Assembly (NCBI RefSeq): GCF_014651595.1
Contig: NZ_BMXE01000008.1
Coordinates: forward strand, 62,001-126,000
From: Pseudovibrio japonicus
GTDB lineage: Bacteria; Pseudomonadota; Alphaproteobacteria; Rhizobiales; Stappiaceae
Length of the DNA: 64,000 nucleotides
Direction of reading: 5' to 3'
In this document: one piece after another, positions 1-64,000 of the stretch
Numbering within the stretch: the first letter of the stretch is position 1
Layout: each line of letters begins with the position of its first letter
Made by a program: the position numbers and the translations under genes
The notes under the pieces: model-generated
Told to the model about the DNA's origin: nothing
The model's input: the letters and a program-made list of their open reading frames with translations, nothing else
The model's database searches: none

Positions 1-658
1 TTGTAAAACGGTTTTTGGGGCCCCTAAATTTCAAATGTATCAACTCAGCGGCACTGAGACTTAAAAACATGAATAATACCACTGATAACACGTCGGTCAT
101 ACACCCGCAGTTTACCCCCTGAATTGGTCGGAAGGTGCGGCTTTATCTGCTCAAATTGTTTTTGCAAAGGCCAAAAGTGGGAACCTGACAGCATACTCAC
201 CGGTTGGCTTTATGATGAAACCAACATCAAGCATATAAACGCGATGAACAACCTCTTTAGAAAACTCAACTAGGACCCTTCAAGTAATTATTGAGCCCTA
301 TACGGGCGACTGGAAATATGTTCCCGTAAAGACTGACGCAACCCATAGTAGAAGTCTTCGAGGGTCCGGTTATGGCCACCGCGTCAGCAATGACCTACTA
401 TTTGTTACAAATTTCGCACCTGCAGCAAATGGCCGCTTTGTCCCGACTACGGCCACTGGCGTCGTGCTAAAGCGTGATCCGCACACTCAGCAAGTTCACC
501 TTCCTCGGAGCATCCTCAGCGGTGCCCGTCACCTTCTAGCCCTGTCGTCCTGCGATATATGAGGTCCTCGTTCTCCAGGGGCAGGGCGCTTGTGCAAGGT
601 ACAACACCGAGCCTGTCATTACCTCAGCAATGACACTTCTGAGCTTTTGCAATTGAGA
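1..658. other. No intact gene; degenerate sequence downstream of the ABC operon
   Basis: I see no open frame with coding character here. One plus-strand frame around 120-270 reads a short piece ending in NAMNNLFRKLN before a stop. This weakly recalls the C-terminal region of IS5/IS630-type transposases, but it is too short and too diverged to name. A short inverted repeat (GTCATT/AATGAC, about 617-635) lies just past the stop of the minus-strand ABC operon without a T-run, so it is at best a weak terminator. The stretch is probably decayed mobile or accessory DNA. Confidence 0.35.
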
Positions 659-1411
659 TTAGTTGGAATGTTCCATATGAGAGTACTTCGAGATTTCCAC
701 AAAACGTTGTGACACCGGAAATTTAGGCGCAGCAAAGAACTCCTGGGTCTTTTTGTGTTCCACGATCCTCCCCCCATCCATGACCGCAATATCATCAGCG
801 AGTTTCGCAAGCGTTTGTAGGTCGTGAGAAATGATCAGGATGCCCATGTGCATCTCGGTGCGCACTTTGCGTAGTAGTGATGTGACCTGTTCTTGCGTTA
901 CCAGATCGAGTGCTGAAAGTGGTTCGTCCAGGACAAGAAACTGGGGTTTCACTGCCAGTGCGCGGGCAAGAGCAATGCGTTGGCACTGACCGCCGGAAAG
1001 CTGGTGTGGGCGTTTTGCGGCGCATGTCGGATCAAGTTCGACCATATTCAACAGTTCATGTGCGCGCTGCTGCCGAGCCTTCTTTGGCATTTTGTGAATG
1101 GCCTTTAGGGGTTCGCTGATTAGGTCTAGAGCATTCAAGAATGGGCTTAAGGAGGCCATTGGGTCCTGCCACATGTAGTGCACGGTATTGCCGGTTTGGG
1201 CAGGGTTTGGCAGGAAGTGCTCGTCATTTAGGAACAAAGTATCTTGAGGGGCCTGGATGATCCCCGTCATAGCCTTTGCAAGCGTTGACTTACCGCAGCC
1301 AGAGCGACCTATAAGGCCCGTTGTTCTGCTTGGATGCAGCGTGAGATTGATCTGTGAAATGACTTGAGTCTGCCCATAGGCAATGGAGAGATTACGTATC
1401 TGGAGGGTCAT
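659..1411 (-). CDS. ABC transporter ATP-binding protein (NikE/DppF type)
   Basis: Second ATPase of a peptide/nickel-family (PepT) ABC importer; it would power uptake across the inner membrane together with the other ATPase and two permeases. The protein has a Walker A GRSGCGKST, signature LSGGQ, Walker B FLVLDE and an H-loop in IISHD. About 250 residues is usual for NikE but shorter than DppF, which carries an extra C-terminal region. I chose the start at 1411 (MTLQIRNLS) because its ATG overlaps the TGA of the upstream ATPase gene by four bases, the normal translational coupling in this operon type; a longer frame to 1492 adds an unlikely cysteine-rich leader. It is the last gene of a five-gene importer operon. 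The substrate is not visible from the ATPase itself. Confidence 0.9.
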   Translation of the reverse strand: MTLQIRNLSIAYGQTQVISQINLTLHPSRTTGLIGRSGCGKSTLAKAMTGIIQAPQDTLFLNDEHFLPNPAQTGNTVHYMWQDPMASLSPFLNALDLISEPLKAIHKMPKKARQQRAHELLNMVELDPTCAAKRPHQLSGGQCQRIALARALAVKPQFLVLDEPLSALDLVTQEQVTSLLRKVRTEMHMGILIISHDLQTLAKLADDIAVMDGGRIVEHKKTQEFFAAPKFPVSQRFVEISKYSHMEHSN

Positions 1412-2193
1412 AATTGAAGTCTTTCCATGGCACCGGTGATTTCTGCGGTTGCAGGGTGGCAACTTGGAACAATCGGTTGGTTCAGGTCGCATGTCTCAAC
1501 AAGTCGGCCAGCATCCATCACCAGAACTGACGTGCAGGTTTGGCGGACTATACGTAGGTCGTGGCTGACAAAGAGCAGAGCCGAGCCGGTTTCCCGTTGC
1601 ACGACGTCGAGCGCCTGCAGTGTTTCAAACTCCGTAATCACATCAAGACCGGTAGTGGGCTCATCGGCAATTAGAATGGTTGGTTTCAGGATCAGCGCCA
1701 TTGCCATCATCACACGTTGCTTCATGCCCCCGCTCAAAGCATCGGGATATTGGTGCAGGCAACGTTTGGGGAGCGAGACAGCATCGAGTGCTTGATAGAC
1801 TGCATGCCTGGCGACTTCACCGAACAGAGAGGCAGCGCCGGTCGTTTCCAGTAGCTGTGTTTCAATCGTAAGGCTTGGATGAAGCGCACTGCCGGGGCTT
1901 TGGAAAATGCAGAAGACACCAGTTCCCCTGACCTTTTGCCTTTCAGCAAGGGGCATTGTCAGCAGGTCTCTGCCCTGAAACCGGATTACGCCGCTTGAGG
2001 GAATGAGCGGTGCGCGTAAAGCGCCCGTGATTGCATGACATGTCAGGGATTTGCCGCAACCGGATTTACCGATCAACCCCAGTCGTTGACCACTGGCAAG
2101 ATTGAAACTCACGCCTTGAACCAATCTCTCGTTGCTTTGAGCGCTGTTGGTAATGGTGAGGTTCTCTACCTGAAGAAGTGGGGTTGCTACCAT
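1408..2193 (-). CDS. ABC transporter ATP-binding protein (NikD/DppD type)
   Basis: First ATPase of the importer. It has Walker A GKSGCGKS, signature LSGGMKQR and Walker B LIADEPT followed by TGLD, plus a switch histidine in LLFVSHD. The length (261 residues) matches NikD-like proteins. Its start overlaps the end of the upstream permease gene by 7 bases and its stop overlaps the next ATPase start by 4, so the four downstream genes of the operon are tightly coupled. It would form a heterodimer with the product at 659-1411. Family-level identity is clear; substrate is not. Confidence 0.9.
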   Translation of the reverse strand: MVATPLLQVENLTITNSAQSNERLVQGVSFNLASGQRLGLIGKSGCGKSLTCHAITGALRAPLIPSSGVIRFQGRDLLTMPLAERQKVRGTGVFCIFQSPGSALHPSLTIETQLLETTGAASLFGEVARHAVYQALDAVSLPKRCLHQYPDALSGGMKQRVMMAMALILKPTILIADEPTTGLDVITEFETLQALDVVQRETGSALLFVSHDLRIVRQTCTSVLVMDAGRLVETCDLNQPIVPSCHPATAEITGAMERLQL

Positions 2194-3062
2194 TGATAGG
2201 GTTTCCTCTTGTCAAGCTGATTGCGGATGCCTTCGCCCACCAGATTGAAGCTTAGAACGGCGAGGGTGATCACTAAGCCGGGAGCAAGGACAACGCTTGG
2301 GCGCTCTGCAAAGAATGGCCGTGCTTCGTTGAGCATCGCACCCCATTCCGCAGCAGGTGGTTGCGCGCCCAAGCCAAGAAAGCTTAGGGAGGACAGTACC
2401 AGTAAGAGCCCTGCCATCTCCAATGAGAGAACTACCAGCAACGGCGGTAGGATCTGCGGAAGGATGTGCCGTCTGATTATCGTCAGAGGTTTCAGGCCGC
2501 ATTGGCGTGAGGCGAGTACATATTGCTTAGAGGCTGCGTCCAGCGTCAATGTGCGAACCAAACGGGCAAGGCTTGGCCACCACGCAAGCGCAACGCCAAC
2601 GACAGCGGAGGTAAGCGAGGCGCCGAGATACCCGATAATCGCCAGGGCGAAGACCAACATCGGAAACGCCAGAAAGATATCTGCAACCCGCATGAGAACT
2701 GCATCAACCCATCCTTTGCAAAGGGCGGCGAGCAAACCAACGGGCAAAGCGATGGCGAGAATAAGCCCAGCTGTTGCGAGCGCAGTACCCAGAGATAAGG
2801 AGGTACCTACCATCAATCGGGACAATATGCAGCGGCCCAGATGATCTGTTCCAAGCGGGTAAGTCAGACTGGGTGCACTGAGGCGGTGTAGCAGGTCAAT
2901 CTGATTGGGTGAGTTCGGCGCCAAGGCTTCGCCACCAATGGCCAGCACTATAAAGACAGACAGGAAAAAGCCACCCAATAGAAATGAGGTTCTACCTTTG
3001 ATGAGCTTCGTTCCCCTCGAAATTAGGAGGGATGACGTTGTGTCAACGTAAGCCATTGTCAC
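2187..3062 (-). CDS. ABC transporter permease (NikC/DppC type)
   Basis: Inner-membrane permease subunit of the importer. The 291-residue protein begins with a short cytoplasmic segment, has a first hydrophobic helix around residues 25-45, the DppC-type periplasmic stretch with HLLHRL...PLGTDHLGR, and further helices. The EAA-like coupling loop is present (HILPQILPP, roughly residues 190-205). It overlaps both neighbours (20 bases with the other permease gene upstream, 7 with the ATPase gene downstream). It would pair with the product at 3043-3987 to form the translocation channel. A start two codons later (MAYVDTT) is also possible. Confidence 0.88.
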   Translation of the reverse strand: MTMAYVDTTSSLLISRGTKLIKGRTSFLLGGFFLSVFIVLAIGGEALAPNSPNQIDLLHRLSAPSLTYPLGTDHLGRCILSRLMVGTSLSLGTALATAGLILAIALPVGLLAALCKGWVDAVLMRVADIFLAFPMLVFALAIIGYLGASLTSAVVGVALAWWPSLARLVRTLTLDAASKQYVLASRQCGLKPLTIIRRHILPQILPPLLVVLSLEMAGLLLVLSSLSFLGLGAQPPAAEWGAMLNEARPFFAERPSVVLAPGLVITLAVLSFNLVGEGIRNQLDKRKPYQW

Positions 3063-3987
3063 CCTTCTTTATTTGAGGGGTGAGCCAATGGTTCATCAAG
3101 TCGGCCACAAAGTTAGCAAGAAAGAACACCAAGCCCATAAACAGCAGATAGGCCTGCAAGATTGCAAAGTCGCGCTCTGCAATGGCTTGCAGCGCCATTT
3201 GGCCGAGGCCAGGCAGGTTGAAGATGTTCTCAACTATCACTGATCCGCCAAGCAGAGAGCCGAAGGAGATGGCCCAGTTGGTGATCAAAGGCGGTAGGAT
3301 GGACTTGAAAACATGACGGCCCAGAATAGCTCGACGTGTCAGACCTTTAGCAATTGCGAGACGGATGTAGTCTTCGCTCATCACTGCAATAATCCGCTCC
3401 CTGACCAAACGGCTCATGACGGCTGAGTGGCCAAGAGACAGAGTGATTGTGGGCAGGATCAGGTCTTGCGGGTTACCGAATTGTAGCAGTTTGAACCACC
3501 CCAAGCCTAAGGCGAATACTGCCAGCAGAAACAATGCCAGCCAAAAAGACGGCACGGATACAAGAAACATGGTCAGTACATAAAGGCCAGTAGACAGTGA
3601 CGTACGCTGGGACACTGCGGTCACGCCGCCAAGACCAAGAGAAAGTGCGAGTGAACTCATAAAGGCCAATACAGAAAGTGTCGCTGTGATTGGTAGATGC
3701 TCTTTGAAAAGCTCTAGCACAGGGCGACCTGATGCAATGGAGGTGCCCAGATCCAACCGAAACAGATCAAAGAGCCAGAGGAAGTAGCGCTGGATCAGGG
3801 GCTTGTTCAGACCATACTCGACCCGTAACGCTTCAACCTGTTCGGCTGAAAACGCCACACCCAATCGGCGAAGTTCCATCTCAATAGGATCTCCGGGCGT
3901 GAGGCCAATAATCAAGAAGCCAATCAGGGTCATGCCAAACAGAGTTGGTATTCCCGAAAACGTGCGCGTGAAAACAAACTGCTTCAT
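3043..3987 (-). CDS. ABC transporter permease (NikB/DppB type)
   Basis: Second inner-membrane permease. It begins MKQFVFTRTFSGIPTLFG, typical of the DppB/NikB N-terminal helix, followed by the family's GLTPGDP motif, and carries the EAA loop AIAKGLTRRAILGRHVFK late in the protein. I prefer the start at 3987 over the frame opening at 4020, because the extra residues (MICAPFTKDKQ) precede the conserved N-terminus and their start falls inside the downstream arm region of a hairpin at 4011-4039. About 314 residues is normal for the family. It is the first membrane gene after the binding protein. Confidence 0.88.
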   Translation of the reverse strand: MKQFVFTRTFSGIPTLFGMTLIGFLIIGLTPGDPIEMELRRLGVAFSAEQVEALRVEYGLNKPLIQRYFLWLFDLFRLDLGTSIASGRPVLELFKEHLPITATLSVLAFMSSLALSLGLGGVTAVSQRTSLSTGLYVLTMFLVSVPSFWLALFLLAVFALGLGWFKLLQFGNPQDLILPTITLSLGHSAVMSRLVRERIIAVMSEDYIRLAIAKGLTRRAILGRHVFKSILPPLITNWAISFGSLLGGSVIVENIFNLPGLGQMALQAIAERDFAILQAYLLFMGLVFFLANFVADLMNHWLTPQIKKGDNGLR

Positions 3988-4010
3988 TTGCTTATCTTTC
4001 GTGAAAGGCG

Positions 4011-4039
4011 CACAGATCACTGCATCTCAATGATCTGTG
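4011..4039 (-). promoter_or_regulatory. Intra-operon hairpin between binding-protein and permease genes
   Basis: Perfect 9-bp inverted repeat: CACAGATCA (4011-4019), 11-base loop, TGATCTGTG (4031-4039). It lies in the short gap after the stop of the binding-protein gene and before the first permease start. Hairpins in this place commonly protect or end part of the message so that the binding protein is made in excess over the membrane parts. There is no T-run, so a role in mRNA stability is likelier than full termination. The role is inferred from position. Confidence 0.55.
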
Positions 4040-4050
4040 CTGCACACCTC

Positions 4051-5607
4051 TTATTTGCTAAGGGTCACTTGACCATAGTCGATCCAGTCAGCGTGCTCGA
4101 ACATTGGGATATTCAAGCCTTTACGGGAAAGATTGAAGTTCGGCACCATCAGGATCGGAATAGCTGCCAGTTGAGTCTGCACAATTTCGCGGTGTGCTTC
4201 ACGAACATGTTTGATCACATCCTCGCGGCTTTGTGCTTGACGCGCGTTGTCGAGGATGGTGTCCAGTTTGCCGGCCGGTGCAATGTACTGGTAGCCCCAA
4301 GGGGTCTTGGAATGGAACAGGTTGTACAACAGGTAGGTCGGGTCTGCATTGTTGTTGGAGGCAAACTCCATGTACAGATCTGCTTCGCCGGTTGCCAGAT
4401 AAGTGTCGTCGTAAACGCCTGAATCATCCACCTGAACCAGATCGATTGATATGCCTATCCCACGGAACATCTGCTCTAGCAGCTCCGGCATTGGACGCAC
4501 GCTGGAAACGTTCGGGTAGGCGGCTACAAGGCGCAGTTCTAGCGGCTTGCCGTCCTTGCTGCGCATTCCATTGCTTCCTTTGATCCACCCTGCTTCGTCC
4601 AGCAGTGTCTCCGCTTTTTGCGTGTTATGTTCAAAACCTTCGACGTGGTTGTCGCCGAGGCCAAACATCCAGTTTGGCAGGATTCCTTTTGCGACAACGC
4701 CTTTGCCGTTGAACAGTATTTGTGCCAGCTGCTCACGGTTGATGGCATAGGCCAGCGCTTCACGCACGCGCTTGTCCTTCAACGTGTCATAAGGAGCCTT
4801 ACCATGCAGGTTGGCGAGCAGGGCCACGTAACGGATTGGCCGTGATTCGTGCACTACGACTGAACCATCTTTTGGCAATGAAAGCAGCATTTGAGGGGTC
4901 ACCTCGGCAACAATGTCGACCTCTTTGTTCTGAAGTGCCAGCAGCCGTACCTGATCATCTGCGATGAAGTGGTAGGTGATATTCTCCACCTTTGGCTTCT
5001 CACCCCAATAATCATCATTGCGCTTTAGGCTGATGGACTGTTTTGGCTTGTAGTTGTCCAGAAGATAAGGGCCTGTACCAATAGGGTTCTCTGCGCGGTT
5101 TCCGTTGGTGGAGAACAAGGAGGCACCGCGGTGGGTCATGTTTTCGATGACCAGAGAGGATCCGATCTCGGACTTGAAGGTGAACGCATATGGCCCAGTC
5201 TGGGTAAAGCTCTCCTGATCGATCTGCAGAAAATCAGAGCGGCCTTGATCGTAAAGCTTCAGCGCCTCAATGGCAGCTTTTGCATCGAAGATTTGGCCAT
5301 CGTGAAACTTGATGCCTTCTCGCAGTTTGATGCTGTAGACACCATTCTTGTAGTTCCAGCTTTCAAACAGGATGCCCTGTGGGACAAAGTTTTTATCCGG
5401 TTTAACGGCTGTTTCAGTGATCTGACCGGCTGGACGACGGGTGGTGAAGTTAAACTTCTTTGGGTCCACACTGTAGCGGTCTTTCTTTACCGCTATGCGC
5501 AGTTGCTCAATGTCTTCAGCCTGTACAGTGGAGACGCCAGAAACCAGAGCAGGAAGGGATGCTACGAGAATGCTGCTGACGCCAAGTAGGTGTTTGATCT
5601 TGTTCAT
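4051..5607 (-). CDS. Periplasmic substrate-binding protein, SBP_bac_5 family (NikA/DppA-like)
   Basis: Captures the substrate of the importer in the periplasm. The 518-residue protein opens with a Sec signal peptide (basic MNKIKH, hydrophobic core, likely cleavage after VQA near residue 30). Its mature part has family-5 features: KLREGIKFHDG around residue 100, NPIGTGPYLLDNY around residue 175, and YDDTYLATGEADLYM near residue 400. The family includes NikA (nickel chelates), DppA/OppA (peptides) and metallophore binders. The two upstream DUF2946-like genes hint at a metal complex rather than a peptide, but this is inference. It is followed by a hairpin and then two permease and two ATPase genes. 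Confidence 0.88.
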   Translation of the reverse strand: MNKIKHLLGVSSILVASLPALVSGVSTVQAEDIEQLRIAVKKDRYSVDPKKFNFTTRRPAGQITETAVKPDKNFVPQGILFESWNYKNGVYSIKLREGIKFHDGQIFDAKAAIEALKLYDQGRSDFLQIDQESFTQTGPYAFTFKSEIGSSLVIENMTHRGASLFSTNGNRAENPIGTGPYLLDNYKPKQSISLKRNDDYWGEKPKVENITYHFIADDQVRLLALQNKEVDIVAEVTPQMLLSLPKDGSVVVHESRPIRYVALLANLHGKAPYDTLKDKRVREALAYAINREQLAQILFNGKGVVAKGILPNWMFGLGDNHVEGFEHNTQKAETLLDEAGWIKGSNGMRSKDGKPLELRLVAAYPNVSSVRPMPELLEQMFRGIGISIDLVQVDDSGVYDDTYLATGEADLYMEFASNNNADPTYLLYNLFHSKTPWGYQYIAPAGKLDTILDNARQAQSREDVIKHVREAHREIVQTQLAAIPILMVPNFNLSRKGLNIPMFEHADWIDYGQVTLSK

Positions 5608-5642
5608 TGTTATTCCAATCTTAGTCTGTAATCGCGAAAAAA

Positions 5643-6014
5643 TCAGAGATAGATCGGTGGCGCTCTTGGGGTGTGGCTACGTTTTGCATTTTCATAATGT
5701 GCCACCTTGTTGAGGGTAAAGACGTGTCTGGGTCTGGCAGCTACATATGAAAGGCTGCCCAGTAAAACCGCGGCAGGAGATTTGCGGCTGATGACTGAGA
5801 AAACGCAGAACTCGTCGCTTTGTGCGCTTGTTTGCTCCTCATTCCCAACAAAGGTCTCCACGAGCATCTGGTGCAGACTCAGTGAAGGGCAGATCACGAC
5901 TTCAAACCCATCAGCACCCGCGCGTGGCATCATGCCGGGCGGTGCGACAAGCTGCAGGATCACAAACGAGGTTGTGAGCCAGCAGACCAGGAGGGATGAG
6001 AGTTTCGGAGCCAA
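5643..6014 (-). CDS. DUF2946-like small secreted/membrane protein
   Basis: About 123 residues with an N-terminal hydrophobic segment (LSSLLVCWLTTSFVILQLV), then GMMPRAG and FEVVICPS, and a C-terminal TPRAPPIYL. The PPGMMP...VICPS...RAPP pattern and the length resemble DUF2946 proteins, short exported proteins often found near metal-handling and TonB-receptor genes. I place the start at a TTG at 6014 with AAGG nine bases upstream; the frame stays open to 6185 but the upstream residues do not look like this family. It lies 35 bases before the binding-protein gene and is probably co-transcribed with it. Function unknown; family assignment is by eye. Confidence 0.55.
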   Translation of the reverse strand: MAPKLSSLLVCWLTTSFVILQLVAPPGMMPRAGADGFEVVICPSLSLHQMLVETFVGNEEQTSAQSDEFCVFSVISRKSPAAVLLGSLSYVAARPRHVFTLNKVAHYENAKRSHTPRAPPIYL

Positions 6015-6199
6015 GTGAATGCACCTTGCGTGTGATGGATGATCAGAGCCAACCTTGGGGTTCCCAAGACTGATGATTGAGATGCACACAGGGACTACGC
6101 CCTGCGAGTTCCGATGCATACACCAGTGGCGTTGACTGTCCGGCGGGCAAGCTACGGAAAGCATGATGGTGCCATGGTGATGCATGACAGCGTTGGGAT

Positions 6200-6634
6200 C
6201 TACTTTGAGGGAGTGGGCCTGTTAGTCTGCAGATTACCCGTAACCTTGAAGGCCTGAATGAGCTTAACAAACTCAAACGGGGGCGCTCTGGGAGCGCTGT
6301 TGCCAACTGTGGTTGCGCCAAGCACTACGCTTGTTGCATGCGGAGCAACGGTGACCGGAGGAAGAGATAAATCAAATTCTGTGAGATGCGAACTGACGAG
6401 TACCTTTGCGGGAATATTGCAGAACGTGCAATTGGTGTAGGCATCATGCTCTTCAGTTTGATGATGTTCGTTGCCGTTTGCTTCACTACCTATGAACTGT
6501 ACGTCCTGAGCAATACTAATGGTACTCGCAAAGCCAGCTTCTGTTGCCGACGCGATCATGCCGGGAACAGCAAGAAGCTGCACCAACACAAACAGTGCAG
6601 CTATTACAATCGCTTTGGCATTCGACAGTTTCAC
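6200..6634 (-). CDS. Second DUF2946-like small exported protein (GTG start)
   Basis: 144 residues beginning MKLSNAKAIVIAALFVLVQL, a clear signal peptide or membrane anchor ending near VPGMIASA. The mature part has a His/Glu patch (NEHHQTEEHDAY), a C-x2-C pair (NCTFCN) and a C-terminal RAPPFEF. Short length, a CxxC near the middle and a late RAPP/RGPP motif are traits I associate with DUF2946. The CxxC and HH could bind metal, but that is inference. The start is a GTG seven bases below a 36-bp palindrome. It is first in the likely operon leading into the NikABCDE-type importer. Confidence 0.5.
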   Translation of the reverse strand: MKLSNAKAIVIAALFVLVQLLAVPGMIASATEAGFASTISIAQDVQFIGSEANGNEHHQTEEHDAYTNCTFCNIPAKVLVSSHLTEFDLSLPPVTVAPHATSVVLGATTVGNSAPRAPPFEFVKLIQAFKVTGNLQTNRPTPSK

Positions 6635-6641
6635 AGCAAAC

Positions 6642-6677
6642 TCGTTTAATTAGTATTTAAAATACCAATTAAACGAG
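6642..6677. promoter_or_regulatory. 36-bp near-perfect palindrome, candidate operator of the importer operon
   Basis: CTCGTTTAATT (6642-6652) and AATTAAACGAG (6667-6677) flank a perfect 12-bp core GTATTTAAATAC (6654-6665); only one pair (6653/6666) mismatches. The site sits just upstream of the first gene of the minus-strand operon and overlaps the place where a -10 would fall behind a TTGACT at 6690-6695. That geometry suits a repressor operator. If transcribed it would instead form a very strong hairpin at the ribosome site. I do not match it to a known Fur, Zur, NikR or Irr box. Confidence 0.65.
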
Positions 6678-6787
6678 CGAAGGATACCAGTCAATAGGGT
6701 ATCGATAATGTTGCATGGCCATTCGCGTTTCTCTCAGGATAACTTAGTCAACGTATCCAAGTGGGTGGAAGTCAGCCAAGCTCCTCC

Positions 6788-7109
6788 TCACTCCAGAATC
6801 TTTGTCAGGGCCTTTTGGATTGAACTGATGGTTTCCTGTACGGATTTCGGCGGCAGGTTCGCGCAGCTGTGTACGGCGTAGATTGGCGTTGGCTCTGGAT
6901 CTGCCAGACCCGCGAGGCGAGCAAGGCTACCTGTCTTTAGGTCTTGTGCGATACTGATATCTGGCAGGAATGCGATGCCGAGGCCGTTGCGGGCAAAGGC
7001 TGCTATGGCTTCAATGGTGTTGGCTTTCACCGTGGATTGGAAGGTGAGTTCGATCGGTTCCGCGTTCTGCAACGTTGGCAGGTTTAGTTTAACGATACTA
7101 ACCTGAGAT
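6788..7109 (-). pseudogene. LysR-family regulator, 3' fragment cut by an IS
   Basis: The frame encodes the last ~105 residues of a LysR substrate-binding domain (KANTIEAIAAFARNGLG, then LPDISIAQDL and YAVHS...LPPKSVQET). The same region of the intact LysR at 31203-32108 is nearly identical in these blocks, so the two are close paralogues. Homology continues upstream to about 7109, exactly where the inverted repeat of the IS remnant begins; the DNA-binding half is absent on the far side of the element. The IS most likely broke the gene and the 5' part was later lost. It should be non-functional as a DNA-binding regulator. Confidence 0.8.
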
Positions 7110-8330
7110 TGATTTGAGACCTAAGTTACCTCTATGTTTCGTGAGGATCCAATTTTCATATACAAGCCTCAAGCAGCTTTTGTTTCCAGCCATGTTTTGC
7201 GAGAAAACTTGGCGGGCGTGAAGTTCCCAGAGATGAATGTGGTCTCTGGGTGTTATAGTCGGATTGCCACCGGTTAATTTTGTTTCTTGCCGCCTGCAAT
7301 GACGAGAAGAGTCTTTCATTCAAGCACTCATCTCGGAAGCTGCCATTGAAACTCTCGACGAAGCCATTTGGCATGGGTTTTCCCGGAGCAAGATAGTGTC
7401 AGTTAATCTCGGTATCCCAACAGAACCTGAGAACTACTGAACTGGTCATTTCTGTTCCAATTTTCGAGACAATCGTATTTGGAACTCCCCTGTGAGCTAT
7501 AAGGGTGGTTAATTTTCGTACAAGGCGGGTTCCAGGGAGTGAGGTATCTGGAACAAGGGCCAAACACTCTCTAGTGTAGTCATCGACAACAGCCAAAACC
7601 GCTGAAGCGGCGCCCATCGGTAGATGCATCACTGACAAAGTCCAAGCGCCAGCGTTCATTTGCCCGTGACGGTAAAAGAAGCGGACAACGTGTACCGAAG
7701 GCTCGTGTTCGCCCACTTCTCTTGTGCACCTGGAGCGCTTCCTCTCGGTAGACCCGACGTAACTTCTTCTGGTTCATCACAAGACCTTGTCCGACAAGCA
7801 GGATTTGGATCCGCCGATACCCGAACCTTCTTCGTTTGTAGGTAATCTGCCTGATTTCTTCGCGCATAGGCTTTTCATCGGGACGCACGCTTTTTTATCG
7901 GATACTCGAGCGAATAACGCTCGAAATAGAGCAGGCCCGCCGCTCACTCACACCATGGGTCCGGCAAAGATGGACCACTGCTTGGCGTGCAGCGGCGGGC
8001 CTTACCACTTTTTTGAATTCACGTCACGGAGCATGGAATTGTCCAGCATCGACTCCGCAAGAAGCTTCTTAAGCTTAGCGTTTTCCTCTTCAAGTGCCTT
8101 CACCTGCGGGCATCCGTGACATCCATGCCGCCAAACTAAACTTTATACTTGGAAAACGAAGCGGAGCTGAGCCCGTACTTCCGGCAGACCTCTGCTGTTG
8201 GTATCCCGCTTTCTTGTTCCTTGATCATACCAATGATCCGCTCTTCCGTAAAATGCGAACGCTTCATATCTCACCTCCACTTAGGGGAGGATCCTATTAG
8301 AAACTGGATGAGGAAATGGGTCTCAGGTCA
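7110..8330 (-). mobile_element. Decayed IS3-family element (IS407-group-like), transposase broken by frameshifts
   Basis: On the minus strand a first frame starts at 8266 (MKRSHFTEERIIGMIKEQE...) and resembles the orfA helix-turn-helix protein of the IS407 group, with KLKKLLAESMLDN further on but in another frame after a stop. Pieces of orfB follow in changing frames: RRFGYRRIQILL, RQMNAGAWTLSV, then [18 protein letters not shown] and QRPHSSLG near 7156-7374. Several stops and shifts make it inactive. Imperfect terminal repeats can be seen: TGATTTGAGACCTAAG at 7110 and, inverted at 8330, TGACCTGAGACCCATT. No target duplication is evident. Confidence 0.8.
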
Positions 8331-9384
8331 TCAGCTTAGTAAGGCCGACAAATACACCTGTTCAATCGTATGAATACTCAAACCCAGCAGCACCTAAAAA
8401 TTTTGTAGAGCATGCTCAGTAACGAATTTTTCATTGGTTGCCAGCTCGTCAGTCGTGTCGAGTTCTCTTGCAAGTCTTCTAGTCTGGTTTGTGACGATGG
8501 CGCGAAGTAATATCTTCCTAAAGTCGATGAGGTCACCCAGAAATTGAAAGAGAGCACAGCAAGAGCACTCACTCACCCTGCATTGGTTAGCGCAACAAAG
8601 AGTTCCCTCCATCCTGATTGCTGCCTGTAGGGACGTTATCAATTAGTCCTCTCGATACCTTCATGCTTCGCAAACGAACTAATAGTTGGGTAGAGCACCG
8701 ATCGCATCGGAGATAATTGAACCCGCAATGATGAAAATTCAACGCCTGCGAGAGCAGGCGGCCCCAAATTCTTACGAGAGATTAGGTACTGATCTCGAGC
8801 CTGCAAAAGGGGATATCCGTATGGGGCAATTTGGCGGTGCGGTGGCGGATGCTGATAGATAGTTCTTTAGAAGTCCAAACTGTCCTTAGAGCGCATAAGA
8901 TTGCAAGTTGCTGCGGTGCTGGTTGGAAGAGAGGCGCTGCTATTTTTGAAATGAATTACAGGTCTGAATTGACTAATATCGTTGCTCGCATGTGAGCTCA
9001 GACTGAATCTTTCTGGTCATATCTTCTTCAATTAAATTTGCCATCCGAAATATGCAGAATAGCAATGCCTAGGGGCATGAATTAGATTTCTAAGTAACAA
9101 GTTGGTTTTCGAAGTCTATATCAATAATAATTACTTTATATGTGGGGTTTGTTTATCAGTGGTCGCTGTTTTGTTAGTGACTTTTGCTTTGGTGTGAGGT
9201 GTGTCAATAAAGTTAATCTCAAAGCTATTACATAATAATATATCTACTACATAAGGTGGTATTCGCTGGTCATTATTTCAATCTAACAGGAGGGTTATGT
9301 TGTGACTGTCGCCTCTATCGTGTGGTGTGAGCAACAATGTGATCTGAAATTTGAGGGACTGTCTTTCCTATTGTGGGGGCCTAA
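8331..9384. other. AT-rich gap before the nonulosonate cassette; no convincing gene
   Basis: About 1 kb of low-GC sequence. A perfect hairpin CGCCTGC-GAGA-GCAGGCG lies at 8743-8760. It falls inside a short plus-strand frame (8728-8862, 44 residues) that has no ribosome site and that I do not call. A minus-strand frame at 8394-8642 also lacks recognisable motifs. The last 250 bases are very AT-rich and presumably hold the promoter of the neuB-like gene, whose ATG at 9385 follows a GTGGGGG ribosome-binding stretch. Confidence 0.4.
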
Positions 9385-10305
9385 ATGGTAAAAGTAATAG
9401 CAGAGATTGGCTGCAATCATATGGGCGATATGGATGTAGCAAAAGAATTAATCCAGGTAGCGTCCCATGTTTGCAAAGCTGACGTCGCTAAATTTCAGAA
9501 GCGTAATCCAAAAGAGCTGTTAACTGCGGACGAGTATATCACGCCGCATCCAGTTCCAGCTAATTCGTATGGGCAGACTTACGGCGAGCATCGTGAGTTT
9601 TTAGAACTTAATTCCGGTCAGCATAAAGAACTTGCTGAAGAGTGCCGCTTAAATGGCATCGAATATTCGACCTCTGTATGGGATTTAACTTCAGCGGTAG
9701 AAATTGCAGCGCTGAAACCTAGTTTGATTAAAATACCATCAGCGACCAACCAGCATTATGAGCTCCAGGAGTATCTCTGCAAGAATTACGAAGGAGAAAT
9801 CCACGTCTCAACCGGCATGACTACAAAGGAGGAGATGAATAGAATGATCTCGTTCTATGAAGTGCATGGTCGTGCAAAGGACCTTGTTGTCTATGCCTGT
9901 ACCTCGGGTTATCCCGTCGCGTTTGGGGACATTTGCTTGTATGAAATCACTGCCCTACAGGAGCAATATGGCGAACGTGTTAAGTCAATTGGGTTCTCTG
10001 GTCATCATCTTGGCATTGCAGCAGATGTAGCTGCACTTGCGCTCGGTTCGGCCAATCGAGAACGCCTTGGATATGGAAACTTCGAGTATATCGAACGCCA
10101 TTTCACCCTCGATCGGACCTGGAAAGGTACAGACCATGCCGCTAGCCTTGAGCCAGATGGGATGCGCAAGCTGTGCCGCGACCTGAAGAACGTTTCAGCT
10201 GCTCTAGCAACTAAACAAACGGAGCTGTTGGATGTTGAAATTGTCCAACGTAATAAGCTCAAGTGGGACGCGAACAAGCACGGTGATCTGCTCGAGAGCG
10301 CTTAA
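9385..10305 (+). CDS. neuB: NeuB-family nonulosonic acid (sialate/KDN-like) synthase lacking the SAF domain
   Basis: NeuB-type enzymes condense phosphoenolpyruvate with a hexose (ManNAc, ManNAc-6-P or Man-6-P) to a nine-carbon 2-keto acid. The N-terminal barrel is clear: VIAEIGCNHMGDMDVAKELI at the start, VAKFQKRNP near residue 37, YSTSVWDL near 95, KIPSATNQ near 118, STGMTTKEEM near 140, GFSGHHLGIAADVAALALG near 210 and ERHFTLDRTWKGTDHAASL near 235. At 306 residues it stops after RNKLKW, where NeuB proteins usually go on into a ~60-residue antifreeze-like SAF domain that helps close the active site. The stop codon abuts the start of the next gene, so the two are coupled. Which sugar it uses cannot be read directly; the fused phosphatase downstream favours a 9-phosphate product. 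Confidence 0.88.
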   Translation: MVKVIAEIGCNHMGDMDVAKELIQVASHVCKADVAKFQKRNPKELLTADEYITPHPVPANSYGQTYGEHREFLELNSGQHKELAEECRLNGIEYSTSVWDLTSAVEIAALKPSLIKIPSATNQHYELQEYLCKNYEGEIHVSTGMTTKEEMNRMISFYEVHGRAKDLVVYACTSGYPVAFGDICLYEITALQEQYGERVKSIGFSGHHLGIAADVAALALGSANRERLGYGNFEYIERHFTLDRTWKGTDHAASLEPDGMRKLCRDLKNVSAALATKQTELLDVEIVQRNKLKWDANKHGDLLESA

Positions 10306-11469
10306 ATGACTGTTATCGCTATTGTGCCAGCACGCGGGGGGTCTGTAGGACTTCCCGGGAAAAACCTTATACCTTTTCACGGTACGCCACTTGTCGCCAT
10401 GACAGTGCTCGCAGCAAAGGCGTCGAAGCGCATCGATCGGGTGTTTGTATCTAGCGACAGTCATGAAATTCTTGGTGCTGCGCAGCAGGCGGGAGCTGAG
10501 CCAATTTTGAGGCCTGAAGAGATCTCTGGTTCCCTTGCTAGTTCCGAGAGTGCATTGATACATGCTCTTCATCATATTGGCGCCAAAGTGGAGGACATTG
10601 TTGTATTCTTGCAATGCACTTCGCCATTTACAACCCCGCATGAGATCGACAGCGTTGTTGCGGCTCTCGATGACGAGAAAGTCGCTTCAGCTTTTAGTGC
10701 AGTTGAGGATCACTGCTTTATTTGGAAATCTAGCGAAACTGGTCTTGCTGAAGGGATCACGCATGATCATACTATGCCGCGCCAGCGTCGCCAGGATATG
10801 GAGCCAAGATATCGGGAAAACGGCGCAATCTACGCCGCCAAAGTGGGGCCGTTCCTTGAGTTTGAGAACCGTTTTTGCGGAGATACAGTTGTCGTGCCGG
10901 TTCACTCGCCTTCCATCGAAATTGACAGTGCGGATGATTGGCTTATTGCTGAAGCCGTTTTTGGTGCGCGATCACAATTGCGACGGAGTAAGCTAACCGA
11001 TACTTCTGGGATCAAAGCCATAATTACTGATTTTGATGGGGTACATACAGATGACTGTGTGTACGTTAGTCAAGATGGAACAGAAACGGTAAAATGCAGC
11101 CGGTCTGATGGCTTTGGCTTAGAGATTTTACGCAAACAAGGTTTGCGTCTACTAATTCTTTCAAAGGAGACCAATCCAGTCGTTGAAGCTCGTGCTGCAA
11201 AACTGCAAATGGAAATTCTGCAAGATATCGGCGACAAGGTAGCAACACTGGAAATCTGGCTGAAGAAGAATGGACTGAAGTGGGACGAGGTTGCCTATGT
11301 TGGCAATGATCTGAATGATCTTGGTTGTATGCAGAAAGCGGGAGTAAGTCTAGCGCCAAGTTCTTCTATAAAGACGATCCTTTCCATTGCAGATATTAAA
11401 TTGACTAAGTCTGGCGGTGATGGGGCGATTAGAGAAGCTGCAGAAATAATCATGGAAAATAGAAACTAG
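10306..11469 (+). CDS. neuA: CMP-nonulosonate synthetase fused to a HAD (KdsC-like) phosphatase
   Basis: Two domains in one 387-residue chain. Residues 1 to ~225 are a CMP-acylneuraminate cytidylyltransferase: AIVPARGGSVGLPGKNL nucleotide loop, LQCTSPF near 103, and a late EIDSADDW. Residues ~235-387 are a HAD phosphatase of the KdsC type: motif I DFDGV with both aspartates (D242, D244), a motif-II serine in LILSKE, a lysine in GDKVATL, and motif IV VGNDLNDLGCM. The catalytic set looks intact. The same order occurs in animal CMAS proteins. The ATG directly follows the TAA of the neuB-like gene. Together the pair could remove a 9-phosphate and then activate the acid as a CMP-sugar in the cytoplasm. 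Confidence 0.88.
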   Translation: MTVIAIVPARGGSVGLPGKNLIPFHGTPLVAMTVLAAKASKRIDRVFVSSDSHEILGAAQQAGAEPILRPEEISGSLASSESALIHALHHIGAKVEDIVVFLQCTSPFTTPHEIDSVVAALDDEKVASAFSAVEDHCFIWKSSETGLAEGITHDHTMPRQRRQDMEPRYRENGAIYAAKVGPFLEFENRFCGDTVVVPVHSPSIEIDSADDWLIAEAVFGARSQLRRSKLTDTSGIKAIITDFDGVHTDDCVYVSQDGTETVKCSRSDGFGLEILRKQGLRLLILSKETNPVVEARAAKLQMEILQDIGDKVATLEIWLKKNGLKWDEVAYVGNDLNDLGCMQKAGVSLAPSSSIKTILSIADIKLTKSGGDGAIREAAEIIMENRN

Positions 11470-11868
11470 TCTGGTTCAGAAATGTGATGATTATTGAGAA
11501 CGCTGTTGACTAAAAGTTGCGATTATCAATTATGTGGCCTGCAGTGATCTGTTGAAACCTTTAAAGAACTGTTTTTTGACAGAGTTCATATTGCCACCAA
11601 ACAATTATGTGTCGGAAAGTATTACAAGGCGTTCGAGATGATATTGTCGGATCCCTGCGATGCAAAACCTTCGTCAGCAATGTTGTCGCCCTAAATTAAG
11701 GCCCTTTTTAGTGTATCAGAGTGTGGGTTACTTGGCGGAGGGTAATAAACATAAATTTCTTAATTGAGGGTGTAAGTAGATATCTTTCGAAGTTTACTTA
11801 CTTCAAGAGTCATCGTTTTTCACTTTCATTCGCATCCAGATGCCGTCAATGCGGGAACATGACTGAAA
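11470..11868. other. AT-rich gap within the nonulosonate block
   Basis: No gene seen. A weak hairpin followed by five T (about 11686-11707) could end the neuBA message. The 16-base string TTGAGGGTGTAAGTAG at 11764-11779 recurs upstream of the acyltransferase gene. The remainder probably carries the promoter of the glycosyltransferase gene, implying it can be transcribed separately from neuBA. Confidence 0.4.
11764..11779 (+). repeat. 16-bp sequence shared with 16785-16800
   Basis: TTGAGGGTGTAAGTAG, 89 bases ahead of the glycosyltransferase ATG. The identical string lies 38 bases ahead of the acyltransferase ATG at 16839, same orientation. Both genes are surface-glycan type, so a shared leader or regulatory element is possible, though one 16-mer repeat in 64 kb can arise by chance. 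Confidence 0.4.
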
Positions 11869-13110
11869 ATGAAGACTTTAATCATCGCAAGCTATGATTC
11901 GTTTCTGACAGCTGGCGCAAGGCTTGCAAGTCGGATGGAAGAGCATGGTGTAGATGTTGACGTTGCTGTTCTCAGAATAAAGCCGAACCAGGTTGCATCT
12001 CGACAGATGACTGAGGCTGCCTGTACACGCAAGGTTTTCGATGTGAGTTTCGACAGTTTGGCTAATCCAACATTTATGGGGCAATATGAGGGATATGTCT
12101 TATCGATAGATGGACCCAGCTGTAAACGTTTGTTTATGCGTTTGTCGATATGCAGCGGATACAGACCTGCAATTCTAACACTTTATCCCGGCTTAGTATT
12201 CCGGTTTGATTATGATGGCTTTAGCGCGCGTGCACCATCAGATCTTGTCTGGCTAAACAGTCAAAAGGATTTGGAGAAATACCGCGCCCTTACCTCATCT
12301 CTTGGGAAGCCTGACAATGGACGCAATTTTGGTTTGGCTACATTGTTAGATGAAGGTGCCGCCTCTGAGATGGTCAAGTGTGAAAACCGACCTAGCAAAA
12401 CAATCGTATTTTTTGAGCAGGTGGTGATCCCAAGTTCTAAGGCCGATAGAGAAATACTAGTTAGGTTGCTTTTAGACTTGGCAAAAAAGTACTCGGAGCA
12501 CAAGATTCTAGTTAAGCCGCGCATGAAGCCGAAGGAGAAAACGATCCATAAGCTTAAGGCAGATCTGCATATTGAGAAGATTTTTCAAAGGCAAAAAGAA
12601 AGTATTCCAAGCAATATACAGATAACCTATCAACGTGCAGGTAGTCTCCTTATGAACTGCGACGCGTGTTTAACAATTAGTTCCACAGTAGCAATTGAAG
12701 CGATACATAGGGGTGTTAGGCCAGTCATTATTAATGATTTTGGCTTTCACGATGATAGCGGTGTACCGTTTTTTCTTGGTTCTGGCCTAATCTCCAGCTT
12801 GGCTGATATCGATGTAGATAAGCTCGCCGAACCAAATCCAGCATGGCTATCTGATCACTTCACGGAGGTGAGTTGTACGGCTGCTCCATTACTTGCAGAG
12901 TTCATGCAACTCGCTAAATCAGCAAGAGAAAATCATTTGCCACCGATCGACGTTTCACCTTGGTTGGGTTCAGAGCAAGTCTTAGCCGAGCTTCGAAGCT
13001 CTTACAGTGATGATGACATCGCGTTGGGTTGGTATCGAAAACCTGGCAAGAAGCTGCCGATCAAAGTGCTCTCAGATATCTATCAAGCATTCTCAGGTTT
13101 TTTTCGATAA
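11869..13110 (+). CDS. Putative glycosyltransferase of the nonulosonate cassette (DUF6716-like)
   Basis: 413 residues, no signal peptide and no strong membrane segment. It opens KTLIIASYDSFLTAGARL, and later has TIVFFEQVVIPSSKADREIL (about 180-205), KILVKPRMKPKEKT (near 220) and SSTVAIEAIHRGVRPVIIND (about 270-290). The last block is laid out like the nucleotide-sugar binding half of GT-B transferases, including polysialyl/capsule types. The N-terminal motif and the neighbourhood recall DUF6716 proteins that travel with neuB and neuA in actinobacteria; that match is from memory. The simplest role is transfer of the CMP-activated nonulosonate to a surface glycan. Base composition is AT-rich like neuBA and unlike the flanking acnB, which suggests transfer as a block. 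Confidence 0.6.
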   Translation: MKTLIIASYDSFLTAGARLASRMEEHGVDVDVAVLRIKPNQVASRQMTEAACTRKVFDVSFDSLANPTFMGQYEGYVLSIDGPSCKRLFMRLSICSGYRPAILTLYPGLVFRFDYDGFSARAPSDLVWLNSQKDLEKYRALTSSLGKPDNGRNFGLATLLDEGAASEMVKCENRPSKTIVFFEQVVIPSSKADREILVRLLLDLAKKYSEHKILVKPRMKPKEKTIHKLKADLHIEKIFQRQKESIPSNIQITYQRAGSLLMNCDACLTISSTVAIEAIHRGVRPVIINDFGFHDDSGVPFFLGSGLISSLADIDVDKLAEPNPAWLSDHFTEVSCTAAPLLAEFMQLAKSARENHLPPIDVSPWLGSEQVLAELRSSYSDDDIALGWYRKPGKKLPIKVLSDIYQAFSGFFR

Positions 13111-13551
13111 CAAAATCAGAGTCTCGTCGCCTTTAAGGTACCGGCAGTGTACCGAAGTCGCCACATTCTACACTTTTCAGTCCTAGGTCCGAGGCACATC
13201 GTTCTATGAATTTTATGAAGGGCTAAACCCAACCTTTACTATCTGTTTTTCGGTTGATCAAGCTCAGAAGAGGACATTTTCTCTTCTACCTGCCTGCAGT
13301 TCTCCAAAGCACAACGCCAAACCGTGAAGTCCGAGGCTGAACCTCTTTTCGTCAACAACTGCCTGCCTTCTGTAAATGCAGCTCACTCCGTAATGCCGAC
13401 ACCAAACCAGTACCCTGATTTTCTCGGAAAAATCTTGCAAGTCTGTGTTGCTTGGTATACATCCGCATACAACACGACTTGCTCCGGTTTACCAGAAGTC
13501 TCAGTAATCCGGCGTCCAAGCTACATTTAACACTAAATCGCCAGGATAATC
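13111..13551. other. Gap before acnB
   Basis: No convincing gene. A 68-codon frame at 13324-13530 has no ribosome site and no motif. The region marks the return from AT-rich to typical composition and should include the acnB promoter; an AGGA ribosome site lies just before the ATG at 13552. Confidence 0.4.
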
Positions 13552-16338
<2,787 letters not shown>

Positions 16339-16369
16339 GAGCTGACCATTCCTACAAGACAGATAAGTT

Positions 16370-16397
16370 GAGGGGCGATAAAACTTTATCGCCCCTC
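16370..16397 (+). terminator. Strong hairpin terminator after acnB
   Basis: GAGGGGCGATAAA (16370-16382) pairs perfectly with TTTATCGCCCCTC (16385-16397) across a tiny loop, 31 bases after the acnB stop. The T-run is short but the stem is long and GC-rich. Confidence 0.8.
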
Positions 16398-16838
16398 TAA
16401 CTGCGTTTGGTGATAGGTACCCAACACCGGAGTAATACAACGAACTGTGCAGAAGCATTCTTGAACTTCTCACTAGGAAGACAGTCAAGCAATGAACCTT
16501 GAGTGAGCGCATACATCAAGAAAACGTTTGCTGTGTGAGCGTACGCATATCCCGCTTACTTCGTCGCGTTCGACCGGTTCAATGCATCACAGCTTTGTTG
16601 CCGTTCGCAACATCGCAAGCTGATATCGACGCGCACTCTTGCACTATACATAAGTATTAGAAAGGCGAGATAAGCTCGGAAGTTAAGAACCAAATTTAAA
16701 CAAAATCCAGTATTATTTATATTAGAACTTTATTTGCGCAGCCGCTTTCGTGTAGGCACAGCCTGAGAAGATCGGTGCTGCAACTTGAGGGTGTAAGTAG
16801 CCTCAATAAAGCCAGCCAATTGGAACCTGGGAATTCCT
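16398..16838. other. Gap upstream of the acyltransferase gene
   Basis: No gene seen. The middle (about 16660-16730) is very AT-rich and is the likely promoter region. A copy of the 16-base element TTGAGGGTGTAAGTAG lies at 16785-16800. Confidence 0.4.
16785..16800 (+). repeat. 16-bp sequence shared with 11764-11779
   Basis: Second copy of TTGAGGGTGTAAGTAG, 38 bases before the acyltransferase ATG; see the copy upstream of the glycosyltransferase gene. Confidence 0.4.
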
Positions 16839-18797
16839 ATGACTGCCTTTTTCAACAAGCAAACGAGATTTCGGGGTGATATTGAGGGGCTGCGCGGCCT
16901 TGCGGTTCTTCTGGTCGTTCTATTTCACTTTCGGCTCTGCGGAAGTTCTGGTGGATTTTTGGGTGTTGACCTGTTTTTCGTGATTTCGGGTTTTTTGATG
17001 ACCCAGATCATCTTGAGCTCACAGTTCGGCTGGAGCATCCCAAGTCTAAAACAGTTTTATTCTAAACGGTTCTGGCGCATTGCGCCCGCGTATCTTTTCG
17101 CCGTGGCAATTGCGTCCTTGGTCGCTCTTTCAAATCAATGGGCGCTTATCATCGATAAATTTACGCAGTCTCTTCTGAGCTCGCTGGCCTTCTCATATAA
17201 TGTATATGCACCGCTCGAGACCGGCTATTTTGCAGCGGCTGCAATCACCAAACCATTTCTGCATCTCTGGTCCCTTGGGGTCGAAGTGCAGTTTTATCTG
17301 CTCTGGCCTGTTCTCCTCTTTTTTATCTACAAACGCCCATTCCGGCAGCAAGTTCTGGCCATTGCGGCAATTACAACTATCTCTTTGATTTATGCGGTAA
17401 TAAGTCAGCTAGATGGCGATGAGGACGCGTACTTCCGTTTGACCGCGCGCTTGTGGCAGTTTGGAGCAGGGGGGCTCATAGCGCTTGCACTCAAGCGTAC
17501 GCCCGCTGAGAGCAACTCGAGGCTGTTTTCATATATAGGTATTGCATCCCTGCTTCTTATTCTCCTTCTTTCCTACGCTTCTCCTTGGGAAGACTGGAAT
17601 GTAGTTTCAGCAACGCTTATTACTGTTGCCGGGGCAAGCTTGATTTACATTGGGGGGAGGCAGAATGTAATCAGCAGCCGGGTATTGTCGGTTAAGCCAA
17701 TCCGGACGCTGGGTTTGGTCTCGTACAGCGTTTATCTCATCCACTGGCCTCTGGCAGTTGGTCTATATTTCTACTTTCCAGATTTTGAGACAGACAGTTC
17801 CATCCGTATAGGAGGAGCAATTCTCTCAGTCGTCTTAGGTGCGCTCCTATACTGGGCCGTTGAAAAGAAATTCCGACTTCAGAAAGGGCAGGTCCAGCCT
17901 GCCGCAAAGAAATGGCTTACCGCTAGCACCTTTGGTGTGCTCCTCGTCTTCGCGGTAGGCTTGCAGTCTGAAAGGCTTTGGCCGCTGGTTTTTGACAGCC
18001 GCTTGATTGAGTTATCTGCACTCGACCGGGATTTCCGCGAATACGGAGGCGAAAGCTGCAACGGAGATCCAAAAGTCTTCTGCGTTCTGGGAGACCAAAT
18101 AAAGGCTCCGGAACTGGTCCTTTGGGGCGATTCCCACGCAAGGCATTTTGCACTCGGTATTGACCGGGTGTTCACTGAGCAAAATCGTAATGCAGTGTCA
18201 TTTGCAACAAGTGGCTGCGCACCCACGGGAAACTGGGCGAACCAGCGGGCAAGTAACTTTGCGAACTGCAAGGCTGCCAATCAGGCAGTTATGGCCTACC
18301 TTGCGTCAGAGCAGAGCCCGCACCGTGTTCTACTTGCCGCGCGATGGTTTAAGTTTACTCCAGGAGTTAATAGTTTCTCGGATTTCAACAACCCAGCCTC
18401 TCCGGCTCGTGATATCGAAGGCGTCCTTGATCAGACGTTTAGTGAGTTAAAAGCTCTGGGGAAACAAGTGACCATTGCCCTTCAAGCTCCAGAGTATAGA
18501 GGGAAGGGGCAACTGCGCACCTGTCAGGATGCCTTCATCAAAAATGACGGTTCAATGCGTATTGCCTGCGACAGACCTGCGACAGATCACCTAAAGCGAC
18601 AGCGTGAGATGGACAGGCTACTTATCGGCGTTGCTTCCAGATATGACAATGTCGAGGTCGCTGACGTGAAATCCGTGTTCTGTGACAGTGAAGGATGCCT
18701 CTTGGCTCAATCAGACAAGTTCTACTACCGCGACACAAACCACCTCAATCGTATCGGCGCCGAAAAAGTTGTACGTGAGGCGTTCATTGGGATGTGA
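16839..18797 (+). CDS. Membrane O-acyltransferase (OafA/YrhL type) with C-terminal SGNH domain
   Basis: 652 residues. The N-terminal ~360 are an acyltransferase-3 domain: FRGDIEGLRGLAVLLVVLFH at the start, GGFLGVDLFFVISGFLM near residue 45, RFWRIAPAY near 75, LWSLGVEVQFYLLWPV near 145, and about ten membrane helices. The C-terminal part is a periplasmic SGNH hydrolase-like domain with LVLWGDSHARHF near 430 and a D-x-x-H pair in DTNHLN near 635. Such proteins acetylate lipopolysaccharide, capsule or other surface glycans, the SGNH half receiving and passing on the acyl group. It stands alone but lies close to the nonulosonate cassette and shares a 16-base upstream element with it; a joint role on one glycan is speculative. 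Confidence 0.9.
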   Translation: MTAFFNKQTRFRGDIEGLRGLAVLLVVLFHFRLCGSSGGFLGVDLFFVISGFLMTQIILSSQFGWSIPSLKQFYSKRFWRIAPAYLFAVAIASLVALSNQWALIIDKFTQSLLSSLAFSYNVYAPLETGYFAAAAITKPFLHLWSLGVEVQFYLLWPVLLFFIYKRPFRQQVLAIAAITTISLIYAVISQLDGDEDAYFRLTARLWQFGAGGLIALALKRTPAESNSRLFSYIGIASLLLILLLSYASPWEDWNVVSATLITVAGASLIYIGGRQNVISSRVLSVKPIRTLGLVSYSVYLIHWPLAVGLYFYFPDFETDSSIRIGGAILSVVLGALLYWAVEKKFRLQKGQVQPAAKKWLTASTFGVLLVFAVGLQSERLWPLVFDSRLIELSALDRDFREYGGESCNGDPKVFCVLGDQIKAPELVLWGDSHARHFALGIDRVFTEQNRNAVSFATSGCAPTGNWANQRASNFANCKAANQAVMAYLASEQSPHRVLLAARWFKFTPGVNSFSDFNNPASPARDIEGVLDQTFSELKALGKQVTIALQAPEYRGKGQLRTCQDAFIKNDGSMRIACDRPATDHLKRQREMDRLLIGVASRYDNVEVADVKSVFCDSEGCLLAQSDKFYYRDTNHLNRIGAEKVVREAFIGM

Positions 18798-18969
18798 GCT
18801 CTCTCGAGCAAATGGTCTGCAGAACATCTTGCTAAGACCCAAGCAGGCCATATCTGGAGCTCCTCCCTAGTGATATCCTGGGCTGTCAGCTACTTAAATC
18901 TGATCGACGGCTTCGAATGTTTTAGTAAGGGCGGCGCCGATTGGTGTCGCTCTTTGTTGTCTACCAATC

Positions 18970-19827
18970 TCACAGTGCAGCAAGCCGTCCGCGATGCAGT
19001 TCAATCAGTTGCACGATCCGGTCGGTCATCATCCGCACCTCGGGCAGATGGCGGCGGTCGTCGTGCATCGTCACCCATTGGTGTTTGGTTAGCTCCTCAA
19101 TCACCGGCCCACTTCGCCGCAACTGAGAAACGGTGTCACCCAGAAAGCAGGGCAGAATCGAAGTGCCTGCGCCAGCGCAAAGCATGTCCAGCAGAGTGTT
19201 TTGAGAACTCACCTGCATGACCATCTCACTGCCATGCTGCTCCAGCAGCCAGCGGGAGGAATGTGTGTTTGCGAACTCTGGCGCAATACCGATCCACCGA
19301 TTCATCACCGCCTCGTCAGCCCCAACCGCCACGTAGGGCGCAAATTCGACGGGAGGCAGACGCTTACTCGCCAGACCGATCTCCGCAGGAGGAGAACTGC
19401 GCAGCCCGATATCGATCTCGCGCTTCTTAATGTTCAGCCGATCCTCGCTGGAAATGAACACCACCTCAAACCCATCCTCCGGCGCACACAGTTCGGCAAC
19501 ATGCATACTGAGAAATTTCATGGTCCAGCTTCCGGCAGAAACCCGAACCTGAGGCTTTCGGGACTTTGCGCTCAGCCATTGTTCAAACCCGGCATAAGCA
19601 CACTGAAACGGTTCCAGCTGCTCCAGAACGTCATGCCCGTCCTCGGTCAGCACATAACCGGACTGCATCCGATCAAATAGCTTTAGTCCGATTTCTTCTT
19701 CCAGCTGCTGCATGCGGCGGCTGAGGGTGGCTGGACTGCACGCCAGCTTCTGCGCCGCTTCACTCAGCGTGCCGCAAGCTGCAAGTACAAGGAATGCATT
19801 GAGATTATCTAGCAATCGAACCTTCAC
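18970..19827 (-). CDS. LysR-family transcriptional regulator
   Basis: N-terminal winged helix (LNAFLVLAACGTLSEAAQKL then SPATLSRRMQQLEEEIGLKLF) followed by a substrate-binding domain; about 285 residues. I favour a GTG start at 19827, eight residues before the conserved LNAFLVLA; the frame opens further up at a TTG (19878) with a leader that does not fit the family. It is divergent from a tiny membrane-protein gene at 19920, across a gap of about 90 bases, which is the usual layout for a LysR regulator and its target. The inducer is unknown. Confidence 0.88.
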   Translation of the reverse strand: MKVRLLDNLNAFLVLAACGTLSEAAQKLACSPATLSRRMQQLEEEIGLKLFDRMQSGYVLTEDGHDVLEQLEPFQCAYAGFEQWLSAKSRKPQVRVSAGSWTMKFLSMHVAELCAPEDGFEVVFISSEDRLNIKKREIDIGLRSSPPAEIGLASKRLPPVEFAPYVAVGADEAVMNRWIGIAPEFANTHSSRWLLEQHGSEMVMQVSSQNTLLDMLCAGAGTSILPCFLGDTVSQLRRSGPVIEELTKHQWVTMHDDRRHLPEVRMMTDRIVQLIELHRGRLAAL

Positions 19828-19919
19828 TTTTGAAAACTGCTTTTGAAATTTGGCCGCTATTCGGCGGGGAGAATACAATCAAAGATAGGCTCACTTCTCA
19901 TCAATGAAAAGGAGCCGTG

Positions 19920-20087
19920 ATGTTGATATTCCCATTTAGAGAGCCAGATGAGCACCGACCAAACCCAATGCAACAGCGCGAAGATGACTACACCACCTAC
20001 GCCAACGCCGCCCTACGCTCCTTCTGCATCACACTCGCCTCCATCATCGTAATCAGCTTCATACTCTCCAGCCTCTTCTCCGCATAA
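19920..20087 (+). CDS. Small single-span membrane protein (55 residues)
   Basis: Reads MLIFPFREPDEHRPNPMQQ then a polar linker, then a hydrophobic C-terminal helix (LRSFCITLASIIVISFILSS) ending LFSA. A strong ribosome site (AAAGGAG) lies six bases before the ATG, which is why I accept it despite its size. The predicted topology is a short cytoplasmic tail and one membrane helix. It is transcribed away from the LysR gene, so it may be that regulator's target. Family unknown to me. Confidence 0.65.
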   Translation: MLIFPFREPDEHRPNPMQQREDDYTTYANAALRSFCITLASIIVISFILSSLFSA

Positions 20088-20435
20088 CACTGCCTCACGG
20101 AGCGCCATACTCACCGCACATCCACCGAGACCCAGCGGTCCAACCAGAAACTACCTCCCAGCTCAGCGTCATCCCGGCCCCCGAGCCGGGATCCATACCC
20201 ACTAGCCTCAGCTTAATGATGAAGGGAAGGAGGCAGGTCCTCCCAATGGGGGCTCATCTTCGTCTTGCGCTGATGCACACGCTCAGGCAAGTCATTGGTC
20301 ACGTCTGTAAAAAACGGCCCATGCTAACGGTTCGCAAGAATGTACATGCAGCGAGATATGCACTAAGCATGTAAGCAGGTCCTAAGAGGATCTGTGTTGA
20401 TCATGTTGCGTTCGTTTGCTGATGAGGATTATTCG
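20088..20435. other. Gap with a small palindromic repeat
   Basis: No gene seen. A REP-like palindrome lies at 20168-20196. The rest contains only the leader of the methyltransferase gene. Confidence 0.4.
20168..20196. repeat. REP-like palindromic unit
   Basis: ATCCCGGC (20171-20178), six-base loop, GCCGGGAT (20185-20192), embedded in GTCATCCCGG...GATCCAT. This resembles the short intergenic palindromes scattered through many alphaproteobacterial genomes. Only one copy was noticed in this window. Confidence 0.5.
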
Positions 20436-21251
20436 ATGTCTTCCTCCCCGAATTCTCAGGTTTACATGTTTGGTAGTCATGAGGAATCGGTCCAGCGCTA
20501 TCATCTTTTGAATGAAATATTGTTGCCTGCCACAGCTGATGGCATTGCGCACCTGGCGCCCAAACCAGATATGCAGATCTTAGAAATTGGCTGCGGGGTT
20601 GGTGATACGGCCTGTTATTTCGCCCAACATGTGGTTCCTGATGGATACGTAACAGCTTTCGACCTCTCCCCTGTTTTCATAGGACTGGCTAAACAGCAAG
20701 CAGAAGAGAAAAACATTAAAAACATCAGCTTTATTTGTGCTGATGCAAGGGACATAGTCTTAAAAAGCAACGCATACGATCTAGCACACACCCGACTGGT
20801 TCTAGAGCATATTTCTGAACGAGACGTCATTGTACAGAAGGTCTACGAGTGGCTCAGGCCAAGCTCCTGCTTCTTCTGTGAAGAACAAGTCATACTCCAT
20901 GGCAAAACCAGTGCGGATCATTGGCTAAACCAGTTAGTGAGTTGGAGACTTACACTGGTTGAAGTTGGTGGAGGTAATCCGAACTACGCGACCGCTGAAC
21001 TCGCTGAACACATGAAAGCCGCTGGTTTTACTGAGATACAAAGCTTGGTATCCACGTCACATTGCGACCCAGTTAAAGTTAATGAAATTAACTACTTAGG
21101 TCTACAACGTGAAATGAAGCAAAAATTGATAGATCTTGGGATTGCCACTGAAGAAGAAATCGAAGCCATGCTGCGCGCAATGAGTAAGAAACCACCCGAC
21201 AAATCTTTGTCTACCTTTACCATGTTTCAGACATTGGGTCGTAAACCATAA
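20436..21251 (+). CDS. SAM-dependent methyltransferase (class I, UbiE/COQ5-like fold)
   Basis: The glycine-rich SAM loop LEIGCGVGDTACYFA comes early (about residue 45), followed by YVTAFDLSPVFIGLAKQQA, FICADARDI, and LAHTRLVLEHI. This is a classical class I methyltransferase of about 271 residues. The C-terminal part (GGGNPNYATAELAEHMKAAGF) recalls small-molecule methyltransferases. I chose ATG 20436 because GAGGA lies seven bases ahead; the frame opens at 20394 with a GTG. Isolated gene; substrate unknown. Confidence 0.82.
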   Translation: MSSSPNSQVYMFGSHEESVQRYHLLNEILLPATADGIAHLAPKPDMQILEIGCGVGDTACYFAQHVVPDGYVTAFDLSPVFIGLAKQQAEEKNIKNISFICADARDIVLKSNAYDLAHTRLVLEHISERDVIVQKVYEWLRPSSCFFCEEQVILHGKTSADHWLNQLVSWRLTLVEVGGGNPNYATAELAEHMKAAGFTEIQSLVSTSHCDPVKVNEINYLGLQREMKQKLIDLGIATEEEIEAMLRAMSKKPPDKSLSTFTMFQTLGRKP

Positions 21252-21870
21252 GCGAGACCCTGAGATTATACTCTCCTGTTAGAGAGCTTGAGGCGGAGCT
21301 CCTAAGCAGTATGCCCTTGCTAATTTACCGAAGTTGATTTGCACTACATTCTGCATTTAGGTTGTGGTACTGACTTCGTTTCACCTTTGATTACTACCAT
21401 TCCCCTTCCCATACTCGCCCTTTTCAGCTACCCTCCGCTACACAACCACCAATCCTCAAAGGATCCCCGATGCCGCTGTGCATGCATATCGCTGAAAAGA
21501 TCACCGCCCGTGTCCATGATGGTCCGGCGTGTGGGCGATTTATGCGCTTGGCTTAACGCTCCCAAAGACTGAGAGAACCGCATCGCAGAGCCCTTGTGCT
21601 CGCACGTTTGCGCAAAGGTCACTCAGGCAAAGAGCGTTTAGGCAGCGGGGCAGGGCGTGCCGTTCACGTGCGGCCCCAGCGGGTGAAACAGCCGCAAATC
21701 CTCAGTTTCCGATGAAAAACGGGAGTATTGAGGAAATCTAAGAGCCTGATTATCAATCAGCCCCTTTATTGCGCGCATTGCATTCGCTAAAAGACCTCCA
21801 CGAATTTTATCTGCCCGGCTGTGACTCGACTTTTGTGCAGCTGCTGGCACATGCAAACCCTTGAGGGATT
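21252..21870. other. Gap upstream of pheST
   Basis: No gene with coding support. A tiny frame MKNGSIEEI (21711-21740) precedes pheS, but it lacks the run of Phe codons expected of an attenuator leader, so I do not call one. The region presumably holds the pheST promoter. Confidence 0.4.
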
Positions 21871-22953
21871 ATGTCCGACCTCGAACTACTCGAAGCCGAG
21901 ATTAACACCGCGATTGCCGGTGCTGACTCCGAAACCGCACTGGAAGACGTGCGCGTTGCCGCCCTTGGCAAAAAGGGCAGCGTTTCTGAAAAAATGAAAA
22001 CGCTTGGCAAAATGACGCCGGAAGAGCGCAAGGAAATGGGCCCGCTGCTCAACACCTTGAAGAACCGCGTTGGCGAGGCAATCTCTGCCCGCAAAGATGT
22101 GCTGAAAGAACAAGCGCTCAACGCGCGCCTCGCGTCCGAGACCGTTGATGTAAGCCAGCCGCTGCGCGCCACACCGGCAGAAGAAGGCCGCATTCACCCG
22201 ATTTCTCAGGTGACCGACGAGCTGATCGCCATCTTCGCTGACATGGGCTTCTCCGTTGCTGAAGGCCCGGACATCGAAACAGATGAGCTGAACTTCACCG
22301 CGCTGAACTTCCCGGAAGGCCATCCAGCCCGCGAAATGCATGACACTTTCTTCTTCAACGAGAAGGAAGATGGCGAACGCATGCTGCTGCGCACGCACAC
22401 ATCACCAGTGCAGATCCGTACCATGCGCAATCAGGAACCGCCACTGCGCATCATCATTCCTGGCCGCACATACCGTTGTGACAGTGATCAGACGCATACG
22501 CCAATGTTCCACCAGCTGGAAGGCCTTGTGATCGACAAGAGCACTCATATCGGCCACCTGAAAGGCACTTTGGAAGAGTTCCTGAAGTCCTTCTTCGAAG
22601 TGGACGACGTGGAGCTGCGCTTCCGCCCAAGCTTCTTCCCGTTCACCGAGCCATCCATGGAAGTGGACGTGAAGTGCGACCGCTCCGGCGCTGAAGTGAA
22701 AATCGGCACTGGTTCCGACTGGATGGAAATCCTCGGCTGCGGCATGGTGCATCCAAACGTACTGCGCAACTGTGGTCTGGACCCGGATGTGTATCAGGGC
22801 TTCGCATGGGGCATGGGCATCGACCGTCTGGCAATGCTGAAATATGGCATGAACGACCTGCGTGCCTTCTTTGACGCAGACGTCCGCTGGATTAAGCACT
22901 ACGGCTTCCGCCCGCTGGACATTCCGGCGCTGGCGTCCGGTCTTTCCAAATAA
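21871..22953 (+). CDS. pheS: Phenylalanyl-tRNA synthetase alpha subunit
   Basis: Catalytic subunit of the (alpha-beta)2 enzyme that charges tRNA-Phe. An N-terminal coiled-coil (about residues 1-90) is followed by the class II core: motif 2 region [12 protein letters not shown] and [23 protein letters not shown] (about 170-220), and motif 3 [17 protein letters not shown] near 310. The 360-residue length is normal. pheT starts 27 bases downstream, so the two form an operon. Confidence 0.97.
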
Positions 22954-22980
22954 TTTGGTCCAAACGTAAAGAGCAGAAAA

Positions 22981-25404
22981 ATGAAATTCACCCTTTCCTG
23001 GCTCAAGGACCATCTTGAGACCGATGCAAGCCTTGACGAAATTGTAGAGCGCCTGACGCTCATCGGGCTGGAAGTGGAAGAAATTACCAATCCAGCTGAT
23101 CGCCTCGGTACGTTCAAAATCGCCCGTGTTCTGGAAGCCGAGCAGCACCCGAATGCTGACCGCCTCCGTGTACTGAAAGTGGACACCGGCGAAGGTGATC
23201 CGGTACAGGTTGTTTGCGGCGCACCAAATGCCCGTAAAGGTCTGGTTGGCGTGTTCGCGAAACCGGGCGACTACGTGCCTGGTATCGATGTAACACTGTC
23301 CGTCGGTAAGATCCGCGATGTGGAAAGCTTCGGCATGATGGCGTCCGAGCGTGAGCTGGAGTTATCCGACGAACATGACGGCATCATTGACCTGCCGGAA
23401 GACGCTCCAGTTGGTGTTCCATATGTTGAATACGTAGGTCTGGACGATCCGGTCATTGAAATCGGTCTGACACCAAACCGTTCCGACTGTACAAGTGTCT
23501 ATGGTATTGCGCGTGATTTGGCAGCTTCCGGCATAGGAACGCTAAAAACCCCGCAAAAAACGCAAATCAACGCACATAGCAACGCAAGTGACCTAAAAAT
23601 CCTTTTGGATCTGGGAGATAACCCGGAACACTGCCCTGCGTTTGGCTACCGTGTGGTGCGTGGCATCAAGAACGGCCCGTCGCCGAAATGGATGCAGAAG
23701 CGTCTGGTTGCTATCGGCCTGCGCCCGATTAATGCCCTCGTTGACATCACCAACTACATGACCTTCGATCAGGGCCGCCCGCTGCATGTCTTTGATGCAG
23801 ATAAGGTTTCCGGCGACCTGACCATTCGTCACGGCAAAGCAGGTGAAGAACTTGTTGGCCTGGACGGAAAAACTTATGCCGTTGATGAAACTGTGGTGGT
23901 CATCTCTGACGACAACGGTCTGGAGTCCCTTGGCGGAATTATGGGCGGTGAATCAACAGGTTGCGACGAGACCACCACCAACGTGGTGATCGAAAGCGCA
24001 CTCTGGGATCCGCTCAACATCGCCCGCTCGGGTCGTAAACTGGGCGTATCTACCGACGCACGCTACCGTTTCGAACGTGGTGTAGACCCTGCATACATGG
24101 TGGAAGGTCTTGAAGTTGCTACCAAACTGGTCATGGACCTGTGTGGCGGCGGCGAAGCATCCGACCTCCACGTTGTGGGAGAAGTGCCACAGGAAGAGCG
24201 CATCATTGAGTTCCCACTCAGCGAAGTAAAGCGCCTCTCCGGTCTGGAAGTATCCCACGGCGAGATCAAAGCTATCCTCTCCCTGCTGGGCTTCTGGGTC
24301 GCTGGCAACGGTGATGTTGTGAAGGTTTCTCCTCCAAGCTGGCGTCCGGACATTCACGGAAAAGCTGATTTGGTAGAGGAGGTTATGCGCATTGTCGGCA
24401 TCGACAAAGTGCCAACTGCTACCCTGCCGCGCATGGAGCCTGTTTCTCAGAAGGTGCTGACTGTTAGCCAGATCCGCCGCTCCAATGCCCGCCGCGCCCT
24501 TGCTGCACGAGGCATGGACGAAGCCGTTCTGTGGTCCTTCATTCCAAAGGCCCATGCCGAACACTTCGGCGGTGGTAACCCTGTGTTATCATTGGCAAAT
24601 CCGATCTCTTCAGATATGTCCGACATGCGTCCGTCCCTGCTGCCTGGCCTGCTCACCGCAGCTCAGCGCAACGCAGACCGCGGCTACGCAGACGTCGCTC
24701 TCTTCGAAGTCGGCCAAGTCTTTGAAAACGATAGCGAAAAAGGCCAGAAGATGGTCATCGCCGGCATCCGCCGTGGTACTGCGAAACCAACTGGTTCTGG
24801 TCGCCACTGGTCCGGAAACGCTGAAAACATTGATGTTTTTGATGCAAAAGCTGATGCGGGTGCGGTATTGCAGTCCATCGGTGCGCAGGTAAACAACTTG
24901 ATGGTCTTCACCGACGCTCCATCTTACTACCACCCAGGCCGCTCCGGCGCTCTCAAAATGGGGCCGAAAAACACCTTGGCATACTTCGGTGAGATCCACC
25001 CTAAGACCTTGGAAGCATTGGACATTGAAGGCCCATTGGTGGCGTTCGAAGTCTTCATTGACGCTGTTCCTCAGCCGAAGAAGAAAGCAACCAAATCCAA
25101 GGGTGCTCTCAATGCGGCTGACCTGATGCCGGTAAAGCGCGACTTTGCGTTCCTGGTAGACAGCTCTATCCCGACTGATAAGCTGCTCCGCGCCGCAAAA
25201 GGTGCTGATAAAGCATTGATCACAAACGTGAATCTCTTTGATATCTACGAAGGCAAGGGTGTTCCTGAAGGCCAGCGCTCGCTCGCAATTGATGTGACGC
25301 TCCAGCCAACCAAGAAGACCCTCACTGATGAGGATATCGAGGCGGTCTCAAACAAGATTGTTGCGTCCGTTCAAAAGGCTACCGGTGGTACCCTGCGCGG
25401 ATAA
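22981..25404 (+). CDS. pheT: Phenylalanyl-tRNA synthetase beta subunit
   Basis: Beta subunit with editing activity. Residues 40-150 form the EMAP/OB-type tRNA-binding domain ([20 protein letters not shown], then [20 protein letters not shown]). The B3/B4 editing region ([19 protein letters not shown] near 165; [13 protein letters not shown] near 320), the B5 domain and a C-terminal anticodon-binding fold ([12 protein letters not shown], then [13 protein letters not shown]) follow. 807 residues, full length. Paired with pheS; a terminator follows. Confidence 0.97.
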
Positions 25405-25434
25405 CTTCCGCTGAGCAACACAGACACAAATTAG

Positions 25435-25472
25435 AAACGCGGTGCTCGGAAAACTCCGGGCTCCGCGTTTTT
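25435..25472. terminator. Terminator after pheT
   Basis: AAACGCGG...CCGCGTTTTT with an inner paired section (GCTCGGA / CTCCGGGC, one wobble). It can end pheST rightward and perhaps the lipoprotein gene leftward. Confidence 0.75.
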
Positions 25473-25571
25473 CATTGAGGAAGTGGCATTGCCCGCCGCC
25501 CCAAGGGGGAATAAACACCAAAAGCGCCCGGAACGTCGCCCCGAGCGCACAGAACTGCCGAAGATCTTATG

Positions 25572-25970
25572 CTACATGTTCGCGGTGAGTAACCCGGTTC
25601 GGATCTCGTCTTCCACCTCAATCATGTTGTAGTTTCTCAGCAGGCCGTCACTGTCAAAGAACAGGGCGACTTCCTTGGTCATTACATCCTGTCCGCTGGC
25701 GAGCAAATCCACTACGGGAATGAAGTTCTCAACCCGAGCCTTTGTGCGTACGTGCTTGTATTTCCAGATCTCATTGCCGCTATCGGTAAAGTCAGTCGTG
25801 TTCGGCTCGCCCAACGCAATGCGCACGTCTTCCTTGGTGGTCTTGCCATTTTCCAGCTGGCTCTCAAGGTCTTCACGCGTCAAATGGCGAAGGCTCTCAT
25901 TGCCAACTGAGGCACAACCGGAAACGATCAGCCCAAGCCCCAGAGCGAGGATAACATGCACGATCCGCAA
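25572..25970 (-). CDS. BamE/SmpA-like lipoprotein
   Basis: The signal peptide ends in a lipobox LIVSGCAS, so the mature protein is a lipidated envelope protein. The mature part has the BamE/OmlA pattern: LTREDLESQLENGKTTKEDVRIALGEPN (leader into a two-helix start) then NEIWKYKH. True BamE of the outer-membrane assembly complex is of similar size, but alphaproteobacteria carry several relatives, so I keep the general name. Start set at a TTG (25970) with AGGGG six bases upstream; a GTG at 25961 or a longer TTG frame to 26015 are alternatives. Confidence 0.7.
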   Translation of the reverse strand: MRIVHVILALGLGLIVSGCASVGNESLRHLTREDLESQLENGKTTKEDVRIALGEPNTTDFTDSGNEIWKYKHVRTKARVENFIPVVDLLASGQDVMTKEVALFFDSDGLLRNYNMIEVEDEIRTGLLTANM

Positions 25971-26373
25971 ACTTATGCCCCTTTGCGTTGTTTTGCGTTG
26001 CTTTGTAAAATCCAACGCACGGTGAAACCTTATGACACGGGATTAAACCTTCATGCGCCACCCAAGCCTGCCGTCATATCCCAGCACTGTAAACCTGAGA
26101 TAAGACTCGTGTCAGAACTGTCACCGCAAATTTATGGCGAAATAAGTCTAATAAATTCAACAGTTTAAACATGATGCGCTGCATGGGCAGAAGTCAGTAG
26201 AGGCAGAACGCTCCCTCCCGGTCATGTGGAGGACTATGCGTAGCGAGAAGAGCAACACTGGGCATAACCCGCCCCAATGCCGTTTGCGTCGCTATGTGTG
26301 ATTTTGCGATCATATGGAATCTGGAGGTATACCCTCCTTGTGAAGTATGTTTGTTCAGATCGTCCTTCGATAC
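25971..26373. other. Gap between lipoprotein and DUF2267 genes
   Basis: No gene recognised. Short frames here have no ribosome sites. It contains the lipoprotein promoter on the minus strand and the downstream end of the DUF2267 gene. Confidence 0.35.
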
Positions 26374-26811
26374 TCAAATACGGGCAGAGGCCTCAAAGCC
26401 CCAGAAGCGTAGGGCGTCAGGTCCGATTTGCTGCAGCACTTTTTCAAATCGGGGTAGGTCTACATGTTGGCGTAGAACTGCCGCAACCCGCGCTGGTGTC
26501 TCGTCATTAGAAAAGTTGTGATCCACGCGTACGGCTTTCACCTCCGCTTTCCAGTCGCCTTCGTCACCAAACTCAGGCTTGAAGTCGTCAATGCTCCAGC
26601 CAGAGGTAAAGATCGCCCGAAGAACCGCCGGAAGTGTATCGGCAAACATGAGAATCTGCTCTGCAGTCAGCCGGTGCCGAAACACCAGCAAAGTGGCCTG
26701 CACGCAGGTATAGGTCTGATTCCGTGTGGTTAGATGCAGTGCCTCACGGGCGGCTGTGAGGAAAGATTCGTAGTGCTGTGATGCGAGCTGATACTCTTGG
26801 GGCATTGGCAT
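26374..26811 (-). CDS. DUF2267-like protein
   Basis: 145 residues, alpha-helical, no signal peptide. The layout matches DUF2267: QHYESFLTAAREALHLTTRNQTYTCVQATLLVF, then RLTAEQILMFADTLPAVLRAIF, a linker, and a second helical repeat ending LRFWGF. Start at 26811 (MPMPQEYQL) because GGAG lies seven bases ahead; the frame continues to 26907 with a cysteine-rich leader I reject. The function of the family is not established; it is often found in stress-related settings. Confidence 0.65.
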   Translation of the reverse strand: MPMPQEYQLASQHYESFLTAAREALHLTTRNQTYTCVQATLLVFRHRLTAEQILMFADTLPAVLRAIFTSGWSIDDFKPEFGDEGDWKAEVKAVRVDHNFSNDETPARVAAVLRQHVDLPRFEKVLQQIGPDALRFWGFEASARI

Positions 26812-27112
26812 GGCAGATCTCCGAAAAAAGAGGGCTGCAGCGACACGAGTCGGTTGCCAGATGAGCATAACTTGTGCTTCTGCATTGCAAAAGCGCTCAA
26901 TTTGCAATCAAAATCTAAATCGATTTAACTCAGGCAAATTACGTAGATTTACGAGTATTTTGAGTATTGAAGCGCGTCAATAACGATCAGGAGATTGCTA
27001 ATAGTAGTATAGATATTACCAATACTTATGTGTGCGCTGCAAAATACAATCTAGAATAAAGCAGGATCCTGACCGCGAGTAAATTTCACATTAGTTAAAT
27101 TATTAATTCATA
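26812..27112. other. AT-rich intergenic gap
   Basis: No gene seen. Very AT-rich from 26900 on, and likely to hold promoters for the DUF2267 gene leftward and the small membrane gene rightward. Confidence 0.4.
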
Positions 27113-27126
27113 TTGACATAGGTCAA
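27113..27126 (+). promoter_or_regulatory. FNR/FixK-type box
   Basis: TTGACATAGGTCAA is a perfect TTGAC-N4-GTCAA dyad, which fits the consensus for FNR/FixK/Dnr-class CRP-family regulators (TTGAY-N4-RTCAA). It lies 41 bases before the ATG of a small membrane protein. The left half also reads as a -35 (TTGACA) with TACGCT 17 bases on, so a repressing role is as possible as activation. Confidence 0.6.
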
Positions 27127-27167
27127 GATGCTATCTACGCTTTAATCGTCATTGGAGTGGAGGCACT

Positions 27168-27305
27168 ATGACTTTCGGCTTGGCTTTATTCATTTGTGTA
27201 TTCTTAGCAATCCTTGGAATGGTTGTGGTTTCTGAGTTTACCTCGCGTAGAAAATCTGCAGATCACATGATCGCCGGTTTGGACGCTGAGGCCAGCAACG
27301 AATAA
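27168..27305 (+). CDS. Small single-span membrane protein behind an FNR-type box
   Basis: 45 residues: a hydrophobic N-terminal helix (TFGLALFICVFLAILGMVVV) then a short charged tail (SEFTSRRKSADHM...EASNE). GGAGG lies five bases before the ATG, giving good translational support. The oxygen-type regulatory box and the size are reminiscent of small subunits attached to respiratory oxidases, but I see no sequence motif of CydX or CcoQ. A strong terminator follows, so it is a one-gene unit. Confidence 0.65.
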   Translation: MTFGLALFICVFLAILGMVVVSEFTSRRKSADHMIAGLDAEASNE

Positions 27306-27382
27306 CGCGAGTAAAGATCCAGTCGGAGTGTGGGTCGCCGGTTTCGAAGGACGGTTTGAAAACGGCATCAACCCACAATGAT

Positions 27383-27434
27383 AAAGCGGCTAGAGCTAGA
27401 GTATCGGGGGGATTCTAGCTCTGCCGCTTTTTTC
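27383..27434. terminator. Bidirectional terminator
   Basis: AAAGCGGC and TAGAGCTAGA pair with TCTAGCTCT and GCCGCTTT, followed by T on the plus strand (TTTTTT) and preceded by A. It serves the small membrane gene rightward and the DUF4345 gene leftward. Confidence 0.85.
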
Positions 27435-27444
27435 CTGCCCGCAC

Positions 27445-27816
27445 TTAAAAGGGGCGGAAGAACGCGCCGAGCAGCGCAGCAATAAGAACCAGCTCTACGA
27501 TAAGGGGCGGAATAACCTCTCTCACAAAGCCATCTGCCAACAGGCTAACCACACGGCCCAACGCCACAACGCCCAGCAAGATAGCAACAGCAACATAGGC
27601 CTGAGGCTGAGCGGTCACATAACCGGTGATCAGAAGCGCCACGCTGGCCAGAAACAGCCCACCCATAACAGAGCGAATGGTGCTCAAGCCTGCCACGCCA
27701 ATTGGCTCAACGGCAAAATTCTTGGTCATCCGCGATGGGGCAAACATTGAGACGGTTCCCAGACCCAGAAGCATGAGAGTAGGGGCGCCAACCATAATTT
27801 GATATGCAAGTTCCAT
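27445..27816 (-). CDS. DUF4345-type small membrane protein
   Basis: 123 residues with four predicted helices (about 5-25, 45-65, 70-90, 100-120). The sequence LSTIRSVMGGLFLASVALLI and the overall four-helix layout fit DUF4345. It follows the SDR gene by 30 bases on the same strand, so the pair is probably one operon under the divergent LysR gene. Function unknown. Confidence 0.7.
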   Translation of the reverse strand: MELAYQIMVGAPTLMLLGLGTVSMFAPSRMTKNFAVEPIGVAGLSTIRSVMGGLFLASVALLITGYVTAQPQAYVAVAILLGVVALGRVVSLLADGFVREVIPPLIVELVLIAALLGAFFRPF

Positions 27817-27846
27817 TGTAGTTCTCCTCTTAAAAAGCCTTTAGGT

Positions 27847-28770
27847 TTAAACAAGTTGGTGGACGGCCCGATTGGCGTTGTCCTGATAGCTATGGTTGCC
27901 GAGGTCGGAAAAGAGAGTGGCCTGATCCACGAGTTTGCCGACGGCTCCTTCACCAGCACTGGCGTAAAAAACGCCGCTCCTGAACTTGGGGTCCAAAATG
28001 CCATCCACATAGCGCTTGGCACCATCTTCCAGACCATGCATCATGCCCAGCAGCGGCATGAGAACGCTGCCAACATGCTTGAAAAACAGCTTCTTCAGGA
28101 AGGGCAGATCGTCCATACCGTTGGTGCCGGTGGTGCCGCCAGGGCTCATCGTTACAAACCGGACATGCGGGTGCTGGCGAGACATGGAGGACATCCAGAG
28201 TGCAGCAATAAGCTTGATGCCTGCATAAGCATCCATCGGGTCGCTCTTTTCGGTAAACGTGCGCCCATCCGCCATGGCGCGGAACTCATCAACAGAAGCG
28301 GCTGAAAGCGTTGGACGGGCAACGCCCATCTTCGGAATACCGCGCGCCGCTTCCGAGCCTGCATACAGCACGGTGGAGGTTATCAGCTGGCGGTCCAGCA
28401 TTTCATCAACCAACACCACATGGCCCAGCAGATTAACGGCATAGATATTGGTCACCCCGTGCGCTGTCATGCCATTTGACGATTTGCCACCCATGCCACC
28501 GGCGTTGAGGATCAATGCATCAACTGGTGCCGTCATCTGCTGCACTGCACGGCGAACGGAATCTGGGTCCATCACATCCATGAGGAGAATGTCAAAGATC
28601 TCGCGCTTCGCTTCCGCTTCCAAGGCAGCTTTCGCGGCCAGCGCTTTGGCCTCATTGCGGCACGCAAGATAGATTTTTTCGATACTGCTGACCTTGGCAA
28701 GTTGACGGGCTGCCTCGCGGCCTAGCCCGGCATTTGCGCCGGTAATCAAAACGGATTTGATCGGTTGCAT
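27847..28770 (-). CDS. Short-chain dehydrogenase/reductase
   Basis: NAD(P)-dependent oxidoreductase, about 307 residues. Rossmann motif SVLITGANAGLGREAARQLA at the N-terminus, NAG at ALILNAGG, and the catalytic YxxxK in DAYAGIKL. The start at 28770 (MQPIKSVLITG) has AGGAAA upstream; the open frame to 28899 runs into the LysR promoter region and is not used. The substrate cannot be told. It heads an SDR-DUF4345 operon divergent from a LysR regulator. Confidence 0.85.
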   Translation of the reverse strand: MQPIKSVLITGANAGLGREAARQLAKVSSIEKIYLACRNEAKALAAKAALEAEAKREIFDILLMDVMDPDSVRRAVQQMTAPVDALILNAGGMGGKSSNGMTAHGVTNIYAVNLLGHVVLVDEMLDRQLITSTVLYAGSEAARGIPKMGVARPTLSAASVDEFRAMADGRTFTEKSDPMDAYAGIKLIAALWMSSMSRQHPHVRFVTMSPGGTTGTNGMDDLPFLKKLFFKHVGSVLMPLLGMMHGLEDGAKRYVDGILDPKFRSGVFYASAGEGAVGKLVDQATLFSDLGNHSYQDNANRAVHQLV

Positions 28771-28893
28771 TGCTATGTTTCCTGCTAGTGTTTGTTCGAT
28801 GCAAGAAACGTACGATGGTTGAATTTTGAAGTGTAGATAGGTAAATATGGACGTGCTGTTCCAAATTTGAACCATGAGACAAAAGCCTGCAAC

Positions 28894-29808
28894 ATGCACG
28901 AGAACTACTCATTGAACTGGGATGACCTGAAGTATTTTCTGGCCGTTGCACGCAGTGGCACGATAAGGGGCGGCGCAAACCTTATCCGTGTCAACCACAC
29001 GACTTTGGCCCGCCGCTTGGAAGTTCTGGAAGAGCGGGTTGGAAGCCGTTTGTTCGACCGCTCTAAAGCCGGGCTCGTGCTGACAGAACTGGGCGAAGCC
29101 CTGCTGCCCTACGCCGAGCGGGTGGAAGACGAGATGACCACCGCCTCGCGCCTCATTGTTGGCCGCGATGCGAAACCGCAAGGCACCATCTACGTGACCA
29201 TGCCTCACGGTCTGGCCATGACTTCCATCATGGATGATCTGGTGCTGTTTGCCGAAGAATATCCGGATATTGACCTGAACCTGAACTTCACCAACAACGT
29301 GGCTGACCTGACCAGACGGGAAGCCGATGTCGGCTTCCGCATCGCCGATGAGGTGACGCAGGACGTGGTTGGCCGCAAGCTGGTGCAAATGTCTCAGGCA
29401 GCCTACTGCACACGCGAATATGGTGAGCGGATCAAAGACAATGGCGGCGAAGGTCTGCACTTCATTGGCTGGCATGAAGCAGAAGGGGAGACCTCTGCGC
29501 CATGGATCAAAAACGGCTGCTACCCCAAGGCTCTGCTCAAGCACAGAGTTTCGGAACTGGTGCCCCTGATCTCTCTGGCCGCAGCTGGTCTGGGCATGGC
29601 CTATCTCGCCTGCAATCTCGGCGACAGGCACCCTGCGTTGATCCGCGCGCCCTTCCAAAAGCCTATGCCATACCGCAGTATCTGGCTTCTCCTGCACCGT
29701 GACCTGCGCAATACCGCCCGCGTTCGCCTCTTCGTCGACTTTGTTGCAAAACGCATCACCGCCCGCCGCAACGAGTTCTGGGTCGCTGGCACAACGCCCT
29801 CCAGTTGA
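28894..29808 (+). CDS. LysR-family transcriptional regulator
   Basis: 305 residues beginning MHENYSLNWDDLKYFLAVA. The helix-turn-helix reads GTIRGGANLIRVNHTTLARRLEVLEERVGSRLF, followed by a type-2 periplasmic-binding fold. The pattern WDDLKYFLAVARSGT is typical of the subgroup that governs single divergent oxidoreductase genes. It faces the SDR gene across about 120 bases, the expected place for its operator. The frame opens upstream at 28867 with a TTG that I do not favour. Confidence 0.88.
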   Translation: MHENYSLNWDDLKYFLAVARSGTIRGGANLIRVNHTTLARRLEVLEERVGSRLFDRSKAGLVLTELGEALLPYAERVEDEMTTASRLIVGRDAKPQGTIYVTMPHGLAMTSIMDDLVLFAEEYPDIDLNLNFTNNVADLTRREADVGFRIADEVTQDVVGRKLVQMSQAAYCTREYGERIKDNGGEGLHFIGWHEAEGETSAPWIKNGCYPKALLKHRVSELVPLISLAAAGLGMAYLACNLGDRHPALIRAPFQKPMPYRSIWLLLHRDLRNTARVRLFVDFVAKRITARRNEFWVAGTTPSS

Positions 29809-29847
29809 TCACTCGGGGGATACCTTGAGCACATAGCCACAGCAGCT

Positions 29848-30591
29848 TCATTCCGTGGCAATCAACAAGCGTTCAGAACGAAAAGGGGCAGGGGCGGCGC
29901 TAAGTCTCAGCCCGCCATACCCGGCAGCACCAGCCTCCGGCAAAGTCTCCTGTTCCAAAGCATCAACATGCTGAATTTCCAAAACGGAGTAGGTCCGCTG
30001 ATAGGTCCAGGTCCGGTTCTCAACGGCGGTGAGGTCTGGATTAGGTGGCCGTTCATTGGTGAAGGCATAAAAATACAGAGTAAAGCCAAAGGACTCGACA
30101 GGCTGAACACAAAGCGCTGTCATACCCCAGTCGAAAAGATCAGGCTCAATCGCTGCAATGTCGCTTGTGCGCAGGGTCACAAGGCTCAAATGTGGACCGC
30201 CCCCAAAAAGGCGCTTATCAAACTCTTGAGCAGGACGATCTCCCGCAAACCAATGATCAATCAGTTCAATTGTAAACCCTTCTGGATCCGTGAACTTGGC
30301 CAGGTAGCCCACATCGCGGAACTGCTGGGGCCCCGCCACAGCAATCCCCCGCGCCTGAAGCTGGGCGCAGGCCAGCTCGATATTAGGCACCGATATGGCA
30401 ATCTTCCAATAAAGGTCAGAGGCCTGAGGCGTATATGGCCCGTCCGCCTCGATAAACTGCAACGCGGTCTCTTCTGCCGAGTACCCGATCCGTCCGTCGC
30501 CCTGATCGGACATACCTAATACATCGCAATAAAACTGCTTTTGAGCAGCCACATCACGGACGCGCAAACAAAGAGTATCAAGCTGTGTCAT
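29848..30591 (-). CDS. Glyoxalase/bleomycin-resistance (VOC) family protein
   Basis: Two VOC modules in about 247 residues: the first (LDTLCLRVRDVAAQKQFYCDVLGM ... AKFTDPEGFTIELIDHW) is well conserved; the second (HLSLVTLRTSDIAAIEPDLFDWGM) is weaker. VOC metalloenzymes act as lyases, isomerases or dioxygenases; the specific reaction is unknown. Start at 30591 (MTQLDTLCL) rather than the open frame to 30720, which overlaps the upstream gene. It lies 43 bases after the SnoaL-like gene on the same strand. Confidence 0.8.
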   Translation of the reverse strand: MTQLDTLCLRVRDVAAQKQFYCDVLGMSDQGDGRIGYSAEETALQFIEADGPYTPQASDLYWKIAISVPNIELACAQLQARGIAVAGPQQFRDVGYLAKFTDPEGFTIELIDHWFAGDRPAQEFDKRLFGGGPHLSLVTLRTSDIAAIEPDLFDWGMTALCVQPVESFGFTLYFYAFTNERPPNPDLTAVENRTWTYQRTYSVLEIQHVDALEQETLPEAGAAGYGGLRLSAAPAPFRSERLLIATE

Positions 30592-30634
30592 AAGAGGCTG
30601 TCCTTCATCAGGGCACGAGGCAAATAGGGGAGGC

Positions 30635-31093
30635 TTACTGGGCGATTTCGAAATAATCCTCACGCAGCAAAGCGCGGCCATCTGGCTGCAGAACCCAAAG
30701 CTCATTGGTGATGATGCCATGGGCCTTGTTCATCTTCCAGTCAGCGGCAACGCGCGCGGAAGTCTGGTCCAAAACTGTGGTGACAGTCTTGCTGTAGACC
30801 ACATCATCAAACCCTTTGGAGATGATGCCCGCCCAGAAGTCTTCGATGGCCTCACGTCCTTCAAACGTGCCAAAAGGCTTTACAACCATCACGGCATCTT
30901 CCTCATATAGCGCCGCAGCACCCGCTGCATCACCTGCGTTAAACGCATCACGCCATGCCTTGCTTGCTGTGGCAACAGCTGTGCTGAGCTTGTATTCACC
31001 TTCAGCCAGTTTACCCGCTTCCTCAGCAATGGCCTGTCCGCTCAACCCAACCGCGACTGTTGCGGCCAGAGCAATAGATTTAATGAAAGTCAT
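30635..31093 (-). CDS. Exported SnoaL/NTF2-like protein
   Basis: 152 residues with a Sec signal peptide (MTFIKSIALAATVAVGLSGQ, cleavage near AIA-EE). The mature part is a SnoaL/DUF4440-type cone fold: ASKAWRDAFNAGDAAGAAALYEEDA, then EGREAIEDFWAG, then the closing LREDYFEIAQ. Such proteins are small ligand-binding or isomerase-like folds; the role is unknown. GGAG ahead of the ATG. First gene of a two-gene unit with the VOC protein, divergent from the LysR gene at 31203. Confidence 0.78.
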   Translation of the reverse strand: MTFIKSIALAATVAVGLSGQAIAEEAGKLAEGEYKLSTAVATASKAWRDAFNAGDAAGAAALYEEDAVMVVKPFGTFEGREAIEDFWAGIISKGFDDVVYSKTVTTVLDQTSARVAADWKMNKAHGIITNELWVLQPDGRALLREDYFEIAQ

Positions 31094-31202
31094 CAGGTGA
31101 TCTCCAGTCAGATGCGATGTTGATGACTGTTAAATGCCGTATTTGCATTGTTTGAAAAACACGCTATCTCTGAAATGACTATTCACATAACGAGAACAAA
31201 AA

Positions 31203-32108
31203 ATGCTCTCAACGCTCCCGCTCTCCTTTGTTACCGTGGTCGAAACCGGATCGATCACCCGCGCAGCAGATGAGCTGAATATTGCCAAGTCTGCCGTGAG
31301 CCAAAATCTGAAGCGGCTGGAAGAGCAGCTCGATGTCAAACTCGCCATCCGCACCACACGCCATCTGTCCCTGACGCCCGCAGGGGAGCGCTACTATCAG
31401 CGCTGCAAGGAAATCCTCGCACTCGCACAGCAGGCGGAAACGGAGATGGAGAGTTTCGGAGCCACGCCATCAGGCCCGATCACGATCACCGCACCACATG
31501 CGTTGATCGCCCCCGTTATTGCTCCCGCTCTTGCCACGGTGAAACAGAAGTTCCCAAACCTTGAGCCCTCGGTGATCGCAGAGGACAAGCGCCTCAACCT
31601 GATTACAGAAGGGATCGACGTTGCCATCAGTGTCGGCCAGCTGCCGGACAGTACACTGCACGCCCGCCGCGTTGGCACCCTGCGCGATGTCCTGTGCGCC
31701 GCCCCGTTTGTAATGCAGGATGCACCCGCCTCTGATGATCCGCTCTACTGGCAATGGGTTCAGGCCCTGCCATACATCGCCCATATGCGAGAGCCAGCCG
31801 TAGTCAACCACCGCCTCCAAATCTCGGATCATTCAGAGTACGTTGACCTCAGCTTCCGCTCTGCCATCAAAGCCAACACCATCGAAGCCATTGCAGCCTT
31901 CGCACGAAACGGACTGGGCATCGCGCTTCTGCCGGACATTGGCATTGCACAGGACCTGATGACCGGCCATCTCCAGCCGCTCAGTGGCCTGCCAGAGCCG
32001 GAGCCAATCCCGATATACGCCGTGCACAGCTACGACACCCTGCCACCCAAATCAGTGCAGGAGACCATCACAGCTATTCAGTTGGCCTTGGCAAAAGTCT
32101 TGCCGTGA
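31203..32108 (+). CDS. LysR-family transcriptional regulator, intact paralogue of the fragment at 6788
   Basis: 301 residues; helix-turn-helix ETGSITRAADELNIAKSAVSQNLKRLEEQLDVKL, then an inducer-binding domain. The C-terminal half closely matches the broken LysR at 6788-7109. It is divergent from the SnoaL-VOC unit across about 110 bases, which marks that unit as its likely target. Stops just before a GFA gene on the same strand. Confidence 0.9.
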   Translation: MLSTLPLSFVTVVETGSITRAADELNIAKSAVSQNLKRLEEQLDVKLAIRTTRHLSLTPAGERYYQRCKEILALAQQAETEMESFGATPSGPITITAPHALIAPVIAPALATVKQKFPNLEPSVIAEDKRLNLITEGIDVAISVGQLPDSTLHARRVGTLRDVLCAAPFVMQDAPASDDPLYWQWVQALPYIAHMREPAVVNHRLQISDHSEYVDLSFRSAIKANTIEAIAAFARNGLGIALLPDIGIAQDLMTGHLQPLSGLPEPEPIPIYAVHSYDTLPPKSVQETITAIQLALAKVLP

Positions 32109-32223
32109 GGCGTTTGCATGCTTAAGTGACACTCATAAATCCGCCTTCAAGCCATGGTTTTCGTTACTCACACGGCACTTGGCACGATAGCCTGCCGGTT
32201 CACTTGATACGGAGAGAAGCAAG

Positions 32224-32601
32224 ATGGAACAGATAACCGGCGGATGCCAGTGCGGTGAGGTCCGTATCGTCGCCTCTGGACGCCCGGATCGGGTCGGCGT
32301 TTGCCACTGCCTCGACTGCCGCAAACACCACGGAGCCGTTTTTGGCGCCGCAGCAATCTACCCGGAAGACGCTGTGGCCGTAGCAGGGCAGCTGAACGAC
32401 TATCAGGGCCGTTACTTCTGCCCCAAATGCGGCTCTTCCGTCTTCTCAACCAGCGAGGGTGAGGTCGAAGTCCATCTGGGCACATTCGACAAGCCAAGCC
32501 AGTTCAACCCAACCTACGAACTCTGGACATCCCGCCGCGAAACCTGGCTCCCCGCGTTTCCAGTCTCCGAAACCTACGAGAAGAACCGCAGCGACGATTG
32601 A
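32224..32601 (+). CDS. GFA/CENP-V-fold zinc protein (copy 1 of 4)
   Basis: 125 residues with the zinc-site pattern of the family: GGCQCGEVRI, CHCLDCRKHHG and FCPKCGSSVF. The family is named for a glutathione-dependent formaldehyde-activating enzyme, but most members have no assigned activity. It lies 115 bases after the LysR gene, with ribosome site AGAAGCAAG. One of four such genes in this window. Confidence 0.88.
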   Translation: MEQITGGCQCGEVRIVASGRPDRVGVCHCLDCRKHHGAVFGAAAIYPEDAVAVAGQLNDYQGRYFCPKCGSSVFSTSEGEVEVHLGTFDKPSQFNPTYELWTSRRETWLPAFPVSETYEKNRSDD

Positions 32602-32920
32602 CCCGTCACCAATGTGGTACAGCTGCTGCGTGAAACGGAATGAGGTCGCATTATCATCCAATTAGAGTCATTTTTGACATAAGTACATCCGGCGATTCTT
32701 ATTTGTATCGGTGGTAATCTGTGTAATGCTGTTCCTGAGATATTTGGGTGTGAAGCCGATATCTAACTTGGTGTATCGATGGCCTTGCCTCTGCAGGTCT
32801 TAGCTGAGATCCTAACGAAACCACCAAGTCATCGTTGATAGGAAAGTACAAACACCCCATCTTATCTATTTACCTATACGTTAATGTGTGATCCTATACG
32901 TATATTGTTAGAGAGTAATT
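32602..32920. other. Gap with a 20-bp-spaced direct repeat
   Basis: No gene seen. CCTATACGT occurs at 32873-32881 and again at 32893-32901, exactly 20 bases (about two helical turns) apart and 20 bases before the hydrolase start. This is a candidate site for a dimeric activator or repressor. Confidence 0.4.
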
Positions 32921-33802
32921 ATGACGATGGAACAGCGGAACGTGGCGATGTCTGAGAGTGACCAGCGCGTCGAGAAAATCACAATTCCAAGTGATGATAC
33001 CGAGCTGACGGGCAACGTCTACTGGCCTTCCGGTGCCCCAAAGTCCTCAGTTATCATACATGGTGCAACCGGCGTGCCGCAGATGTTTTACGCCAAGTTT
33101 GCCCGTTGGGTCGCAGATCAGGGGCATCTCTGCCTCACCTATGACTACCGCGACTTTGGCGCCTCCAGACGCAAGTCTGCGCGCGAGTCTGCTGCAACCA
33201 TGTCCGATTGGGGTTTGTATGACCAGCAGGCGGCGTTTGATGCGCTCCTGCAATTGGCGGATACGCCTAAAACCCATGTGATAGGGCATTCCCTCGGTGG
33301 CTTTATGCTACCCTTCCACGATAATCTGGATAAGGTGGACAAGGTAACCACAGTGGCCTCTGGGCTGGTCTACTGGCGTGATCACCGTCTGCCCTACGTG
33401 ATACAGGTGATCCTGTTCTGGTTCCTGGCCATTCCGTTTATCACCCGCTTCAAGGGATACCTGCCAGGCAAAGCAATTGGCCTGGAAGATATGCCAGCTG
33501 GTGTGTATTGGCAGTGGCGCAAATGGTGCACATCACGCAACTTCTTCGAAGCTGATATTGGCACCGTCCTGCCGCCAATGAATCCGAACACCTATAAAGG
33601 TCCGATCAAGATCATTGGGTTCACAGATGACGACACAGCCCCGAAAATCTCGCTCGACCGTTTGGAGGGGCTCTATAAGGATGCTCAGGTAACGCGCAGA
33701 ATGATCGATCCCCGTGAATATGACTTGAAAGATGTTGGGCACCTGCAAGCGTTTGCCAGTCAGAATGCAGCCGTGTGGCCGGAGATTTTGGACAGTCCGT
33801 AA
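32921..33802 (+). CDS. Alpha/beta hydrolase (serine hydrolase)
   Basis: 293 residues, no signal peptide. Nucleophile elbow GHSLGG near residue 125, an oxyanion region near VIIHGATGVPQ (about 45-55), and a late histidine in KDVGHLQAF. The family includes esterases, lipases and peptidases; the substrate is unknown. GAGAG precedes the ATG at 32921. Probably a single-gene unit with a repeat-containing promoter. Confidence 0.82.
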   Translation: MTMEQRNVAMSESDQRVEKITIPSDDTELTGNVYWPSGAPKSSVIIHGATGVPQMFYAKFARWVADQGHLCLTYDYRDFGASRRKSARESAATMSDWGLYDQQAAFDALLQLADTPKTHVIGHSLGGFMLPFHDNLDKVDKVTTVASGLVYWRDHRLPYVIQVILFWFLAIPFITRFKGYLPGKAIGLEDMPAGVYWQWRKWCTSRNFFEADIGTVLPPMNPNTYKGPIKIIGFTDDDTAPKISLDRLEGLYKDAQVTRRMIDPREYDLKDVGHLQAFASQNAAVWPEILDSP

Positions 33803-33910
33803 AGACCCGCCTCCTTAACAAAGAAAGAACGAAAAAGACCAGAGCTGAAGAGCCCGCATAACACGCCATTAGCGCCAATCTGCTCTACTAGTGGAAAAGC
33901 GGGTAATCCC

Positions 33911-34405
33911 ATGCTTCTTCGATTGATCAAAGTTCTGGTCTCTTTCGCCTTCGGCATTTTTGCCGCCATGGTTTGTTTCAATAACTTTCAGGATTCACCA
34001 GCAAATCTGGCATATATTGAGACTATCATCTCCATGGTGGACACGTTCCCCACCAGCCCCAAGTTCCGGGCATTCTTCCCATTGGAAGCAGCTCCCACCT
34101 TCCTTATTATCATTCTGGCAATTCAGGGCTTTATCGCCCTCATGCTCATACTGGGAAGCGCACGTATGCTGGTCAGTATAAACCGGCCAGCTGACGCTTT
34201 CAGCCGCTCTAAGACCACGGTCTCCGTTGGCTATTGTATCGCGATCCTGCTTTGGTTTGGCGTGTTTGTAGTCGGAGCCGGGGAATGGTTCCTGGCATGG
34301 CAATCCGAATTGGGACGGGGCGCCATCAACACCTCCTACAACATCAGCATCATCGCCTTTCTGGGCCTGATCTTTGTGAACCAGAGAGAAGATCATTACG
34401 AATAA
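33911..34405 (+). CDS. DUF2165 membrane protein
   Basis: 164 residues with four helices. The motifs FNNFQD near residue 25, FPLEAAPTFLIIILAIQGF near 60 and VGAGEWFLAWQSE near 120 fit DUF2165. Function unknown. Follows the hydrolase by about 110 bases on the same strand. Confidence 0.8.
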   Translation: MLLRLIKVLVSFAFGIFAAMVCFNNFQDSPANLAYIETIISMVDTFPTSPKFRAFFPLEAAPTFLIIILAIQGFIALMLILGSARMLVSINRPADAFSRSKTTVSVGYCIAILLWFGVFVVGAGEWFLAWQSELGRGAINTSYNISIIAFLGLIFVNQREDHYE

Positions 34406-34408
34406 GCA

Positions 34409-34436
34409 GGGAGAGCCCCCCTTTAAATTCTCTCCC
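34409..34436 (+). terminator. Possible terminator after the DUF2165 gene
   Basis: GGGAGAG (34409-34415) pairs with CTCTCCC (34430-34436), directly after the stop. No T-run. Confidence 0.4.
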
Positions 34437-34542
34437 TTAGATGTGACCTGAGAGTATCTATCTGAGGCATTTGAAGGACTGCGCTCGCACCGGAATTGCG
34501 CCACGTTTGAAACATGCCGAGTTGTGTTGAAGGGGAGGCGAC

Positions 34543-35202
34543 ATGGATACCAGTTTCGGGCGGAATGCATTCTCAGGTCAGCCTGCCGCGTCCAACGCCA
34601 AGCCGCACGGCTCCCTGCCAGCGCGCTTTCTGGATAACGACTACCTGCTAGGCATCGGCCTTGCACTGCAAAAAAAGCGTGGCACCGAATACCTGACAGG
34701 CAGCGGTAATACCGTTCAGCGCAAGATTAACAATCAACTGCAGCGCGTCACCCTCCAGTACACCAACCGGTCCTTCTATTTCTCCTCAATTTCCGAGGGT
34801 ACGATTGTGGTGTTCAACTACCTGCCACAAAGTGAAAGTATGGCGCACTACAACGAATACGCCCATGTAGGCAAACGCCTTGCAACCATCAGGATGCCAC
34901 AGATCAGCGAGCTTCACCGTGTCGTTGAAGAAACCAAAGCCATCGCCGCCATCGAGCTGCTGCTCACCGAGTTCCCCGGAAGCCTCACCATGCTTCACCC
35001 GGTGAAGACCCGCAAATGGTTCGGTAAAGACCGCATCGAATGGTACGCCCGCCAGGGAGGTCGCCACTATCGGATAGAAACCTCAAACTCCGGCGCAGGC
35101 CTGCACCAATGGGCCGACCACCAAACCCTGCTCAGACTGACCCCAAAACAAATCCACCTCCACTCCGAACTCCGCCTACACCGGATGGGTGAAGAGATTT
35201 AA
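34543..35202 (+). CDS. Hypothetical cytoplasmic protein
   Basis: 219 residues, no signal peptide or membrane helix. GGGGAGG lies before the ATG and codon use looks normal. I recognise no domain. The central stretch (SELHRVVEETKAIAAIELLL, about 125-145) is helical and the C-terminus is His-rich (HLHSELRLHRMGEEI). It stands alone between the DUF2165 gene and a small Gly-rich membrane protein. Confidence 0.65.
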   Translation: MDTSFGRNAFSGQPAASNAKPHGSLPARFLDNDYLLGIGLALQKKRGTEYLTGSGNTVQRKINNQLQRVTLQYTNRSFYFSSISEGTIVVFNYLPQSESMAHYNEYAHVGKRLATIRMPQISELHRVVEETKAIAAIELLLTEFPGSLTMLHPVKTRKWFGKDRIEWYARQGGRHYRIETSNSGAGLHQWADHQTLLRLTPKQIHLHSELRLHRMGEEI

Positions 35203-35296
35203 CTTAATATCGTGATGGATCACTTGTAGTGTTTTGTGATGAGGCTTCGACTGAGAGCGGTTGGAGTCGAAAACCTGTATTAACTGAGGTGCATAC

Positions 35297-35527
35297 ATGT
35301 CCTATTCCGGATTTATGTCGATCGTGGCAACGGTGCTCATAGTGATGGGCTTTGGACTGTTGGGAAGACTTGCAAGCAGGAGTTCTCGCCCGCGCAACAC
35401 GCACCAAACTCATGGATCAACTGGCCTGTGGTACACCGGAGTCGACAGCGGTGCTGGTAGCGACGCCAGTGGCGGTTTTAGCGGCGGTGGTGATGGCGGC
35501 GGCGGTGGCGGTGGGGGAGGCGACTAG
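35297..35527 (+). CDS. Small membrane protein with Gly/Asp-rich tail
   Basis: 76 residues: one membrane helix (MSIVATVLIVMGFGLLGRL) and a low-complexity C-terminus made of Gly with scattered Asp, ending GGGGGGD. GAGG lies seven bases before the ATG. Similar one-helix plus GGGD-tail proteins are common but uncharacterised. The tail is of the kind that could bind cations or stick to other surfaces; this is only a remark on composition. Confidence 0.6.
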   Translation: MSYSGFMSIVATVLIVMGFGLLGRLASRSSRPRNTHQTHGSTGLWYTGVDSGAGSDASGGFSGGGDGGGGGGGGGD

Positions 35528-35633
35528 CTCCGGCAGTCCCAATCAGCCTCTACTCCGGTGTTTCTATACTGCTAAGAGCCCACGGGATTGAGGTATTAAG
35601 AGCGGGACAGAGGCCAACCAATAAGCACAAAAC

Positions 35634-35660
35634 AAAAAAAGCGACCACCAAGGCCGCTTT
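35634..35660 (-). terminator. Terminator of the PhnA-like gene
   Basis: On the minus strand AAAGCGGCC-TTGGT-GGTCGCTTT followed by T. It ends the gene at 35688. Confidence 0.75.
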
Positions 35661-35687
35661 CTGTCGTTCGGGTGCTTTCACCCACCC

Positions 35688-36269
35688 TCAGGATTTCTTC
35701 ACAAACTCCGTCAGAATAACAATACGCTGGTCGTTGACGCGGCCTTCGATGTGTTCGGCGTTGTCGTGAACCAGTGTAATGTTGCGAACCGCTGTGCCGC
35801 GCTTGGCGGTGAAGCCTGCGCCTTTGACTTTCAGGTCCTTGATGAGCGTTACGGTGTCACCAGCAGAAAGCACAGCGCCGTACGTGTCCTTGTGCACAAT
35901 GGTATCACCGTCTTCATCCGCTGCTGCCACACCGGACTGGGCCCATGCCAGCGTTTCCTCATCCAGATACAGCGTATCCAGCAGATCCCGCGCCCATGCT
36001 TCACCGGAAAGGCGGCCCAGCATGCGCCATGCAACCACCTGAACGGCAGGCTCCGTGCTCCATGCGCTTTCATTCAGGCAGCGCCAGTGGTTCACATCCA
36101 GCTCAGCCTCGCTCTCCATCTGAGCAGCGCAGGTCACGCAGGCCAGAATGGATTTCTCCGCACTGCCATCGCTATCCGGACCAACGGCTATAGCAGCCAG
36201 ACCCTCTGTCGCACCGCAAAGCTCGCATTTGTCTTCCGCGCGGCTGCGCAGCTCATTTTCAAGGGACAT
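35688..36269 (-). CDS. PhnA-domain protein with N-terminal zinc ribbon
   Basis: 193 residues. The N-terminus carries two C-x2-C pairs (KCELCGATEG and CVTCAAQ), a zinc-ribbon layout; the C-terminal ~70 residues are the PhnA beta-barrel (VLSAGDTVTLIKDLKVKGAGFTAKRGTAVRNI ... EGRVNDQRIVILTEFVKK). Despite the name, PhnA proteins are not shown to act in phosphonate breakdown in general. Flanked on both sides by hairpin terminators. Confidence 0.88.
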   Translation of the reverse strand: MSLENELRSRAEDKCELCGATEGLAAIAVGPDSDGSAEKSILACVTCAAQMESEAELDVNHWRCLNESAWSTEPAVQVVAWRMLGRLSGEAWARDLLDTLYLDEETLAWAQSGVAAADEDGDTIVHKDTYGAVLSAGDTVTLIKDLKVKGAGFTAKRGTAVRNITLVHDNAEHIEGRVNDQRIVILTEFVKKS

Positions 36270-36299
36270 GGCTAAAGGCCTTCAGATCGTTGTTTTACG

Positions 36300-36323
36300 A
36301 AAAAGGCGACCAGAGGCCGCCTT
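36300..36323 (-). terminator. Terminator of lepA
   Basis: On the minus strand AAGGCG...CGCCTT followed by TTT, between lepA and the PhnA gene. Confidence 0.65.
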
Positions 36324-36400
36324 AAAATTCTTTGTTTAAGAAGGGTGCTAGCCGGCTCGCCGCAGCCTAAGCTGCTTACTCTCGCGCGGCCTTCGCACCT

Positions 36401-36423
36401 GCAAACGACAATTAGTCGTTTGC
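36401..36423 (-). terminator. Hairpin just after lepA
   Basis: GCAAACGAC (36401-36409), five-base loop, GTCGTTTGC (36415-36423); 22 bases after the lepA stop on the minus strand. No T-run, so it may stabilise the 3' end ahead of the terminator at 36300. Confidence 0.5.
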
Positions 36424-36444
36424 TTTGCTTACGCAAATCGGTGC

Positions 36445-38250
36445 TCAGTCATCCATCTTCAGCGCTTGGATAAACGCTTCCTGAGGGATCTCAACCTTAC
36501 CGAACTGGCGCATCTTCTTCTTACCCGCCTTCTGCTTGTCCAGCAGCTTGCGTTTACGGGAAGCGTCACCGCCGTAACATTTCGCGGTGACATCCTTACG
36601 CAGAGCAGAAAGAGTCTCACGCGCAATCACGCGGCCACCAAGTGCTGCCTGAATAGGAATCTTGAACATGTGCCGAGGGATCAGCTCTTTAAGAACCTCA
36701 CACATCGCACGCCCGCGTTTATCTGCCTGTGACCGGTGAACCAGCACGGAGAGTGCATCAACCGGCTCATCGTTCACCAGAATAGACATCTTTGCCAAAT
36801 CACCAGCACGGTATTCACTGATTGTATAATCAAACGAAGCGTAGCCCTTGGAAATGGACTTCAGGCGGTCGTAGAAATCGAAGACCACTTCGTTGAGCGG
36901 CAGGTCATAGGTGACCATCGCACGAGACCCAACGTAAGAAAGGTCTACCTGTACACCGCGGCGATCCTGACACAGTTTCAAGATAGCACCGAGATACTCA
37001 TCCGGCGTCATGATGTTGGCGCGGATCCAAGGCTCACGGATCTCTTTGATCTTCACAACATCCGGCATATCAGCAGGGTTGTGCATTTCAAACTGAGAGC
37101 CGTCCGTCATCTCCATCTCATAAACAACAGACGGTGCTGTTGCGATGAGATCAAGGTTGAATTCACGGGACAGACGCTCCTGAATGATCTCAAGATGCAG
37201 CAGACCAAGGAAACCACAGCGGAAACCAAACCCAAGTGCAGCCGATGTTTCCATCTCGTAAGAGAAAGACGCATCATTGAGGCGCAGCTTGCCCATGGCA
37301 GAGCGCAGGTCTTCAAAGTCGTTGGCATCAACCGGGAACAGACCACAGAACACAACAGGCTGAGCTGGCTTAAAGCCCGGTAGCGCTTCAGTGCAGCCCT
37401 TCTTGTCATGGGTGATGGTGTCACCCACGCGGGTATCAGCAACTTCCTTAATGGAAGCAGTCAGAACGCCAATCTCGCCTGGTCCAAGACGGTCCGTCGC
37501 AACAAAGGCCGGGGTCATCACACCCACGCGGTCAACTGGATACACAGCGCCTGTACCCATCATCTTGATGGTGTCGCCTTTTTTCAGCTCACCGTCGATC
37601 ACGCGGATAAGAACCATCACACCAAGGTACGTATCGTACCAGCTGTCCACCAACATAGCCTTCAACGGGCCATCCGGGTTGCCTTTAGGAGCTGGAAGTT
37701 GTTTGACGATCGCTTCCAAAACATCAGGAATACCAAGCCCGGTCTTCGCTGAAATCATTACAGAGTCAGAGGTATCAAGGCCGATAACATCTTCAATCTG
37801 TTCCTTGATGCGATCCGGCTCTGCTGCAGGCAGATCAACCTTGTTGAGAACGGTCACGATATCGTGGTCGTTGTCGATCGCCTGATAAACGTTCGCAAGC
37901 GTCTGCGCTTCCACACCTTGGGAGGCATCAACCACCAAAAGGGAGCCTTCCACCGCAGCAAGGGAGCGAGAAACTTCATAGGCAAAGTCCACGTGACCTG
38001 GGGTGTCGATCAGGTTCAGCGTGTACTCTTCACCGTCCTCCGCCTTATAAATCAGGCGAACGGTTTGAGCCTTAATGGTAATGCCGCGTTCCTTCTCGAT
38101 ATCCATGGAATCGAGAACCTGCTCCGTCATCTCACGCTCGGTGAGAGTGCCGGTAGACTGGATGAGGCGATCGGCCAGGGTGGACTTACCATGGTCGATG
38201 TGCGCGACAATCGAGAAATTGCGAATATTGGACAAAGTTTTGGTCGTCAT
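36445..38250 (-). CDS. lepA: Elongation factor 4 (LepA)
   Basis: Ribosome-associated GTPase acting on translation at the membrane and under ionic stress. 601 residues: G1 loop [15 protein letters not shown]2 [11 protein letters not shown]3 DTPGHVDF, G4 NKVDLP, then domain II, the EF-G-like domains and the LepA-specific C-terminal domain ending [17 protein letters not shown]. Complete length. Its own short leader precedes the start at 38250; two hairpins follow. Confidence 0.97.
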
Positions 38251-38693
38251 GAGCGCTCAATTACCACTGCTTTGCGCGATGGCAAAGCATATAATAAGCA
38301 CACATACGCTTTTTTGCTGTTTTCCAGCCAATATTATCCGCAGCGAACCGATTGACCGGAGGTTTCAGCAACGCTTCTGCGAAAAATGGTACTCAAGACT
38401 ATGAGGTATGTTCTATCCTGTTCGGAGGAGGTCTCTCCCTCTGGAGGCGTTAGCCACCACACAGCACCCATGCGACTGCTGTGCCTAAAGTACCCTGCAA
38501 TAAACTCAAGTGATTGCGAATAGTGGACTCTTGAGGCACCGCGAAAAATATGAGAATTCTTCGGGAAGCTGCAGCATCCCACCAAAAATAACTTTTCAGT
38601 TTTCAAAGGAGGATGCGCAGAAGTGTTTTGCTGAGACAGCGTGTGCAATAAACAAAAACGCAAGCTGCCTCAGATGTTTTTGAAGGGGCTTTC
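38251..38693. other. Gap between lepA and the acetyltransferase gene
   Basis: No gene recognised; divergent promoters are expected here. Short frames carry no ribosome site or family motif. Confidence 0.35.
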
Positions 38694-39221
38694 ATGAAAC
38701 TGCGTCAAGCAACCAAATCTGACCTTCCGACTATTCTGGAAATCCATAATGATGCGGTCAAGACTCTGGCTGCAATCTGGACTGACGCTTTGGAAACGCT
38801 GGAAGATCGTCAGAAATGGTTCGACAATCGGCTTGCAGACGGCTTCCCGATCATTGTGGCTGAAGATGATAATGGCGAACTTTTGGGCTACGGCAGTTAT
38901 GGCCCGTTCCGCGAGAAATCTGGCTACGGCAAAACCATAGAGCATTCCGTCTACGTAACACCACAGTCCCGCGGCAAAGGCGCTGGCTCTGTATTGCTGG
39001 AAAAACTAATCGAGCTGGCGAAGCAGGACGGCCACCACGTACTGATTGGTGCAATCGACAGCGAAAACAAAGGCTCAATCAGCCTGCACGCACGCTATGG
39101 CTTCAAGGTTACTGGGGAACTCCCCCAGGTCGGCTTTAAATTCGGCCGCTGGTTGGATCTGACCCTGATGACCCTCATCCTCAACAACGACCCCGCTCCC
39201 GACGCCTACGTCCATGACTAA
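38694..39221 (+). CDS. GNAT acetyltransferase (phosphinothricin acetyltransferase-like)
   Basis: 175 residues. MKLRQATKSDLPTILEIHND at the start and the acetyl-CoA loop VTPQSRGKGAGSVLLEKLI near residue 90, then GAIDSENKGSISLHARYGF. The pattern, with YGPFREKSGY ahead of the loop, is that of the PAT/YncA branch, which N-acetylates small amines, amino acids or phosphinothricin. Single gene ended by a terminator. Confidence 0.88.
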   Translation: MKLRQATKSDLPTILEIHNDAVKTLAAIWTDALETLEDRQKWFDNRLADGFPIIVAEDDNGELLGYGSYGPFREKSGYGKTIEHSVYVTPQSRGKGAGSVLLEKLIELAKQDGHHVLIGAIDSENKGSISLHARYGFKVTGELPQVGFKFGRWLDLTLMTLILNNDPAPDAYVHD

Positions 39222-39227
39222 CCAAAA

Positions 39228-39249
39228 AAGGGAGCGTCACCGCTCCCTT
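39228..39249 (+). terminator. Terminator after the PAT-like gene
   Basis: AAGGGAGCG-TCAC-CGCTCCCTT, just after the stop; can also serve the outer-membrane gene from the other side. Confidence 0.8.
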
Positions 39250-39277
39250 CGTGTCTTCTTGAGATAAGCTAACAAGC

Positions 39278-39928
39278 TTAGAAGTTGTAACGCAATCCAA
39301 CCTGAGCAAGGTGCGTGGAAAGATGCATATCGCCGGTAAGGGTAGCACCCTTCTCTCTGACATCAAAATCTGCAGAGCGCAGGTAATCATAGCTGGCGAT
39401 GAGATCGAGGTTTTCGTTTAAGCTATAGGAGACGCCTGTCCCTACTTTCAGTAGTGCAACCGCATCTTGCTTTGATTCAAACTTGACGGCCACGCCAACC
39501 GTATCTTCGAGCGCACCAATGTGTGGTGCAAAGAAACCGCCACCGATGCCTGCAAATACAGAGATCTCTTGGTTGATGTGGTAGTCACCATAAACGGATA
39601 GAACACCGTACGCGCCAGAGAGACTTCCATCGGAGATATCAATTCCATCGAAGGAATCTACGTCATTCTCTAGGTAGCCGAGATCCGCTTGAACGCGAAG
39701 AAACTCATTAAGGCGATATCCAGCATTTGCAGAGAAACCATAACCTGTGTCAAACTCGATAGTGTCTTTAAAAGTTACACCCAGAATGCTCAGATCAGCA
39801 TCAGGTGCGATGGACACGCCGCCGGAAAGGCCAAGGTAAACATTGCTGAGCAATTCATCCGCTTGCGCTGGAAATGCCACAGCAGAGACCAACGCTGTTG
39901 CACAAAGTAATTTGCCAAATTTTGTCAT
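39278..39928 (-). CDS. Outer-membrane beta-barrel protein (Omp25/31-like)
   Basis: 216 residues. Signal peptide MTKFGKLLCATALVSAVAFP ending AQA. The mature chain is an eight-strand-type barrel: NVYLGLSGG at the start, alternating strands (GYGFSANAGYRLNEFLRVQAD), and the terminal strand AQVGLRYNF with a final phenylalanine. Start at 39928: GAGG sits seven bases upstream, and the extra four codons to 39940 contain that ribosome site. Short and porin-like, probably structural rather than a large pore. Confidence 0.8.
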   Translation of the reverse strand: MTKFGKLLCATALVSAVAFPAQADELLSNVYLGLSGGVSIAPDADLSILGVTFKDTIEFDTGYGFSANAGYRLNEFLRVQADLGYLENDVDSFDGIDISDGSLSGAYGVLSVYGDYHINQEISVFAGIGGGFFAPHIGALEDTVGVAVKFESKQDAVALLKVGTGVSYSLNENLDLIASYDYLRSADFDVREKGATLTGDMHLSTHLAQVGLRYNF

Positions 39929-40154
39929 TTTTTTCCTCAAGTCTTATCTGAGGCCGACCAATAAAACTCAAAAATTAGCAATGCAATATCGGTGGTAAAA
40001 TTTAGAAGATTACAAAATTTCAGTGTGTGCAAAATGCATCAGTTGTCGTGATCCGTTCTCCGGTGCGCACAAGTGGGTGAGTGGCATCAAGATACCGCTA
40101 AAGAAAATGCCACAGCCCCTTTCAAAGTTCAGCGCGAAATGAAACCAATTCACC

Positions 40155-40859
40155 CTATGGCCAGGTAAAGTAGAAGGCCAGATTCTTCGCGACCTGCACG
40201 TAGAATGCATTGTGCCCTGTCTCTTTATCGATAAAGCGCCCCTCATTATTGGTGTAAGTAAGGTCTGCGAAGAGTTCGTCGGGGCTGGAATAATCTCCTA
40301 CATGGGTGATTGACGACAGGCCAACCACGTATTCTCCGTCCGGATTGAGATAAACAATGTAGTCAGACTTGGTCTCAAAGCCATAATCTGCCATGTCTTC
40401 CATCTTAAGCGTGCCATCTTGCATGGCTTGTTTCATCTCTAATGCAATCGGATCACCAGTTTTCGCACTGGCATTGATCGCCTTCATGACTTCCTGGAAG
40501 ACAACTGTGCTATCAGGATTTGTCCACTCCTTGGAAACATCGAAGAAATTCTGAATAGCGGCTGCTTGGCGGGCGCGCTGCGACAGATAGGAGTTGACCA
40601 CACCCTGCATTTTATCGACATCAAGTCCAATGAGGACCTCGAATATCTTGCTTATAGCTTTTTTGGCAGGATCACCGCTTTGCTCAGCCTCATTCTTCGC
40701 ATTCTCACCCGCGTGACGGAGCTCATTGTCCGGGGTAAAGCGAACAACATCCTCAAGCAGCCCAATGGCGACTTCGTCTTGAGTCATAATCGGAGCAGGA
40801 TCGTGGCTTCCCGCAAAATTGGTGAAGGAAAAAGACAGGCGGACGCCGCTAACATCCAT
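40155..40859 (-). CDS. Hypothetical protein
   Basis: 234 residues beginning MDVSGVRLSFSFTNFAGSHD, no signal peptide, largely helical in the centre (GLLEDVVRFTPDNELRHAGE, IFEVLIGLDVDKMQGVVNSYL). I know no family for it. The start falls in a short open leader with GTAGAGG near. It stands alone, with 200-400 bases of non-coding DNA on each side. Confidence 0.6.
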   Translation of the reverse strand: MDVSGVRLSFSFTNFAGSHDPAPIMTQDEVAIGLLEDVVRFTPDNELRHAGENAKNEAEQSGDPAKKAISKIFEVLIGLDVDKMQGVVNSYLSQRARQAAAIQNFFDVSKEWTNPDSTVVFQEVMKAINASAKTGDPIALEMKQAMQDGTLKMEDMADYGFETKSDYIVYLNPDGEYVVGLSSITHVGDYSSPDELFADLTYTNNEGRFIDKETGHNAFYVQVAKNLAFYFTWP

Positions 40860-41285
40860 AATGAATACCTCTACAGAATATCAAAAAACTTGCTATTGAA
40901 CTCAGCAGAATCGCTAATTCAACAGACATCATATCTGTAGGTAGCAAATTGAGGTACTTACATGTGCTGGTTGCAAAATAGATACATTGGCCAAACCTGT
41001 CAAATACTTGTTTACCTATGATTTTACTATAAATTTAACTTTATAGGTGATGCGAATGGCCTTTATGGTCTGGTTATAATACCTGAGAAGTTTGAGAGAC
41101 CACTGCGCGATAAGATAGCTCTCTTTTTCAGGTTATAAAATACGTCGGTCCCCTCTTTGGGGAGGGCAATTGCGCCATGCTTTCTATTGATTTTTCCGCC
41201 CCAGTGGAATTACCACTGCTACTTCGGAAACGCTGCGAAGCTTTGTAGTGCCAGCTCGTGCCACTACAAAGCCTGATGGTTCGCG
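40860..41285. other. Gap between the hypothetical and GST genes
   Basis: No gene seen; AT-rich up to 41100, then a GST-side hairpin (41240-41272). Confidence 0.4.
41240..41272 (-). terminator. Hairpin after the GST gene
   Basis: GCTTTGTAGTG (41240-41250) pairs with CACTACAAAGC (41262-41272), 11 bp, with further pairing in the loop. Thirteen bases past the GST stop. No clear T-run. Confidence 0.6.
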
Positions 41286-42074
41286 TTATGAGACTTTTTC
41301 GGTTTTCTTTTCAGTATTGGGCAGCCAATCCAAAATGGCTGATTTGAAGCTTGGCCGCTGCATGATCGACTTTTTCCAAGCTTCCAGATTTGGATAGTTT
41401 TCAAAGGGATACTTTGCCGCCTTTAGAATGACCAGTTGCGGTATCCATGCAATGTCCGCCAGGGAAAACGAGTTGCCCGCCAACCAGGCGTTATTTTCAA
41501 GCCGTTTGTTCATTCGGGCAAAGCAGCTGTCAATGATGGCTTCCGCCTCTTTAACGTGCTCGCTGGTTATTCCTTCCAAAGAGGAGAAACGCTCGTGAAA
41601 CGCGAGAAGTTCTTTGTCAAAGGTTTGCCTTTGGCGATACCACTCCATCTCTTCTTCAGACTTTTTCATCGATGTCAAAAAGCCGATGTTGCCATACATG
41701 TAAGTCTTGATTGAGAGATGATTGTCGCGGGCAAGGTGCATCCACTCGTACATCTCTCCGGTCTCAGAAGACGAAGAAGGCCGCAGCGAGTTGGGGTCAT
41801 ATTTTTTATCAAGATAATCTACGATATCGGTTGAATCTATAATCACCCAACCATCATCAACCAGTGTAGGCACGACAGCATTAGGATTGATGCTAATGTA
41901 TTCGTCTGTCAGATGCTCACCTTTCATAATGTCCAATAAATGACTTGCCCATGGAAGGCGCTTCTCTTCCAGGGTGAGGCGAACTCTCATGGCGCAATTA
42001 GAAAAGCCCGCATGATATAGATGTAATCCATGTAGATGTACTACATCTTTGTTCCTTGGAGTCACTATACCCAT
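41286..42074 (-). CDS. Glutathione S-transferase
   Basis: About 262 residues. N-terminal thioredoxin-like domain (LHLYHAGFSNCAMRVRLTLEEKRLPW, then NPNAVVPTLVDDGWVI and IDSTDIVDYLD), C-terminal helical domain (NAWLAGNSFSLADIAWIPQL). Cysteine of SNCAMR sits where omega/beta-type GSTs keep the active cysteine. The start at 42074 (MGIVTPRN) is my choice; 42089 and 42122 are possible. Conjugation or redox role unspecified. Confidence 0.82.
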   Translation of the reverse strand: MGIVTPRNKDVVHLHGLHLYHAGFSNCAMRVRLTLEEKRLPWASHLLDIMKGEHLTDEYISINPNAVVPTLVDDGWVIIDSTDIVDYLDKKYDPNSLRPSSSSETGEMYEWMHLARDNHLSIKTYMYGNIGFLTSMKKSEEEMEWYRQRQTFDKELLAFHERFSSLEGITSEHVKEAEAIIDSCFARMNKRLENNAWLAGNSFSLADIAWIPQLVILKAAKYPFENYPNLEAWKKSIMQRPSFKSAILDWLPNTEKKTEKVS

Positions 42075-42394
42075 TGAAGTCCCGCCCATTTTGAAAGTTA
42101 AAACAACGATTGATGCAAACATTACTTTTCAATTGGGAAAGTAAGTTCGCTAGGGGCTATCTAGTGCTTTCTTGTCGCAGTTTTATTTCGGAAAAACGGG
42201 ATTGTGTATCAATTGGTCATATTCAGCGTCATCGGTACATATGGATACATCATTGTGTCCTATGGCAAGGAAGAGGGCACAGTTTCTCTCGAGCAAAGCT
42301 GATGTTTTGATTATGATTTTGGGAGAGCTATCGTTATTCGGCGGCACTAAGTGCCGCCGACTTGACTGCTCCTGAGCCCTATGACCTAACCAAA
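42075..42394. other. Gap between GST and mepA genes
   Basis: No gene seen. A perfect hairpin CGGCGGCAC-TAA-GTGCCGCCG lies at 42339-42359, downstream of the minus-strand mepA. Confidence 0.4.
42339..42359 (-). terminator. Hairpin after mepA
   Basis: Nine-base perfect stem with a three-base loop, 35 bases past the mepA stop. No T-run. Confidence 0.6.
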
Positions 42395-43381
42395 CTACTC
42401 CGTCCTCAACACAGTCGCGCAGCTGTTAGGCAGATCTGCTACGGTGAGGGGAGGTTTCGGGGCAGGCGGTTTTTCACCCGGCTTTGGCTCTTTCGGCACC
42501 CATGGTTCGTCAGAAAGCCAGTAGGTCAGCTCACTGCCGCAGCCATCTCCGGCAGGAGGGGGGGCCTGATCTTTGCATTGCGTGCTACCTGCCGGGCAGG
42601 ACATGCGCACGTGGAAATGATAGTGGTGCCCCCACCATGGCCGCACCTTGCGGAGCCAGTCGCGGTCTCCGGTCTCGAACTCACACAGCGCCTTCTTGAT
42701 GGTCGGGCTGACGAAGATACGCGCAACACCGTCATCCTCCGCTGCACGGCGGATCAGCCTTGCGTGAGCATCTGTCCAGCGCTTCGGGTCAACGCTACGG
42801 TCAGCCCCCGGCTTGCTCAAGTCTCCCTTCAGCATAGAGATCGCGCTTTCTGTCTCGCGCTGCTCTTCGCTGAACCGGTAGTCCGGCATTTGCCGCAGCC
42901 AGATATCCGCATCCAGCCCGATCTGATGGGAGGCGTGACCCGTTAGCATTGGTCCGCCCCGTGGCTGAGAAAGGTCACCAACCAACAGGCCATTCCACCC
43001 CAGATCTGGGGCATCGTCAGCCAGCCGCTCAAGAAAATCAATGAGAGTGGGGTGGCCCCAGTTACGGTTGCGTGACAGGCGCATTACCTGCCAGTTTTCA
43101 CCATCGTGGGGGATCGCAACAGCGCCGGCAACACAGCCTCTTGCATAACTGCCAAAGGAAAGCGGCTCAGCTTTACTCGGCGTTTCTGTGTGCCCGAAGT
43201 GAAACTTGGCCGCCCCCGGAAACTCCGGAAGCTTCTGCAAAGCCTCGCGATAATCTTCCTCGGACAAAGCAGGCTTCGTGTCAGGAAGAGGCACCGCTTG
43301 GGCACCTGCAGCAAGCATGCAAACCATAAGCCCGCCAGCCAACACTGCAGCTTTACGCGGATGACCTGTCAACGCCAACAT
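42395..43381 (-). CDS. mepA: Penicillin-insensitive murein endopeptidase (M74)
   Basis: Periplasmic zinc endopeptidase that cuts peptide cross-links in peptidoglycan. 328 residues: signal peptide MLALTGHPRKAAVLAGGLMV ending AQA, then RNRNWGHPTLIDFLERLA, PRGGPMLTGHASHQIGLDADIWL (zinc histidine and aspartate) and WWGHHYHFHVRMSCP (second zinc site). GGAGGG precedes the ATG. The extra Pro/Lys-rich stretch near the C-terminus (KPGEKPPAPKPP) is an unusual linker. Confidence 0.93.
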   Translation of the reverse strand: MLALTGHPRKAAVLAGGLMVCMLAAGAQAVPLPDTKPALSEEDYREALQKLPEFPGAAKFHFGHTETPSKAEPLSFGSYARGCVAGAVAIPHDGENWQVMRLSRNRNWGHPTLIDFLERLADDAPDLGWNGLLVGDLSQPRGGPMLTGHASHQIGLDADIWLRQMPDYRFSEEQRETESAISMLKGDLSKPGADRSVDPKRWTDAHARLIRRAAEDDGVARIFVSPTIKKALCEFETGDRDWLRKVRPWWGHHYHFHVRMSCPAGSTQCKDQAPPPAGDGCGSELTYWLSDEPWVPKEPKPGEKPPAPKPPLTVADLPNSCATVLRTE

Positions 43382-43469
43382 AATCCCTCCAACACACTCA
43401 CGGGCCTACCGTGAATCACTCTTCTTATTCATCTCAAAAGTTGTAGCAGCGGCGGAAAGATTGTGAAGC

Positions 43470-44513
43470 CTAAAAGCCGGGGCCATCCTGCCTTTCTTCC
43501 ATACGGTCTGCCAGTTTATCCAGCTCGGCATCGTAGGCAGACAGCAACTCATCCGCAAGATGGTTCAGCTGAAGTGCTTCACCGGGGCGAACGCTGTATA
43601 GGTCACGGCCCAAATGCGGAAGATCAGCGGTCAGGCGAATATACTGAACCCCCGGCATATCTGCGAAAAGTACATCCGCATACTGTCCGGTAGAAGCTGT
43701 CTGGCCGTGCATATAACTGGAGAGCAGGGGCGTGCCTTCTTCCGGCGACAGCCATCCACGCGTGCCCCACTGCACCGCTTCGTCAAAGCTGTGCTTTTCC
43801 TCAATCGGATTGCCGGTCCCAAGCGACAGAATAATAATGTCCTTTGGATCCCAGCCATGGCGCCGCGCCTCGGCGTATGCTGCCAGCACAGGATCATTCA
43901 GGAAGCTTGCGGCATCAATCATGATCTCTTCATCACCAGTCGTCAGATTTTCAACGCGCGCTGGTTCAAACCAGGATGGTGTGGAGGTCGTCGCCCGCAC
44001 AGCCTGCCAGAAATAGTAGTCATCACGGCCCGTCGTGTTGTTACTCATGGAAACCACACGGCGGTTTTTCAGATCATAAGCAGTTAGCAAAACGGAAGTC
44101 AGACTGCAGGAGAGGGCACTCCATCCAATGCGCTGTTTGATGGCCTGCTCGACGGGGCGCTCCTGAATGCCTTTGTTGAACTGCCTGAAGGGATGGTAGA
44201 GCGCCCGGTTCACCCAATGCCGTCGGTTGGTGATATAAAGTTCCCGCGCTTCAATCTCGAAAAAATCCTGCAAGTCATTGAGTGTCATCGCAGATTCGCC
44301 GCGCCGCGTGTGATCTGGATTGGGCGCTGTGAGCCCGGCGGCAATCAGCCCGCCACTGGATGTCCCGCAGATCAGATCGAAATACCGATGCAGAGGAGCG
44401 GACTTGCCGCGCATGGCCAGTTTGGTTTCAAGTCCGCGCAACAAACGAACAGGAATAAGACCTCGGGCTCCACCACCATCAATTGAAAGAATAATACGTT
44501 TTCTTTTTTTCAT
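43470..44513 (-). CDS. Patatin-like phospholipase
   Basis: 347 residues starting MKKRKRIILSIDGGGARGLI. The oxyanion DGGGARG, nucleophile elbow GTSSGG (about residue 60) and the later D-A-A (MIDAASFLND) form the patatin Ser-Asp dyad. Patatins are acyl hydrolases of phospholipids. No signal peptide, so cytoplasmic or exported by another route. Start at 44513; an open frame to 44618 adds a basic leader I do not accept. Confidence 0.85.
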   Translation of the reverse strand: MKKRKRIILSIDGGGARGLIPVRLLRGLETKLAMRGKSAPLHRYFDLICGTSSGGLIAAGLTAPNPDHTRRGESAMTLNDLQDFFEIEARELYITNRRHWVNRALYHPFRQFNKGIQERPVEQAIKQRIGWSALSCSLTSVLLTAYDLKNRRVVSMSNNTTGRDDYYFWQAVRATTSTPSWFEPARVENLTTGDEEIMIDAASFLNDPVLAAYAEARRHGWDPKDIIILSLGTGNPIEEKHSFDEAVQWGTRGWLSPEEGTPLLSSYMHGQTASTGQYADVLFADMPGVQYIRLTADLPHLGRDLYSVRPGEALQLNHLADELLSAYDAELDKLADRMEERQDGPGF

Positions 44514-44794
44514 TGAAAAACCCAATACAGTGATCGTGTGTTTTGAATTGCTTTTATGCTTATCAAGTCTGTCCAAAAATGAGGTGAAGAGATGACGCTT
44601 CACAACGTGGAAGCGCAAGCAGTTGAGATTGCAGTGAATTAAGGGTTAAGCTGCGTCCAGTGTGAGCAGGTGGATTCCGCCCCCATCTCAATTCCGCCAT
44701 CAGGTGTCCTTGCGTCACTTCTTGCGCACCCCAATATCTATGCAGCAGACATTGCACATCATCCGGAAACCGGTTTGTTAAAGGAACGGTCTCA

Positions 44795-45703
44795 ATGGAA
44801 CACAACATACTCCTCGTGAAGCCAGTCCCTATTGATCAGGAGCAAATTACTGAGGCGATCCGCGCTGATCTGATGAAGAGCGGATTTGAGGTCGTTGCCG
44901 TCAATTCTAAGCCTCTGAGTACTGCTGAATTTGAAAAACACTTTATCTGCAAAAGTCTGGCCCACTCTGAGTATATGACCAGTGGACCGGTGACCTCGAT
45001 TTTGTACAAGGGGGAGTCAGCCACCAGCTTTGGCCGGGCCTACAAGGGCTGGTTCCGAAAACAGCACCCAACAGATGAACTGAGAAACATTCTGCATTCA
45101 ACAGAGCCGGGAAACGAATTTGCCACGCAGTTCAAGCTGTTCTTTCCTGACTTAAACATTGCTCATCATCATCAGGTCGCTGATCAGGGCGTCTACTTTG
45201 GAAAGTTGGATGAGGCACAGCGCAGTGAGTTATCTGCGTTATCTGCCTTTAATCTGATCGCCGCCAATGAAGAAGAAGCAAACTCGCAGCAGTTCAAAAG
45301 CACCTGTGAGTTAGCCAACTGCCAATACATTGGCGTGCGAGAGTCTGCCCATGCGGGCACCGAAATACTGCGGTATCGAAGAAAACACGAGCAGGGGGCT
45401 CCCGATGCAAAGGAGCTTCGTGTTGTGCTTTTCAAAGAGGAGCAAAACTTTTGGGCGGCGATCCCACAGCTAAAAGAGACGCACAAGGTTCATGCCGTTG
45501 TGTGCTACAAGCCCAATTTCACGCTTTTACAAACGGAAGAACTGCGTACAGCAACTTTTGAGAACAATCTGTTCTGCATTGGTGGCAGCTTTGGCGATGA
45601 GGAGCCCGGCTCAATCAGAGTCTCACAAGAACTTATCGAGCTATTCGACAACTGGTTCGAGTGCGGTCAGCTGGTGTCGGACTTTCCTGTGTTACCCACT
45701 TGA
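44795..45703 (+). CDS. NDK-like domain fused to an unknown domain
   Basis: 302 residues, no signal peptide. Residues 1-~125 resemble nucleoside diphosphate kinase: NILLVKPVPIDQEQITEAIR at the start, SEYMTSGPVTSILYKGESA near 60, and RNILHSTEPG near 98, which aligns by eye with the NDK block around the phospho-accepting histidine (RNVVHGSDS). The stretch just before it (HPTDELRN) is shorter than in NDK, so activity is doubtful. Residues ~126-302 match nothing I know (VHAVVCYKPNFTLLQTEELR, NNLFCIGGSFGDEEPG). The gene overlaps the end of the convergent SMR gene by 12 bases. Confidence 0.55.
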   Translation: MEHNILLVKPVPIDQEQITEAIRADLMKSGFEVVAVNSKPLSTAEFEKHFICKSLAHSEYMTSGPVTSILYKGESATSFGRAYKGWFRKQHPTDELRNILHSTEPGNEFATQFKLFFPDLNIAHHHQVADQGVYFGKLDEAQRSELSALSAFNLIAANEEEANSQQFKSTCELANCQYIGVRESAHAGTEILRYRRKHEQGAPDAKELRVVLFKEEQNFWAAIPQLKETHKVHAVVCYKPNFTLLQTEELRTATFENNLFCIGGSFGDEEPGSIRVSQELIELFDNWFECGQLVSDFPVLPT

Positions 45704-46018
45704 TACAAGCTTCAAACCGACGATCGCCGCAATTAGCAGTGCTATGAAGAAGATGCGGGCGAAGGTGACCGGCTCTCCGAAGAAGAAAATACCGATGATG
45801 GCGATACCCGTAGCTCCGGTGCCAGTCCAAATAGCATAGGCTGTACCAATTGGAATGTAAGCCATAGCTTTGGTCAGGGAGTAAAGCGACAACAGCGCCG
45901 TGATGGCAAAGGCGACCGTGAAAGGGAGCCTGGTAAAGCCCTCGGACATTTTAAGGCAGAGAGCAAAAATAATCTCAAAGAAACCGGCTACGAAGAGCCA
46001 AACCCATGCGACTGCCAT
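45692..46018 (-). CDS. sugE: Small multidrug resistance exporter (SugE/Gdx-like)
   Basis: 108 residues, four helices. The membrane glutamate is in LFVAGFFEIIFALCLKMSEG (residue ~14) and the GxGAxGxAxxGI motif in WTGTGATGIAIIGIFFFGEP. Together with SEGFTRL this fits the SugE/Gdx branch, many of which export guanidinium ions; other SMRs export quaternary amines. A strong AGGAGG precedes the ATG. The leader upstream is structured (next entry). Dimers in the inner membrane exchange substrate for protons. Confidence 0.85.
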   Translation of the reverse strand: MAVAWVWLFVAGFFEIIFALCLKMSEGFTRLPFTVAFAITALLSLYSLTKAMAYIPIGTAYAIWTGTGATGIAIIGIFFFGEPVTFARIFFIALLIAAIVGLKLVSSG

Positions 46019-46102
46019 TCAGTTGCCTCCTGCGCAACGTTTACTGCCTGCTTTCAGAAATACCTGAAAAGACTGTGGCACCCGCGTTCTGGTCACCACC
46101 AA

Positions 46103-46188
46103 CTTATTGGTTGAAAGACCCCGCGACTTATCAGGACCCGTTGAGATTCGGGCCCTTTTGCAGGCAAACCTCTTTCAGCACCAATAAG
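46103..46188 (-). promoter_or_regulatory. Structured leader upstream of the SMR exporter
   Basis: Long imperfect inverted repeat: CTTATTGGT (46103-46111) with ACCAATAAG (46180-46188), and TGAAAGA (46112-46118) with TCTTTCA (46171-46177), separated by a two-base bulge. The enclosed part holds a second hairpin GGACCCG (46134-46140) / CGGGCCC (46149-46155). It is 85 bases above the SMR ATG. I do not see the guanidine-I, -II or -III motifs. It may be an unlisted leader RNA, a small inverted element, or a plus-strand terminator, because the inner hairpin is followed by TTTT on that strand. Confidence 0.45.
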
Positions 46189-46365
46189 ATTTAATGGGGG
46201 AATTTAGACATGCTCGACTAAAATCAATGCATGTTCCATCGGACTCAACGCCGGTCTGAAACGCGCCACAGGTTCTGGCCTGATATGCTGCTCGGACAAG
46301 CGGTGTGGCCTTAGCACTGCCAACACCGCCAGAACGAGCACTTCGTCATTGTCGAACGCACAGCT

Positions 46366-46659
46366 TTAATAGCCGTAGTCGTAATAGTCGGGATAATAGT
46401 ATCCATAATCTCGGCGCGGTGGTCTGTAGGGCTCACGATAAGCTTTCTCTTCCCGCTTTATCTGCTTGCGTACAAACTTATTCCGTTCCTTCTCGTACTT
46501 GCGATAGGCTTTTTCTTGCTTCTTGAAAGCCTTTTCCTGCTGCTTAAAGAACTTTTTGTGATGCTTATCCGCATACGCAACGCTTCCAACGGATACAGTC
46601 GTGAGTGCGACAGCAGCAGCAAGTCCAATTTGGAGTATTAACCTCTTGGCGTTCCTCAT
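46366..46659 (-). CDS. Small secreted Lys/Glu- and Tyr-rich protein
   Basis: 97 residues: signal peptide MRNAKRLILQIGLAAAVAL ending VAYA, a Lys/Glu-rich coiled-coil-like region (KKFFKQQEKAFKKQEKAYRK), and a Tyr/Pro-rich C-terminus ending PDYYDYGY. GGAG nine bases before the ATG at 46659. The 13-base leader ATCACTGGAGCGT is shared with the next gene, and both signal peptides are alike, so they are a diverged pair. Function unknown; composition suggests an envelope or surface-binding role. Confidence 0.6.
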   Translation of the reverse strand: MRNAKRLILQIGLAAAVALTTVSVGSVAYADKHHKKFFKQQEKAFKKQEKAYRKYEKERNKFVRKQIKREEKAYREPYRPPRRDYGYYYPDYYDYGY

Positions 46660-46964
46660 GATTTCACGCTCCAGTGATGTTGGGACATCTGATGTAGCGT
46701 GCAGCATCAACAGAGCCGAGTTATGGCGCAGCAGTACATTTTTCCGTGATGCTGTCTGTTTGCAAGCTCGCGGGTGCAATGCCACGCACAAGGCACAAGT
46801 AAGCAACTGGGAGGTCGCTTTCTTGCAGCAAGAATTCAGCAAATTAGGAGGGAAAGTAAGTGCGAGTTAAACTTGGCAGCAGTGCTTTCATTGTGCTTCA
46901 CAAGAAGCTGAACGAAAGCACTGCAAAGTCAGAAGGTTATCCTGACCAGATGCGTACAAACGCA

Positions 46965-47255
46965 TTAGTAGCGCCGACCGTGAGGGCCTCTACGGTCAAA
47001 ATGCCGTGGATGCGCTCCAGGCCTGTATAACCGGCGGTTATCGTGATGATCTCGGTATCCGCGCCCTCGGTCATACCTGTAGTCACGCCGATCCCGATAG
47101 CCTCTTCGGTCCCCGTCAATCGCTCTCTCTGCCTGATCAAGGATGATGTTGCCAAGATGGTTGGCCGCATACGCAACACTGCTAAATCCGACAGCTGGGA
47201 GTGCTAATGCCGCAGACACGGCGAGTTGCAGCATGAGTTTCCTGATATTTATCAT
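46965..47255 (-). CDS. Small secreted Arg/Tyr-rich protein (paired with 46366)
   Basis: 96 residues: signal peptide (MINIRKLMLQLAVSAALALP ending VAYA) then a low-complexity region of DRRGYRDRRDYRYDRGRGYR type, ending GPHGRRY. The leader shares ATCACTGGAGCGT with the gene at 46366 and the SVAYA cleavage region is the same. Possibly RcnB-like, but I would not assert it. Function unknown. Confidence 0.6.
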   Translation of the reverse strand: MINIRKLMLQLAVSAALALPAVGFSSVAYAANHLGNIILDQAERAIDGDRRGYRDRRDYRYDRGRGYRDHHDNRRLYRPGAHPRHFDRRGPHGRRY

Positions 47256-47439
47256 AATACGCTCCAGTGATAATAGGTATTATCCCGATCACCTTAGGTT
47301 AGCTTGCTGTCAAACATGTGGCATACATATCTTGCTGCCAGCCTTATTTTCTCATTAGAAATGGCGGAAAAACCAAAATTATGCGGGGAACTGCGCGGCA
47401 ATCAGGCTTCATTGAGAGAAGCCTGATCACGAGATCAAA

Positions 47440-48228
47440 TTAGCGCTGGGCTAGTTCCGCCACAGCTGCAGTCATGCGATCCAGATCTTCCGGACGCGAC
47501 AGACGGTGGTCGCCGTCTTTCACCAATGTCAGCACCACGTCGTCGTGGGCCATGCCTTCCATAATGCGCATAGAATGCTGCCACGGCACCGCATCATCTT
47601 TTTGGCCCTGCAGAATAATGGTCTTGCAGCCGGTAATGATCGGATCGCCAAGCAGAAGGTTCTTTCTGCCATCCTCGATCAGCTCACGCGTGATAATGTA
47701 AGGGCTGTCATCATATTCAGAAGGACGCTCAAAACGGCCTTTCTCCATGATTTCCTGCTTCATCTCATCGGTGAACTCATGCTTCCACATCAGCTCCTCG
47801 GTAAAATCAGGTGCCGGTGCAATCAGCACCATGCCGGAAAGAGAGCCCTCGATTTCCTCAGAAGCCTCATGCAGCGCTTTTGCCAGCAGCAGTGCCATCC
47901 AGCCGCCCATTGAAGAGCCAACAACAATAGTTGGGCCCTTGCAGAACTGTTTGAATACTGCAACCGCTTCCTCCAGCCAAAGCGAGATTGTGCCATCAAC
48001 AAATTCACCACCGGACTCGCCATGACCGGAATAATCCATACGCGTGCAGGTCACACCTGCCTTTTCTGCCCACTCCGCAAGCACTTCCGCCTTGGTGCCA
48101 AGCATGTCGGATTTAAAGCCGGACAGCCACAGAACACCCGGCGCACCGCGCTCATCATGACGCACTGCGATTTCTCGTGCACTGTCGCCTTTGCCAACAC
48201 TGATGAATTGCGGTAAGTCAGCACTCAT
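47440..48228 (-). CDS. Alpha/beta hydrolase
   Basis: 262 residues, no signal peptide. Oxyanion region LWLSGFKSDMLGTKA, nucleophile elbow VGSSMGGWMAL (serine near residue 105), acid in GQKDDAVPW, and a catalytic histidine in DGDHRLSRPEDLDRM. The last motif and the GFKSDM start are typical of the ABHD10-like / short esterase group. Substrate unknown. Divergent from the glycosyltransferase gene. Confidence 0.85.
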   Translation of the reverse strand: MSADLPQFISVGKGDSAREIAVRHDERGAPGVLWLSGFKSDMLGTKAEVLAEWAEKAGVTCTRMDYSGHGESGGEFVDGTISLWLEEAVAVFKQFCKGPTIVVGSSMGGWMALLLAKALHEASEEIEGSLSGMVLIAPAPDFTEELMWKHEFTDEMKQEIMEKGRFERPSEYDDSPYIITRELIEDGRKNLLLGDPIITGCKTIILQGQKDDAVPWQHSMRIMEGMAHDDVVLTLVKDGDHRLSRPEDLDRMTAAVAELAQR

Positions 48229-48335
48229 TCATAACCTCCAAACGCTTTCTCGGCTTATAATGGCCGGCAATTGTCTGGAAACCTGATTACAGCTTCGTCA
48301 TCATTGCCGCCTGTTATTCGGGCGAGCATAGTTGG

Positions 48336-49535
48336 ATGATGCGCAAAAAACATAGAGAAATGTCCAAAGTGCCAACCATTTTGCAAATTGTCCCCGACCT
48401 TCAAACCGGCGGAGCCGAGCGCACCACAGTGGATGTCGCAGAGGCAATCGTTAATGCAGGCTGGAAAAGCCTTGTAGTCTCGCAGGGTGGGCGCATGGTT
48501 CCCGAATTGGAAGCAACCGGAGCGGTACACTTTGAAATGCCAGTCAAATCCAAGAACCCTTGGACCATGTGGCGGAACTCTTATCTGATTGAGCGCATCT
48601 GCAAGGAACATGACGTTGATCTGGTTCACGCCAGATCCCGCGCACCGGCATGGTCAGCCTTGTGGGCCGCACACCGCCTGAACATTCCCTATGTCACCAC
48701 CTATCACGGCATTTACAAGGAAACCAACAGGTTCAAGGCCTTCTATAACTCCTCTATGACCCGCGCCGATAAGGTGATCGCGAACTCCAGATTCACCGCC
48801 AATCTGGTAGAAAAACGCGACCCGCGCACCAAAGGCAAAACCTCGGTGATCTACCGCGGCCCAGATCTGGAAGCCTTCAATCCAGAGAACATCAGCGATG
48901 AGCGCGTCACCGATTTACGTGCCCGCTGGGGTGTTTCCGACAACCGCCGCGTGGTTATGAACCTCGCCCGCCTCACGGAATGGAAGGGCCAGCGCGTCCT
49001 GATCGAAGCGACCCGCCAGCTCCTCCAGCGCGGCGGCTATGAGGATGTGCTTGTGGTTTTGGCCGGAGATGATCAGGGCCGCGAAAGCTACCGACAGTCC
49101 CTTGAGCTCCAGATTGAGGAATCTGAGTTGGTGGACAATGTCCGCATTGTTGGCCACTGCTCGGATGTCCCAGCAGCGCTTGCAATTGCAGATGCCTCTG
49201 TTGTGGCCTCCATTGAGGCTGAGGCATTTGGCCGTGCCGCTGTTGAAGCGCAGGCTGCAGGAGTACCGGTAATCGTCTCCAACATTGGCGCGGTACCGGA
49301 AACTGTGCTCGTCCCTCCATTGGTGAAAGAGGAAGAACGCACCGGCTGGCATTTTGAGAATGGTAGCGTGGAGGAACTTAGCAATCTGATGGCTCAGGCG
49401 CTGGATATGAGTGAGGAGGAGCGAGCAAAACTTACCAAGCGTGCTCATGACCATGTGGAGCGCTCGTTCACCAAACAGGCCATGTGTGCAGCCACATTAA
49501 ACGTTTACCGTGAGTTGTTACCAGCAGACAGCTGA
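48336..49535 (+). CDS. Glycosyltransferase family 4
   Basis: 399 residues, GT-B fold. N-terminal Rossmann half LQIVPDLQTGGAERTTVDVA; C-terminal nucleotide-sugar half NLARLTEWKGQRVLIEA, VVLAGDDQGRESY and the E-x7-E type site SIEAEAFGRAAVEAQAAGVPV. This organisation is typical of retaining transferases acting on cell-envelope glycans. Start at 48336, or possibly 48360 (MSKVPTILQ). Downstream gene is infC, which has its own leader. Confidence 0.88.
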   Translation: MMRKKHREMSKVPTILQIVPDLQTGGAERTTVDVAEAIVNAGWKSLVVSQGGRMVPELEATGAVHFEMPVKSKNPWTMWRNSYLIERICKEHDVDLVHARSRAPAWSALWAAHRLNIPYVTTYHGIYKETNRFKAFYNSSMTRADKVIANSRFTANLVEKRDPRTKGKTSVIYRGPDLEAFNPENISDERVTDLRARWGVSDNRRVVMNLARLTEWKGQRVLIEATRQLLQRGGYEDVLVVLAGDDQGRESYRQSLELQIEESELVDNVRIVGHCSDVPAALAIADASVVASIEAEAFGRAAVEAQAAGVPVIVSNIGAVPETVLVPPLVKEEERTGWHFENGSVEELSNLMAQALDMSEEERAKLTKRAHDHVERSFTKQAMCAATLNVYRELLPADS

Positions 49536-49654
49536 CTGGTTGCATTTGTCGCGCAAGAACCTGCAAAACTGGTGTTGACTTACGTGACATTTTTCCTGAT
49601 TTTAGCAGAGCAGCAAAAATGATGCTCCTGCGATATGTTTCTCGACTTGACGAA

Positions 49655-49706
49655 ACTGCCGGAACGAGTCATTGAGCTGTAGTCAAATACTCGTAAGTTC
49701 GGCAGT
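49655..49706 (+). promoter_or_regulatory. infC leader hairpin
   Basis: ACTGCCGGAACGAGT (49655-49669) pairs with ACTCGTAAGTTCGGCAGT (49689-49706) with small internal loops. It ends just ahead of the GAGGAG ribosome site of infC, a location suited to control of translation initiation. Confidence 0.5.
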
Positions 49707-49725
49707 CTAAAGAGGAGATACTCAC

Positions 49726-50268
49726 ATTCGCCGTCCGTTTCGCGCACCGCCACCCACCAAGGAAGGGCCGCGCACCAATAAAGAGATTCGCGTTCGCGAA
49801 GTGCAGCTGATCAACACCGAAGGTGACAACCTCGGTCCAACTCCAATCGAAGAAGCCCTCGCAATGGCGGTGGATCAAGGTTTGGATCTGGTCGAGATTG
49901 CCCCGAACAGTCAGCCACCTGTTTGTAAGATTCTGGACTATGGTCGCTACAAGTACCAAGCCCAGAAGAAAGCTGCAGAAGCGCGCAAAAAACAAAAAAT
50001 CGTTGAGATCAAAGAGATCAAGATGCGCCCGAACATCGACACTCATGACTATGAAGTGAAGATGCGGAACATGCTGCGCTTCTTTGAAGATGGTGATAAA
50101 GTGAAGGTGACGCTTCGCTTCCGTGGCCGTGAAATGGCCCACCAGGATCTCGGCATGAAGTTACTTCTGAAGGTTAAAGCTGAGACTGCGGAGATCGCTA
50201 AAGTCGAATCCCATCCAAAGCTTGAAGGCCGCCAGATGATGATGGTGCTCGCACCTATTTCTCGTTAA
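49726..50268 (+). CDS. infC: Translation initiation factor IF-3, AUU start
   Basis: Binds the 30S subunit and checks start codons. Read from an ATT at 49726 the protein is [20 protein letters not shown] and onward (180 residues), matching the usual alphaproteobacterial IF-3 N-terminus; no ATG, GTG or TTG gives this N-terminus, and GAGGAG lies eight bases before the ATT. An AUU start is the known mark of IF-3 autoregulation. Further motifs: [19 protein letters not shown] and [18 protein letters not shown] terminator follows, so rpmI-rplT are not in the same immediate unit. Confidence 0.93.
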
Positions 50269-50628
50269 CAGGCTCAGGTTGAAGCGCTCCAGCATGGTTT
50301 CTGTGTAGCTACTCAACCGAAGTCCCAGAGATTTTTGAGATTACCCGGCACATTGTGTCGGGTATTTTCATTTGGGGACTAGAAAACGAGGGCAGAAGAG
50401 CGCGCCTTAATGGAGGAAGGTGCGACCAGTTTCTGTCCGCTCACAGGAAAGAAATGCGCGCACGCATGATATCGCATCCATGCCATCTTGCGCCCCGATT
50501 GAAAGACTATCGAAAGTGCGCCACGAGACGCCAGCCGTCAGCAACTCGCTGATTGTACCGGCACGACGCTCAAGCTCGGCATGAAGGTCTGATGGAGCAG
50601 ACCCGATGTCTGTAAGGGGAGGGACGTG
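50269..50628. other. Gap with terminator between infC and the deaminase gene
   Basis: No gene seen apart from the terminator at 50342-50366. Confidence 0.4.
50342..50366 (+). terminator. Terminator after infC
   Basis: ACCCGGCAC-ATT-GTGTCGGGT followed by ATTTT. Confidence 0.75.
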
Positions 50629-51138
50629 ATGTTAAATTCCGAACTGGATCTGCACCACCAGCGCATGAAAAGCCTTATCGCTTATACAGCCACGTCAATG
50701 GAAACACCCCAGCCATCACCGTTTGGAGGCGCAGTCTACTCCGCGGAAGGGGAACTGCTGGCACAGGCCTATGACAGTGTGATCAGGGAGTGTGATCCAA
50801 CCTGTCACGGCGAGATCAACGCCATCCGGCTGGCAAGCAAGACCCACATGACCCGAAGTTTTGCCGGAGGCATCCTCTACAGCACCTGCGAGCCCTGCGC
50901 CATGTGTATGGCTGCTACCGTGTGGGCTGGCTTCTGTACGCTGGTCTTCGGCGCATACACAAATGAAGATGCCACCCACTTCTGGCCTCAGGAAATGGAC
51001 CTGCGTGCACGCGATATCGCAGAGCATATGGTCGAGCGGCCAAAGATCAAGATTTACGAGGGGATAGAGCGAGAGGCCTGCCAGAATCTCTTTACAGAAT
51101 GTGCCGCCGCCCATCAGCGGCTTGGCATCGTTATCTGA
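50629..51138 (+). CDS. Nucleoside deaminase of the CDA/tRNA-adenosine deaminase fold
   Basis: 169 residues. Zinc-dependent deaminase motifs: C/H-G-E in DPTCHGEINAIRLA and P-C-x2-C in STCEPCAMCMAA. The proton-shuttle glutamate is E in HGE. This group includes guanine and cytosine deaminases and TadA-like proteins; the second half (FWPQEMDLRARDIAEHMVER) suggests a metabolic (guanine-type) member rather than TadA. The ATG at 50629 follows GGGGAGGG. Placed between infC and rpmI. Confidence 0.82.
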   Translation: MLNSELDLHHQRMKSLIAYTATSMETPQPSPFGGAVYSAEGELLAQAYDSVIRECDPTCHGEINAIRLASKTHMTRSFAGGILYSTCEPCAMCMAATVWAGFCTLVFGAYTNEDATHFWPQEMDLRARDIAEHMVERPKIKIYEGIEREACQNLFTECAAAHQRLGIVI

Positions 51139-51382
51139 CTGGATTTTTACTCGGCAAGGCCACTTTATTGCACGCTCTGACGAGGCTGAGCGGATAAACT
51201 GCGCGAACTGGGGCCAATCCCGCCATATCCGGTGGGAATCCCCTTGCATTCCCACGCAGGCAGTTTTATAAGGCCGCGTTCAAAGTCGCCCGGCGGTTTC
51301 CTGTGTCTTGTTCTCGTACAAGAATCAAGCAGGAATTATAGGGCATGCCGTGGCGGCTTCTGATGCATCCATTGCAAATTTT

Positions 51383-51400
51383 TGATCGGTTTACCGATCA
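51383..51400 (+). promoter_or_regulatory. Hairpin before rpmI
   Basis: TGATCGG-TTTA-CCGATCA, perfect seven-base stem 20 bases above the rpmI ATG. Could serve ribosomal-protein feedback (L20 autoregulation is known in other bacteria) or message stability. Confidence 0.4.
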
Positions 51401-51419
51401 TCACAAGAAAGGACGCAAA

Positions 51420-51617
51420 ATGCCCAAGTTGAAGACGAAGTCTGGAGCTAAGAAGCGCTTCAAACTCACCGCGACTGGCAAAGTTAAGTGTGCTCAGGCT
51501 GGCAAACGCCACGGCATGATTAAACGCACGAACAAGTTCATCCGTAACGCACGTGGTACCACCACTCTGTGCGATGCAGATGCACGTATCGTGAAAAAAT
51601 ATCTGCCTTACGGCTAA
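51420..51617 (+). CDS. rpmI: 50S ribosomal protein L35
   Basis: 65 residues, [20 protein letters not shown], ending KKYLPYG; basic throughout. AAGGA lies before the ATG at 51420; the frame extends further up but is not used. Operon with rplT 29 bases downstream. Confidence 0.97.
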
Positions 51618-51646
51618 GCCTTAAAACCTGACACTAGGAGACTACC

Positions 51647-52003
51647 ATGTCACGTGTAAAAAGAGGCGTTACCGCCCACGCTCGTCACAAAAAAGTTATT
51701 AAGGCAGCCAAAGGTTACTACGGCCGTCGTAAGAACACCATCCGCGTTGCAAAGCAGGCAGTCGAGAAAGCGGCACAGTACGCTTACCGCGACCGCAAGG
51801 CTCGCAAGCGCAACTTCCGTGCACTCTGGATCCAGCGTATCAACGCGGCGACCCGTGAACACGGCATGACCTACGGCCGCTTCATCGATGGCTTGAACAA
51901 AGCTGGCATCGAAGTTGACCGTAAGGTTCTTTCTGACCTCGCGATCAATCAGCCAGACGCATTCAAAGCACTGGTTGAAAAGGCGCAGGCTGCTGTAGCT
52001 TAA
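51647..52003 (+). CDS. rplT: 50S ribosomal protein L20
   Basis: 118 residues, [20 protein letters not shown], with the RNA-binding N-terminal helix and the fold core [20 protein letters not shown]20 nucleates 50S assembly and can repress its own operon. Terminated by a strong hairpin. Confidence 0.97.
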
Positions 52004-52038
52004 GTGCTATAGTAGAAAGCAGAAGCTTTTTGAAAAAG

Positions 52039-52067
52039 GCAGGTTCCGAAAGGGGCCTGCTTTTTTT
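52039..52067 (+). terminator. Terminator after rplT
   Basis: GCAGGTTCC-GAAA-GGGGCCTGC with G-U pairs, followed by TTTTTTT. Confidence 0.85.
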
Positions 52068-52185
52068 GTGTCTGGCATACCGTTCTCATGTTCGACAAAA
52101 GCCCCCCTGTATATCCGATGCAGAATGTGAGCAGATAGTGAAGCAATAGCGGAACACATGCTCAGCGCTGAGACAGGGGAACGAC

Positions 52186-52569
52186 ATGATCAAGGGGAAA
52201 TGCGACTGCGGTAAAGTCAGCTTTCAGGTGGAGGCGGTGAGGGATACCGTAACAGTCTGCCATTGCAGCCAATGCAGGCGCACGAGCGGCCACGTCTGGG
52301 CCTCGACGCACGCACAATACGACAAGGTTCACTTCACCGCCGACGAGGGGCTGACATGGTACAACTCGTCGGATTTTGCCAAACGCGGCTTCTGCAAATT
52401 CTGCGGCTCCAGCTTGTTCTACCGTATGAACGATGAGAACGGGATTGCTATCGCAGCAGGCTGTATCGATGCGCCATCAAATCTGGAGGTCAGCAAGCAT
52501 ATCTTTGTCAAAGACAAAGGCGACTACTACGAGATCACCGATGACGCCCTGCAGATCCAGAAGTTCTGA
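52186..52569 (+). CDS. GFA/CENP-V-fold zinc protein (copy 2 of 4)
   Basis: 127 residues: CDCGKVSFQV, CHCSQCRRTSGHVW and FCKFCGSSLF give the zinc ligands. AGGGGA before the ATG. Activity unassigned. Single gene between rplT and phoX. Confidence 0.88.
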   Translation: MIKGKCDCGKVSFQVEAVRDTVTVCHCSQCRRTSGHVWASTHAQYDKVHFTADEGLTWYNSSDFAKRGFCKFCGSSLFYRMNDENGIAIAAGCIDAPSNLEVSKHIFVKDKGDYYEITDDALQIQKF

Positions 52570-52590
52570 TGCATGCTGTTAGCCTGAACG

Positions 52591-52627
52591 AAAAACTCCC
52601 CCGAGTGGAGACCCGGAGGAGTAAAAC
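52591..52627. terminator. Terminator between GFA copy 2 and phoX
   Basis: ACTCCCCCG (52595-52603) pairs with CGGAGGAGT (52614-52622) allowing one offset, with A-run on one side and T-run on the minus strand. It can end phoX. Confidence 0.6.
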
Positions 52628-52650
52628 TTGTTCTCACGATTGACCTGAGA

Positions 52651-54555
52651 TCAGCCAATCACGCCTTTATCATCGCGCTCGATGACAATCACGGAAGAGC
52701 GTGGCAGCTTGCCGCCGTTGTCCGGCCAGGTGCCGCCCGGATGCTGGATGCCAACAAACATGCTGCGGCGATCGGCAGACCATGCCAACCCTGTGACCTC
52801 ACAGCCTTTTGGACCAGTCATGAAGCGCGCGATCTCGCCGGTCACAGGATCACCAACCAGCATCTGGTTGTTGCCCATTCCGGCAAAGTCACCTTCGTTG
52901 CTGTCGTCACCATCTGTCTGGATCCAGACAAGCCCGGTCTCGTCAAACGCCATGCCATCAGGTGAGTTGAACATATTACCGGCATTGACGTTGTCAGACC
53001 CAGCTCTAAGGTCTTCGTGCACCTCCGGATTGCCAGCCATCACATAAAGATCCCAGTCGAACGTATCAGCAGCGTGGTCCTTGTTGTGAGGGCGCCAGCG
53101 TACGATCTGGCCGTACTTGTTGGTCTCACGCGGGTTCGGGCCATTAACCGAGGTATCATCACCACCAGCGTTTGGTTTCACGCCGCGGTTCTTGTTGTTG
53201 GTCAGGCAGCAATAGGCCTCAACGGCTTTTGGATTGGCCGAGACCCACTCAGGACGATCCATGGTGGTTGCGCCAACCGCAGAACCGGCCATGCGACTGA
53301 AGATCAGGATCTCCGCTTCGCTCATGCCCGTGGTCTCGGGTGTCAGAGCAAGCCATTCGCCGGTCTGATCATCGTTGAACTTGGCAGCGTACAGTGTCCC
53401 ATTATCCAGCAGGCCATCAGTCGGTTGACCCGGTGTGTAAACACCGTTGGAGACGAACCGGTACATAAACTCACCGCGTTCATCATCGCCCATGTAAACA
53501 ACCACACGGCCATCTTCGGCAATAACAAGCTCCGCATTCTCGTGCTTGAAGCGGCCTAATGCCGTGCGTTTCACAGGTGTGGACGTTGGATCGGTCGGAT
53601 CAATCTCTACAACCCATCCAGCACGGTGCGGCTCGTTTGGGTTCTGCGTAATGTCAAAACGCTCATCGAACTTGTGGTAGTCGTAAAGGAAACCGACCTC
53701 GTTGATGCCATAACGCTGATACCCGGCATCAACACCGGCCATACGGGCAACTGGAGGCGTCTCGGTGGCACCAAAGTACCCATTGAAGTTCTCTTCACAG
53801 GTCAGATACGTGCCCCATGGCGTCTTGCCGGAGCCGCAGTTGTTCAAGGTACCAAGAGCCAGCGTTCCGGCAGGGTCAGCGGCTGTCTGCAGCAAAGGAT
53901 GACCAGCTGCAGGGCCTGCCAGCGCAATCGGTGTGATATGCGTAATGCGGCGGTTGAACGGGCTGTTCTTCACTACGTTCCAGCCATCGTCGTCCTGGCT
54001 CACTTCAACCACGACCACGCCCTGCAGGTTTTGCAGTTTCAGGACATCCTCAGCACTTTGTGGAGTGCCGTTTTCATTCTGCGGCAGGTTGATTGCACGG
54101 TTGGCATATTCGTGGTTGATCGCCAGCAAGTGCTTGCCCTGATATTCGAAGCTCTCCATGCCGTCGGTGTTTTCGCCAAACACCTTGTCCGCGCTGGCCG
54201 CAGATCCGCCGATTTCATCATCAAACGGCTCCGCGCCTTCGATGATTGGATCCCCCCAGCTGGCCATCACTTTCCAGCTGTACCCTTCAGGCACATGCAC
54301 GGTCGCATCGGTGTAGGTCGGGATTGGTTTGAAGGCAAAACGAGAAACGGAAGCTTTTGCTTCAGAGGCTGACAGACCCAGAACGCCTGTCCCCATCACT
54401 GCAGCACCTGACCCAAATGCCAGAACGCCGCCCAAGAAACCGCGACGCGAAATAGCGCGTTCCACCACACGGTCAAATTCGTTCTCTTCAGCACGCGGAA
54501 AGTTCACTTCATCCCATTCATCAGCTGAGAGTTCATTCTTAAGATTGCTTGACAT
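52651..54555 (-). CDS. phoX: PhoX-type alkaline phosphatase (Tat-exported)
   Basis: 634 residues. A twin-arginine signal (ISRRGFLGGVLAFGSG) near residue 36 marks folded export. The mature part is DUF839/PhoX: GVVVVEVSQDDDGWNVV, LNNCGSGKTPWGTYLTCEENF near 230, RFKHENAELVIAEDGRVVVYMGDDERGEFMYRF near 340, and SPDGMAFDETGLVWIQTDGD near 545. PhoX enzymes are Ca/Fe-dependent phosphomonoesterases that scavenge phosphate in the sea; the CEENF, HENAE and DERGE segments are typical metal-binding parts. I see no certain Pho box upstream. Confidence 0.9.
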   Translation of the reverse strand: MSSNLKNELSADEWDEVNFPRAEENEFDRVVERAISRRGFLGGVLAFGSGAAVMGTGVLGLSASEAKASVSRFAFKPIPTYTDATVHVPEGYSWKVMASWGDPIIEGAEPFDDEIGGSAASADKVFGENTDGMESFEYQGKHLLAINHEYANRAINLPQNENGTPQSAEDVLKLQNLQGVVVVEVSQDDDGWNVVKNSPFNRRITHITPIALAGPAAGHPLLQTAADPAGTLALGTLNNCGSGKTPWGTYLTCEENFNGYFGATETPPVARMAGVDAGYQRYGINEVGFLYDYHKFDERFDITQNPNEPHRAGWVVEIDPTDPTSTPVKRTALGRFKHENAELVIAEDGRVVVYMGDDERGEFMYRFVSNGVYTPGQPTDGLLDNGTLYAAKFNDDQTGEWLALTPETTGMSEAEILIFSRMAGSAVGATTMDRPEWVSANPKAVEAYCCLTNNKNRGVKPNAGGDDTSVNGPNPRETNKYGQIVRWRPHNKDHAADTFDWDLYVMAGNPEVHEDLRAGSDNVNAGNMFNSPDGMAFDETGLVWIQTDGDDSNEGDFAGMGNNQMLVGDPVTGEIARFMTGPKGCEVTGLAWSADRRSMFVGIQHPGGTWPDNGGKLPRSSVIVIERDDKGVIG

Positions 54556-54926
54556 CAGTAATACCCCGTAAACGAAAGTGAGCGCACTGTACGGCGCTTA
54601 CATGACATCTTTACGAAGCAACCAGCTCCTTCAAATCCTACATATATTACAGAAATATTATATCTCTATGACGATTCAATGTACACTGGACCTGCTTATG
54701 TAAAAGGTGCCGTAGATTAATCTATTGAAATTCTCGTTTATACTTATTATTTGGTTCGTCAAAACTACAATACGTCTATGCGCAAGATTTGTTGAGTGCA
54801 CCTTTGGTCCCACACTTTACCTGCGGATGCTTAATGTGGGCACCACGGAAAATCCAACAAACCTCAAACCTACAGGATTTACTGGCTATAAAATACACCG
54901 TGAAAATAGCCCCCAAAATATGAGGA
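54556..54926. other. Gap upstream of phoX
   Basis: No gene recognised; AT-rich between 54640 and 54790 and likely to hold the phoX promoter. Confidence 0.4.
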
Positions 54927-55343
54927 TCAGACTGGATCGATCACCTTTTGAAAGCAGACGGACCGGGTGTCCTTGTACCCTTGTGCTTCATAAAAGCTGG
55001 TAGCCTGGGTGTTGTCACTGCGCACCAGCAACTGAACCTTCCAGATGCCTCGCGCCCGTAGCCAGTCTTCTGCTGCTTTCGAGATCGCTTTGCCGAGCCC
55101 TTTACCCTGATGTTCTGGGTGAGTGCTGACATAATAAAACCAGCCACGATGCCCGTCCTCGCCGCACATGATGCTGGCCACAATCGCACCGTCCAACTCG
55201 CCCACCAGAATAGTAGAATGCGCGCCCTCCAGCGCCTTTTCGATGTCCCGAACCGGATCATTCCACTCCCGATAAACCCCGGCAGCTTTCCAAAGCGCAA
55301 TCACTGCGTCCTGATCTGATAGACGCATTTCCCGACAAATCAT
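54927..55343 (-). CDS. GNAT acetyltransferase (YpeA-like)
   Basis: 138 residues. ICREMRLSDQDAVIALWKA at the start; acetyl-CoA loop THPEHQGKGLGKAISKAAE, then RSDNTQATSFYEAQGY. The WFYYVSTHPEHQG and WNDPVRDI motifs fit the YpeA subgroup. Start at 55343 (MICREM). Substrate unknown. Confidence 0.85.
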   Translation of the reverse strand: MICREMRLSDQDAVIALWKAAGVYREWNDPVRDIEKALEGAHSTILVGELDGAIVASIMCGEDGHRGWFYYVSTHPEHQGKGLGKAISKAAEDWLRARGIWKVQLLVRSDNTQATSFYEAQGYKDTRSVCFQKVIDPV

Positions 55344-55505
55344 ATGCACCACACATTGTAACTAGAAAATATAATCATTATCACAGGAGGTTTTGTGATT
55401 ATCCTTTGTAATCCAGCATGTTGAGCTTGAAAAGAGGAATAATAACAAGGTTAATAATCTTTAAGTAAAACTATGAAAGTCTCTCTGTAATTGAGAGGTT
55501 TTGAC

Positions 55506-56981
55506 ATGGCTTTTTTTAAGCGCAACGCACAAATTCTTGATGAAGACGCCGCAAATGACCGAGAGGAAGTGCTCGGTCAGACTGCTGTGACGGAAAGAGC
55601 AGAACCGGACAATTCCATTGCGAGTGCCCGCTTGTTCGATGAACTGGACGCACTGGCGCTGGACATGGCAGCAGCTGCGGGAGAGCTGGATGCTGTCAAC
55701 AACACCGCAGGTGCCCTGCAAACCGCCATGGAGAGCCTGCAAGAGGCCTCAGGGCGCGTTGTTGAAAGCAACCGGGAAGTAAGCGAAGCTGTTGAGCAAA
55801 CCGCTGAGCAGACCTCCAGCGCGAAGGACACCATGTCCAAATCCCAGCAGGCGGTGACTGAGGCGCTTGCTAACATTAACAGCCTGTCGAATACCATCAG
55901 CAATATCAACAGCCAGCTGGAAGGCCTTCAGGCCTCGTTTGCCAACGTACGCCAGTTCTCCAGCTCCATTGATGCCATCGCCCGCCAAACCAACCTGCTG
56001 GCTCTCAACGCAACCATAGAGGCCGCACGCGCCGGGGAAGCTGGCAAAGGCTTTGCGGTTGTCGCCAGCGAAGTCAAAGCGCTTGCCAACCAGACCTCTG
56101 TTGCAACAGAGCAGATCGACCAGACTATTCTCCAGCTTGGCAAGGAAGCCGACACTCTGGTGGATTTGGGGAAGGGTGCTCTGGATACGGTTGCGACTGC
56201 TGAAACCGGAACCCAGTCCATCAATGATCTCTTCCACGAGCTGGAAGCCATGGTCGAAAACATCTCCGCAAACACGGATTGTATCCGCACAGCCTGCGCG
56301 AACAATGATGCTGATACAGAAGAGCTGCTGCGCAACCGCGATGAAATGATGGGCGTTGTTTCCGCAAATACCCAGAGTATCGAAACGGTAACAGGCCAGA
56401 TGCTGGAAACATCACAGACCGCCGACGCCTTTCTGGCCGAAGTGGCTGTCGAACATGGCGACAACCTCAATCAGAAAATGATTGAAATCGCAAAAGAGAC
56501 CGCGGGTAAGACCATCGCAGCGTTCGAAGCAGAAGTCGACGCAGGTCGCATCTCGATCCATGACCTCTTCGACTTCACCTATACGCCGATCGAAGGAACT
56601 GACCCCGCACAGTTCATGGCGCCTTTCACGCAAATGACAGACCGCGTGCTTCCTGTGTTTCAGGAGCCAGTGAAAGATCAGGATGACCATATCATCTTCT
56701 GCGCAGCACTGGATCAGAACGCCTACCTGCCAACGCACAGCAAGGAGTATTCCAAGCCGCAAGGCAATGATCCGGTCTGGAACGCTGCGAACTGCCGTAA
56801 CCGCAGAATGTTTGATGATCGCACAGGGTTGAACGCAAGCAAGAATACCAAGGACTACAGCCTGCAAACCTATCGTCGTGATATGGGGGGCGGAAAGGTG
56901 ATGATGATCAAACTGGTCTCGGCACCAATCTGGGTCAAAGGCCGGCACTGGGGCAACACCCTCATCGCGTTTAATGCCTGA
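55506..56981 (+). CDS. Soluble methyl-accepting chemotaxis-type protein with C-terminal sensor
   Basis: 491 residues with no signal peptide or membrane helix. The N-terminal part is a long coiled coil; the signalling hairpin tip is at about residues 155-190 ([20 protein letters not shown] then [17 protein letters not shown]). The C-terminal ~150 residues form a different domain ([67 protein letters not shown]), a Cache-like sensor found at this end of several cytosolic MCPs. It would signal to CheA from the cytoplasm. The start ATG follows GAGAGG. Confidence 0.88.
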
Positions 56982-56987
56982 TCAAAA

Positions 56988-57015
56988 AAAGGCGGGCTGA
57001 TCCCAGCCCACCTTT
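56988..57015. terminator. Bidirectional terminator between the MCP gene and ytoQ
   Basis: AAAGGCGGGCTG-ATCC-CAGCCCACCTTT with one mismatch, A-run on one side. Confidence 0.8.
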
Positions 57016-57048
57016 AAACACCAGTACCTTCCTGATCTCGGGAAGGTC

Positions 57049-57501
57049 TTATAGCTCGCCGCGGATCACATAGCGAAGTATATCCACCACCTGATCAGGC
57101 TCTTCTGCAACGGCCATCGCCGCCGCATCAACTTCCTTCAGCGGGTGGGTCAATGCTGGATCATGCAGCACAATGATGCTCTTACCCAAAGCGGATGCAT
57201 AACCGGCATCAAAAGCAGCATTCCACTGCCGCCATTTGTCACCAAAGCGCACGACAACAATGTCGGCTTCAGAAAGCAGCGTGCGGGTGCGAATAGCGTT
57301 GACCTTCGCGCCCTTGTGGTCTCTCCAGAAGTTGCTTTCTTCTGCGCCTAAAATCTCGACGCCACAATCATCGCTGTTTTCGTGATCAAGTACAGGACTG
57401 TCAAAGTGGACAGGAAGGCCAGCATCCGCCGCACCATGTTCAATCCGTTCTCTCCAATCACTGTGGATCTCACCTGAAAGATAAACACGCCACGTTTTCA
57501 T
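57049..57501 (-). CDS. ytoQ: YtoQ-family protein
   Basis: 150 residues, MKTWRVYLSGEIHSDWRERI, with NFWRDHKGAKVNAIRTRTLL and VVRFGDKWRQWNAAFDAGYA. The fold is like nucleoside 2-deoxyribosyltransferase; function of the family is unassigned. The lipoprotein gene upstream ends 41 bases before it. Confidence 0.85.
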   Translation of the reverse strand: MKTWRVYLSGEIHSDWRERIEHGAADAGLPVHFDSPVLDHENSDDCGVEILGAEESNFWRDHKGAKVNAIRTRTLLSEADIVVVRFGDKWRQWNAAFDAGYASALGKSIIVLHDPALTHPLKEVDAAAMAVAEEPDQVVDILRYVIRGEL

Positions 57502-57542
57502 CGGCTCGCCTTCCCATAAGAATCTGCGTTCACCCTTAAATT

Positions 57543-58175
57543 TTAGGAGGGGTTGTAGCTAGGTTCAAGGTCCATCAGCTGATTAGTGACGCTTCTCATG
57601 ACACGATCACGCTGGCGCTCCAGAGTGGAGAGGCGGTTTTGTGCAAGCAGCAGCTCTGCACGGGCCAGATAAGCATCCATACGCGCTGCCTCTGCTTGTT
57701 TGCGGCAGGCCTTTTTGTCTTCACTGGATTTGCAGTTTTTGCCGCGTGCTTCCTCTTCCAACTCATCAATGCGGTACTGGATATTTCGCACCTCATCCTG
57801 CGCATCATCTGCTGCCTCATTGGCCACATAAATCTGGTTGCCAAGGGAATAGCCGACCTTGAAGCCTTCCTCGCTCGCAATCGGGCAAACACCGCGATAG
57901 CTTTTGTCCTCACGGCCTTGCTCAAAGCCAGAGATTGGAGTGCAATAACTTTGCAGGCCAAGTGTTCGCCCCGCCATATAGGCGTTCACATCCGGCGAGA
58001 TACCGTACTTGCTGCAAGCCTTTGTATGCTCATTGAGCTTGTCAGAGGTGAAACCGGCACGCCCGTCAACAACACCAATGCCCTGCCAGTCGCCTGTCTT
58101 GCAATCGTCCTCAGAAAGTGAGGCACATCCGCTCAGTGTCAATCCAACTGCAGCAACAATAAATCCTACCCGCAT
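57543..58175 (-). CDS. DUF2799-like lipoprotein
   Basis: About 210 residues. Signal peptide with lipobox LTLSGCAS. The mature N-terminus carries DWQGIGVVDGRAGF, the DUF2799 pattern, then cysteines (ACSKYGI, SYCTPISG) and a long C-terminal coiled-coil (VRNIQYRIDELEEEARGKNC, RAELLLAQNRLSTLERQRDR). Envelope role inferred. Operon with ytoQ. Confidence 0.78.
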   Translation of the reverse strand: MRVGFIVAAVGLTLSGCASLSEDDCKTGDWQGIGVVDGRAGFTSDKLNEHTKACSKYGISPDVNAYMAGRTLGLQSYCTPISGFEQGREDKSYRGVCPIASEEGFKVGYSLGNQIYVANEAADDAQDEVRNIQYRIDELEEEARGKNCKSSEDKKACRKQAEAARMDAYLARAELLLAQNRLSTLERQRDRVMRSVTNQLMDLEPSYNPS

Positions 58176-58381
58176 CCCCAAATAACCTTCGTATCAGTCC
58201 ACCCGAAACCGCGATCCCGCAAATCTGAATGAATAAAAATTGAAACTATGAAAACCTAAATAGGAGACATAGCCTGAACACTTGCTGAATACAACTGTTC
58301 ACGTTATGTTCTTATTAGGGAATCGGGTACCTCTCGATTCGGGAGATCACCTCTTTATTTTTATTGATACTGGATAGTCCT

Positions 58382-58798
58382 ATGACGAAAACCATTGAGT
58401 TTAAGGGACGCTGCCTGTGTGGTGCTGTCGCTTTTGAAGGCGCCGCACCGGACGAGCCGGTCAGCAGCTGTCATTGCAAACAATGTCGCCAATGGGGCAG
58501 TGGCCCATTTGATGCTTACAGCGTGCCGCTGGCGAATCTGAAGTTCACCTCTGGCGAAGATGCCATCAAATTCTACGAATCCTCTGAGTTCGCCCGCCGC
58601 GGTTTCTGCTCAAAGTGCGGCTCAAGCCTGTTCTGGCATGCTGACCGCCACCCCGACTGGAAAGACCGTATCGCCATTGCCGTGGGTACGCTGGAACAGC
58701 CAACAGGCCTCACCGCAGGACCGCACATCTTCTGTGCTGCCAAGGCGGACTACCACGAGATTAAGGACAGTCGCCCTCAATATGCTGGCGAAGACTGA
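58382..58798 (+). CDS. GFA/CENP-V-fold zinc protein (copy 3 of 4)
   Basis: 138 residues: RCLCGAVAFEG, CHCKQCRQWGSGPFDA and FCSKCGSSLFWHA. Start at 58382 (MTKTIEF). Tandem with copy 4, which begins 15 bases after this stop; the two are alike throughout and are likely a duplication. Confidence 0.88.
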   Translation: MTKTIEFKGRCLCGAVAFEGAAPDEPVSSCHCKQCRQWGSGPFDAYSVPLANLKFTSGEDAIKFYESSEFARRGFCSKCGSSLFWHADRHPDWKDRIAIAVGTLEQPTGLTAGPHIFCAAKADYHEIKDSRPQYAGED

Positions 58799-58813
58799 TT
58801 AAGGGAGGAATAC

Positions 58814-59230
58814 ATGTCGGATTCGCGGATTTTCAAAGCAAAATGCCTGTGTGGTGAAGTCTCATTCAAAGCGGAAGCGCCTCTCAAAGAGGTCGGCTTG
58901 TGCCACTGCTCAATGTGCCGCCGCTGGAACAGTGGTCCATTCCATGCAGTGGGAATCCCGCTTGATGCATTAACGGTTGAGGGCGGCGAGGAGAATATCT
59001 CCTACTATCGCTCCTCCGAATATTCCAAGCGTGCGTTCTGCAACAATTGCGGTAGCAGCCTGTATTATCACGGAGACAACATACCCGAGATTTCTAACAA
59101 AGTTTATTTCAGCGCTGGACTGCTGGAAGAACCGACAGGCTTAAAACTGGCAGGTCACATCTTCTGCGCCAGCAAGGGCGATTACTACGAGATAGAAGGA
59201 GACCTGCCTCAGCACGAAACAGTCGAATAA
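58814..59230 (+). CDS. GFA/CENP-V-fold zinc protein (copy 4 of 4)
   Basis: 138 residues: KCLCGEVSFKA, CHCSMCRRWNSGPFHA and FCNNCGSSLYYHG. GGGAGG ahead of the ATG. Second of a tandem pair; shares more with copy 3 (RRWNSGPF/RQWGSGPF) than with copies 1 or 2. Confidence 0.88.
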   Translation: MSDSRIFKAKCLCGEVSFKAEAPLKEVGLCHCSMCRRWNSGPFHAVGIPLDALTVEGGEENISYYRSSEYSKRAFCNNCGSSLYYHGDNIPEISNKVYFSAGLLEEPTGLKLAGHIFCASKGDYYEIEGDLPQHETVE

Positions 59231-59281
59231 TACCGGTGCAAATGGAGTGCGGTTGGGATCAGAGCACGTTTTATACAGGCT

Positions 59282-60145
59282 CTAGTTCCAGCCGTTCTTC
59301 CACATATAGTCCAGTGCGTCGCGATAGGTTGGGAATTTGAACTTATACCCCAGCGCGCCTTTCAGCTTGGCATTGCTCGCCCGCTTCACTTCGCCATAAA
59401 ACGTGATTGCCATCGGCGAAAGATCCGCATCTTCAAAGGCAATGGCTGGCGGCGGCTCTACCCCCATCAGGCCAGCAGCATATTCCACCACGTCTTCCGG
59501 TGGACACGGCGCATCATCACACACGTTGAAGATACCCGAGGCGTTGTTCTCAAACGCACGCTGCACAGCTCCGGCAATGTCGGCCACGTGAATGCGGTTG
59601 AAGACCTGCCCCTCTTTGATAATCCGGCGCGCCTTGCCCTTTTCCAGATTACAAAGCGCATTTTGACCACGGCCATAAATGCCCGCAAGGCGCAAGATGC
59701 TGACAGGAATACCGGTCTTTTCGGAAAACGCGAGCCAATCCTTCTCTGCTTTCAGGCGCTGTATAGAACGTTTGGAGGTTGGGTTACAATCTGCTGTTTC
59801 AGTGATCCAGCGACCCTGGTGATCGCCGTAAACCCCAATGGTAGACAGGTAGCAAATGGCCGCTGGTTTTGCCTCTGCCAGCGCATCTTTGGCAGCATTC
59901 AGCAAAGGGTCACCCTGATCTGTAGGCGCAGCTGAAACCAAAATATGGGTCGCAGACGTAATCGCCTCCAGCAGCTCTTCACTTGCTGTCTCACCGTCAA
60001 ACAGGATCGGCTCCAACCCAATGGACCGTAGCTCCTCCATCTTCTCTGGCGAGCGAGTGGTTCCGCCGATCCATGAGAACTCGGTACCAAATAGTTTCAC
60101 AAAGTGACGAGCTGAATATCCAGCCCCCAAAATCAACAAGCGCAT
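59282..60145 (-). CDS. NAD-dependent epimerase/dehydratase-like protein
   Basis: 287 residues, extended SDR fold: LLILGAGYSARHFVKLF at the N-terminus, YLSTIGVYGDHQGRWITETA in the middle, and LRLAGIYGRGQNALCNL after. The catalytic Tyr-x3-Lys is not plain, since the segment after the serine reads STIGVYGDHQG; the group resembles YeeZ-type proteins whose enzyme role is unclear. Last gene of a minus-strand unit with two RNA methyltransferases (21 bases after the TrmH-like gene). Confidence 0.75.
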   Translation of the reverse strand: MRLLILGAGYSARHFVKLFGTEFSWIGGTTRSPEKMEELRSIGLEPILFDGETASEELLEAITSATHILVSAAPTDQGDPLLNAAKDALAEAKPAAICYLSTIGVYGDHQGRWITETADCNPTSKRSIQRLKAEKDWLAFSEKTGIPVSILRLAGIYGRGQNALCNLEKGKARRIIKEGQVFNRIHVADIAGAVQRAFENNASGIFNVCDDAPCPPEDVVEYAAGLMGVEPPPAIAFEDADLSPMAITFYGEVKRASNAKLKGALGYKFKFPTYRDALDYMWKNGWN

Positions 60146-60166
60146 TCCATGCTCCCCGGCATATGT

Positions 60167-61003
60167 CTACAGCTTCAGGTAGTTCCTGCGCACTTCATAA
60201 AGCATCACAGCCGTTGCGACAGCCAAATTCATTGAATCAGCTTGCCCTGCCTGAGGAATTTTCACCAGCTCAGAGCAAGTATCAGCAAGTTTATCACTCA
60301 AACCTGCCTGCTCATTGCCCATCATCAAAATTACCGGTTCTTTATAATCTACAGCACGATAGTCTTTTTCACCCCGCAAATGGGTGCCAACCACAGGGCC
60401 CGACCAGCTCTTGCGGAACTCAACAAACTCATCAGCAGTGCAGCGTACAAGCGGCATATGGAACAAAGAGCCCATCGTCGCCCGCACGGTCTCAACAGCA
60501 AACGGGTCCGTTGTGTCGTCAATCAGAATAGCGCCGGATGCGCCAACAGCATCTCCGGTGCGGATAATGGTGCCCAGATTGCCCGGATCGCGCACACGGT
60601 CCAGCGCAATCCATGTGGTGGCGCTGTGGGGGTCGATGTCGCTCAGCTTCAGGGTCTGCTGCTCATAAACGCCAACCACCATCTGCGGGTTGTCGCGGCG
60701 GGTGATCGCGCCAAGCACAGCATTATTCACTTCAAGAATGAGCGCCCCGCGTGCTTTTGCTTTTGCCGCTGCTTCCAGAGCAATCTTGTTTTCACGAGCT
60801 TCAGGCCCAAGCGCCAGATAACGCACGCCCCAGCCTGCTTCCAGTGCATCCGTTGCCAGCTTCAAACCTTCAGCAACGAACAGCCCGCTCTGTTTGCGAT
60901 TCTTGCGCTGGGCAACAAGGCCCTTGATCTCTTTCACAATCGGGTTGGAGTGTGAGGTGATCTGCTTTACAGCGCCGGCGCGGTGGGTTTCTCTGAATTC
61001 CAT
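60167..61003 (-). CDS. SPOUT (TrmH/SpoU family) RNA methyltransferase
   Basis: About 278 residues. N-terminal SpoU substrate domain (ITSHSNPIVKEIKGLVAQRK, SGLFVAEGLKL) and the SPOUT knot: LDRVRDPGNLGTIIRTGDAVG, VILMMGNEQAGLS and the closing IPQAGQADSMNLAVATAVML. Ribose 2'-O-methylation of rRNA or tRNA is expected; the target is not determined. Start at 61003 (MEFRETH), four bases after the stop of the next gene up. Confidence 0.88.
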   Translation of the reverse strand: MEFRETHRAGAVKQITSHSNPIVKEIKGLVAQRKNRKQSGLFVAEGLKLATDALEAGWGVRYLALGPEARENKIALEAAAKAKARGALILEVNNAVLGAITRRDNPQMVVGVYEQQTLKLSDIDPHSATTWIALDRVRDPGNLGTIIRTGDAVGASGAILIDDTTDPFAVETVRATMGSLFHMPLVRCTADEFVEFRKSWSGPVVGTHLRGEKDYRAVDYKEPVILMMGNEQAGLSDKLADTCSELVKIPQAGQADSMNLAVATAVMLYEVRRNYLKL

Positions 61004-61007
61004 CGGG

Positions 61008-62261
61008 TTATGCTCCCTCAGCCTTATTGTTTTCTGGTGCGCTCCACCGGCTGAAAAGGGAGGTTGAGAGCAATCGTGGTCCGTTAAGTTCGCGAATAGC
61101 CAGCTCGCCGGATTCAATAGTACCCGGCAGGCCATCTAGGCATTCACGCATCAGTTCGTGAGAGGCAAGGAAGCTGGCGCGAATAGCATAGCTGGACATA
61201 AGCAGAAACTGCGCATTTGGCGACAGCAGTTTACGTACGCAGGCCAGCATATGCGGCACATTCTCAAAGAAGTCCCAGACCTCGCCATTGGGCCCACGGC
61301 CAAACTTTGGTGGATCGAGAATAATGCCGTCGTAAGTGTTTCCACGGCGTACTTCCCGCTCCACAAACTTCATGGCATCCTCGCAGATCCACCGGATCGG
61401 CTTATCTTCAAGGCCGGAAAGCTCCTGATTTTCGCGCGCCCACACAATCGCCTTCTTGGATGCATCAACATGAGTGACATGTGCGCCAAGGGCAGCAGGC
61501 AGCAGCGATGCCAGACCGGTGTATCCAAACAGGTTGAGGATCTTGAGTGGGCGGTCCGCTTTTTTGATTTGCTCGCCTACCCAATCCCAGTGGGCAGCCT
61601 GTTCAGGAAACACGCCCACATGGCGGAAAGACATGAACTGGCCGTTGAACGTGGCAGGTCCGTATTTCATCTGCCAGATTTCATCTACCTGTTTGGCAAA
61701 CTTCCAGCGGCCCGGACCTTCTTCCTCAACATCACCGGTAAAGATCGCATCCGCGCTCTTCCATTCGCTCTCCGGCAGGCGAGGGGCACCCATGGCCTGT
61801 GCTTCGGGGCGGATCAGCTTATAGCGGCCATACCGCTCCAGCTTCTGTCCGTGTCCCATGTCCAACAGGGCATAGTCGTCCCAGCCGTCCATCTCCACCA
61901 TTACTGGCAAAACGCTGGCAGGCGTGGCAAAGCGAGCGGATGTAGGTTTGTGCTCCCGCACGATCGGTTCAACGACGGCCGTGGCTGGAGCGCTACGCGT
62001 TTGCTCGCGCCGGTTCGGGCGGGCAGCAGCCGGGCTGTCTTTTTTGCCACCACGAGTGTCGCGGGGATTACGCGCCTCTCGTTGGTCACGCCCGTCACGA
62101 CTATCCCGTTTGGCAGAAAAACCACGCTTCGGACCGGTGTCCCGCCGTGCTCCGCCTTTTTTGGATTGCGCATTGCGAGCGCGTGGAGCGCCGCCTTTTG
62201 GTGATTTGCTCAAGGATGTTGCCTTTGATTTTCTGCGCACAAACGCGAGGCAAAGCCTCAC
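61008..62261 (-). CDS. RlmI-like class I rRNA methyltransferase with basic N-terminal extension
   Basis: Up to 417 residues. Residues ~1-110 are a disordered Arg/Lys/Gly/Asp region (DSRDGRDQREARNPRDTRGG), probably RNA-contacting. The catalytic part has SAM motif I LKILNLFGYTGLASLLPAAL, ALGAHVTHVDASKKAIVWAR, and motif IV DGIILDPPKFGRG, typical of large-subunit RlmI/RlmK-type enzymes. The exact start is uncertain: the frame begins with a GTG at 62261 and another GTG lies at 62240. Coupled to the TrmH-like gene. Confidence 0.82.
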   Translation of the reverse strand: MRLCLAFVRRKSKATSLSKSPKGGAPRARNAQSKKGGARRDTGPKRGFSAKRDSRDGRDQREARNPRDTRGGKKDSPAAARPNRREQTRSAPATAVVEPIVREHKPTSARFATPASVLPVMVEMDGWDDYALLDMGHGQKLERYGRYKLIRPEAQAMGAPRLPESEWKSADAIFTGDVEEEGPGRWKFAKQVDEIWQMKYGPATFNGQFMSFRHVGVFPEQAAHWDWVGEQIKKADRPLKILNLFGYTGLASLLPAALGAHVTHVDASKKAIVWARENQELSGLEDKPIRWICEDAMKFVEREVRRGNTYDGIILDPPKFGRGPNGEVWDFFENVPHMLACVRKLLSPNAQFLLMSSYAIRASFLASHELMRECLDGLPGTIESGELAIRELNGPRLLSTSLFSRWSAPENNKAEGA

Positions 62262-62569
62262 GCTGATTTCATCTGTTTAATGAAAAGGCATTAAGGCGAT
62301 GCGAGCCTGCGGTCAACGCTTTAGCGCAAAACAACGCCTTTACCGTTAAGTGAGTATCCACAGCACGCAAGCACCGCCCTGACGCGGGACCTGTAAAACG
62401 TCACTGTCTTCTGAAAAGAAGTTTTGAGCATTCATGACAATTTTAACACGAGAGGTACTTGTCTTTTCCCTCGGTTTAAGTCCAATCTACATGACGTAGA
62501 ATGCAAAAGTGACCTTAAGGCGCAAAGCCTACCTAAAGGAAGCACTGAGAATAACGAGGGGGCCACTCT
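62262..62569. other. Gap between the methyltransferase unit and coxG
   Basis: No gene seen. It holds the divergent promoters of the methyltransferase unit and of coxG. Confidence 0.4.
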
Positions 62570-63277
62570 ATGGAAATGTCTGGAGAGCAGCAAATACCTG
62601 CGAGTCAGGAAAAAGTTTGGGAAGCTCTCAACGATCCTGAATTGCTGAAAAAGTGTATTCCGGGTTGCGATAGTCTGGAAAAAACCTCCGACACAGAAAT
62701 GACAGCGACAGTCACCGCAAAAGTGGGACCGGTAAAGGCCAAGTTCAAAGGCGCAGTAACGCTCTCTGATCTGAACCCGCCAAACTCCTACAAGATTTCC
62801 GGTGAAGGCAAAGGTGGTGTGGCTGGCTTTGCCAAGGGGTCGGCAGATGTCGCTCTAGCGCCGAGCGACGACGGCACTCTCTTGAGTTATGAGGTGACCG
62901 CAAAGGTTGGCGGCAAGCTTGCCCAGCTGGGCAACCGGCTGATCGATTCCACAGCCAAAAAGATGGCTGAAGAGTTCTTCTCAAACCTGAACAGAGAACT
63001 TGGCGGCGAGCCCGTGTCCGAAGCGGATGAGTCTCTTGCGGACGAAGAGCCGGATACAGCGCTGATCGAAGAAGCCAAGACCATTGCCAACCAGCACATG
63101 GTCGATGCTCCGACGGAAGTGATTGCAGACGCTGAGCATGCCTTGGAAGAAGCGGTTAAGGATGTTGAAGAAAAAGTAGAGGTTGCCGCAGGCAAAGGAT
63201 TCCTAGGTGGCCCGTTGGGCTGGGGAATTATCACTCTGCTTGTTCTGATTGTGCTTTATTGGTTGCTTGGAACCTAG
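62570..63277 (+). CDS. coxG: CoxG-like SRPBCC protein with C-terminal membrane anchor
   Basis: 235 residues. Residues 1-~145 are the CoxG/SRPBCC fold (MEMSGEQQIPASQEKVWEAL, PGCDSLEKTSDTEMTATVTA, NSYKISGEGKGGVAGFAKGS), a hydrophobic-cavity domain. An acidic linker (EADESLADEEPDTALIEEAK) and a helix end in a membrane anchor (GWGIITLLVLIVLYWLLG). CoxG recruits CO dehydrogenase to the inner membrane in known systems. It precedes coxS on the same strand. Confidence 0.88.
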   Translation: MEMSGEQQIPASQEKVWEALNDPELLKKCIPGCDSLEKTSDTEMTATVTAKVGPVKAKFKGAVTLSDLNPPNSYKISGEGKGGVAGFAKGSADVALAPSDDGTLLSYEVTAKVGGKLAQLGNRLIDSTAKKMAEEFFSNLNRELGGEPVSEADESLADEEPDTALIEEAKTIANQHMVDAPTEVIADAEHALEEAVKDVEEKVEVAAGKGFLGGPLGWGIITLLVLIVLYWLLGT

Positions 63278-63295
63278 AAGTTTGGTGGTTGCAAA

Positions 63296-63324
63296 CGGCA
63301 GTGTATGGAGCGGGTTCACTGCCG
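63296..63324 (+). promoter_or_regulatory. Hairpin between coxG and coxS
   Basis: CGGCAGTG (63296-63303) pairs with CACTGCCG (63317-63324) in the 188-base gap; could stabilise coxG mRNA or reduce read-through. A second small hairpin (GCCTGC/GCAGGC) precedes coxS. Confidence 0.4.
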
Positions 63325-63465
63325 AATAACCATCCCAGAGAATAATTGGGCCAGCGGCCTAATTTATAACCAACTACGTTGATAGGAGCGGAGACCCCGA
63401 TCAAGGTTGTTGGCTTCATAGCCTGCGGACGCGAAAATTGCAGGCTTTAGTGAGGGAGGAAAACC

Positions 63466-63954
63466 ATGACGACTGTCTCTTTGACGGTGAATGGAAAGCA
63501 GATTTCTGGTGAGGTTGCAGACCGCACCCTTCTATCGACATTTCTGCGTGAAAATCAGGGACTGACCGGAACGCACATTGGCTGCGATACCTCGCAGTGT
63601 GGTGCATGCCTTGTACATCTGGACGGCAGGGCGGTTAAGTCCTGCAGTATGCTTGCTGTTCAGGCATCTGGTTCTGCCGTTACCACCATCGAAGGCATTT
63701 CCCAAAATGGCCAGCTGCACATCATGCAGAAGGCATTCAAGGAAAACCACGGCCTTCAGTGCGGCTTCTGTACCCCCGGTATGATTATGTCCGCAATCGA
63801 CATGATTAATCGCCTCGGGACTGATTTGGACGAAAAGACAATCCGCCATGAGCTGGAAGGCAATATTTGTCGCTGCACCGGCTACCACAACATCGTCAAG
63901 GCGATCAAAGCTGCTGCAGACGAGATGGCGGAAGTTCTCCAAGCCGCAGAATAA
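63466..63954 (+). CDS. coxS: [2Fe-2S] small subunit of a molybdenum hydroxylase (CoxS type)
   Basis: 162 residues. Plant-type [2Fe-2S] cluster in [16 protein letters not shown] and the second cluster in CGFCTPGM with [12 protein letters not shown]. This is the small subunit of CO dehydrogenase / xanthine oxidase-family enzymes, passing electrons from molybdopterin to FAD subunits. The next genes (large and medium subunits) are beyond the window, so CO oxidation versus another substrate cannot be decided. GGGAGGAAAA precedes the ATG. Confidence 0.93.
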
Positions 63955-64000
63955 TTCAGAGTTCAACTGGCCTTGAGGCCGGATGCACCCCGTTTCACGC

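Follow-up and report, generated by a model that had tools for sequence, protein, structure and literature searches.

A close described counterpart of the three-gene cassette analysed here is the Kdn pathway of Bacteroides thetaiotaomicron (BT1713–BT1715), which likewise combines a NeuB-family synthase, a C0-type HAD protein and a CMP-synthetase; Kdn in this organism was reportedly described by Wang in 2008. The HAD protein of B. thetaiotaomicron is, we believe, separate from the CMP-synthetase, whilst in our locus it is fused behind it, as also happens in other Bacteroides. This two-domain order, CMP synthetase then HAD, is that of mammalian-type CMAS, and 3ewi, which we take to be the C-terminal domain of mouse CMAS, aligns with the HAD half. 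An algal enzyme, found by its similarity to BT1714, makes Kdn-9-phosphate (Kdn-9-P) from PEP and mannose-6-phosphate (Man-6-P), according to excerpted text of PMC6200933; the same Man-6-P route, given there for BT1714 and its algal homologue, is the one proposed below.

Two capsule systems also bear comparison. In Escherichia coli K1, the neu cluster (neuDBACES) encodes NeuE, a proposed but disputed primer of polysialic acid: NeuE is called a putative sialyltransferase for priming in part of one account (PMC5517516), but the available portion of another (PMC2408645) makes the case that it is not strictly required for making the polymer. For the Sinorhizobium K-antigen (rkp) systems, an excerpt of PMC9000132 reports Kdn in an S. 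fredii capsule.

The window, a 64-kb stretch of the marine-type alphaproteobacterium Pseudovibrio japonicus (NCBI RefSeq assembly GCF_014651595.1, contig NZ_BMXE01000008.1, positions 62,001–126,000, forward strand), was originally predicted to carry at 9385–13110 the genes for a NeuB-family synthase, a CMP-acid synthetase/phosphatase fusion and a transferase. The coordinates proved exact, and all three ORFs are intact and on the plus strand. The 306 amino acid synthase (9385–10305) is followed, straight after its stop codon, by the 387 amino acid fusion ORF (10306–11469), with its CMP-nonulosonate synthetase domain at 10306–10989 and its HAD domain at 10990–11469. A 399-bp gap (11470–11868, 39.3% G+C), containing no listed ORF of 80 amino acids or more and giving no match in an Rfam search, precedes the gene for the 413 amino acid third protein (11869–13110). 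As predicted, neither neuC nor an acetyltransferase gene is listed among the ORFs of the block, and no polymerase family was matched inside it by a Pfam scan. The borders, given earlier as an insertion sequence remnant and acnB, are also as described. On the left, overlapping minus-strand ORFs at 7399–7888 carry the Pfam domains rve and HTH_21 of what is presumably an IS3-type transposase, beyond which, in this decayed flank, lies a LysR substrate-domain fragment (6788–7072, minus strand; PF03466, 1.9e-10 over 94 amino acids). On the right, outside the cassette, is a plus-strand gene (13552–16338) that we take to be acnB, encoding aconitase B; its product is 87–93% identical to its counterparts in 10 sibling genomes.

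The synthase matches the NeuB family (PF03102, 7.8e-59) and is the only NeuB in the genome. The Pfam profile stops at residue 277 of 306 with no further domain listed, and relatives are similarly short (an estimated 283–318 amino acids at 79 of 80 loci, the 80th extending past its retrieved stretch), bearing out the claim that the enzyme lacks a SAF domain. Against the NCBIfam model NeuB_NnaB (TIGR03569, cut-off 399.65) it scores 167.8 bits, compared with 456.8 bits for the E. coli K1 NeuB control and 195.4 bits for the Kdn-type NeuB of B. faecis. In the tree the window NeuB falls inside a strongly supported Kdn-type clade (97 rows, 100/99) of many phyla, Bacteroides among them, and away from E. 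coli K1 NeuB, the clade being linked to BT1714 through other Bacteroides rather than by BT1714 itself; Kdn-type NeuB was found in 5 of 80 Bacteroides genomes. From this placement the window enzyme is a putative Kdn-9-P synthase, which would condense PEP with Man-6-P.

The fusion predicted for the second gene is borne out by the intact ORF, with a CTP_transf_3 domain (PF02348, 1e-24) and a C-terminal HAD domain of type C0 that retains its catalytic motifs (DFD as DxD, LS with the Ser, K with the Lys, and GNDLND); in 3ewi the DxD reads NxD. The cytidylyltransferase domain matches the CMP-Neu5Ac synthetase structure 6ifd (1e-29), and the best NCBIfam CMAS model is PseF, at 118.9 bits under a cut-off of 205.7. 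The HAD domain also carries a Glu/Arg/Lys triad that aligns with PDB 3e81 and is found in 79 of 83 tblastn rows (99 loci searched); in the variant chain 4hgq it is precisely this Glu that is replaced by Ala. By alignment this triad corresponds to Glu56/Arg64/Lys67 of B. thetaiotaomicron, which from the BT1713 structure we take to mark Kdn-9-P phosphatases. NF058599, the NCBIfam model for that activity, scores 110.2 bits, below its cut-off of 180, but is still the top-scoring HAD model. We infer that the HAD half acts as a Kdn-9-P phosphatase and that the CMP-synthetase half activates Kdn.

Taken together, these features give a well-supported outline in which NeuB would form Kdn-9-P, the HAD half would strip the 9-phosphate to leave Kdn, and the synthetase half would use CTP to yield CMP-Kdn, dephosphorylation and activation thereby taking place on one chain. 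A minimal Man-6-P path to Kdn, as in Bacteroides, had been foreseen; in its favour are the clade into which NeuB falls, the residues that the phosphatase carries, the lack of a NeuC and the presence of a GMP_PMI gene. That gene (627 bits; an open frame of 495 amino acids in which the one TAA flagged is the terminal stop codon) could supply Man-6-P; PMI type I (PF01238) has no match in the genome. A neuC elsewhere was also sought, but the genome's sole Epimerase_2 gene (PF02350) is WecB (418.9 bits against a cut-off of 210.15), and thus no hydrolysing UDP-GlcNAc 2-epimerase was found genome-wide.

Kdn is very probably the sugar donated by the cassette, and two other substrates have to be set against it. 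Were ManNAc-6-P used instead, the product would pass through Neu5Ac-9-P and Neu5Ac to CMP-Neu5Ac, as in animals. The SAF domain, which contacts the N-acetyl group, is missing from the window NeuB, which moreover lies under the NeuB_NnaB cut-off and in the clade common to Bacteroides Kdn-type enzymes; with no hydrolysing NeuC found, this route is unlikely, although the HAD step needs just a 9-phosphate, structures of CMP-Neu5Ac synthetase are matched by the cytidylyltransferase domain and, in the part of PMC9000132 available, S. marcescens KL1/KL2 strains have Kdn and Neu5Ac in a ratio of about 20:1, the same locus being needed for both. That the HAD domain might hydrolyse Kdo-8-P comes into question because the genome search gave no separate KdsC-like match, the fusion query matching only itself and one N-terminal-half sequence, read as KdsB. 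Four cassette-free siblings likewise gave no match, so some other Kdo-8-P phosphatase should serve the genus, although this negative is not airtight, the same search having missed even KdsB-like genes there. The triad also differs, being Arg/Arg/Glu in the KdsC 4um5 and Ala/Arg/Gln in the unassigned chain 3n1u, and Kdo-8-P is a most improbable substrate.

The third gene, absent from the B. thetaiotaomicron pathway, had been described as encoding a GT-B-like, dedicated transferase. Its fold is as proposed: the AlphaFold model (mean pLDDT 88.5, pTM 0.86, with a low-confidence C-terminal helix at 400–412) matches GT-B folds in Foldseek, the top matches being UDP-GlcNAc 2-epimerases, which share that fold. 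The description was incomplete, the product being in fact a protein of the NeuE/DUF6716 family (PF20471, 'putative glycosyltransferase'; 9.8e-56, 189.6 bits against a gathering cut-off of 27). A NeuC-like epimerase was considered and rejected, as the likeness is one of fold only (11–14% identity among the best 50 matches listed) and the Pfam assignment is DUF6716; NeuS was rejected for want of any PF07388 match, where K1 NeuS scores 152.4 bits. E. coli K1 NeuE itself belongs to DUF6716, and hhalign pairs the two proteins at 99.4% (E 1.9e-21) over 326 columns, spanning NeuE 3–329 of 382. Across 25 relatives D10, S11, G108, Q184, R194, R218, S272 and others are invariant, and NeuE keeps 11 of 15 such residues, D10-S11 included but not R121, D125, T273 or D290. 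The C-terminal half also resembles KpsC/KpsS-type proteins (hhalign 92.3%, E 5.6e-7, 114 columns), a likeness that may amount to a common GT-B C-terminal motif only.

Gene neighbourhoods tie the family to nonulosonate synthesis. Among 87 family genomes, all 18 near-full-length DUF6716 genes (at least 98 bits) have a NeuB no more than 6 kb away, of Kdn type in 17 cases, and all 12 plasmid records with DUF6716 carry NeuB-family genes within 18 kb; in reverse, only 10 of the 19 family genomes with a Kdn-type NeuB pair it with DUF6716. In E. coli K1, too, the DUF6716 gene adjoins those for NeuB and a CMP-acid synthetase, although the P. japonicus cassette is without NeuC, NeuD and NeuS genes and would follow the phosphorylated Kdn route rather than one from ManNAc. 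A search for homologous clusters found all three genes, in identical order and with the fusion, on pSymB of S. meliloti ml28, where they adjoin capsule genes (one for an ABC permease and a capsular polysaccharide gene). There the transferase is about 35% identical. The P. japonicus cassette lies apart from export genes and adjoins no CST-I-like sialyltransferase gene. From linkage, fold and homology, the DUF6716 enzyme would probably use CMP-Kdn as donor to place Kdn on an acceptor in the cell envelope, and the explanation as a whole, CMP-Kdn synthesis and Kdn transfer by the cassette, is likewise probable.

A different role for NeuE/DUF6716, as a non-catalytic membrane accessory of capsule assembly with the Kdn transferase encoded elsewhere, draws on the fact that in Maritalea and S. 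meliloti ml28 DUF6716 is found together with CST-I-type sialyltransferase relatives. We consider it rather doubtful given the complete GT-B fold, the residues invariant in relatives and largely kept in NeuE, the DUF6716 gene being the only transferase-like one in the cassette, and the naming of NeuE as a putative priming enzyme in the portion of PMC5517516 cited above. It is also unlikely that the cassette was recently imported from a foreign source or survives as a functionless, decaying leftover. Its G+C content of 45.6%, against 51.9% in the window as a whole and at roughly the 2nd percentile for windows of that size, the IS3-type and LysR fragments upstream, the gap ahead of the transferase and the restriction of Kdn-type NeuB to 3 of 16 genus members would fit such an origin, and transfer is possible given the low G+C and patchiness; the block is AT-rich on average, as had been said, but its CMAS part is at 51.3%. 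The ORFs and catalytic residues are nevertheless intact, and the window NeuB groups with two same-genus copies (100/99), nested in a Pseudomonadota clade. No clear flanking repeat was found, the short two-copy repeats seen being taken as chance. In the acnB stretches of 10 siblings (two of them short, at 4.6 and 7.6 kb) none of 16 other window genes lies beside acnB, three share a downstream neighbour and two share a gene group further upstream; acnB context thus varies within the genus, so that an empty site or insertion can be neither demonstrated nor excluded, and the earlier statement that the block looks imported is not sustained. Nor is the compact cassette unusual: at least 577 relatives emerged from the NeuB alignment search, and CMAS and HAD were both matched at 60 of 80 genome-contig loci, in a single open frame at 57, although a contig scan with the fusion protein as query gave no confirmed relative.

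The acceptor is the weakest step of the preferred, Kdn-transferring reading. Capsule-export genes lie on another contig of the host genome, and include KpsS-like, ABC-export and rkp-1-like genes, the last likeness being our presumption, shared with the Sinorhizobium systems; in E. coli K1 group-2-type capsule genes are likewise present. Two KpsS-like proteins score 206 and 213 bits, under the KpsS model cut-off of 600. From these genes the likeliest acceptor would be the Kdo-primed lipid of a group-2/rkp-type K-antigen, and a Kdo-anchored K-antigen is a possible, though less than even, candidate. More tentatively still, NeuE/DUF6716 may be a GT-B family that uses CMP-nonulosonates to prime or build nonulosonate polymers carried by the beta-Kdo glycolipid of group-2 capsules. 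In P. japonicus just one member of it, together with the three-gene kit, would then give a Kdn-based K-antigen; having no adjoining NeuS, the P. japonicus protein would therefore offer a simplified system for a direct test of NeuE's disputed role.

The Kdn-making module is of a known and widespread kind; what is new is that, by sequence, the cassette transferase and E. coli K1 NeuE both belong to DUF6716. To our knowledge, what attaches Kdn in Gram-negative bacteria has been little studied, and an open literature search returned no paper naming DUF6716 and none with both NeuE and Kdn. For E. coli K1, the priming step from poly-Kdo to the capsule polymer is left open in the excerpt of PMC11666461, and P. 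japonicus may offer a non-pathogen model for this missing step, from poly-Kdo to a sialate-type polymer. The tie of DUF6716 to NeuE, together with the NeuB-type genes beside it in family genomes, plasmid records and E. coli K1, would provide a testable function for a Pfam family that is still uncharacterised.

The three open reading frames of the predicted cassette are intact and lie where the original prediction placed them: a NeuB-family synthase gene (9385–10305), a gene encoding a CMP-acid synthetase (CMAS) fused to a HAD phosphatase (10306–11469), which abuts neuB with a 0-bp gap, and, 399 bases further on, a third gene (11869–13110), all on the forward strand. Family scans identified NeuB, cytidylyltransferase plus HAD, and the DUF6716 'putative glycosyltransferase' family, respectively. 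The block has a G+C content of 45.6%, compared with 51.9% for the window, and is flanked on the left by fragments of LysR and IS3-type transposase genes, detected by family scan, and on the right by acnB. The region to the left (5643–9384) has a decayed appearance, with LysR and IS3-type fragments, a sub-threshold DUF2946 match and no open reading frame longer than 180 amino acids. Two genes downstream of the cassette lies the gene (16839–18797) for a 652 amino acid AT3 acyltransferase with an SGNH domain, a type of protein that is frequent in surface-glycan acetylation.

The host genome (4.96 Mb, 24 contigs) encodes a single NeuB. Across 87 genomes of the family, NeuB matches split cleanly, with 19 genomes scoring at least 421 bits (64–100% identity) and the next match at 106 bits. 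When the NeuB alignment was used to scan named genomes, at least 577 relatives were confirmed, the best 80 of which show 59–78% identity in their best segment and are spread over many bacterial phyla plus a single bin carrying an archaeal label; estimated lengths are 283–318 amino acids in 79 of these 80 loci (those with a stop codon inside the fetched stretch). In a tree of 106 NeuB rows, 97 form a Kdn-type clade on a long branch (support 100/99), apart from E. coli K1 NeuB and two longer NeuBs from Bacteroides genomes (frames of 342 and 346 amino acids), the tree being midpoint-rooted and the placement of the long-branched outgroup rows unsure. CMAS and HAD matches occur together in 60 of the 80 loci, in a single open frame in 57; the other 20 include short contigs, and flanks possibly too short to reach the genes. 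Where at least 4 kb is available either side of neuB, both are found in 50 of 64 loci.

Further evidence comes from the phosphatase. Aligned with PDB entry 3e81, which we take to be BT1713, the Kdn-9-phosphate phosphatase of Bacteroides thetaiotaomicron (the file title reads acylneuraminate cytidylyltransferase), the HAD domain displays the DxD nucleophile motif, the motif-II Ser, the motif-III Lys and GND..D, and has Glu, Arg and Lys at 3e81 positions 56, 64 and 67. These three residues reportedly recognise the substrate in BT1713, with Glu56 and Lys67 said to be markers that separate it from Kdo-8-phosphate phosphatase; this role of Glu56 agrees with the presence of Ala at exactly that position in 4hgq, a chain of the same protein. 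The triad is found in 79 of 83 tblastn rows from 99 searched loci (some being the same genome fetched twice), the four exceptions being a Glu/Arg/Arg, an Asp/Arg/Lys and a single match that is split into two rows. Among five aligned chains, the triad is present in 3mmz and 3e81 and absent from 4um5 (a KdsC) and 3n1u; 3ewi, presumably mouse CMAS, retains just the Glu and the Lys. Two scores count against this reading: the curated Kdn-9-phosphate phosphatase model gives 110.2 bits (cut-off 180), and the best model for the synthetase half, PseF, gives 118.9 bits (cut-off 205.7).

A second class of CMAS–HAD fusion (loci L044–L051; family genomes G047, G056, G042, G045, G029, G060, G048 and G065) has lost the first catalytic HAD Asp, with Ser, Ala or Gly replacing it in 8 rows, a loss that parallels the NxD of 3ewi. 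Three of these loci (L044–L046) have a separate HAD gene that keeps the Asp. In L047–L051 the fusion accompanies another type of NeuB (279–287 amino acids, ~35% identical) and neighbours from one shared cluster (c3), with a similar order in five family genomes.

Regarding precursor supply, no hydrolysing NeuC was found in the host genome, the sole Epimerase_2 gene scoring as WecB (418.9 bits, cut-off 210.15) rather than NeuC (77.4 bits, cut-off 235.9). At its locus (L052:4029–11377), this wecB stands in a row with what look like a membrane GT2 gene and a gene for a large TPR protein, an arrangement that we take to be reminiscent of NfrB–NfrA–WecB type glycan systems. The host genome has no match to type I mannose-6-phosphate isomerase (PF01238) and does have a bifunctional GMP/PMI gene (627 bits; a 495 amino acid open frame whose single flagged TAA is its own end), and therefore Man-6-P should be available. 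Genes of the AGE epimerase/isomerase family lie near plasmid Kdn-type modules in Maritalea (L184:4463–5551) and Tritonibacter (L217:14175–15266), where they possibly supply precursor. Given the NeuB clade, the HAD triad and the lack of a detectable NeuC, the Kdn pathway originally proposed very probably holds: the donor half of the cassette is very probably a Kdn module, with enzyme activities predicted from sequence, and such modules are of an already known and widespread kind.

The suggestion that the block was imported fares less well. Low G+C and the patchy presence of Kdn-type NeuB in the genus (3 of 16 members) allow transfer, but the window NeuB groups with its own genus (support 100/99). 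Nor does the acnB context support a recent foreign origin: it cannot decide the matter, because no other window gene tested adjoins acnB in any of 10 sibling stretches and the sibling neighbourhoods are mostly unlike each other, only 3 of 10 having a common downstream neighbour.

The third gene is the less familiar component. DUF6716 exceeded its cut-off in one of 385 sampled alphaproteobacterial genomes, the window's own, in a search that scored at most five candidates per genome and may undercount, and in one of 14 control genomes, E. coli. In a named E. coli type strain a gene whose annotation reads 'DUF6716 putative glycosyltransferase' sits between neuC and the polysialyltransferase gene, a position that, from gene order, we take to be that of neuE. 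An excerpt of one source describes neuE as overlapping neuC in E. coli (PMC2408645). E. coli NeuE scores 56.6 bits against PF20471 (DUF6716), while NeuS instead matches PF07388. Comparing a profile of 25 DUF6716 proteins with NeuE gave 99.4% probability (E 1.9e-21, 326 columns), and of 15 invariant residues looked up, 11 are kept in NeuE (D10, S11, G108, Q184, P188, R194, R218, N249, S272, S305 and W326) and four changed (R121, D125, T273 and D290). By these sequence comparisons, the window transferase is a relative of NeuE. Its predicted structure is confidently two-domain (pLDDT 88.5, pTM 0.86) and the best 50 of 1816 Foldseek rows are GT-B folds (query TM 0.37–0.54); because UDP-GlcNAc 2-epimerases lead these rows, the fold leaves transferase activity unsettled. 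The C-terminal half of DUF6716 also resembles KpsC/KpsS-type proteins (92.3%, E 5.6e-7, 114 columns), which use CMP-Kdo, a likeness that may be merely a common GT-B motif.

DUF6716 exceeds its cut-off in 32 of the 87 family genomes, mostly as weak matches. We counted 18 near-full-length matches in 11 genomes (at least 98 bits and 242 of 342 model positions); those dropped reached at most 33 bits and 91 positions, and one that was scanned was a KpsS-like protein. Each of the 18 has a neuB no more than 6 kb away, which is of the Kdn type in 17 cases and, for the one in G014, another neuB accompanied by CMAS. Ten genomes have both near-full-length DUF6716 and Kdn-type NeuB, one DUF6716 alone, nine Kdn-type NeuB alone and 67 neither (Fisher p 2e-7, uncorrected for kinship). 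Among 72,556 plasmid records, 12 (one actinomycete, several close kin) have a DUF6716 relative, all with a NeuB-family gene within 18 kb and 10 within 9 kb. DUF6716 is present in 21 of the 80 named loci, which were fetched via NeuB and are hence uninformative on linkage from DUF6716 to NeuB. The family-genome and plasmid counts therefore indicate strong linkage from transferase to NeuB and partial linkage in reverse. In Tritonibacter (L217:17659–21929), DUF6716 adjoins pseF, with pseI nearby and a Kdn-type NeuB and CMAS–HAD pair on the same stretch; members may therefore also use pseudaminic acid.

What might the acceptor be? The host genome has two adjacent Capsule_synth genes (KpsS is the highest-scoring NCBIfam model, at 206 and 213 bits against a cut-off of 600), accompanied by genes for ABC ATPase, ABC-2 permease, SLBB/Poly_export, aminotransferase-family and KR-ACP proteins, a set that, from domains and recall, we read as KpsTMED plus rkp-1-like; a 508 amino acid protein amid them has no Pfam match. 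On pSymB of S. meliloti ml28, the three cassette genes occur in the window's order, fusion included, with an ABC permease gene and a capsule gene as neighbours. A 556 amino acid protein matching both CST-I sialyltransferase and GT8 adjoins the Sinorhizobium cassette (L183:12411–14081). Published excerpts describe rkp-1 as required for poly-Kdo secretion in S. meliloti 1021 (PMC4881576) and Kdn in an S. fredii capsule (PMC9000132). The host capsule genes, the ml28 layout and these two reports favour a Kdo-anchored K-antigen as the putative acceptor of Kdn, a tentative assignment to which we give somewhat less than an even chance.

Within the genus, it is the transferase that varies: in comparisons with the other two cassettes, identity to the window protein is 86% and 81% for NeuB and 67% and 59% for the fusion, but only 25% for the transferase of G026 and 51% and 29% for the pair encoded in G015. 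This pattern is consistent with a donor kit that stays constant while transferases are exchanged, as would be expected if the transferases set linkage or acceptor. It is the attached NeuE-family transferase that is the new element of the cassette and the source of most of its interest.
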